From positions 1 to 25,166 of IMG/VR virus record IMGVR_UViG_3300043469_000230: a DNA stretch of 25,166 bases; one strand, given 5' to 3'. The notes beneath the pieces were generated by a model. The model was given only the letters and a program-made list of their open reading frames with translations, made no database searches and was not told the origin of the DNA. A program made the translations under genes and the position numbers. Below are positions 1-25,166 of this stretch, piece after piece (the stretch's first letter is position 1; the number at the start of each line of letters is the position of its first letter). Source of the DNA: a virus.

Positions 1-10
1 ATAACAGAAT

Positions 11-51
11 AAAATTAAAAAGAGGGCAGAGCCGAAGCCCTGCCCCCTCTT
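11..51 (-). terminator. Rho-independent terminator after the capsid gene
   Basis: On the minus strand, 17 nt past the capsid stop codon, the arms AAGAGGG and CCCTCTT enclose a second stem CAGGGC/GCTCTG closed by a TTCG tetraloop. A two-base bulge separates the two stems. The hairpin is followed by TTTTTAATTTTA. A stable stem, a UUCG loop and a U-rich tail make a classic intrinsic terminator. It should end the head-gene transcript. Confidence 0.88.
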
Positions 52-67
52 AAAGGGTAGTTACAGA

Positions 68-1216
68 CTATGAGTCTGCTCCTGCGTCAGCGAATGCAAT
101 TGCATCCTCTTCCTCCCACTGAAGACCGAAGCGGACGAATACGGTGTATTCAATTGTGTCCTTCTTTGGCTTGTATTCACGGTTTACAGTGATGTCTCTC
201 TGGAAACCCCAAATACGGTTCTGAGGGAATGTAAGGTCAACGTAACCTGCTGGGTAGTAAGGAACTTCCTGAACGTCAATTCCTAGAACACGAGTGGTGC
301 GAGCACCACCGAATGTCTGACCAGCACCGTCTAGGTATGCCTGACGGTTTGCAGGGGTACCTGCTGGAGTACCAGCAAATGCCTCGGCAATAGCGTCTGC
401 TAGGGTACCGTTGTGCTTGATAATACCCTGGAATGCGTCAGTACCAGCGTAGAACTTAAGGTTGTTCTTAAGTGCACGATACTTACGTGGCATAGCCAAG
501 ATAATGTTCTGCATTACATCTGGAGTCCAAGCGTTGTCTGAGACAGTCACTACTGACTCGTGGGCATCGCCATTCTCCTTAGCCTTGTTGATAAAGCCTT
601 CCATGATACCGAGGAATGCACCATCGCCACTGTCGCCAGTACCGTTGATTGCTAGGTCCTCAATGTCATTTGCGAACGCATTTGTCATAAGACGTACTAG
701 GTGATCCTCTAGAGCACCACCTTCAATACCGTCTTCAAGTGCTTCTGATGAAACTTCCCAATCAAGACGAATCTTCTTGGTGGTAAGTTCTACCTTTGTA
801 AACGATGCACCTGCGTTGGTGTAGTTACCTACAGCCTGTGCAGCAGCACGGATTACACGCTCTCCCACGTTAACCTTTTCAAGTTCCATGGTGTTTGCTC
901 TCATGGTCACACGGCGACCATCCTTGGCGAGAACTGTGGCATCCCACACGTAGTCAATAAAACGACGTGCTTGCTCTGGGCGAAGGATACCGCTACCTGC
1001 CTCACCAGAAGGGTTTACTGCGTTTGGACCAGTTGTTAGTCCTGCAAGTGCTACTGGAATGTTTCCAACAGCACCCTGTGTTGCGTAGTTACCTGGTACG
1101 TTTGAACCATCTTCCGAACCTGATGCAAATGCACCCTGTCCTTGGTAAAGACCTGGAGTTGTTCCTCCTAGTTCACCAGACGCACCTGGTTGATTTTTAA
1201 TAATTTCTTCCGACAT
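68..1216 (-). CDS. Major capsid protein, HK97 fold
   Basis: The protein has 382 residues and would form the icosahedral shell. Residues 1-70 are Gly/Ala/Asn-rich and of low complexity. From about residue 75 the sequence reads like an HK97-type capsid protein: 'ILRPEQARRFIDYVWDATVLAKDGRRVTM', a central helix region 'LVRLMTNAFANDIEDLAINGTGD', and a C-terminal 'FPQNRIWGFQRDITVNREYKPKKDTIEYTVFVRFGLQWEEEDAIAF'. The length is normal for a capsid protein without an N-terminal delta scaffold domain, which fits a separate scaffold encoded upstream. The frame is open 30 codons further upstream, but the ATG at 1216 has a perfect AGGAGGTGA ribosome site 5-6 nt before it and lies outside the upstream gene. 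It follows portal and protease, the standard order. Confidence 0.9.
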   Translation of the reverse strand: MSEEIIKNQPGASGELGGTTPGLYQGQGAFASGSEDGSNVPGNYATQGAVGNIPVALAGLTTGPNAVNPSGEAGSGILRPEQARRFIDYVWDATVLAKDGRRVTMRANTMELEKVNVGERVIRAAAQAVGNYTNAGASFTKVELTTKKIRLDWEVSSEALEDGIEGGALEDHLVRLMTNAFANDIEDLAINGTGDSGDGAFLGIMEGFINKAKENGDAHESVVTVSDNAWTPDVMQNIILAMPRKYRALKNNLKFYAGTDAFQGIIKHNGTLADAIAEAFAGTPAGTPANRQAYLDGAGQTFGGARTTRVLGIDVQEVPYYPAGYVDLTFPQNRIWGFQRDITVNREYKPKKDTIEYTVFVRFGLQWEEEDAIAFADAGADS

Positions 1217-1250
1217 ATTGTTCACCTCCTGAGTGATTTTGTATTTGTTT

Positions 1251-1823
1251 TTATCTAAATAGATCGGCAGTTTTGAGGAAACGTCCGCCCCATAGGGATT
1301 TCTCAACCTGTTCTGGTTGATTTTCCTGTACGATCTCGCCTAGATCGCCAGACTTGCGGAAAGCAGTGTCAGCCTCAACAGCATCCACTCTCTTTCCAAA
1401 CTCGTCAAACACGCCCTTTGTTGCAGTTACCTCATTTTTTACTGCAGCAATTGACTTGTGTAGTTCTGCGATTTGCTCGGCTTGTGCCTGAACAACCGCA
1501 GTTAGATCGCTAAAGGCTTTTGTGACGGTGTCCTTGATGTCTGCAACTGCAGTCTCAAGAGCCTCGTCTGACTTAGCAACAGGCTCTACAACTTCGTCTG
1601 TTGATTCCTGCTCTTCACTGGCATCGGCTAGATTTAGAGCCTCTTCCATTGGAACAACGGTAGTAGTGGTTTCAGCCTTTTCTACCTCTTCAACAGCATC
1701 TTCAGTTACTTCTTCGCCTGCGTCTGCCTCTGGAGCGACCTGTGATTCTTCAACTGTAGTCTCTTCAGCAACAACCTCTTCGGCTGGTGCATCAAGAACT
1801 ACTTCATTTGTTGTGTCAGTCAT
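1251..1823 (-). CDS. Putative scaffold protein nested in the protease gene
   Basis: This is an in-frame internal start, at codon 254 of the 443-codon protease gene. The ATG at 1823 is preceded by AAGGAGGT (1831-1838) with a 7-nt spacer, a far better ribosome site than the one before the full-length gene. The 190-residue product starts MTDTTNEVV. It has an acidic Glu/Ala/Val/Thr-rich half (to about residue 95), then a predicted coiled coil ('KDTVTKAFSDLTAVVQAQAEQIAELHKSIAAVKNEV'), then a basic tail ending 'GGRFLKTADLFR'. Acidic-helical plus coiled coil is typical of capsid scaffolds. Lambda C/Nu3 has the same arrangement: protease with nested scaffold sharing the C terminus. The ribosome site and frame are seen directly; the scaffold role is inferred. 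Confidence 0.7.
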   Translation of the reverse strand: MTDTTNEVVLDAPAEEVVAEETTVEESQVAPEADAGEEVTEDAVEEVEKAETTTTVVPMEEALNLADASEEQESTDEVVEPVAKSDEALETAVADIKDTVTKAFSDLTAVVQAQAEQIAELHKSIAAVKNEVTATKGVFDEFGKRVDAVEADTAFRKSGDLGEIVQENQPEQVEKSLWGGRFLKTADLFR

Positions 1824-2582
1824 AGGACTTACCTCCTTGTTAATCTTAGATGCACTAATGCCTTTAGCACTATCAACTAAGAACTTTATCATATCTGTTT
1901 TTTCGTTATCGTTCTTTTCAACGAAACCTATGTTTTGCATTGGTGCTCCAGTGGTTGGGCTTACCTCTGCTTCATTTTCAGAAATCTTTACAACGCCAGA
2001 CTCTGGGTCCCAGAACACGTTTTCGATTTCAGTGTTTACAGAGTCTCCCTTAATGGTGTCTACGCCATCTACCTTTTGAACAGATAGAATATTGGCGAAT
2101 TGGTTTGCTGGAGTGTCTACTAGAGATAGTTCCATTAGGTCGTACTCTTTAATAATTCTAATTTGCTTGTCAACGTTTGAGTCGTATGCATCTTCATACT
2201 TGTTCATTCTACCGCCGATTGAGAAGCCAGAAAGGGTGCCATCCAAGACCTTTTCCCAAGTGTCCTGAGCACCCTTTGAAACATATGCTGATACGTAAAC
2301 GCCTGAATAGAACTTCTTTGACTCAGGATCGAAATACTTATCTTCTTTGAACGATACCATCTTGCCAACTGCTAGAGGTTGGTGCATTTCACGGATGTTG
2401 CCACGGAACTTGGAGAAGGCTTTCATAGAAGCCTCTGCAGTAACAATGTCAGACTGTCGGTCAACATTGTCAAGCGTAGCAAAGCCAGAAACGATTCTTC
2501 GTTCCTTATCTACTTTGCTGAACGGCATTGAAAGGCGAACATTTTCGCCCTCAGTATCCCAGTGTGCTTTTGCAATAGTCAT
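1251..2582 (-). CDS. Prohead protease with C-terminal scaffold region
   Basis: This 443-residue protein should mature the procapsid by cleaving the scaffold and itself. Residues 10-170 match the HK97 prohead protease family (peptidase U35): 'SGFATLDNVDRQSDIV', His67 in 'IREMHQPLAVGK', Ser121 in 'LSGFSIGGRM', then 'ELSLVDTPANQFA'. His67 and Ser121 are the probable catalytic pair; I cannot assign the third residue securely. Residues 170-253 are a linker, and 254-443 are the acidic and coiled-coil scaffold region that also appears to be made separately. The total is much longer than a bare protease (about 200 residues), consistent with a protease-scaffold fusion. It lies between portal and capsid. 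The ATG at 2582 has no good ribosome site but sits 9 nt after a TATAAT, so it may be translated from a nearly leaderless mRNA. Confidence 0.87.
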   Translation of the reverse strand: MTIAKAHWDTEGENVRLSMPFSKVDKERRIVSGFATLDNVDRQSDIVTAEASMKAFSKFRGNIREMHQPLAVGKMVSFKEDKYFDPESKKFYSGVYVSAYVSKGAQDTWEKVLDGTLSGFSIGGRMNKYEDAYDSNVDKQIRIIKEYDLMELSLVDTPANQFANILSVQKVDGVDTIKGDSVNTEIENVFWDPESGVVKISENEAEVSPTTGAPMQNIGFVEKNDNEKTDMIKFLVDSAKGISASKINKEVSPMTDTTNEVVLDAPAEEVVAEETTVEESQVAPEADAGEEVTEDAVEEVEKAETTTTVVPMEEALNLADASEEQESTDEVVEPVAKSDEALETAVADIKDTVTKAFSDLTAVVQAQAEQIAELHKSIAAVKNEVTATKGVFDEFGKRVDAVEADTAFRKSGDLGEIVQENQPEQVEKSLWGGRFLKTADLFR

Positions 2583-2591
2583 AGTATCTTA

Positions 2592-2632
2592 ATTATAGAG
2601 CCCTTTTTAAACTTTATTACTAAATTATAACA
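2592..2632 (-). promoter_or_regulatory. Two -10 boxes before the protease gene
   Basis: On the minus strand the 52-nt gap between portal and protease holds two TATAAT boxes. One is at 2624-2629 with an upstream TG (TGTTATAAT). The other is at 2592-2597, only 9 nt before the ATG. No TTGACA-like -35 is visible for either. The nearer one would give a transcript with at most a few untranslated bases. Confidence 0.5.
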
Positions 2633-2634
2633 CA

Positions 2635-4281
2635 TTATTGAACAGAGCGTCCCTCACCCTTTGGATTACGTCCAGCAACTGTTGCTGTGTTATCCGAAGA
2701 GTTTGAACTTCTCTCTGCATCTCTTTGACGAGTCTGTTGGGTGTTTGCTGTAGCGTCTGCTGACTGACGAGCGTTCAGTTCAAGAAAGTCGTCTGCCTCT
2801 TCCATCTGTGGAAGACCCAATGTCTCACGTGCTTCATTTCTAGTCATAACCTGATTACGAACATAACGCTCAATAATCTGTGACTGTGCAATTTCATCTG
2901 TAAGGGTAAGTTCATTAAACTTAAGTTCAACAATGTCTGTCTTCTCAGTAATGATCTTATTGATAACCTTTTCTAGGTTTCTTTGTGCTGGTCTTGCTAC
3001 CTGCTCTTTAAACGTGCGGTCCTGTGCTAGGGCAGCAGCGATGGCAGCAGAGTCTCCTCCACCAATCTTGGATAGTGGGACTTGGTGTGCAACAAGAATA
3101 TCGTCTCTATTACGAATACGGTATTCGTTGAACGATGCTTCTTGTGTACCGCTTTCAACAGCCTCCATCTTAAACTCAACCTTGTTGGTGTCTGAGTCTC
3201 CTGGAAGTGGAATGTACAGGGTTCTGTGGTTAGACCCCTTGAGGCTTGTCTGTAGGAAGCGGAACATCTTGTCCTCTGCCTCTTCGGAAAGTTTTGCACC
3301 CTTTAGGGTTACAATGTATCTTGGCACACCCTTGTTGGTGAAGTAATCAATGTTGTACTGTGACGCTAGTGCGTCTCCCTGAAGTGCACCAACTGCAGAC
3401 AGGATGTCTGGTACACCATAGAAAGAGTTCAGTGGTGAGTACTGCTTGATATGAATAATCTCGTTTGGACGTGGATCGTTAGTAATTGGGTTTACGTTCT
3501 TAGCACCAAAATTACGGAAGTATACTACTTTGTTTCCAATGATCTGAATGTATCCGTCACGTAGACGACGCACACGCATGGTTGTAGCAGGAATGTGACC
3601 CACATAACCAATTTCACCAGTAACAGTTCTACCAATTTCAAGGTATCCGTTGCCAGTTGATTCGTAGTCTGTCCACAACTTCATCAGTGTTGATGTCATA
3701 GACTCTTCGTTATTCAAAGACTCAAACCATTCGCTAACTTCTACCTTGGCTCTCTCAACACGCTTACGTGCTTTATCAATTGCACTAGCGTTGTCAGATG
3801 ACTCAAGAGCCATTAGAACTCTCTTTGTAGCCTGAAGTTCATATCCCAAACCAACGATGTTTTCTACCTTTGCGTCAATAGCAGCGTGGTTAGCAAATGA
3901 GGTGTCGTAATAGTTTGCAAGTTCGTATAGGTTCCACGGCGGTGTGATGACATCAAATAGACCATATCCATTTCTGTACACTTTGCCAGGGTTAATCTCT
4001 TTTGAGTATGCCCCATTCACACCAGAGTTAATTGCTAGAGCACTGTCCTGATATTGTAGTGATGTTACGTCTACGTTATTGTACTGTAGGGTTGACTCCA
4101 CAACAGGATCATTGTTTAGTTTTTCAAGCCTGTCTGTTCTACGCTTAAAGTTCTTTTCAATTCCAGAGAATGCCTTTAGTTCGTCCCATGACTTGTTGAA
4201 TGGGTCTTGTGCCTTAAACTTGTCCAGGTCTTGCTGGAGTTCGTCAATGCCCAGGTCTCTTACGTAATATTCTTCTGACAT
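2635..4281 (-). CDS. Portal protein, PBSX/HK97 type
   Basis: This 548-residue protein should form the dodecameric ring at the capsid vertex through which DNA passes and to which the tail attaches. Family signs are 'TPPWNLYELANYYDTSFANHAAIDAKVENIVGLGYEL' near the N terminus, 'NEIIHIKQYSPLNSFYGVPDILSAVGALQGDALASQYNIDYFTNKGVPRYIVTL' in the middle, and 'RNRDDILVAHQVPLSKIG' followed by 'AALAQDRTFKEQVARPAQRNLEKVINKI', typical of PBSX-type portals. The C-terminal 50 residues are polar and probably disordered. The open frame extends 14 codons upstream, but the ATG at 4281 follows the upstream TAA after one base (TAAGATG) and has GGAGATG 9 nt before it, indicating coupled translation. Protease and capsid genes follow. 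Confidence 0.9.
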   Translation of the reverse strand: MSEEYYVRDLGIDELQQDLDKFKAQDPFNKSWDELKAFSGIEKNFKRRTDRLEKLNNDPVVESTLQYNNVDVTSLQYQDSALAINSGVNGAYSKEINPGKVYRNGYGLFDVITPPWNLYELANYYDTSFANHAAIDAKVENIVGLGYELQATKRVLMALESSDNASAIDKARKRVERAKVEVSEWFESLNNEESMTSTLMKLWTDYESTGNGYLEIGRTVTGEIGYVGHIPATTMRVRRLRDGYIQIIGNKVVYFRNFGAKNVNPITNDPRPNEIIHIKQYSPLNSFYGVPDILSAVGALQGDALASQYNIDYFTNKGVPRYIVTLKGAKLSEEAEDKMFRFLQTSLKGSNHRTLYIPLPGDSDTNKVEFKMEAVESGTQEASFNEYRIRNRDDILVAHQVPLSKIGGGDSAAIAAALAQDRTFKEQVARPAQRNLEKVINKIITEKTDIVELKFNELTLTDEIAQSQIIERYVRNQVMTRNEARETLGLPQMEEADDFLELNARQSADATANTQQTRQRDAERSSNSSDNTATVAGRNPKGEGRSVQ

Positions 4282-4282
4282 C

Positions 4283-4660
4283 TTATTCATCTCCATAAAG
4301 TTCAAGTGTCTTCTTGGCAGCAATCACAGCACCAAGGTCGTTCATAGATGGGATTAGTCCCTGGCTCATTCTATCTACCTGCTCTGAGTGCTCCTCGTCG
4401 GAGATCTTCTTCATGTTTGGATAGAATACGGCACGACCTTCTGGTTGCCCCCAATACTTTGCAGCATCTGCAAGTTCTTTGATCTTAGACTTGTCGTCTT
4501 TCATGCCCTCAATTGATAAAACATTTTTATCAGCATCCATGAATGGCTTTCCGTTTGGTTTCATCCATACGTATGTTCCAAATAGAGAAAACTCTTCCTT
4601 AACTACCTGGATTCTTGGCTTTTGAACTTTACTTAGAAGTTGGTTGTCGAATGAATTCAT
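4283..4660 (-). CDS. Small protein upstream of portal, unknown function
   Basis: This is a 125-residue soluble protein that I do not recognise. It has a basic, polar N-terminal third ('LLSKVQKPRIQVVKEEFSLFGTYVWMKPNGKPF'), a charged helical middle and an acidic C terminus. There is no membrane segment or cysteine motif. An in-frame GTG lies two codons upstream, but the ATG at 4660 is 7 nt downstream of a TGGTATACT extended -10 box, so the mRNA could start exactly at this ATG without a leader; there is no ribosome site. Its stop codon is 1 nt from the portal start, so it is translated with the portal gene and probably serves head assembly or DNA packaging. That role is inferred from position only. 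Confidence 0.75.
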   Translation of the reverse strand: MNSFDNQLLSKVQKPRIQVVKEEFSLFGTYVWMKPNGKPFMDADKNVLSIEGMKDDKSKIKELADAAKYWGQPEGRAVFYPNMKKISDEEHSEQVDRMSQGLIPSMNDLGAVIAAKKTLELYGDE

Positions 4661-4667
4661 AACCACT

Positions 4668-4676
4668 AGTATACCA
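4668..4676 (-). promoter_or_regulatory. Extended -10 promoter of the head-gene operon
   Basis: TGGTATACT on the minus strand, 7 nt before the ATG at 4660 and directly behind the stop of the large tail gene. No -35 is visible. A start site at the usual 6-7 nt would make a leaderless mRNA for the small gene, portal and onwards. Confidence 0.6.
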
Positions 4677-4678
4677 TA

Positions 4679-7600
4679 TTATGACGGTTTCTTGGTAAAT
4701 GAGACCGAAGATAAACGTCTATATGTTCTAAACCTATAACTAGATAACGCAATTCCCTGGTTATCTTCAAAGATAATCTTGTTAGTTCCCACATACGCCT
4801 TAAAGATTTCTGGCAAACTGATGCCAAGAGAACTACTCTGACCGATCACAAGAACGTTGTTCCATGAGTATGTTCCAATAGTTTGACCAGTACCCCTCCA
4901 GAAGTTCCATGCAAGTTCTTGATTTGTCAGGGTTTCTCTGACTCTGTCCCAGACCCTAAAAGTTGTAAAAATCTTTTCCTGAAGACCAGTTGACTGATAA
5001 TACGACAAGTGGTTTACCATGATGGGACCATTAATCCTGAATGCACCAGAATAACTATCTAGATTGAGTTTCGCTGCGAAAGAGATTCCTAGCATTGACC
5101 ATTCTTTTGTTGAGATGGTTGGACTCTTGACAAGTTTTCCGTTTATGTAGAATGCGATGCCGTTCTCTTCTTCACCAGTTTTTGCATTAATTGCATATAT
5201 TTTTGCTCTCTTTCCATTTGGGTGAGTGGCAACTAGGTAAAACTTGATGTAGGTATCCTTGGACTGAATCTCAAAGATGGGGGTAGAAGCATATGGGAAA
5301 AAATCTCCGTTAAACCTTAATAATATTTGAAGGGCTGCCACATCAAACTTTGTTGACAACTTTGAGTTTAGCGGTACAGTCAACCCTCTGTTCTTTCGTG
5401 GCTCGTAATCTCCAACCAACTCAATGCCAGATGTTCTACTTAGGAAAAGATATGGGGTGCTTCTCTTATAAATCTTAAATGGATTGTTCTCTTTGTAATT
5501 GAAGTAGATACCGCTTTTTGTATATGGATAGAGGGGGATGCCAAACTTGGTGCCAATGGGAGTTGGCGTTTTTGAATCTAAAGCCTGAGATGTAAGTTCT
5601 ATGTTGTGGATAGCGACTGGCTTGCTTCTCACTCCGTCTACAACCATATCTACGTGAACTACAATTGCTAGGTCAGAGAACTTTATTGATTTTGGTGGGT
5701 ATATAACTGTTCCGTCAATGACTTCGTACTTTGTGTTAACCCACTCGTCCCCTGCTTTGATAAGGTTGTTACTACTGACGTTTTCAGTATTTGTATAATT
5801 CTCGATTGGAGTGTTCGCTCCTCCGCTAACATACTGAAATGTTATGTAGGTTTTTGCTGAGTAAAGTTCTGTGTCATAGGAGTACTGTGTTTGCGTCCTG
5901 TTCTTTAAATCTGCATAAGATGCGTATCCACTAAACAGTTCATTGTCTAGTTCTGCATATGAATATTGAACTGGTGAACCATACTCAGCCTGAAGTTCTC
6001 CATAGGTCCAGGCACCTGTATCAGACTTTTGCTCAAAGAATTTTCCTGGGGATGGGTATCCAATATTAAACTGAATAAAGTCCAGATCATAGTAGTTGCC
6101 AGTTTCAGCGTCTCTAACATACTTTGCAAAGTGAGACAATGGCACATAATCTTCCCATGTTGAATGGGTTGATATGTCAAGAATGAAGTTGCCAAAGAAC
6201 TGCTTTGGGGTAAGTCTGTAGGTTGCTACGTGAGCGTAGAATTTATCCGACATCAATGCGTATGGGTCTCCTCCATCAAGGACCTCAGCCCAATATTCTG
6301 GATCATTTCCAAAATAGGTATATCCAGCATCATAGACTACGCTCTGAAAAGAATCTTTGTCCATGGCAATTCCATCTTGAGTGAACATGAACCCAACTGG
6401 GCTAACATTTCTCCTTGTTGACATTGAGAAGTTATAGAGGTTTCCAAGATATGTGTTTTCAAATGTATTGTCTCCACAAATAAATATTTCAAAGTTGTTT
6501 CTATTTGCAAAGAACTGGATTAGGTCTCCTCCATAGTATGAAGAGACTGTGTCTAGATTAAATCCAGCAACAAACATTTCTCCAGCAATGTTGATAGGGA
6601 GAGTCTTTATGGTTGTGTCGGTTGCACCGTTGTAGTATTTGTATAGAACGTTATTGCCGTTTGCAACAATACTAAAATAATTGCCAGAACTCTTGTCTCT
6701 GATCTTAATAAGAATTTGATCTGAAGAATAGTAGTCTACAGTTTTAAAAATGCCATAAACTGCCTTTAGTTGATCTGACATAAAAGATATGCTATCTAGA
6801 TACAAGTATCCATCGACAGAGTTCCAGTTTGACCCTGGCTGCATCGTGATGTATGTTTCAGCCTCGTAATTGTTTAAAGACTGATCGCTTAACCATGAGG
6901 CACTAGATCCTGAAGATAGTACAACTTCTGGTAGTGGATGGTTTGGTGCAGAAATCTTGTTGCCTGTAAAATTAATGTTGTCTGAAATTCCAGATGACCA
7001 GGGGCTGTTCTTGGGAAATACAAAATTGGCTGCATAATTTGCGGTAGAGTAATCTATGGCTACTGTCTTGCCATCATACGCTGCGTTTAGGTTTTCTGGA
7101 TATTCTACGTTTTGACCATATATCCATTTTCTTTTTGCTAGATTTTTATCTACCTCATACGGATAGATTCCAACACAATCTAGGTCAACTGAAACATCAT
7201 TGGCACAGTAAAAACCAATCCAGTCTTGGTCTTTGCCTACCTCGCTGTTTTTGTTTGGGAAGTATGTGTTGTTTACGTCAAACTCAATGGTTATAATTTC
7301 TTCTGTGTTTACAACCAAAGATACCCTGCCTGGAAAATACTTGAGGTGAACAAGCATTGGCTTTGACCATTCTGGAACAACTCCCGACTTAACGTTTTCT
7401 GATATCTTTAGGTAGAATCTTTCGTGATCAACATAGACACCATCATCTGAACCAACTGGTCCAAAGATTCTATGAGCCTCTGTGGAGATTGAATCAATTC
7501 GCATCCATGCCTCAAGGGTATACGTTGAGTGCTTACCTACGGCGTTTAGAAGACCTTTTGCAGGTACAACTAGCGATGGGAGGGTGTTGTTTTGAATTAG

Positions 7601-8422
7601 TTTTGTAACACTGGCTGCACCGAAGACTAGTGGCATACCTGTATTTTGAGCAAAAATTTTGTTTTCTGTGGCAAGGTAATAGCCGTCCAGATCTTGTAGA
7701 CCATATGCTTTTGCAACAACAGCCTTATCTGCTCCATCAACTGCAATGTTTTCTGGAAAGTCTACAATAGAGCCAGTGCCATCTTCTTTATACTGCAGTC
7801 CTAGAGATTCAGACTGGAACTCCTCTGACCACTGACCAAGGCTTAGACCATTGATGTAAAACACATACTCAGTGTTTGGGTCTTCGCTATCATAGTATTC
7901 GATATCAATAAAGATATTCATGTCGCTTGTGAGGTTTGGTATATCAAATGTTTCAGCAATGTAAATCCAGTTTTTGTATACGGATGTTTCAAACTTCTTA
8001 GATACCCGAACTAGTTGCTGGGTAATTTCTTCGGTATACGTAAATCCAATTGTAATGCCATTAATGTATTCGGTATCTGAATAAAAGTATGAGCCAATTG
8101 ACATTGTGGCTAGATCTGCATCCATGTTTTCAAAGTTAACAACCACTGGACTTGTTAGCCTGGCTTTGCCTGTGAGTGCACTTGCAGATGGCTTTGTGGC
8201 TATAATCTTGTATAGCCCACCGCCAAGATATTGACCAAGATTTGATGGGTCTAGGGTAATGGCAATGTCGTCGCCATCGTCTGGGACCGTCCAGCCTGCT
8301 GACAGATCTCTTGTAGAGTCATTAAGGTACGATACGTAATCTAACTGATCATCAAGTGCCCACATTGCTAGTGGGTGATCGCTATAGGCTTTTTCAGCAT
8401 AAATGTTAGACGGACTGGGCAT
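4679..8422 (-). CDS. Large tail/fibre protein with lectin-like domains
   Basis: At 1247 residues this is the largest gene in the window. It opens 'YAEKAYSDHPLAMWALDDQLDYVSYLND', an opening I associate with minor tail proteins of actinophages. At least three beta-rich segments look like concanavalin/LamG-type sugar-binding domains. The first is about residues 295-410 ('HSTYTLEAWMRIDSIS...RFYLKISENV...LVHLKYFPGRVSLVVN'). The second is about 510-665 ('YEAETYITMQPGSNW...YLGNLYNFSM'). The third is about 1005-1175 ('LQILLRFNGDFFP...GIAFYINGKLV...FRVWDRVRETLTNQELAWNFWRG'). No coiled coil or transmembrane segment is seen. It is probably an exposed tail or baseplate component that contacts host surface glycans. 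The start at 8422 has TAGGAGAA at a good distance. The role is inferred from domain type and neighbours; exact domain limits are approximate. Confidence 0.8.
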   Translation of the reverse strand: MPSPSNIYAEKAYSDHPLAMWALDDQLDYVSYLNDSTRDLSAGWTVPDDGDDIAITLDPSNLGQYLGGGLYKIIATKPSASALTGKARLTSPVVVNFENMDADLATMSIGSYFYSDTEYINGITIGFTYTEEITQQLVRVSKKFETSVYKNWIYIAETFDIPNLTSDMNIFIDIEYYDSEDPNTEYVFYINGLSLGQWSEEFQSESLGLQYKEDGTGSIVDFPENIAVDGADKAVVAKAYGLQDLDGYYLATENKIFAQNTGMPLVFGAASVTKLIQNNTLPSLVVPAKGLLNAVGKHSTYTLEAWMRIDSISTEAHRIFGPVGSDDGVYVDHERFYLKISENVKSGVVPEWSKPMLVHLKYFPGRVSLVVNTEEIITIEFDVNNTYFPNKNSEVGKDQDWIGFYCANDVSVDLDCVGIYPYEVDKNLAKRKWIYGQNVEYPENLNAAYDGKTVAIDYSTANYAANFVFPKNSPWSSGISDNINFTGNKISAPNHPLPEVVLSSGSSASWLSDQSLNNYEAETYITMQPGSNWNSVDGYLYLDSISFMSDQLKAVYGIFKTVDYYSSDQILIKIRDKSSGNYFSIVANGNNVLYKYYNGATDTTIKTLPINIAGEMFVAGFNLDTVSSYYGGDLIQFFANRNNFEIFICGDNTFENTYLGNLYNFSMSTRRNVSPVGFMFTQDGIAMDKDSFQSVVYDAGYTYFGNDPEYWAEVLDGGDPYALMSDKFYAHVATYRLTPKQFFGNFILDISTHSTWEDYVPLSHFAKYVRDAETGNYYDLDFIQFNIGYPSPGKFFEQKSDTGAWTYGELQAEYGSPVQYSYAELDNELFSGYASYADLKNRTQTQYSYDTELYSAKTYITFQYVSGGANTPIENYTNTENVSSNNLIKAGDEWVNTKYEVIDGTVIYPPKSIKFSDLAIVVHVDMVVDGVRSKPVAIHNIELTSQALDSKTPTPIGTKFGIPLYPYTKSGIYFNYKENNPFKIYKRSTPYLFLSRTSGIELVGDYEPRKNRGLTVPLNSKLSTKFDVAALQILLRFNGDFFPYASTPIFEIQSKDTYIKFYLVATHPNGKRAKIYAINAKTGEEENGIAFYINGKLVKSPTISTKEWSMLGISFAAKLNLDSYSGAFRINGPIMVNHLSYYQSTGLQEKIFTTFRVWDRVRETLTNQELAWNFWRGTGQTIGTYSWNNVLVIGQSSSLGISLPEIFKAYVGTNKIIFEDNQGIALSSYRFRTYRRLSSVSFTKKPS

Positions 8423-8437
8423 GTTTTCTCCTAGTCC

Positions 8438-8446
8438 ATTTTATCA
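8438..8446 (-). promoter_or_regulatory. Extended -10 promoter of the large tail gene
   Basis: TGATAAAAT on the minus strand, 15 nt before the ATG at 8422, followed by the ribosome site TAGGAGAA. It matches the TGn-TAnnnT pattern seen before most virion genes here; no -35 box is visible. Confidence 0.5.
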
Positions 8447-8456
8447 TAATTAAGTT

Positions 8457-9107
8457 TTATTTATATGACTTTCTCTGCCAGAAGTTTTTCTTATAGAATC
8501 CAAATGGCGGATTGTGCATTAGATTGGTATACCATGGGAACTTGAAAGGCTTCTTGTCTTCTACATCTGACTTCCAGTTATCTCTTTTAATGGGGATAGC
8601 CTGAATAATTGGGGTACCTGCTGGAATAATGCCCTTAAAGTTTTTCTTAACAAAAAATGGAAAGTTTACAGGAAGAGGGAATCTGTCTGTTTCTACTATT
8701 CCTGTCAATGAGTAGAATGGTAGGTCTATTCTGTTGAGTGGGTGCACAAACATGGTGCTATAACCTTTTGGTGTCTTTGTTACAAAAAAGTTAATCCACT
8801 TATACGGTATTTCAGAGTATTCTTCTGGAATGTCTAGTGTTTGAAGTTGATCCTTAATGTGAAGAGATACCTGTTCAGTTTTTGATACCTGCTGAAATCC
8901 GTTTTCATCTACATATACGTCAGACGCTAAAACAATAACATATCCAGATGTTAGGGTATCTAGAAATGGTATGCATTTCTTTACAGTTTCTACACCAGCA
9001 ATTACTCCAGGAAGTTTTCTAAACCATTCTGGAACAAACTTTGATGCAGGTTGTGGATGTGGAAACTGTATCGATACGTCTACTGACTGAAACTTAATTT
9101 TCTTCAT
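8457..9107 (-). CDS. Conserved phage protein, copy B of a paralogous pair
   Basis: A 216-residue soluble protein, clearly paralogous to the product at 9465-10157. Shared signature in order: 'P.W(F/Y)', 'K(K/R)CIPFLD...SGY', a 'D(V/I)(Y/F)V' strand, 'F..(I/V)KTPKG(Y/W)S', 'VHPLNR.DLPF..T.GI', '(P/N)(V/I)NFPFF or IPFF', 'G(I/V)IPAGTP...IPIKR.NW', and an end 'KSYK(K)..FWQRK.Y/K'. I know this arrangement from many environmental phage genomes as a family of unknown function (possibly DUF6065; number from memory, not checked). The chosen ATG at 9107 has AGGAG 6 nt before it and overlaps the preceding gene by 14 nt; nine extra upstream codons from a TTG are possible but less likely. The location among fibre genes suggests a virion-associated role. 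Confidence 0.82.
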   Translation of the reverse strand: MKKIKFQSVDVSIQFPHPQPASKFVPEWFRKLPGVIAGVETVKKCIPFLDTLTSGYVIVLASDVYVDENGFQQVSKTEQVSLHIKDQLQTLDIPEEYSEIPYKWINFFVTKTPKGYSTMFVHPLNRIDLPFYSLTGIVETDRFPLPVNFPFFVKKNFKGIIPAGTPIIQAIPIKRDNWKSDVEDKKPFKFPWYTNLMHNPPFGFYKKNFWQRKSYK

Positions 9108-9465
9108 TTTGTTCTCCTGTAAAAGTACCGTCAACGAAAGCCATTCCCTTTTTGACCTTTATGTCTTTGGGGTCAAAAGGAACAAACTTAACGCCTCTGC
9201 TTGTCAGCATCTTGGCTGTTTCGTGATTAACCCTAATCATCTCTATAACTTTTCCACCTTTGACAACAGCCATGTATGTTAGATCTGCATATGGGATTGC
9301 CTCTTCTGGCAATCTAAACTTTGCATCTTCTGGTTGGAATGGCTCTTTTGCCCTTCCAATTTCTAAAAACTTTGCGTAAAGAATGTTAAATATTAATGAC
9401 TTTATGGTTGGTCGGAACTCTCCTAGCAGGTCTCCGTAGACCATTCTACTCTTAGATCTAGGCAT
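9094..9465 (-). CDS. Small protein between the paralogues, unknown function
   Basis: This is a 123-residue basic protein that I do not recognise. The N terminus is strongly basic ('PRSKSRMVYGDLLGEFRPTIK'). Then come a short hydrophobic stretch ('SLIFNILYAKFLEI') and an alpha/beta-like part ('MAVVKGGKVIEMIRVNHETAKMLTSRGVKFVPFD'). The ATG at 9465 shares its A with the upstream TAA (TAATG) and has AAAGGAA about 9 nt before it, so translation is coupled; an upstream TTG would add 8 residues. The 3' end overlaps the next gene by 14 nt. The tight packing between two paralogues suggests the three products act together or are moved together. Confidence 0.78.
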   Translation of the reverse strand: MPRSKSRMVYGDLLGEFRPTIKSLIFNILYAKFLEIGRAKEPFQPEDAKFRLPEEAIPYADLTYMAVVKGGKVIEMIRVNHETAKMLTSRGVKFVPFDPKDIKVKKGMAFVDGTFTGEQNEEN

Positions 9466-10157
9466 TAGTTGTATTCCTTTCGTTGCCAAAAATACTTTTT
9501 GTAACTCTTTCCTGGCGATCTTACAAAAGCACCTTGAAGATCTTCTAGATACTGAATTCCACGATCATTCTTTAATGAAGACCAGTTTGACCTTTTGATT
9601 GGAATGATTTGTGCAAAAGGAGTTCCTGCAGGAATCACGCCGACGAAGTCGTCCTTGATGAAAAATGGAATGTTGCCAGATGTTGAATATTTATCTGAAT
9701 CCATAATACCAGCAGTAATTGTAAAAGGCAAGTCGTGTCTGTTAAGTGGGTGAACAACCAGTGCACTCCAGCCCTTGGGAGTCTTGATTCCCCAGAATCC
9801 TCTAAATGCAAGATGGTTTGGGTAGTGTCCTGCTGGTCTTGGCATCTTCTCTCCAAGATCTTTTACTCGTTCTGCAATGAAGTCTTGAAAGATTTCTGGT
9901 GAGTTCCACCTAATGTTTAACGTTCCATCCTCATTCTTTGAAACAAAAATGTCTACTGGGGTTACCAATGCATAGCCACTAATCATTGCGTCAAGAAATG
10001 GGATACACCTTTTTAGACCTGCAACCTCTTCTCCATTTTCTGGATTTTTAATTGTGTTCTCTGACTGCTTATACCAAGATGGCAAAAGTTTTTTGATTGG
10101 AATTGGCTGACCCAAATTAAAGTATTCTTTTTTAGAAAAAAATCTAATTATTTTCAT
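9465..10157 (-). CDS. Conserved phage protein, copy A of a paralogous pair
   Basis: A 230-residue soluble protein and paralogue of the gene at 8457-9107. Visible signature: 'KKLLPSWYKQSE', 'LKRCIPFLDAMISGYALVTPVDIFV', 'FRGFWGIKTPKGWSALVVHPLNRHDLPF', 'GIMDSDKY', 'NIPFFIKDDFVGVIPAGTPFAQIIPIKRSNWSS' and a C-terminal 'KKYFWQRKEYN'. The regular beta-strand pattern with 'IPAGTP.AQIIPIKR' suggests a compact beta fold. No catalytic motif is evident, so I assign no activity. The start at 10157 has a weak GGG-containing site, and the gene follows the fibre gene upstream by 14 nt. Same family as its paralogue (possibly DUF6065). Confidence 0.82.
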   Translation of the reverse strand: MKIIRFFSKKEYFNLGQPIPIKKLLPSWYKQSENTIKNPENGEEVAGLKRCIPFLDAMISGYALVTPVDIFVSKNEDGTLNIRWNSPEIFQDFIAERVKDLGEKMPRPAGHYPNHLAFRGFWGIKTPKGWSALVVHPLNRHDLPFTITAGIMDSDKYSTSGNIPFFIKDDFVGVIPAGTPFAQIIPIKRSNWSSLKNDRGIQYLEDLQGAFVRSPGKSYKKYFWQRKEYN

Positions 10158-10171
10158 TTTAACCCTATCTG

Positions 10172-11236
10172 CTAGTTTCTAGTAATTTGTACTGATGTAC
10201 CAATTATATCACTTTGCTGATAGGCAGATGGTGAAATTGCAATTCCAAACTTGGTATTTACCGTAGCCCCTGTTGCTGTGTACACTAGGTCTGATCCCAG
10301 TTGGCTTACAAAGTTGTTATCGCTAAAAGCCTTTGCCGTAATTTGATTGCCAGAAAGGGACACCAAAAGCGATGCTGCTGTTTGTGCTGCAGAAACTATT
10401 GATGAGGTAATTGTGCTTACAGTACCGCCAACTGACTGCCTAACTCTAAGAATTTGAGAATAGGCATATGTGGTTGCGTTTGTAAAACTGAAAGTTTGAT
10501 AGGTTCCACCTGCGGTAAACCAAAAATATGAAACACCGTTCCAGGCATAACCTGTTCCTGCTGCATAATAGTAGTAGTTGGAGTATGCAGAATAGTTCAT
10601 AGTTGGGGTGTTAAACCAATACCAGTTTCCTCCAGATGTTGCTGAAGTATAAGTTGTTGAAGAGTTGTATTTTGGTGGACCATTAACAAAGAATGGACCA
10701 GAGTAGGTAATTTTTGAGGTATAGTTAGTGGTTGTGCTGTTCTGACCCTGTGCCTTAGCAAACCCCTCGGTTCCTACGTAATACGTAGAGGCAGCAGGAC
10801 CAGCGTAATTAGTAAAAGAAAATTGATTAGAAGCGTTGGATCCCTGAGAGTCAAAGTATGCATTCTGTGAATAGGCATATGCAGTGTTTCCTGGAATTGT
10901 ATTGTATTCTGAATCGATTCCCACCATCCACCAGTCTGAAGAACTCTGTACCCAGATTGCTGCTGCTGCACCTTGCTCTGTGCCTGCAATTCTAATTGTG
11001 TTATTTCCTGTTGGCATGGTGACGGTAGCGATTGGATAGGACGTTCCAGATGATGTTGGGGTTGTGGTTGCCTTAGCCTTTCCAGAGGTTACCTGAATTG
11101 TTTGACTTGTCGCATCCCATCTTGAGCCATCTGTTGCGGTGCCGAGCGAGCCAGTTGTGTTTGATCTAGCAGAAAAGGTATCAACAAACCTTTTTCTAAC
11201 TGATGACGCTACCTGGCTAAAGAATGATGCTGGCAT
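10172..11236 (-). CDS. Fibre protein, Ser/Thr/Tyr-rich
   Basis: A 354-residue secretion-free virion-type protein. The N-terminal 'RKRFVDTFSARSNTTGSLGTATDGSRWDATSQTIQVTSGKAKATTT' resembles the opening strands of a concanavalin-like module found in phage tail proteins. The middle is extremely rich in Tyr, Asn, Ser and Thr ('YSAYSNYYYYAAGTGYAWNGVSYFWF'), typical of receptor-binding tips. The C-terminal part ('LVSLSGNQITAKAFSDNNFVSQLGSDLVYTATGATVNTKFGIAIS') is a plausible second half of the same beta sandwich, split by the Tyr-rich insert. The ATG at 11236 overlaps the upstream stop as TAATG; a TTG 10 codons upstream is an alternative. It is coupled to the repeat-containing fibre gene and probably forms the tip or partner of that fibre (inference). 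Confidence 0.75.
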   Translation of the reverse strand: MPASFFSQVASSVRKRFVDTFSARSNTTGSLGTATDGSRWDATSQTIQVTSGKAKATTTPTSSGTSYPIATVTMPTGNNTIRIAGTEQGAAAAIWVQSSSDWWMVGIDSEYNTIPGNTAYAYSQNAYFDSQGSNASNQFSFTNYAGPAASTYYVGTEGFAKAQGQNSTTTNYTSKITYSGPFFVNGPPKYNSSTTYTSATSGGNWYWFNTPTMNYSAYSNYYYYAAGTGYAWNGVSYFWFTAGGTYQTFSFTNATTYAYSQILRVRQSVGGTVSTITSSIVSAAQTAASLLVSLSGNQITAKAFSDNNFVSQLGSDLVYTATGATVNTKFGIAISPSAYQQSDIIGTSVQITRN

Positions 11237-12852
11237 TATGCTGTAAGGTCTCCGATCAGCACCCAAGTGTCAGTAGCACGTTTAATAAGGGTGGCTGAAG
11301 ACCATTGAGCACGTAGTTTAGTTCCAGGAGTAGCATTTAGCGTACCGCCAGATGGTCCAGCAACAGTGATCTGTCCTGCACCTGTTTGAAGAATTGTAAT
11401 TTGCGTTCCTACTGGATATGGGACTGATGCATTTGTTGGAACAGTTACTGTAATTGCAGAAGAGTTGTTTACTTCTACGATATCTCCAGCATCTCCTGCC
11501 ACAAGTGTGTAGGCTGTTCCTGTCTGTCCATTAATAATAACTGGTACAGCACCAACATATCTGTTTACCCAAGTTGTGCCATTGTAATACATTACATCAT
11601 TGGTGGTAGCGGAAGTGATTGTTACGTCTGTAAGGTCATCAAATGCTGGGGTAGCGTTAATGGTTGCCCAAGAAGCAGCGGTACCGTTGGTAGTAAGATA
11701 CTTACCACTATTTCCAGATTGTGATGGCAACGTGCTAAGTCCTGTGATTGTTGCTCCAGTGAAATTAACAGAACCTGTTGCAGTCAACCCAGATGTTTCC
11801 AAGGTTCCAACCGCCATAGTATCCAAAGACCCTTGTGCAAAATTGACAGTTGTTGTTGGCTCGTCAATTACGCCCTTAAACAATTTCCACTTTCCAGCAG
11901 AAGAGTCACGAACTAATCCTGAGTGCTGATATGTTCCATCATTAAACGAAGCAACTAGACCAAGGTCTGCAGTGTTGGCATCATTGCCCTCACCGATATA
12001 AATAAGTGGGTCTTCAACAGTTAGGTCTGAGACATTCACAGTTGTTGAAGTGCCATTAACTGTAAAGTCTCCAGTAATAACCAGGTCTCCGCCAATATAG
12101 ACATCCTTAGAAATACCTGCACCACCAGAAACTACCAATGATCCTGTGGTTGTGCTAGTTGACTCTGTTGTGTCCGACGCTGTAACTTTGCCTGTAAAGG
12201 TTGGTGTGGCAGTTGGAGCCTTGTCGTTAAGTTGTGTTTGAATTGCAGATGTTACTCCATCCACATAGTTAAGTTCTGTGGTTGTAAGCGTTGCACCGTC
12301 AAGAATATTGAGTTCTGCTGCTGAAGCGGTTACTCCATCAAGAGTGTTTAGTTCTGCTGTTGAAGCAGTTACTCCGTCAAGAATATTTAGTTCTGCTGTT
12401 GAGGCAGTTATACCAACAAGAGTATTTAGTTCTGCAGTAGACGCTAGGAGACCGTCTAGGCGGTTAATCTCTGAAGCATCTGCGGTTACACCGTCTAGGA
12501 TGTTAAGTTCGTTTGTAGAGGCTGTGATGCCGTCTAGGACGTTAATTTCTGATGCCGTAGCGGTTACTCCGTCAAGGATTGCTAGTTCCGCTGCCGAGAC
12601 ATTACCAATTGTAGTGGTTGAGGGAAGAGTTACGTTTCCAGTAAATGTAGGAGAGGCTATAGGTGCTTTAGAATCAATGTTCAGATCAATTGTGTCTTTA
12701 AAATATGGAAGTGAGTTCCAGCCAGTAGTTCCATCACCAATCTTAAACTGACCAGTATCAGTTTCTACACCAATTTCTCCTGCAGCCATAACAGTATTTG
12801 CGGAGGTCCACTGCGTTGCAGTTCCTCTTCTCTGTAGCATTCTTTGTGCCAT
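11236..12852 (-). CDS. Tail fibre with nine 13-residue repeats
   Basis: A 538-residue protein. Residues 1-52 ('MAQRMLQRRGTATQWTSANTVMAAGEIGVETDTGQFKIGDGTTGWNSLPYFK') form a well-known phage fibre head domain resembling the N terminus of the major tropism determinant. About residues 88-205 hold nine copies of a 13-residue repeat with consensus T-A-S-x-A-E-L-N-x-L-D-G-V, a repeat seen in long fibres of marine phages. The central part ('LVVSGGAGISKDVYIGGDLVITGDFTVNGTSTTV') is also typical of fibre shafts. The last 75 residues ('AITVTVPTNASVPYPVGTQITILQTGAGQITV...WVLIGDL') form a C-terminal module shared with the gene at 18189-18845. The start has AGGAGATT about 9 nt before it, after a 45-nt leader. 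It should bind host surface receptors. Confidence 0.85.
   Translation of the reverse strand: MAQRMLQRRGTATQWTSANTVMAAGEIGVETDTGQFKIGDGTTGWNSLPYFKDTIDLNIDSKAPIASPTFTGNVTLPSTTTIGNVSAAELAILDGVTATASEINVLDGITASTNELNILDGVTADASEINRLDGLLASTAELNTLVGITASTAELNILDGVTASTAELNTLDGVTASAAELNILDGATLTTTELNYVDGVTSAIQTQLNDKAPTATPTFTGKVTASDTTESTSTTTGSLVVSGGAGISKDVYIGGDLVITGDFTVNGTSTTVNVSDLTVEDPLIYIGEGNDANTADLGLVASFNDGTYQHSGLVRDSSAGKWKLFKGVIDEPTTTVNFAQGSLDTMAVGTLETSGLTATGSVNFTGATITGLSTLPSQSGNSGKYLTTNGTAASWATINATPAFDDLTDVTITSATTNDVMYYNGTTWVNRYVGAVPVIINGQTGTAYTLVAGDAGDIVEVNNSSAITVTVPTNASVPYPVGTQITILQTGAGQITVAGPSGGTLNATPGTKLRAQWSSATLIKRATDTWVLIGDLTA
12250..12600 (-). repeat. 39-bp coding tandem repeats in the fibre gene
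   Basis: Nine tandem units of 39 bp encode the 13-residue fibre repeat (ELN-x-LDG core). Units differ at the third codon position and at a few residues ('EINVLDG', 'ELNTLVG', 'ELNYVDG'), so the repeat is old or recombining rather than a recent slippage product. Copy number may vary among related phages. Confidence 0.85.
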
Positions 12853-12897
12853 ATTTAAAAATCTCCTAGTTGGGGTCTACCCAGACATTACAAACTA

Positions 12898-12906
12898 ATT
12901 ATAACA
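12898..12906 (-). promoter_or_regulatory. Extended -10 promoter of the repeat fibre gene
   Basis: TGTTATAAT on the minus strand, 45 nt before the ATG at 12852, with an AGGAGATT ribosome site in the leader. No -35 is visible. The box lies between this gene and the small gene ending at 12921. Confidence 0.55.
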
Positions 12907-12920
12907 TATATTGATATACA

Positions 12921-13145
12921 TTAAGGGGTTCCGCCATCTACTACGGCTCCCCAGATGGTTGTTGTTGGATCTCCGCCATCTAGTTCTAACAAGCCAGATG
13001 ATCCAGCAATTTCATCAAGGTATTGTTTTGTTACTGCGTGTTCTGGTTCTGTTGGAGTGCCAACGACTACAGGTCCACCGAATGTACCGCTGCCATTTAC
13101 AGCAATTCCATTTTTGACCTTAAAGTCTTTGTTTGATGTCGTCAA
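12921..13145 (-). CDS. Small fibre-associated protein, TTG start
   Basis: A 74-residue protein: 'TSNKDFKVKNGIAVNGSGTFGGPVVVGTPTEPEHAVTKQYLDEIAG...'. Its first 20 residues match the start of the next-upstream fibre ('DKDFRIKAGLVVEGANATVNG'), a module found at the N terminus of phage fibres. 'EHAVTKQYLDE' is also a common fibre motif ('(D/E)xAVTKxYVD'). The protein then ends after about 25 residues, so it is either a minimal fibre or a remnant attachment domain. The only usable start is TTG at 13145; it has TTAGGAGAG at ideal spacing, which supports it. A TGGTATAAT box lies 19 nt upstream. Confidence 0.75.
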   Translation of the reverse strand: MTTSNKDFKVKNGIAVNGSGTFGGPVVVGTPTEPEHAVTKQYLDEIAGSSGLLELDGGDPTTTIWGAVVDGGTP

Positions 13146-13164
13146 GATGCTCTCCTAAGTTTTA

Positions 13165-13173
13165 ATTATACCA
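13165..13173 (-). promoter_or_regulatory. Extended -10 promoter of the 74-residue gene
   Basis: TGGTATAAT on the minus strand, 19 nt before the TTG start at 13145 and just downstream of the terminator at 13180-13218. This lets the small gene be expressed independently of the fibre gene before it. Confidence 0.6.
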
Positions 13174-13179
13174 TCAATT

Positions 13180-13218
13180 AAAAACAAAAATACCCCCCAG
13201 TATTTCATGGGGGGTATT
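13180..13218 (-). terminator. Rho-independent terminator
   Basis: On the minus strand ATACCCCCC (13209-13217) pairs perfectly with GGGGGGTAT (13190-13198) around a 10-nt loop, followed by TTTTTGTTTTT. It lies 12 nt past the stop of the fibre gene at 13230 and should end that transcript. Confidence 0.93.
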
Positions 13219-13229
13219 CTCATAATCGT

Positions 13230-14756
13230 TTAGATCAATAGTGTTCCGACTACGGTTACATCTGTTGATGCGTTTAGTGTGGTAACACGAATGCGAACAT
13301 TGCTTCCGCTTACATCTGCTGTTACGGTTGCCAACTCTTCGTCGGTGTAAACAATACCAAATTCGGTAATTGCTACGTTGTCTGAAGAGTCTAGGGTAAC
13401 CATAATCTCAGATACCTGCGAGTGGGTTGCTGTATTAGCCTTTACAACCAACTTTGCAGACTTGTAGTCCGCCTTAGCCCAGGTTAGACCAGATACTGTT
13501 CCAGCAGTTGCTACCGTCTGAGTATCTGCAACGGTCTTAGAGACGTTGTTAACGATAACTGCATTTGGGTAGATGTCTGCTGCAGAAACTGCATCAATTG
13601 CACGTTCGTCAGTAAAGTATAGGTTGTTGTCGCCTTCTTCAATGTCGTCTGTAGTTAGAGCGTCAATTGCAGTAGAGATGTCGCCAGATACATCAATGTC
13701 CAACTGTGATGATGGAACCTTTCCGTTGCCGTCAAGGGTTGCTACACCGTCTGCTACACCCTTTTGGGTTAGAGGAATGTATTCATCCAACTGTCCAGGA
13801 AGGTCTGTTGCAAGAACAAAGTTAGTGTCTGCGTAGTCCTTGGCGTTCTGCTCTGCTGTTGCTGCTGCACCTGCAACATCGTATGCCGATGCGGTTGCAG
13901 AAAGTGCTGCAGTGTTGAAGTCAGAGATGTCTGCTGCATCTAGTCCAGTTACAGAGATTGTGTCGCTAACAATGCTGATGTTGTCTCCAGCGGTAAGTTC
14001 ATTTTGCTTACCTGCTAGAGCAGTAGTCATTGTTGTTGCGTAGTTTGCATCATCGTTAATTGCTGCTGCAATCTCGTTAAGGGTGTCTAGAAGTCCTGGA
14101 GCACCATCAACTAGAGCGTCAACTGCATTCTCAACTGCTGTTCCAACATATGTCTCAGTTGCATATCCTGAAAGATCTGCAGACTTCAAGTATCCGTAAC
14201 CGTCAACTGCTGCGTCTAGTCCAGATGTTGGCGTGTAGTCTTCCAATGCTGAATCAGTGTAGTTGTTTGCGTTAGTTTCTGCTGTTGATGCTGAACCTGC
14301 TGGGTCATAGTTTACTGCAAGTCCATCTGCATAAGACTCTGCTGCTGTTTGTGCTGAGGCTGCTGCACCGTAAGCATCATAGACTGTAGACAGTCCGCTG
14401 ATTGCGGTGTCCGTGTAGTCGTTTGCATTGCCTTCGGCAGTGGTTGCAGCACCTGCTGCATCGTAGGCTGCTGAAGTTGCATCTAGTGCACGTTGGTTGG
14501 TGAAGTATAGGTTGGTTTCTCCCTCTTCAATAACATCTGTGTCTAGTGCATCTACTGCAGTTGAAACTGCTGTGCTAATTTCATCTGCTACAGCATTTGC
14601 TGCTCTCTCAGCGGTAAAGTACAGATTGGTACTGCCTTCTTGTAGGTCGTCCGTTGAACTTCCTGTGGTAATGATGTCTTCGCCATTAACGGTAGCGTTT
14701 GCTCCCTCAACGACAAGACCTGCTTTAATTCTAAAGTCTTTGTCTACTGTTGCCAT
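13230..14756 (-). CDS. Tail fibre with NLYFT and YDAAGAA repeats
   Basis: A 508-residue Ala/Asp/Thr-rich, Cys-free fibre protein. The N-terminal module 'DKDFRIKAGLVVEGANATVNGEDI' is shared with the gene at 12921. The motif 'D-x-x-x-E-G-x-x-NLYFT-x-x-RA' occurs three times (near residues 37, 75 and 373), and 'A-A-Y-D-x-A-G-A-A-x-T-A-E-x-N-A-x-x-Y' occurs about five times between residues 97 and 290; both are typical fibre shaft repeats. The last ~95 residues ('VSGLTWAKADYKSAKLVVKANTATHSQVSEIMVTLDSSDNVAITEFGIVYT') form a beta domain like that of the next-upstream gene product and of marine phage fibres. The ATG has AAAGGAGATA before it; the gene follows its neighbour by 18 nt and ends in a terminator. 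Confidence 0.85.
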   Translation of the reverse strand: MATVDKDFRIKAGLVVEGANATVNGEDIITTGSSTDDLQEGSTNLYFTAERAANAVADEISTAVSTAVDALDTDVIEEGETNLYFTNQRALDATSAAYDAAGAATTAEGNANDYTDTAISGLSTVYDAYGAAASAQTAAESYADGLAVNYDPAGSASTAETNANNYTDSALEDYTPTSGLDAAVDGYGYLKSADLSGYATETYVGTAVENAVDALVDGAPGLLDTLNEIAAAINDDANYATTMTTALAGKQNELTAGDNISIVSDTISVTGLDAADISDFNTAALSATASAYDVAGAAATAEQNAKDYADTNFVLATDLPGQLDEYIPLTQKGVADGVATLDGNGKVPSSQLDIDVSGDISTAIDALTTDDIEEGDNNLYFTDERAIDAVSAADIYPNAVIVNNVSKTVADTQTVATAGTVSGLTWAKADYKSAKLVVKANTATHSQVSEIMVTLDSSDNVAITEFGIVYTDEELATVTADVSGSNVRIRVTTLNASTDVTVVGTLLI

Positions 14757-14774
14757 TTTTATATCTCCTTTAAA

Positions 14775-15212
14775 TTATGCCTTAAGTCCCATACGAGCGA
14801 ATCGCACGGTGACTGGCTTGGTGGTTCCTGGAGTTACAATAAGTGACACTGTATCTCCAGACTTAGAGACATTAATGGTTCCCATATTCCCATCGTTGTC
14901 CATTGTTCCATACTGAGTGACGTTAATATTCGTACCGTCAAAAAGTATAGAAAGTTCTGTGGCATAGAACTTACCTGTTGATGCCTTAGAAATTGTAACC
15001 ATGTACTTGACAAAACGCCAAGTAGTGCAGTCATAAGAGTCTACTGTCGTTGGATTTTCAATTCCACTAACAGAACTCTCGTTATTTCCAGCAGACCCTA
15101 GGTCAGTTGCCTGTTGCACAAGGGTATCAATAAGATCCATGTAGTCAGCCTGAGTAGGTCTGTCTCCAGATTCAAACTTTGATTTTACATGTGCTAGGGT
15201 TGATCGTGCCAT
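14775..15212 (-). CDS. Small fibre/adaptor protein with shared beta domain
   Basis: A 145-residue protein. The N-terminal helix 'LAHVKSKFESGDRPTQADYMDLIDTLVQQATDLG' is a recurrent phage fibre attachment motif (the 'F..GD.PT..DY..LIDTL' pattern). Residues ~65-145 form a beta domain ('WRFVKYMVTISKASTGKFYATELSILFDGTNINVTQYGTM...VTVRFARMGL') that aligns with the C terminus of the fibre encoded next (13230-14756). The start codon lies 7 nt behind a TGATATAAT box and has no ribosome site, so a leaderless mRNA is likely. It probably links a fibre to the baseplate or forms a short fibre (inference). Confidence 0.8.
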   Translation of the reverse strand: MARSTLAHVKSKFESGDRPTQADYMDLIDTLVQQATDLGSAGNNESSVSGIENPTTVDSYDCTTWRFVKYMVTISKASTGKFYATELSILFDGTNINVTQYGTMDNDGNMGTINVSKSGDTVSLIVTPGTTKPVTVRFARMGLKA

Positions 15213-15219
15213 ATTAACT

Positions 15220-15228
15220 ATTATATCA
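15220..15228 (-). promoter_or_regulatory. Extended -10 promoter, leaderless configuration
   Basis: TGATATAAT on the minus strand with the ATG at 15212 exactly 7 nt after it. There is no -35 box and no ribosome site. The expected transcription start coincides with the start codon. Confidence 0.65.
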
Positions 15229-15232
15229 GTTA

Positions 15233-15400
15233 TTAAAGAATATAATTATTTACACCAATAATTGCGATACCTACTGGTGCTGGATTTGTTGGTGATGATC
15301 CAGTTACAATGCCTGGCAAAAACTTAACACGAAAATTTCTATTGTTGTTAATTTTTACCTTTTTGGGATATTCGATTGCCTTAATAGTGACCCTAGGCAT
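15233..15400 (-). CDS. Small basic protein after adaptor gene
   Basis: A 55-residue protein starting MPRVTIKAIEYPKKVKINNN and ending in a hydrophobic, Pro/Gly-rich half ('GIAIIGVNNYIL'). I do not recognise it. It is supported by its start: the ATG shares its A with the TAA of the upstream gene (TAATG), the same coupling seen elsewhere in this cluster. A 27-residue gene (20272-20355) occupies the same place behind the paralogous adaptor gene at 20355-20726, which suggests a conserved two-gene unit. Confidence 0.65.
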   Translation of the reverse strand: MPRVTIKAIEYPKKVKINNNRNFRVKFLPGIVTGSSPTNPAPVGIAIIGVNNYIL

Positions 15401-15756
15401 TATTCGGTCACGTCCTCAATTATCTTCATAGATCCTTGAGCAACTGTCCAAACATATGAATCAGTTGATAACTGGATGTCGAAGAGGTCTCCAGTTTCTA
15501 GAATATCTGACTCTGAGTCAAGCAATGATACGGTGAATTCACCTTCGCCATCTGTATCTTTTTGCTCTGGAGTAAGGGAGACTACCAGAGTTCCTGCACG
15601 TCTGATGTCTGCTTTTAGGGTCCACTCGTCAATCAGTAATGGAACTCTTGCATCATCAGTTACGAATACACGAAATGAAGCAGTGTCGCCACGGACAACT
15701 GTCCATACAATTTGTGGTGGGACATTCCCTACTAGTTGTGTATTTGATCTAGCCAT
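15400..15756 (-). CDS. RGDT-type tail adaptor protein, copy 1
   Basis: A 118-residue beta-rich protein, one of three related proteins in the window (see 19854-20234 and 20355-20726). The shared pattern is 'V(V)RGDTA.(F/L)R(V/I)', a central '(D/S)(E/D/G)(W/Y)' strand, and a final part 'G.LFDIQLSTDSYVWTVAQGSMKI'. Phage genomes often carry such proteins next to fibres, where N-terminal domains of similar design attach upper baseplate proteins; that role is inferred. The open frame extends 17 codons upstream, but the ATG at 15756 is 6 nt behind TGGTATAAT with no ribosome site, so this start on a leaderless mRNA is preferred. Confidence 0.77.
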   Translation of the reverse strand: MARSNTQLVGNVPPQIVWTVVRGDTASFRVFVTDDARVPLLIDEWTLKADIRRAGTLVVSLTPEQKDTDGEGEFTVSLLDSESDILETGDLFDIQLSTDSYVWTVAQGSMKIIEDVTE

Positions 15757-15762
15757 AATAAA

Positions 15763-15771
15763 ATTATACCA
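15763..15771 (-). promoter_or_regulatory. Extended -10 promoter, leaderless configuration
   Basis: TGGTATAAT on the minus strand, 6 nt before the ATG at 15756; no -35 and no ribosome site. It fixes the start of the adaptor gene at 15756 rather than at the longer frame. Confidence 0.65.
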
Positions 15772-15779
15772 CCGATTGA

Positions 15780-16292
15780 CTAAAGACCCTGCTTCAAAGA
15801 TCCCCAAGTTGGGGACCCCTTTGCACCAATGATAACGATTCCATTTGCTGGGTCTGCAAAGACATTGATTGCTACTGCTGGGCTTCCCCCTGTAGGAGCG
15901 GTATCGTCTAACCCACCATTTTGACCAACGTACAAGGTTGCCCCCTCAGCGAATCCAGAGGTGTTTACGCCAGAAAGAATTCCAGCAATAACAACAATGC
16001 CAACAGCGTTGTTGAGTGTTGATGCCTTGACCAGTCCCAAAATAGGATTTGAATCTGATGGTGTGTAGATGTCAACTTCAATGTTTGTTCCATCGTGACC
16101 AACTACAAAGACTGGAGTTCCTGCTGTCAGTGTTGATCCGCTTTTATTTACAAATGGAATTTCAACGTAAGATGCAGATGGCAGAACAATATCCAGCCTA
16201 TCCACAAGAGTCTTAATGTCTCCGTGTACGTTTACTGGGTCTGACTCCAATGGATATGGGAGTTCTAGATTTAATGATTCGCCTGATGCCAT
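15780..16292 (-). CDS. Putative virion decoration or fibre protein
   Basis: A 170-residue beta-rich, Cys-free protein. The central part 'YVEIPFVNKSGSTLTAGTPVFVVGHDGTNIEVDIYTPSDSNPILGLVKASTLNNAVGIVVIAGILSGVNTSGFAEGATLYVGQNGGL' is the type of sequence found in small capsid-decoration and fibre-associated domains of phages ('GTPV...A...ILGL....I..G..G.V...G....V.T......G..LYV...G.L'). The start at 16292 is 7 nt behind a TGATATAAT box with no ribosome site. It is the first gene of the second fibre block, next to the divergent lysin promoter. Structural role is likely; exact location on the virion is unknown. Confidence 0.72.
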   Translation of the reverse strand: MASGESLNLELPYPLESDPVNVHGDIKTLVDRLDIVLPSASYVEIPFVNKSGSTLTAGTPVFVVGHDGTNIEVDIYTPSDSNPILGLVKASTLNNAVGIVVIAGILSGVNTSGFAEGATLYVGQNGGLDDTAPTGGSPAVAINVFADPANGIVIIGAKGSPTWGSLKQGL

Positions 16293-16299
16293 AAGGTTA

Positions 16300-16308
16300 A
16301 TTATATCA
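16300..16308 (-). promoter_or_regulatory. Extended -10 promoter, leaderless configuration
   Basis: TGATATAAT on the minus strand, 7 nt before the ATG at 16292, without -35 or ribosome site. It is back-to-back with the plus-strand lysin promoter at 16340-16348. Confidence 0.65.
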
Positions 16309-16339
16309 CGATTGTTATATTGGTTTATGCATCAAATTG

Positions 16340-16348
16340 TGCTATAAT
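16340..16348 (+). promoter_or_regulatory. Extended -10 promoter of the lysin operon
   Basis: TGCTATAAT on the plus strand. A partial -35 (TTGGTT) lies 16-17 nt upstream. The predicted transcription start is about 16355, two bases before a hairpin. It is the same late-promoter type as on the minus strand, so the lysin should be expressed together with virion genes. Confidence 0.65.
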
Positions 16349-16356
16349 TTTAGGAT

Positions 16357-16383
16357 AACTTCCCCTCAAAAGGAAGTTTTTCC
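16357..16383 (+). promoter_or_regulatory. Hairpin with U-run at the start of the lysin transcript
   Basis: AACTTCC (16357-16363) pairs with GGAAGTT (16372-16378) around an 8-nt loop and is followed by TTT. It begins within a few bases of the predicted transcription start. It could be an early terminator that must be overcome, a 5' stabilising hairpin or an RNA site for antitermination. The sequence alone cannot separate these. Confidence 0.5.
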
Positions 16384-16399
16384 GTTAAGGAGGAATATG

Positions 16400-16468
16400 A
16401 TGAAACAGAGTAACAACAAAGTGACAATCGTGACAATCCAAGACAGTTTATTTTTGCTATCACTGTAA
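16400..16468 (+). CDS. Possible 22-residue leader peptide
   Basis: A short frame starting MKQSNNKVTIVTIQ and ending in a hydrophobic 'LFLLSL'. It has a strong AAGGAGG (16387-16393) ribosome site: 6 nt to the ATG at 16400, 3 nt to another in-frame ATG at 16397. It stands between the 5' hairpin and the lysin gene, 61 nt before the lysin start. It might be a leader peptide tuning lysin expression or a minimal lysis helper. The strong ribosome site is the only real support. Confidence 0.4.
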   Translation: MKQSNNKVTIVTIQDSLFLLSL

Positions 16469-16529
16469 AGATAATGTCGCCAGGAGCCTGTGACAGAGGC
16501 TAGTAACTACATAAAAATAAGGAGGTAGC

Positions 16530-17087
16530 ATGTCTAAAAAATTTGCTGCAATAGGTTTTACAACCTTACTAATTACTGGTTATGTTTCGCCAGCAGAGGC
16601 TATCCCTCTGGAAAGAACTAGCAATGTTCTACAGGTTAATTCTCCAGCCCCACTACTTGAGAACATGATTGAAAGTGAGAAAATCTCAATCCAGAATATT
16701 CAACGACTTGCAAATGAAAAAAGAATGGGTGAAGCCCTAACTTCTTTAAACAAGCATGTTGGTAAAACCTGGTATGTGTTTTCTGGAAGTACCCCATCTG
16801 GATGGGACTGTTCAGGTCTAACAATGTGGTTCTATGAACAACTTGGCATTGAACTGGAACACCGTGCATCCAAGCAGGAATATGCTGGGGTAAAGACAAA
16901 AAATCCAAAACCTGGAGACCTAGTTGTATTCAAGTACAATGGAAGTAAGTCTGCCTACCACGTAGGAATCTACGTTGGTGATGGAGAGATGATTCATGCA
17001 CCTAGAAAAGGTGAGGTTACCAGAGTTGAGTCTGTAAAGCAATTCGGCGGAGACTACTCAAAAATAGTCTATGTCAGTTTTATGTAA
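16530..17087 (+). CDS. Secreted NlpC/P60 endopeptidase, probable endolysin
   Basis: A 185-residue peptidoglycan hydrolase that should cut the stem peptide (D-Glu/diaminopimelate bond or a cross-link) at the end of infection. Residues 1-24 form a signal peptide: 'MSKK', a hydrophobic core 'FAAIGFTTLLITGYV', and a cleavage-like 'SPAEA'. Residues 40-70 are a helical linker. Residues 72-185 are an NlpC/P60 domain with Cys94 in 'GWDCSGLT', His144 in 'SAYHVGIYVGDG' and His156 in 'MIHAPRKGE', i.e. a full catalytic triad. The start has AAGGAGGT at ideal spacing. The signal peptide suggests export by the host Sec system rather than release by a holin. It is on the opposite strand from all surrounding virion genes, ending in a bidirectional terminator. 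A cell-wall-cutting virion role is less likely because of the signal peptide. Confidence 0.88.
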   Translation: MSKKFAAIGFTTLLITGYVSPAEAIPLERTSNVLQVNSPAPLLENMIESEKISIQNIQRLANEKRMGEALTSLNKHVGKTWYVFSGSTPSGWDCSGLTMWFYEQLGIELEHRASKQEYAGVKTKNPKPGDLVVFKYNGSKSAYHVGIYVGDGEMIHAPRKGEVTRVESVKQFGGDYSKIVYVSFM

Positions 17088-17100
17088 ACTGCTCAAAATA

Positions 17101-17134
17101 AAGAAACCCAGGAGAAATCCTGGGTTTTCTTTTT
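17101..17134 (+). terminator. Bidirectional terminator between lysin and fibre gene
   Basis: AAACCCAGGA (17104-17113) and TCCTGGGTTT (17118-17127) form a perfect 10-bp stem with a GAAA tetraloop, followed by TCTTTTT. On the other strand the stem is followed by CTTTATTTT. It serves the lysin gene and the convergent minus-strand gene whose stop codon is at 17133. Confidence 0.93.
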
Positions 17135-18179
17135 ATGTGCCATCGTAAGCAAAACATCTCCAGTAATAAAACTGTGGTGCATAAATTTGAATTCCATTAC
17201 TTCCACAGTTTCCAGCATTTACGTATACCGTAGTTCCGATCATTGGACCTGTTCCCTCAATAACTCCCTGAGAAGATATCACCTCACCACTCATTGGCAA
17301 TGGATAGTTGCTGCCACTGGATGCAAATCTATAAGTTACTGTTGGTGCACTTGTGGTGGTAGCCGTGTCGCTTGCGGTAACACCATTTGATGATACTGTG
17401 ACTGTTGCGGTTTGACCAGCACTCAAACCAGTTATTGTAAATGGCTGAATGACCTCGCTGTATCCAGGAACAACGAAACTTGTGGGACTTACAGATCCAG
17501 CAGTTGTAGATATGCTAACGCTAAAAGATCCTCCAGTGCTAAAGTTGTCTCCTGTTACTATACCACTCAATTGAGTTGATGATGATGGTGTGTTAAAGTT
17601 TACGGCAAGTGATATGTTTGGTCCTGAACCACTAGACGCAACTGTTCCAGCATAAGTGCTAGAATAAATAGTTCCAGAAGCATTATAGGCTACAATTCTA
17701 AAACTGTATACCTGACCAGAAATTGTTGGGGTTCCAGTAATTTGACCAGTGCTGCTATTGATTGTTACCCCTTGTACCCAGTATGCATTTGTACTTGCGC
17801 CATTTCCAGAGTTAACGTATTCCCAGGTATATCCTGCACCATTAGTTGCAGAAACTGAATCTGAGTATGCCGTTCCGAATTGGAAAGAGTTTGAAATTGC
17901 TGAGTCAATCCACGTCGGTGGGCTTACAGGTGGGGTATATGAATATGTAGTATATGTAATTGTAGATGTTCTATCAAGGTCTGATCCTGCTGATACTGAT
18001 TGACTGGCTACGTATCCATTGTTTTCAGAAGTTGCGCCAGAAGATGTTGATCCTGTACTGCTTCCAAGAACTAGTCCAACGTTTGAAAGTGCTGCTGATG
18101 CAGCAGATGTCGATAGTCCAATAATATTTGGAACTATAACTCTTGAGCCACCACTTAGGAATCCAATACCACCTAGCAT
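17133..18179 (-). CDS. Virion surface protein with PASTA-like and Ig-like domains
   Basis: A 348-residue Ser/Thr/Gly-rich protein. Residues ~10-75 ('SRVIVPNIIGLSTSAASAALSNVGLVLGSSTGSTSS...YVASQSVSAGSDLDRTSTITYT') match the PASTA pattern ('VPn..G.s...A...L...GL......V.SQ.p.aG..v'), a domain that binds uncrosslinked peptidoglycan or beta-lactams in host proteins. Residues ~90-180 ('WIDSAISNSFQFGTAYSDSVSATNGAGYTWEYVNSG...GVTINSSTGQITGTPTISGQVYSFRIVAYNASG') fit a putative-Ig (He_PIG) domain. The C-terminal 'YAPQFYYWRCFAYDGT' contains one of only two cysteines. It is last in the first fibre block. It probably binds the host cell wall during adsorption (inference from PASTA). The start at 18179 has a modest TAGGT site. 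Confidence 0.75.
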   Translation of the reverse strand: MLGGIGFLSGGSRVIVPNIIGLSTSAASAALSNVGLVLGSSTGSTSSGATSENNGYVASQSVSAGSDLDRTSTITYTTYSYTPPVSPPTWIDSAISNSFQFGTAYSDSVSATNGAGYTWEYVNSGNGASTNAYWVQGVTINSSTGQITGTPTISGQVYSFRIVAYNASGTIYSSTYAGTVASSGSGPNISLAVNFNTPSSSTQLSGIVTGDNFSTGGSFSVSISTTAGSVSPTSFVVPGYSEVIQPFTITGLSAGQTATVTVSSNGVTASDTATTTSAPTVTYRFASSGSNYPLPMSGEVISSQGVIEGTGPMIGTTVYVNAGNCGSNGIQIYAPQFYYWRCFAYDGT

Positions 18180-18188
18180 TATTACCTA

Positions 18189-18845
18189 CTATGACTTTAG
18201 ATCGCCAACAAGTAGCCAAGCGTTTGTTGCATCAATCTTGATCAATGTACCGCCAGCATATTGTCCATTTAGTTTGAGCCATGAGTTTTTGCTACTAAGG
18301 TTAACTCCAACAGCAGCAGTAAATGATACAGCACCGCTGCCTAGAGCAACTACGTCAATCCTCGTTCCAACTGGAAAAGGTACTGTAGCATTTGCAGGAA
18401 TTGTAATTGCTACTGCTGAACCTGAGTTTACAGTTAGTGTCTTGCCAGAGTCTGCTAGGGCAATTGTATAGTCAGATGTCTTTGATACAAAAGAGGTGTC
18501 TGAATAGTTTATCCACTTGCTTGTGGCTGCAGAATAAAACTGAATTTGGTTGGCAGTGTTTACCCCATTTACAGATCTTACAAAGGCTACGGTGCCATGA
18601 TCTGGGGTAGGAATCGCTGCGTCTCTAGCAGTTTCATCTGAAAAATTATTAACTCCACCCTGAGCCTTTACGACCTCTTCAAAGGTTACAGAGTAGTCTT
18701 CGAAAGCGTGTGTGCCCTTCCAAGTATAGTTTGAGTTCGTGCTAGCAATACCAACAATTGGATGCCAAGTTCCATTTCCTGGGGTAGGTGAGGACTCTTT
18801 ATAGATGTAGGCTACTCTAGAATCATTGCTCTTTGTTCCTGCCAT
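18189..18845 (-). CDS. Fibre-like protein with shared C-terminal module
   Basis: A 218-residue protein. The N-terminal part ('SRVAYIYKESSPTPGNGTWHPIVGIASTNSNYTWKGTHAFEDYSVTFEEVVKAQGGVNNFSDETARDAAIPTPDHGTVAFVRSVNGV') looks like an attachment region. The C-terminal ~75 residues ('AVAITIPANATVPFPVGTRIDVVALGSGAVSFTAAVGV...WLLVGDL') align with the end of the repeat fibre at 11236-12852, a module often found at the tip of fibres. The ATG at 18845 overlaps the upstream stop as TAATG and has AAGGTGATT before it; six extra codons from an earlier start are possible. Confidence 0.78.
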   Translation of the reverse strand: MAGTKSNDSRVAYIYKESSPTPGNGTWHPIVGIASTNSNYTWKGTHAFEDYSVTFEEVVKAQGGVNNFSDETARDAAIPTPDHGTVAFVRSVNGVNTANQIQFYSAATSKWINYSDTSFVSKTSDYTIALADSGKTLTVNSGSAVAITIPANATVPFPVGTRIDVVALGSGAVSFTAAVGVNLSSKNSWLKLNGQYAGGTLIKIDATNAWLLVGDLKS

Positions 18846-19273
18846 TATACAATCACCTTCCAAGTAGTTCCGTCATAGACCTTTAGTGATAGGTCGTTAG
18901 TGTCTGTGCTATCTACCCACAAACTTCCAAGAACTGGATTTGATGGGGCAGAGGTTTGATAGGCTGCTACCAAACCTGGCTGTGCACCAAGAGACTGTGT
19001 AGAGTCTACCCAAATATATCCGTCCGCTACATTGCTGGTTGGCATAGTATCTGAGTATTCGCTACCATAACCAGCATCCTGAATGTCTGCAATGTCTTCA
19101 CGAATGTCTGAGATATATTTTGCAATAGATTCGTCGTTAAGGTCCGTAGGGTCAGTGTTGTCCTTGTCATACGAGGTACCGTAGTGGTATAGTCGTAGGG
19201 CAGCCTGAATGTCTGCGTTATCCGCCAAAGACGGAATCGATGTTGGTATTAGATTTCCAATATTTTCAGCCAT
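18845..19273 (-). CDS. Small tail protein, fibre-associated
   Basis: A 142-residue acidic protein: N-terminal 'NIPTSIPSLADNADIQAALRLYHYG'-like helix region, then 'ISDIREDIADIQD' (short coiled coil), then two 'W-V-D-S-T' units ('GYIWVDSTQSL', 'GSLWVDSTDTNDLSLKVYDGTTWKVI'). These end-of-chain units with 'L.VYDGTTW' are common in phage fibre and collar proteins. Start at 19273 has GGTGAT 5 nt before it and a TGGTATAAT 17 nt upstream. Its TAA is used by the next gene in a TAATG overlap. Function beyond virion structure is unknown. Confidence 0.78.
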   Translation of the reverse strand: MAENIGNLIPTSIPSLADNADIQAALRLYHYGTSYDKDNTDPTDLNDESIAKYISDIREDIADIQDAGYGSEYSDTMPTSNVADGYIWVDSTQSLGAQPGLVAAYQTSAPSNPVLGSLWVDSTDTNDLSLKVYDGTTWKVIV

Positions 19274-19290
19274 AATTAATCACCAAATAG

Positions 19291-19299
19291 ATTATACCA
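19291..19299 (-). promoter_or_regulatory. Extended -10 promoter
   Basis: TGGTATAAT on the minus strand, 17 nt before the ATG at 19273, overlapping the stop codon of the preceding gene. No -35 is visible. The short leader contains a GGTGAT ribosome site. Confidence 0.6.
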
Positions 19300-19852
19300 C
19301 AGTAATCAGAAGATGTACTGTCCTTGATCCAGACAAGTCGTTCCAATCGGTACCGTCGAACTCGCTAGCATGTACAGTAATTGGAAGTTTTCCTGCAGAT
19401 GGATTTGACACAGAAATTGCAGAAGCAATTGGTGCAGAACCAATGATGCTGTGCTGAACGTTGAAATTACCTGCTGTCATCCCTGTGCTATCTTCAGTAA
19501 TACTGGTAAGTGCGATATCAGAAATCATTCCGTCTCCGTTTGTAAATGTTACGGACTTATTTACGCTATAGGTATTTGGAATAATTGATAGCACTTCAAT
19601 CCATGTTAGTGTTCCACCGTCTCCTGCTATATACTGGTACATCTTTTTGTTTTGAGTGTTGATGTACATGTCAAATGATTGAACGGTAATTCCAGAAATA
19701 ATATTTCCGCTTGTAATAGAGTTAGGTTCAGACGAACCTACGACAAAGATTGAACCTCTATCGCCGTCGCCACCTAGATCAACTTGAACAGCAACCTGAG
19801 ATGGTCCACCAAGGACTACAAGTTCTTCTGAATCTAGTACGATATCAACCAT
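19292..19852 (-). CDS. Minor tail protein of the 'LGGP...GDRGS' type
   Basis: A 186-residue protein that opens 'DSEELVVLGGPSQVAVQVDLGGDGDRGSIFVVGS'. I know this opening from tail-associated proteins of actinobacteriophages, often followed by collagen-like or fibre sequence; it is one reason to suspect an actinobacterial host. The next part ('SFDMYINTQNKKMYQYIAGDGGTLTWIEVLSI') and the C-terminal beta part ('FNVQHSIIGSAPIASAISVSNPSAGKLPITVHASEFDGTDWNDLSGSRTVHLLITV') are fibre-like. The start at 19852 follows the preceding stop by 1 nt (TAATATG), so it is translationally coupled to the RGDT-type protein before it. Confidence 0.78.
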   Translation of the reverse strand: MVDIVLDSEELVVLGGPSQVAVQVDLGGDGDRGSIFVVGSSEPNSITSGNIISGITVQSFDMYINTQNKKMYQYIAGDGGTLTWIEVLSIIPNTYSVNKSVTFTNGDGMISDIALTSITEDSTGMTAGNFNVQHSIIGSAPIASAISVSNPSAGKLPITVHASEFDGTDWNDLSGSRTVHLLITVV

Positions 19853-19853
19853 A

Positions 19854-20234
19854 TTATGGAGCCACCGATCCAGATACGTGATCTGTTACAGAAATGTTTC
19901 CTGTCAGTAGTGTGTGAACTTGGTTGTATGATCCAGGTACAGTCTTAGACACTTCAACGTCATACACGTATGTGGTTCCTGCAAGGAGTGCAAGACCTGC
20001 AGAGGAAGTTGGTGGAATTACGCATTGAACGTATGAATAGTCTTCAGAAATAAGGGCTGTTCCTTCAATTCTTGAAGCATAGCCTGCGTTACCTCTTTGT
20101 GTCTGAATGCGAAAAGTTGCGGTACTGTATCCAGAAAGTGAGAATGTGTTACCATTCGCATCCTTCGGATAAATACGAAATTCTAGGGTATCTCCCCTAT
20201 AGTAGTTAATGTTGTATGAGCCTGGAAATGCCAT
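19854..20234 (-). CDS. RGDT-type tail adaptor protein, copy 2
   Basis: A 126-residue beta-rich protein, paralogous to those at 15400-15756 and 20355-20726. Pattern: 'YNINYYRGDTLEFRIYPKDANGNTFSLSGYSTATFRIQTQRG...' then '...TYVYDVEVSKTVPGSYNQVHTLLTGNISVT'. The first half ('YRGDT..F.I...D..G....LSGY.....I') is a widely occurring phage pattern. It has GGAGGAAC before the ATG at 20234 and a TATAAT 16 nt upstream. It is followed directly by the 'LGGP' tail protein. Probably connects fibres to the tail (inference). Confidence 0.8.
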   Translation of the reverse strand: MAFPGSYNINYYRGDTLEFRIYPKDANGNTFSLSGYSTATFRIQTQRGNAGYASRIEGTALISEDYSYVQCVIPPTSSAGLALLAGTTYVYDVEVSKTVPGSYNQVHTLLTGNISVTDHVSGSVAP

Positions 20235-20250
20235 TGTTCCTCCAAAGATT

Positions 20251-20256
20251 ATTATA
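20251..20256 (-). promoter_or_regulatory. -10 box before adaptor copy 2
   Basis: TATAAT on the minus strand, preceded by GTG, 16 nt before the ATG at 20234. The leader contains GGAGGAAC. It is a weaker match to the TGn extension than its neighbours. Confidence 0.5.
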
Positions 20257-20271
20257 CACTAAAAAACCTAT

Positions 20272-20355
20272 TTATTTTGTTTTATAAATTTTATTAGCGA
20301 TTTTGATAACTGGTGGAATTGCTAGTGGAACTGTTGAAATCTTGATAACAGCCAT
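20272..20355 (-). CDS. 27-residue basic peptide gene after adaptor copy 3
   Basis: MAVIKISTVPLAIPPVIKIA followed by NKIYKTK. The peptide is hydrophobic and basic with three prolines. The ATG shares its A with the TAA of the upstream gene (TAATG), the coupling used throughout this cluster, and the frame stops before the next promoter. The 55-residue gene at 15233-15400 occupies the same place behind adaptor copy 1, and both small proteins begin with a short Val-Ile-Lys/Thr-Ile strand. Unknown function. Confidence 0.5.
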   Translation of the reverse strand: MAVIKISTVPLAIPPVIKIANKIYKTK

Positions 20356-20726
20356 TATAGACCACCGCTGACATCAGCAGCAACCACAACTGTTCCAATT
20401 ACTGGTGTCCAAATTTCATTGTTGATTGTAATCTCAATATCAAATGCTAGTTCAGCAATTACGCTACCCCAGCCAACACCCCAGTTTTCAGTAATGTCGG
20501 ATGGTGCGATTACTTCAATGTATCCAGTATGCTTAACAACATCTAGTTCATCAAGAACTTCACCCTTAGTGTCATAGGTAGATGATACAATACTCCAATC
20601 AGAGATATCGAAGGCTGTTGTTTCATCGTTTTCTAAGAAATCAATACGGAGTTTGGCTGTGTCACCACGGACAACATTCCATTTAAAACTAATTGGTTTT
20701 TGACCAAACTGATCTTGCATACTCAT
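20355..20726 (-). CDS. RGDT-type tail adaptor protein, copy 3
   Basis: A 123-residue acidic beta-rich protein. It reads 'KPISFKWNVVRGDTAKLRIDFLENDETTAFDISDWSIVSSTYDTKGEVLDEL...' and ends 'AELAFDIEITINNEIWTPVIGTVVVAADVSGG'. The 'W.VVRGDTA..R...', the central 'I.(D/E)W' and the final '(F)DI(E/Q)(I/L)...(I/V)WT...G...(I/V)' match copy 1 (15400-15756) particularly well. The ATG at 20726 is 6 nt behind a TGATATAAT box with no ribosome site: probable leaderless mRNA. It is the first gene of the fibre block behind the hairpin promoter at 20751-20816. Confidence 0.8.
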   Translation of the reverse strand: MSMQDQFGQKPISFKWNVVRGDTAKLRIDFLENDETTAFDISDWSIVSSTYDTKGEVLDELDVVKHTGYIEVIAPSDITENWGVGWGSVIAELAFDIEITINNEIWTPVIGTVVVAADVSGGL

Positions 20727-20732
20727 AACTTA

Positions 20733-20741
20733 ATTATATCA
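20733..20741 (-). promoter_or_regulatory. Extended -10 promoter, leaderless configuration
   Basis: TGATATAAT on the minus strand, 6 nt before the ATG at 20726; no -35 and no ribosome site. It lies right behind the U-rich end of the hairpin at 20751-20800, so this gene can be transcribed even when the upstream transcript stops there. Confidence 0.65.
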
Positions 20742-20750
20742 GCAAAAATA

Positions 20751-20800
20751 AAAAACTGATGCCCAAGGCGGTGGGTATGAGAGACAACCCTGGGCACCAG
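20751..20800 (-). ncRNA. Short hairpin RNA or early terminator
   Basis: On the minus strand, CTGGTGCCCA and TGGGCATCAG are near-perfect complementary ends of a 45-nt segment, with an inner GGGT/ACCC stem. The segment is followed by TTTTTTATTTTT. The TGATATAAT box at 20808-20816 places the predicted start 1-2 nt before the hairpin, so the whole transcript would be one hairpin of about 50-55 nt ending in a U-run. It may also end transcripts from the gene at 21003-21287, 200 nt upstream. Small RNA, early terminator with read-through control, or RNA antitermination site are all possible. Confidence 0.6.
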
Positions 20801-20807
20801 TATTAAA

Positions 20808-20816
20808 ATTATATCA
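20808..20816 (-). promoter_or_regulatory. Extended -10 promoter directly before the hairpin
   Basis: TGATATAAT on the minus strand. The expected transcription start (about 20801-20802) abuts the hairpin at 20756-20800. There is no -35 and no gene between promoter and hairpin. Confidence 0.62.
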
Positions 20817-20837
20817 TAAATATAATGTTTCGTAGAT

Positions 20838-20853
20838 GTTAACAAATTGTTAC
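20838..20853. repeat. GTTAnCAA-type site, copy 1
   Basis: GTTAACAAATTGTTAC, containing the perfect palindrome TAACAA-A-TTGTTA. Related 16-mers lie at 23031-23046, 23217-23232 and 23995-24010. This copy is 22 nt before a plus-strand TTGACA. It is probably a regulator-binding site. Confidence 0.5.
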
Positions 20854-20875
20854 AATAAATTTACATAAAAAAGAC

Positions 20876-20902
20876 TTGACAAAACATTTTTCTGTGTATA
20901 AT
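20876..20902 (+). promoter_or_regulatory. Rightward TTGACA/TATAAT promoter
   Basis: TTGACA (20876-20881) and TATAAT (20897-20902) separated by 15 nt, both perfect boxes but a short spacer. It points right, toward the plus-strand genes from 21354, but would first run antisense across the membrane-protein gene at 21003-21287. It resembles the right-arm promoters in its downstream AT-rich run. Confidence 0.55.
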
Positions 20903-20985
20903 ATATCTATATATATAAGATATATAAAAGATATAAGATATTTTAACTATAATATAGTTTATTTATATATAATATAATAATCGGT
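20897..20985. other. Extremely AT-rich segment between the two arms
   Basis: About 90 bases made almost only of A and T, with repeated AAGATAT-type units (near 20917-20940) and a perfect palindrome AACTATA-A-TATAGTT at 20945-20959. No gene fits. It sits where leftward late genes and rightward early genes separate. Such segments can serve as DNA-unwinding elements of replication origins or as regulator sites; neither is proven here. Confidence 0.45.
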
Positions 20986-21002
20986 TTTAAGTTTTGCGAG
21001 TT

Positions 21003-21287
21003 TTACTTTTGACGAGAAACGTATTCTATAAACATTTCTGTTAGGTGATCTATCTTAGAGTCCAGTTTTTCGTGATACTCTTCACCTTTTACGTTTTGAT
21101 TCTTTAGGTCTAGGATGTCTTTTTCAAGTCTGTTAACCTGATCTTTTAAACTAGATCCTCCATTAGGTTTTAGTTCATGCTTGATGTCATCAAAATAATG
21201 CTTGACTAGCCACTTGACACCAAGTGCTGCAGATGATATGATTGCTGAGATACCAACAAGGGTTCCGATTATTGCTTCGAAAGACAT
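21003..21287 (-). CDS. Membrane protein with coiled coil, holin-like
   Basis: A 94-residue protein with one N-terminal membrane segment (about residues 4-28, 'EAIIGTLVGISAIISSAALGVKWLV'), then 'KHYFDDIKHELKPNGGSSLKDQVNRLEKDILDLKNQ', a charged coiled coil to the end. The 'LKPNGGSSLKD...RLE' motif is frequent in small membrane proteins of actinophages that are usually placed near lysis genes and called holin or unknown. Here it is distant from the lysin (16530), so the holin role is uncertain; with a signal-peptide lysin it could act as a pinholin or anti-holin. The ATG at 21287 is 9 nt behind a TATAAT and lacks a ribosome site. Confidence 0.78.
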   Translation of the reverse strand: MSFEAIIGTLVGISAIISSAALGVKWLVKHYFDDIKHELKPNGGSSLKDQVNRLEKDILDLKNQNVKGEEYHEKLDSKIDHLTEMFIEYVSRQK

Positions 21288-21331
21288 AGTATTTCAATTA
21301 TAAAGTATTATTTTTGACTTTATGATAAACT
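21288..21331. promoter_or_regulatory. Divergent promoter region
   Basis: Minus strand: TATAAT at 21297-21302, 9 nt before the ATG at 21287. Plus strand: TGATAAACT at 21323-21331, an extended -10 box, 22 nt before the GTG at 21354. The two arms of the genome diverge here within 66 nt. Confidence 0.5.
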
Positions 21332-21353
21332 TAACGAGAGAGATAGGGTTTGA

Positions 21354-21827
21354 GTGTCTAAAATATCATTGACGTTGGGTAAAAAGAATCGTCGTTCGTG
21401 TGACGGATGTACAAAATGTTGTGAAGGTTGGCTAACTGCAACTATTCATGGCGAAGATATGTATCCTGGCAAGCCGTGCCAGAACTGTGATCCTGGAAAA
21501 GGTTGCACAGACTACAAGAACAGACCAGAAGAGCCGTGCAAAAATTATATGTGCATGTGGAGAGCAGAAGATGTTGTTCCAATTGAGTTCAAGCCATCCG
21601 AGGTTAATTCACTAATCACCAGAGGCAACATCAACGGCATGCCATATCTCGTCTTGGTTGAGGCAGGCGAGAAAATGAGAGCCGAGGTCGTCGCTTGGTT
21701 CATCGTATTCGTTTCTAGCAAGGGCATCAATGCAGAATGGCAAATTAATGGGCAGTCTTACTTCTCTGGTCACCCACAATTCCTAGAGGCAGTCGAAGCC
21801 CGAAGCAAACAGCAAAGCAAAAAATAA
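21354..21827 (+). CDS. Cysteine-cluster protein, YkgJ-like
   Basis: A 157-residue protein with nine cysteines in the first 70 residues: C16-x2-C19-x2-C22-C23, C42-x2-C45, C51, C62 and C67. 'CDGCTKCCEGW' followed by 'PCKNYMCMW' fits the YkgJ / UPF0153 family, thought to bind zinc or an iron-sulfur cluster. The rest is a charged alpha/beta part without cysteines. Start: GTG with a weak GA-rich site; the ATG codons downstream would remove the cysteine cluster, so GTG is preferred. The TAA is shared with the next gene (TAATG). Reported family functions are vague; it may be a metal-handling or redox protein acting with the next two genes. Confidence 0.75.
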   Translation: MSKISLTLGKKNRRSCDGCTKCCEGWLTATIHGEDMYPGKPCQNCDPGKGCTDYKNRPEEPCKNYMCMWRAEDVVPIEFKPSEVNSLITRGNINGMPYLVLVEAGEKMRAEVVAWFIVFVSSKGINAEWQINGQSYFSGHPQFLEAVEARSKQQSKK

Positions 21828-22597
21828 TGAAAAACAAAATTCTAGACACGCTGTCACACTCAAACAAGATCATCATTTCACCAGATATCGATGGAATAAC
21901 CTCTGCACGGCTCCTGGAGGCTTTTAACGGTTCGGTGGTGGTTGGAACCTACGACAAGAACGTTCTCCTCCTCAGCGACGGCGTAGATCCAAAAGAATGC
22001 CTATTCGTTGACTGCGATATGAACTCGGCGGATTTTGTTTCGATCGGAAATCACCAGCGTTTAAGTTCGGGGGATAACATGGCTTTAAAGTCGTTTAATC
22101 CAAATGTTCATTACGGTGTCAGTAAATATACGGATAAGTATCCGTTCGCTACAGCGTTTTTAATTTCGTTCGCAACAAGAGTACCTACATCCGAACATAT
22201 CCAAGCATACATGTCCTATGCTGACTCTACCTATAAGAACTTAATTAATTACAGCGATAACATGCATAATTGGTGGCAACGGATGAAGCATCTTGAACTT
22301 GATCAAGTTTTTAATCCATCTCCACAAGTCTTGCAAATTCTAAAGTCTCTAGAGTCCGCAGAAACGCCACAGGGCTTTGTCTCCAAGCGATTTGGCAAAA
22401 AGCGGTACATTGAGGAAATGAATGCTGCCTTGGCTAGTCACAATATCCCCCATATGACATTAGTATCTGGGAAAAAGTATTTAACTGACAAAGTTGGCAA
22501 AGCAACTGTGGTAAAATATAATCAGGACATAATCTCCTATGCTGAAGTGTACGGAGGGGAATATTCCATTACATACAATGAGGAGATAGACTGGTGA
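21827..22597 (+). CDS. DHH-phosphoesterase-like protein
   Basis: A 256-residue protein. The N-terminal 80 residues resemble the DHH superfamily (RecJ, NrnA, exopolyphosphatase): a beta strand then Asp20 and Asp22 in 'ISPDIDGITSARLL' (motif I, D-x-D-G), Asp62 and Asp64 in 'FVDCDMNSAD' (motif II), and 'IGNHQRL' where motif III, normally DHH, is expected. In place of DHH it reads Asn76-His77-Gln78, so metal binding may be altered or the protein inactive. The DHHA1 domain is not evident, and the total is shorter than NrnA (about 320). No membrane segments. The start overlaps the preceding stop (TAATG) and the end overlaps the next gene by 4 nt, a tight operon. Possible roles: nanoRNA/cyclic nucleotide degradation or single-strand DNA exonuclease; I would not choose. 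Confidence 0.65.
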   Translation: MKNKILDTLSHSNKIIISPDIDGITSARLLEAFNGSVVVGTYDKNVLLLSDGVDPKECLFVDCDMNSADFVSIGNHQRLSSGDNMALKSFNPNVHYGVSKYTDKYPFATAFLISFATRVPTSEHIQAYMSYADSTYKNLINYSDNMHNWWQRMKHLELDQVFNPSPQVLQILKSLESAETPQGFVSKRFGKKRYIEEMNAALASHNIPHMTLVSGKKYLTDKVGKATVVKYNQDIISYAEVYGGEYSITYNEEIDW

Positions 22598-22803
22598 GAG
22601 AACCTGCTAAGGACGTTACCTTCTTTGACCTATTCGATCCGTCAGAGGAAAGATCCGACAAAGAACTTATTGAGAAGCGTCTTGCCATATGTAATGAATG
22701 TCCCTGGTTTAATAAGCGATCAGCAAGATGCAGACAATGTGGATGCTATATGAAGTTAAAGACAACCCTTGGAAGGGCTAAATGTCCTATGGGCAAATGG
22801 TGA
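22594..22803 (+). CDS. Small CxxC metal-binding protein
   Basis: A 69-residue protein with six cysteines: 'IC(33)NEC(36)PWFNKRSARC(46)RQC(49)GC(51)YMKLKTTLGRAKC(64)PMGKW'. The 'C..CP.F....C..CGC.M..K......CP.GKW' pattern is a recurrent phage zinc-ribbon-type protein (I recall it in T4-like marine phages; family number not certain). GTG start overlapping the upstream TGA by 4 nt (GTGA). Last gene of the trio with the YkgJ-like and DHH-like proteins. Unknown function; likely a zinc-binding accessory or regulatory protein. Confidence 0.78.
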   Translation: MREPAKDVTFFDLFDPSEERSDKELIEKRLAICNECPWFNKRSARCRQCGCYMKLKTTLGRAKCPMGKW

Positions 22804-22840
22804 TTGCTTCGCAATTGTTATACCGCCGAAAGTTTAATGC

Positions 22841-22954
22841 ATGAAACCATCATTTTTTAACAAATTAGCCTATGTCGTAGGTGGATTTGCTCTCTGCATT
22901 ACATGGATGTATGTCTTTATGTCTGTTATTAAGTTATTTTTGGATCAGAGATAG
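22841..22954 (+). CDS. 37-residue single-span membrane protein
   Basis: MKPSFFNKLAYVVGGFALCI then TWMYVFMSVIKLFLDQR. A basic N terminus, a ~23-residue hydrophobic span (about 10-33) and a charged end fit a membrane-anchored small protein. The ribosome site is weak (GAAAG, spacing about 8). A perfect CAGAGA-TAG-TCTCTG hairpin has the stop codon in its loop. It is 37 nt after the previous gene, possibly co-transcribed. Role unknown; a lysis or superinfection-exclusion role is only a guess. Confidence 0.55.
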   Translation: MKPSFFNKLAYVVGGFALCITWMYVFMSVIKLFLDQR

Positions 22955-23030
22955 TCTCTGTACCCCCGAAATCTGAAAAAATCTATTTTTGTATCACTAC
23001 ACTGCTATAAATGTAGCATTTTATCGCATC

Positions 23031-23046
23031 GTTACCAAAATGTTAC
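23031..23046. repeat. GTTAnCAA-type site, copy 2
   Basis: GTTACCAAAATGTTAC. With two flanking bases, an 18-mer differs by one base from that at 23215-23232. A TTGACA is present 35 nt downstream (23082-23087) but without a clear -10. Confidence 0.5.
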
Positions 23047-23140
23047 ATTTCATATCCGACAAATCTGAAAAAATTTTCAAATTGACAAAAATCTGAATAT
23101 TTTGTAGATGTGAATGATACACGATCTAAAATAAAAATGC

Positions 23141-23169
23141 ATCATATCATAGTGAGCACACATTGTCAA
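23141..23169 (-). promoter_or_regulatory. Leftward near-consensus sigma-70 promoter
   Basis: On the minus strand TTGACA (23164-23169), a 17-nt spacer and TATGAT (23141-23146) with an upstream TGA. It is the best complete promoter in the window. It points left toward genes that lie on the plus strand, so its product would be untranslated or antisense: no minus-strand frame follows in the next 200 nt. Confidence 0.6.
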
Positions 23170-23216
23170 GCCTTACCCCTGGTGCCACCCCTTTGTTTAG
23201 TACTGGTGCGCCCTTC

Positions 23217-23232
23217 GTTATCAAAATGTTAC
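23217..23232. repeat. GTTAnCAA-type site, copy 3
   Basis: GTTATCAAAATGTTAC, 31 nt before the rightward TTGACT promoter at 23264. See copies at 20838 and 23031 and the degenerate GTTATCAATTCGTTAT at 23995-24010. Confidence 0.5.
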
Positions 23233-23252
23233 CAAAAAAGATCGAAATCTAC

Positions 23253-23261
23253 GGCGTGTCG
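23253..23261 (+). repeat. GGCGTGTCG element, copy 1
   Basis: GGCGTGTCG preceded by GATCGAAATCTAC and followed by ATTTG. The same neighbourhood (TCGTTATC..., TTTCGATCTATC, GGCGTGTCGATTAG) recurs at 23980-24042, so the repeat is about 60 nt long with the 9-mer at its end. A further lone copy is at 23455-23463, just behind the gene ending at 23448. Confidence 0.6.
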
Positions 23262-23263
23262 AT

Positions 23264-23292
23264 TTGACTTTGTCATACATCTATGGTTAGAT
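23264..23292 (+). promoter_or_regulatory. Rightward promoter of the small-gene array
   Basis: TTGACT (23264-23269), 17-nt spacer, TTAGAT (23287-23292) with an upstream TGG. The promoter at 24546-24574 has the same design, and both transcripts share a 22-base leader segment (23307-23328 and 24589-24610) ending in the ribosome site. Confidence 0.62.
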
Positions 23293-23337
23293 ATATATAT
23301 AAAGATAAATAGAAATAAAAAGAAAGGAAGGTAACAA

Positions 23338-23448
23338 ATGTTTTCAGTTTGTGAACTTTGCGATGTAGTAGTAGAAAAGATTTTCGTAGAGGAGGCTGGC
23401 GAGTATGGTTGCGAAATCTGCTGGTCAGAGTATGGAGAAATCCACTAA
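23338..23448 (+). CDS. 36-residue double-CxxC protein
   Basis: MFSVCELCDVVVEKIFVEEA then GEYGCEICWSEYGEIH. Cysteines 5/8 and 25/28 form two CxxC pairs 17 residues apart, the spacing of a four-cysteine zinc ribbon or rubredoxin-like knuckle. The peptide is otherwise acidic. The start has AAAGGAAGG, 7 nt from the ATG, and a promoter 45 nt upstream. No family recognised. It may be an inhibitor or cofactor that binds a host protein, as very small early phage proteins often are. Confidence 0.75.
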   Translation: MFSVCELCDVVVEKIFVEEAGEYGCEICWSEYGEIH

Positions 23449-23454
23449 ACCTCT

Positions 23455-23463
23455 GGCGTGTCG
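23455..23463 (+). repeat. GGCGTGTCG element, copy 2
   Basis: Lone copy 6 nt behind the stop codon at 23448 and 9 nt before the TGTCnG promoter at 23473. It can form a short hairpin (GGCG-TGT-CGCC). Confidence 0.55.
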
Positions 23464-23472
23464 CCAACTCAA

Positions 23473-23494
23473 TGTCTGACCCCTACTGTATACT
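23473..23494 (+). promoter_or_regulatory. TGTCnG-N10-TATACT promoter, copy 1
   Basis: TGTCTG (23473-23478), 10 nt, TATACT (23489-23494); 26 nt before the ATG at 23521, with AAGAAAGG between. First of five modules with the same spacing. Confidence 0.55.
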
Positions 23495-23520
23495 AATAGC
23501 AACAAGAAAGGTAATAACTA

Positions 23521-23655
23521 ATGAATCTAGAAATCATCCTCAAGGACGGTACTTCAATCTACCCATCATATGACCCAGAGCACAAGGCAAGCGTGATTGC
23601 GTTCTACAAGGACATGTTTGACAAGGGGCTAATCACTGGCTGGGGCATCATCTAA
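23521..23655 (+). CDS. 44-residue small protein
   Basis: MNLEIILKDGTSIYPSYDPE then HKASVIAFYKDMFDKGLITGWGII. No cysteines. A short beta hairpin ('LEIILKDGTSIY') and a helix ('HKASVIAFYKDMFDKGL') are suggested. AGAAAGG lies 12 nt before the ATG. It does not resemble a family I know. The stop codon overlaps the start of the second promoter module. Confidence 0.75.
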   Translation: MNLEIILKDGTSIYPSYDPEHKASVIAFYKDMFDKGLITGWGII

Positions 23656-23712
23656 ATGTCAGTTGGTATTGTTATACTTGCAATTGTAATTGTTGTTCTA
23701 ATCAATCAGTAA
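23656..23712 (+). CDS. Possible 18-residue hydrophobic peptide
   Basis: MSVGIVILAIVIVVLINQ: a complete, uninterrupted membrane-spanning sequence directly after the previous stop codon (TAAATG). There is no separate ribosome site, so coupling would be needed. The ATG is also part of a promoter module (AAATGTCAG), so the frame could be accidental. The run of Ile/Val with a polar end is unlikely by chance, but not decisive. Confidence 0.35.
   Translation: MSVGIVILAIVIVVLINQ
23657..23678 (+). promoter_or_regulatory. TGTCnG-N10-TATACT promoter, copy 2
   Basis: TGTCAG (23657-23662), 10 nt, TATACT (23673-23678) with an upstream TGT. It lies 43 nt before the ATG at 23722. Confidence 0.55.
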
Positions 23713-23721
23713 AGGATAATC

Positions 23722-23889
23722 ATGGGACTAGGTTTGGCTCTAATCACTCGTTCAGTAATGGCTAAGATTGCATTGCGTAATTTTCCTAAGATAAGCATGT
23801 TTGCTTGTCAGTCATGCAATACCCTCGCTGCTGTCAAGGTATTCAAGGACCACGTTGAAATTGTTAGGTGCAAGTGCAGTGGACACTAA
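23722..23889 (+). CDS. 55-residue CxxC/CxC protein
   Basis: MGLGLALITRSVMAKIALRN at the N terminus (mildly hydrophobic and basic), then 'FPKISMFACQSCNTLAAVKVFKDHVEIVRCKCSGH'. Cysteines 29/32 and 50/52 plus the final histidine suggest a small zinc-ribbon fold. AAAGGATAATC precedes the ATG. The 3' end overlaps a GTG-started frame at 23879. No family recognised. Confidence 0.72.
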   Translation: MGLGLALITRSVMAKIALRNFPKISMFACQSCNTLAAVKVFKDHVEIVRCKCSGH

Positions 23890-23968
23890 GGAACTTGAGT
23901 ATCTCATAGGTCTTTGTGATATCATGCTAATGGATGATGAAGATCTTCTAACTACCCCCAAGCAATAG
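23879..23968 (+). CDS. Possible 29-residue acidic peptide
   Basis: GTG start inside the end of the preceding gene, with AGGTG 8 nt upstream. The peptide is MDTKELEYLIGLCDIMLMDD then EDLLTTPKQ: acidic and probably helical. Overlapping starts are usual in this genome, but GTG and the small size keep this uncertain. Its stop is directly followed by the CGACACGCC element. Confidence 0.5.
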   Translation: MDTKELEYLIGLCDIMLMDDEDLLTTPKQ

Positions 23969-24038
23969 CGACACGCCCGAAAGGGGCGCACCTCGTTATC
24001 AATTCGTTATAAAAGAATTTCGATCTATCGGCGTGTCG
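23969..24038. repeat. Inverted pair of CGACACGCC/GGCGTGTCG elements
   Basis: CGACACGCC (23969-23977) and GGCGTGTCG (24030-24038) are perfect reverse complements enclosing 52 nt. Right of the first arm, CGCCC-GAAAG-GGGCG forms a tight hairpin; a GTTATCAATTCGTTAT site (23995-24010) and TTTCGATCTATC follow. The segment has no gene. As RNA it could fold into a long stem with an inner hairpin. The second half repeats sequence found at 23205-23264. Confidence 0.6.
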
Positions 24039-24048
24039 ATTAGGTAAA

Positions 24049-24070
24049 TGTCGGTAGCCTATGCTAATGT
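24049..24070 (+). promoter_or_regulatory. TGTCGG-N10-TAATGT promoter, copy 3
   Basis: TGTCGG (24049-24054), 10 nt, TAATGT (24065-24070) with upstream TGC; 27 nt before the ATG at 24098, with AAAGAAAGG between. Confidence 0.55.
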
Positions 24071-24097
24071 AAGTAATAGATAAAAGAAAGGTTCACA

Positions 24098-24265
24098 ATG
24101 AACACTAAGGAAACAAACATTGCTCTAAACAGAGCAGGGGCTACTATCCGCTTGGCTAACGAAAGCATTTGGGCTAAGAAGCAGATGGGTATCTGCCCTG
24201 TTGCTCAATGTGATGGTGATGCCGTCAAAGACAATTGGAATGGGTTCTGTAAAGACCACGCCTAA
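24098..24265 (+). CDS. 55-residue Cys/His protein
   Basis: MNTKETNIALNRAGATIRLA then 'NESIWAKKQMGICPVAQCDGDAVKDNWNGFCKDHA'. The potential ligands C33, C38, C51 and H54 form a C-x4-C-x12-C-x2-H set, a plausible small zinc site ('ICPVAQCDGDAV...GFCKDH' resembles a pattern found in many phage zinc-binding peptides). Start with AGAAAGG at about 8 nt. Stop overlaps the next promoter (TAAATGTCGG). Confidence 0.75.
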   Translation: MNTKETNIALNRAGATIRLANESIWAKKQMGICPVAQCDGDAVKDNWNGFCKDHA

Positions 24266-24266
24266 A

Positions 24267-24288
24267 TGTCGGTAGGGTATGCTAATCT
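24267..24288 (+). promoter_or_regulatory. TGTCGG-N10-TAATCT promoter, copy 4
   Basis: TGTCGG (24267-24272), 10 nt, TAATCT (24283-24288) with upstream TGC; 23 nt before the ATG at 24312, with GAAAGGA between. Confidence 0.55.
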
Positions 24289-24311
24289 AAACTTATTGAA
24301 AGGAAAACTAA

Positions 24312-24461
24312 ATGACTACATTCACCAACGAAACACAAAAAGACCGCCGAGCATACGCTGACTATTGGTCAGTAGAGATTGGTGATGTTTACTTTTGTGA
24401 TGACTGTGGCTATTGGACACACAATGACGAAGATGAACTGCCTATGTGTAAGTGTGCCTAA
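24312..24461 (+). CDS. 49-residue CxxC/CxC protein
   Basis: MTTFTNETQKDRRAYADYWS then 'VEIGDVYFCDDCGYWTHNDEDELPMCKCA'. Cysteines 29/32 and 46/48, with His37 between, resemble the layout at 23722. The N-terminal half is polar and basic, the rest acidic. GAAAGGA is about 9 nt before the ATG. No family recognised; a zinc-binding small protein is likely. Confidence 0.75.
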   Translation: MTTFTNETQKDRRAYADYWSVEIGDVYFCDDCGYWTHNDEDELPMCKCA

Positions 24462-24473
24462 CACTACCCTGGG

Positions 24474-24497
24474 CGACACGCCCGACAGGGGCGCACC
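24474..24497. repeat. CGACACGCC element with hairpin, copy
   Basis: CGACACGCCCGACAGGGGCG: the 9-mer followed by a CGCCC-GACAG-GGGCG hairpin and CACC. Compared with 23969, the stem is kept while one loop base changes, which suggests the hairpin matters. It lies 12 nt after the previous stop codon. Confidence 0.6.
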
Positions 24498-24545
24498 TTG
24501 TATGGATCCTACAAAAAAGACACGAAAACTTTGTATGAAATAGGC

Positions 24546-24574
24546 TTGACAAATGACTATTTATCTGGTTGAAT
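24546..24574 (+). promoter_or_regulatory. Rightward TTGACA promoter of the 89-residue gene
   Basis: TTGACA (24546-24551), 17-nt spacer, TTGAAT (24569-24574) with upstream TGG; same design and leader as the promoter at 23264-23292. Confidence 0.62.
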
Positions 24575-24616
24575 ATATATAGATAAAGAAATAGAAATAA
24601 AAAGAAAGGAGTTCAA

Positions 24617-24886
24617 ATGAACTCACTAGTAGTAACAAAAGAAAACTTCCAGACTATCCGCTCGGAAGGTATCGGTAACGGCTTCACCGTTATCAACCCA
24701 GAAGACGGTTACCGCAAGGATAACCGACTATGGTTCGGAACTTGTTCAGTATGCGGTGAGAGTGTAACCAACTCAAGCCTAAAAGGTCTTTGGGAACACG
24801 AGATTGTTCTAGAAGAAAAAAGAAACCCTAGCGGTTTTGTTTCTTACCGTTCATCAAGAAATGTAGACTACTGCCCTAGCAACTAG
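24617..24886 (+). CDS. 89-residue protein with CxxC motif
   Basis: The sequence reads 'MNSLVVTKENFQTIRSEGIGNGFTVINPEDGYRKDNRLWFGTCSVCGESVTNSSLKGLWEHEIVLEEK...'. C43-x2-C46, H61 and C86 could together bind one zinc. It is the longest member of the array, with normal alpha/beta composition. AGAAAGGAG is 5 nt before the ATG. Not recognised. GC content of the gene is slightly higher than its surroundings. Confidence 0.78.
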   Translation: MNSLVVTKENFQTIRSEGIGNGFTVINPEDGYRKDNRLWFGTCSVCGESVTNSSLKGLWEHEIVLEEKRNPSGFVSYRSSRNVDYCPSN

Positions 24887-24927
24887 GGAGTGTCTCACTT
24901 GACAACCACAGAAATGTGTGCGCCCCC

Positions 24928-24936
24928 CGACACGCC
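24928..24936 (-). repeat. CGACACGCC element, last copy
   Basis: CGACACGCC within a GC-rich patch (24920-24938), followed by GAGATGAAAATTTCGATCAA; the hairpin partner GGGCG is missing here, but GTGCGCC stands in front of it. The 'TTTCGATC' neighbour seen at the other copies is retained. Confidence 0.5.
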
Positions 24937-25017
24937 CGAGATGAAAATTTCGATCAAATTCACAGGAAAAATTAACCTAATTAATTCTTTTGAAAACACC
25001 CTAAAATGTCCCTTAAA

Positions 25018-25039
25018 TGTCGGTGGGTAGTGTTATTGT
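25018..25039 (+). promoter_or_regulatory. TGTCGG-N10-TATTGT promoter, copy 5
   Basis: TGTCGG (25018-25023), 10 nt, TATTGT (25034-25039) with upstream TGT; 29 nt before the ATG at 25069, with AAAGAAAGG between. A second TGTC stands 12 nt upstream (25006). Confidence 0.55.
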
Positions 25040-25068
25040 AATAGTAGAAAGAAAAGAAAGGATACCAA

Positions 25069-25166
25069 ATGTATCACTATGATGACCGCTACTACTGGGC
25101 ACCAGAATGTGCCGAGTGTGATGTTGAGATAACTGCTAGAACAGTTGCCGAGTTAGAGCAACTAAT
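25069..25166 (+). CDS. Small CxxC protein, cut by the window end
   Basis: Only the first 32 codons are present: MYHYDDRYYWAPECAECDVE then 'ITARTVAELEQL'. C14-x2-C17 follows a Tyr/Trp-rich start. AAAGAAAGGA is 8 nt before the ATG and a TGTCGG promoter stands upstream. It belongs to the same array of small cysteine proteins; the C-terminal end and total length cannot be seen. Confidence 0.7.
   Translation, partial: MYHYDDRYYWAPECAECDVEITARTVAELEQL

Follow-up and report, generated by a model that had tools for sequence, protein, structure and literature searches.

A predicted TGTC-box promoter element shared by an array of very small genes in a freshwater phage related to cultured Streptomyces phages

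Results

The right end of the window

The window, the whole stretch of 25,166 nucleotides that was analysed, belongs to a freshwater phage fragment, most likely from a large actinophage related to Stanwilliamsviridae, and its right end is a string of tiny conserved proteins, many of them with paired cysteines. All eight frames of the preliminary description were located where it had placed them, and they are listed here together with predicted promoters, scored in bits by a position weight matrix (PWM), and with orthologues in related contigs (G001 and others).

22594..22803, + strand: DUF6171 protein, 69 aa; six invariant cysteines, CxxC twice and CxC
23253..24936, no strand assigned: second array-specific repeat, GGCGTGTCG at 23253, 23455 and 24030, CGACACGCC at 23969, 24474 and 24928
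23266..23297, + strand: predicted promoter for the 36-aa gene, with TTGACT as -35 and TTTGTC as a weak copy of the box, PWM 12.8 bits
23338..23448, + strand: 36-aa protein, CxxC...CxxC; G001 orthologue 94% identical, 4/4 cysteines
23468..23499, + strand: predicted box promoter of the 44-aa gene, PWM 26.1 bits
23521..23655, + strand: 44-aa protein without cysteine; orthologues in G001, G012 and G018
23652..23683, + strand: predicted box promoter of the 55-aa gene at 23722, PWM 20.3 bits
23722..23889, + strand: 55-aa protein, CxxC...CxC; orthologues in G001-G006, cysteines 4/4
23879..23968, + strand: gene of 29 codons starting with GTG, missed previously; it overlaps the 3' end of the 55-aa gene at 23722
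24044..24075, + strand: predicted box promoter before the 24098 frame, PWM 23.8 bits
24098..24265, + strand: 55-aa frame, C-x4-C; weak gene status
24262..24293, + strand: predicted box promoter of the 49-aa gene, PWM 23.0 bits
24312..24461, + strand: 49-aa protein, CxxC...CxC; 83% identical in G001, 4/4 cysteines
24546..24574, + strand: predicted promoter for the 89-aa gene, TTGACA and TTGAAT 17 nt apart, with AAATGAC as an imperfect box (repeat D1)
24617..24886, + strand: 89-aa protein, CxxC; possible CCHC zinc site C43, C46, H61, C86
25013..25044, + strand: predicted box promoter of the last gene (25069), PWM 24.0 bits
25069..25166, + strand: last gene, at least 32 aa, cut by the contig end; CxxC; G001 43% identical, 2/2 cysteines

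The DUF6171 gene starts with a GTG that overlaps the stop of an upstream 256-aa gene (GTGA). The 29-residue product of the missed gene is 75% identical in G001, with 13 silent versus 8 replacement changes. The second repeat occurs six times in the array and never in the remaining 22.9 kb; its CGACACGCC form, which is separate from the promoter box described below, contains GACAC.

Conservation and family membership

Conservation of the frames and their cysteines in relatives, on which the preliminary description had staked its reading, is plainly observed. Seven of the eight frames have orthologues, in which silent change lies far above amino-acid change (for 24312, comparison with G001 gives 16.5 silent changes in 26 sites and 11.5 replacement changes in 118), and all aligned cysteines are kept: 6/6 in DUF6171 across 11 contigs, 4/4 in each of 23338, 23722 and 24312, 3/3 in the 24617 protein across 7 contigs, and 2/2 in 25069. 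The 89-aa family encoded at 24617 spans 17 contigs at 44-72% identity, with the C43, C46, H61 and C86 columns invariant. For the 24098 frame, the search of related contigs gave only a weak 16-residue match, and being without an orthologue it was not counted as a conserved gene. As the preliminary description had it, the eight frames are not copies of one another.

Its expectation that automatic annotation would miss most such genes was also borne out, in that family libraries recognise few of them. The 22594-22803 product is a member of DUF6171 (PF19668, E 1.4e-9, 38.7 bits against a curated cut-off of 27) and matches phrog_13558, while profile searches placed none of the other seven frames in this family and gave no other clear family match; NCBIfam returned nothing. 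Phage records contained no relatives at the DNA level and none of the 89-aa protein by tblastn, and bacterial genomes contained no relative of the 89-aa family. A sequence search of the PDB with the 89-aa and DUF6171 families gave nothing convincing (best E 0.035). For the 89-aa protein, an AlphaFold model (pLDDT 84.9) had no Foldseek match in PDB or BFVD at E <= 0.001, and its best VIA-align score (Z 3.5) was too weak for use; the DUF6171 model was poor (pLDDT 58) and was left out of the structure search.

A predicted composite promoter with fixed spacing

The predicted promoters share an element that had gone unseen in the preliminary description. It consists of the box AAATGTCnGWSS, lying between the -35 and -10 positions with its TGTC placed precisely 16 nt before the -10, a sigma-A type -10 that is often extended (TGnTAtaaT), and an optional -35. 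In related phages, 674 non-redundant sites were found in 94 loci, and none in reversed sequence. The spacing is fixed: the offset from box to -10 is 18 nt in 565 cases, and the distance from ATGTC to TGnTA is exactly 14 nt in 38 cases, with at most 8 cases at any other distance. Some columns of the matrix are partly circular. A scan of the collection with the correct spacer recovered at least 120 loci, compared with 2 when the spacer was made one base shorter, which serves as a negative control. The element is restricted to these phages; 257 Gb of bacterial genomes gave 11 scattered single matches, approximately the number expected by chance. The start codon lies at a median of 30 nt downstream of the -10, and 140 gene families have so far been found behind the element. 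A -35 with at least 5 of 6 matches is present at only 91 of the 674 sites, and the box is nevertheless retained. The idea that the TG extension makes up for the absence of a -35 was abandoned (66% versus 62%). A search of the openly accessible literature found no promoter of this type described for phages of this group.

The claim that each gene has its own promoter thus holds in large part: six of the eight genes carry the shared element (five strong copies and the weak one at 23266) and 24617 has TTGACA with an imperfect box, but 22594 has none.

Cysteine pairs in the window and in the promoter class

The preliminary description counted cysteine motifs in six of the eight proteins and saw a set dominated by putative zinc binders. 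Seven have them by its criteria, and six by CxxC or CxC alone. Among mini-proteins under the shared promoter in the relatives, 31% carry CxxC or CxC, where shuffling predicts about 11%; the proportion is 33% in 127 families no longer than 120 aa behind the box and 18% in the small genes of Streptomyces phage BillNye. Cysteine pairs exceed the shuffled level in every size class. The six of eight in the window compare with the 31% at P ~0.013, with the class of up to 60 aa at P 0.04, and with BillNye small genes at P 0.0007, so that the local excess is modest and sits on top of an already enriched class. In the longer contigs G002, G007 and G018, the arrays are mostly free of cysteine. The enrichment is real, though smaller than it appeared; the window shows a cysteine-rich stretch of a longer, mixed array, and zinc-binder dominance is true of this truncated stretch only, as against about one third across the promoter class.

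Kinship with cultured Streptomyces phages

At the left ends of NootNoot, Riptide and Coruscant, TG[TC]C stands at the same 16-nt offset from the -10 at 19 sites, against a mean of 1.4 for other offsets, several of the NootNoot and Riptide sites being orthologous and hence not independent; LukeCage has one such site. Unlike the freshwater sites, these keep a TTG -35, use TAGACT or TAAGCT as -10 and lack the upstream AAA. Two marker genes of the array also occur in the terminal early regions of these cultured phages, at 42-57% identity. The BE1 phages (NootNoot and relatives; Stanwilliamsviridae), whose ends are 11-kb direct terminal repeats (PMC5764925), also share an array of small genes of unknown function and the genome backbone. 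By the two marker genes the freshwater array is homologous to the BE1 terminal repeats, while contig ends and coverage give no direct sign of a terminal repeat. No mini-protein of the window itself turned up in the BE1-type Streptomyces phages.

Discussion

On balance, we lean towards the view that the array is an early module of the host-takeover type, whose genes are co-regulated by a putative phage-directed activator. The window would then hold the start of a module in which dozens of mini-genes follow one another head to tail; most of them would have a separate ribosome site and a separate copy of the composite promoter. The box would be bound by an activator, encoded or recruited by the phage, that helps host RNA polymerase to initiate and so may activate the mini-genes jointly, much as happens at T4 middle promoters. 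Their products may act on host machinery, about one third of them as probable zinc-binding mini-domains. An activator is favoured because so few sites have a good -35 while the box is kept; in the Streptomyces phages, however, the retained TTG means that the box plus an ordinary -35 could suffice without one.

The takeover role had been proposed in the preliminary description, and what survives of it is a set of small, conserved, mostly separately promoted genes of early type, stripped of zinc dominance. This reading is strengthened by the homology of marker genes and promoter geometry to NootNoot-type terminal early regions and, by analogy, by SPO1, which carries about two dozen small early genes and numerous promoters at its genome terminus (PMC6873191, PMC10531801). 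The array is likewise rich in small, separately promoted genes, but SPO1 is an unrelated phage for which these sources describe no shared spacer box, and the takeover role here is putative. That cysteine pairs are instead the defining feature of a special zinc-binding takeover set now seems very improbable. Their frequency in the eight frames, the retention of every aligned cysteine, the invariant residues of the 89-aa family and the excess over shuffling would all suit it, yet only a third of the families behind the box have the pair, a twofold difference from BillNye, and the window stops within the cysteine-rich beginning of a mixed array.

Two other readings concern what binds the box. It could be an operator at which a phage repressor or shut-off protein, sitting between -35 and -10, silences all mini-genes together. 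Stoperator-like sites serve such shut-off in other actinophages, and the location of the box, its single occurrence at nearly all early promoters, the presence of a second array-specific repeat and the retained TTG of the Streptomyces phages agree with this; still, we regard an operator as unlikely, given that most freshwater promoters have a poor -35 and would be weak if unaided, and that an operator does not need base-exact spacing. Alternatively, the host itself could read the box directly, through its polymerase or a factor of its own (a sigma-A spacer contact, RbpA, CarD or WhiA), the promoters being simply strong and of host type. That phages of two very dissimilar hosts carry a similar element speaks for this, as do the host-type -10 and optional -35 and the reverse complement of the box, GACAT, which is near the GACAC of WhiA (PMC3781837). 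We nonetheless doubt it, since the chance-level matches in bacteria indicate that hosts lack such an arrangement as a class, and the fifth base of the WhiA site is here T rather than G.

The preferred reading, an activator directed by the phage, leads to its identity. The candidates are WhiB, a MerR-like protein of 183 aa and an HTH protein of 50 aa. Each is conserved, and BillNye, a phage without the promoter box, has relatives of all three. Presence and absence did not single out a regulator: the "motif-free" contigs include at least two (G011 and G013) that end inside the array, and the candidates common to NootNoot occur in BillNye too. A phage sigma factor was set aside, Sigma70 region 2 (PF04542) being found in 0 of 16 contigs, not all complete, and in 10 of 14 control genomes.

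Known systems resemble the element in part. Like T4 middle promoters, it joins an often extended host -10 and a poor -35 to a conserved box that stands a set distance before the -10; the MotA box, however, is WWWTGCTTtA at 12 +/- 1 bp from the -10 (PMC2988021), whereas the array has TGTCnG within AAATGTCnGWSS, nearer to the -10. The Start-Associated Sequences of cluster K mycobacteriophages are also short repeats that precede many small genes in the right arm of an actinophage, but that sequence, GGGATAGGAGCCC, is a different one and lies 3-7 bp before the start codon with the ribosome site included (PMC3203893), while the element here is a promoter and stands about 50 nt upstream. Promoters of the Streptomyces WhiA/WhiB regulon share a short asymmetric GACAC-related site, and the phages encode WhiB; our box differs in reading GACAT on the other strand, and the accessible parts of these sources report no fixed -10 distance for WhiA (PMC3781837, PMC6282962).

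The TGTC-box promoter is the stronger finding. The element is an objective finder of early mini-genes, which annotation usually drops, in a group of common lake phages, and the 140 families behind it are a ready list of candidate host-takeover or counter-defence proteins. It also predicts a regulator. Cultured phages have a related, identically spaced element, which makes the regulation testable now, unlike in uncultured ones, with NootNoot on S. griseus and Coruscant on S. venezuelae. We tentatively entertain the possibility of an unreported promoter switch in large actinophages, in which a phage factor (Wbl with host sigma-A, or another) would read the TGTC box and so express an individually promoted, rapidly exchanged mini-protein library, with many zinc mini-domains aimed at the host. 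If true, this switch would parallel, in actinobacteria, the sigma appropriation of T4, in uncultured freshwater phages and cultured Streptomyces phages alike.

Conservation and cysteine content of the small genes

The eight reading frames of the right-end array (from 22594) agree with their preliminary description as a series of tiny proteins rich in cysteine pairs. Orthologues of seven of them were found in related contigs, where change is mostly silent and every aligned cysteine is kept, and because frames and cysteines are both conserved in relatives, that observation stands. Cysteines are retained at 6/6 positions in the DUF6171 protein (11 contigs), at 4/4 in the 36-aa protein, the orthologue-bearing 55-aa protein and the 49-aa protein, at 3/3 in the 89-aa protein (seven contigs) and at 2/2 in the last gene, which is cut by the contig end; frame 24098 has no orthologue among the related contigs. 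C43, C46, H61 and C86 of the 89-aa family are invariant in 12 sequences and, from this pattern, may form a CCHC zinc site. One gene is added to the array:

GTG start at 23879: extra 29-codon gene, 75% identity in G001 (the closest relative)

A second copy of DUF6171 (window 22594-22803) lies in the tail region of relatives (G001 21914-22090), and DUF6171 is common in marine cyanophages (Synechococcus phages). At window 21354-21827, a Cys-rich 157-aa protein (phrog_9155, E 1e-25) precedes a 256-aa gene coupled to DUF6171.

Among small genes downstream of the shared promoter in relatives, CxxC or CxC occurs in 31% of 425 genes of at most 120 codons, versus 11% when the residues of each protein are shuffled, and in 38% of 219 genes of at most 60 codons, versus 14%. 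Grouped by family, such motifs occur in 42 of 127, and 21 of 118 small genes of the cultured Streptomyces phage BillNye have a cysteine pair. The six of eight frames in the window represent a modest local excess over their own class (P 0.013 to 0.04). Since the G001 array runs on with many Cys-free genes, the domination by cysteine pairs in the window is partly due to where the contig ends. Genuine and conserved as these pairs are, perhaps one in three mini-proteins has them.

A promoter element shared by the array genes

Most array genes are preceded by AAATGTCnGWSSnnnnTGnTAtaaT. TGnTA follows ATGTC at exactly 14 nt in 38 cases, and at any other distance in no more than 8. In a larger set, 565 cases have a -10 that starts 18 nt downstream of the first AWTGTC base, whereas other offsets mostly give 1-21, those of 23-24 nt give 32-35, and that of 13 nt, which overlaps the motif itself, gives 101. 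With the correct spacer the collection scan returned at least 120 loci, versus two for the same pattern one base shorter. A weight matrix found 674 non-redundant sites, spread over 94 loci, whereas the same 2 Mb read in reverse yielded none; column frequencies and per-locus counts are partly circular, as some of the scanned sequences served to refine the matrix and many loci were picked because they bear sites, but the spacing and scan controls are free of this. When the pattern was made one base stricter and run against bacterial and archaeal genomes, it gave 11 isolated matches scattered over unrelated taxa, close to chance expectation (which we estimate at about 15 for 257 Gb). Many mini-genes share one phage-specific promoter element of fixed geometry.

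If the -10 ends at -7, TGTC falls at roughly -28 to -25, a little downstream of the would-be -35. A TTGACA-like -35 (at least 5/6) accompanies only 91 of the 674 sites, and an extended -10 TG accompanies 439; the -10 stands a median of 30 nt upstream of the start codon, and overlap between the element and the preceding gene's stop codon is frequent (TAAATGTC). Box positions 11-13 are coupled as TGG (240 sites) or ACC (208), complementary triplets that coexist within single phages, which could reflect two regulators or minor-groove reading. The window has five strong sites and one weak one (23266), and TTGACA plus an imperfect box precedes the 89-aa gene; the proposal that each gene has its own promoter is borne out to this extent, but the DUF6171 gene (22594) lacks one.

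A second short repeat is also confined to the array, with six copies in its 2.3 kb versus none in 22.9 kb of the window, and nine inside versus none outside in G001:

Window 23253-24936; G001 28621-36960: GGCGTGTCG / CGACACGCC, array only

GGGCGCACC often adjoins this repeat, which includes a WhiA-type GACAC; small hairpins are possible in some copies.

Relatives and host

The window, a virus record of 25,166 nt, includes this gene:

68-1306, minus strand: major capsid protein, relatives in IMG/VR

This protein has hundreds of close IMG/VR relatives and is 42-44% identical to those of Stanwilliamsviridae Streptomyces phages. Genes for portal, helicase, primase, DnaE polymerase, RecA and terminase are common to related contigs and Streptomyces phage NootNoot. 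WhiB is encoded in 12 of 12 searched contigs of at least 100 kb (array-bearing or related), which makes actinobacterial hosts almost certain. The low G+C (about 0.42) and published whiB-bearing lake actinophages (PMC6802176, PMC10202952) suggest a freshwater setting.

Small unknown genes are likewise arrayed at the left ends of NootNoot, Riptide, Coruscant and LukeCage; in BE1 phages, NootNoot among them, these ends form direct terminal repeats some 11 kb long (PMC5764925). The freshwater arrays are homologous to this terminal early region, their 337-aa and 238-aa marker genes being 42-57% identical to two left-end genes. There, TG[TC]C stands exactly 16 nt before a TAGACT/TAAGCT-type -10 at 19 sites (those of NootNoot and Riptide partly orthologous, LukeCage with only one), versus a mean of 1.4 at other offsets. 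This is the freshwater spacing, although the left ends keep the TTG of the -35; the arrangement was not seen in BillNye, a more distant member. The assemblies of the window and of related contigs G011 and G013 all end inside the array, as would be expected if it were a terminal repeat or hypervariable island.

Candidate regulators

Most freshwater promoters combine a poor -35 with a well-kept box, and their spacing is exact to the base; a box-bound factor would therefore be expected to help polymerase. T4 middle promoters work in this manner through box-bound MotA (PMC2988021), but because box sequence and distance differ here, we claim no MotA system. Wbl proteins touch sigma-A region 4 (PMC6282962), so the phage WhiB is a plausible partner. 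However, it is not singled out, since two other proteins, a MerR-like one (our own reading) and a 50-aa HTH protein, are conserved equally with it, and BillNye has relatives of each of the three.

G005 (a related contig) 57135-57686, and relatives: MerR-like 183-aa protein, strongly conserved

The gene for this protein, which has no Pfam match, lies next to the replicative helicase in NootNoot and in every long relative. A search of 16 contigs for a sigma factor gave none. That the box is an operator, or is read by a host factor, are both serious alternatives. The mini-gene products may act in host takeover, judging by where they are encoded, by their size and by analogy with SPO1 (PMC6873191, PMC10531801). 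What is new and testable is the promoter element that these genes have in common, together with the related version carried by cultured phages.
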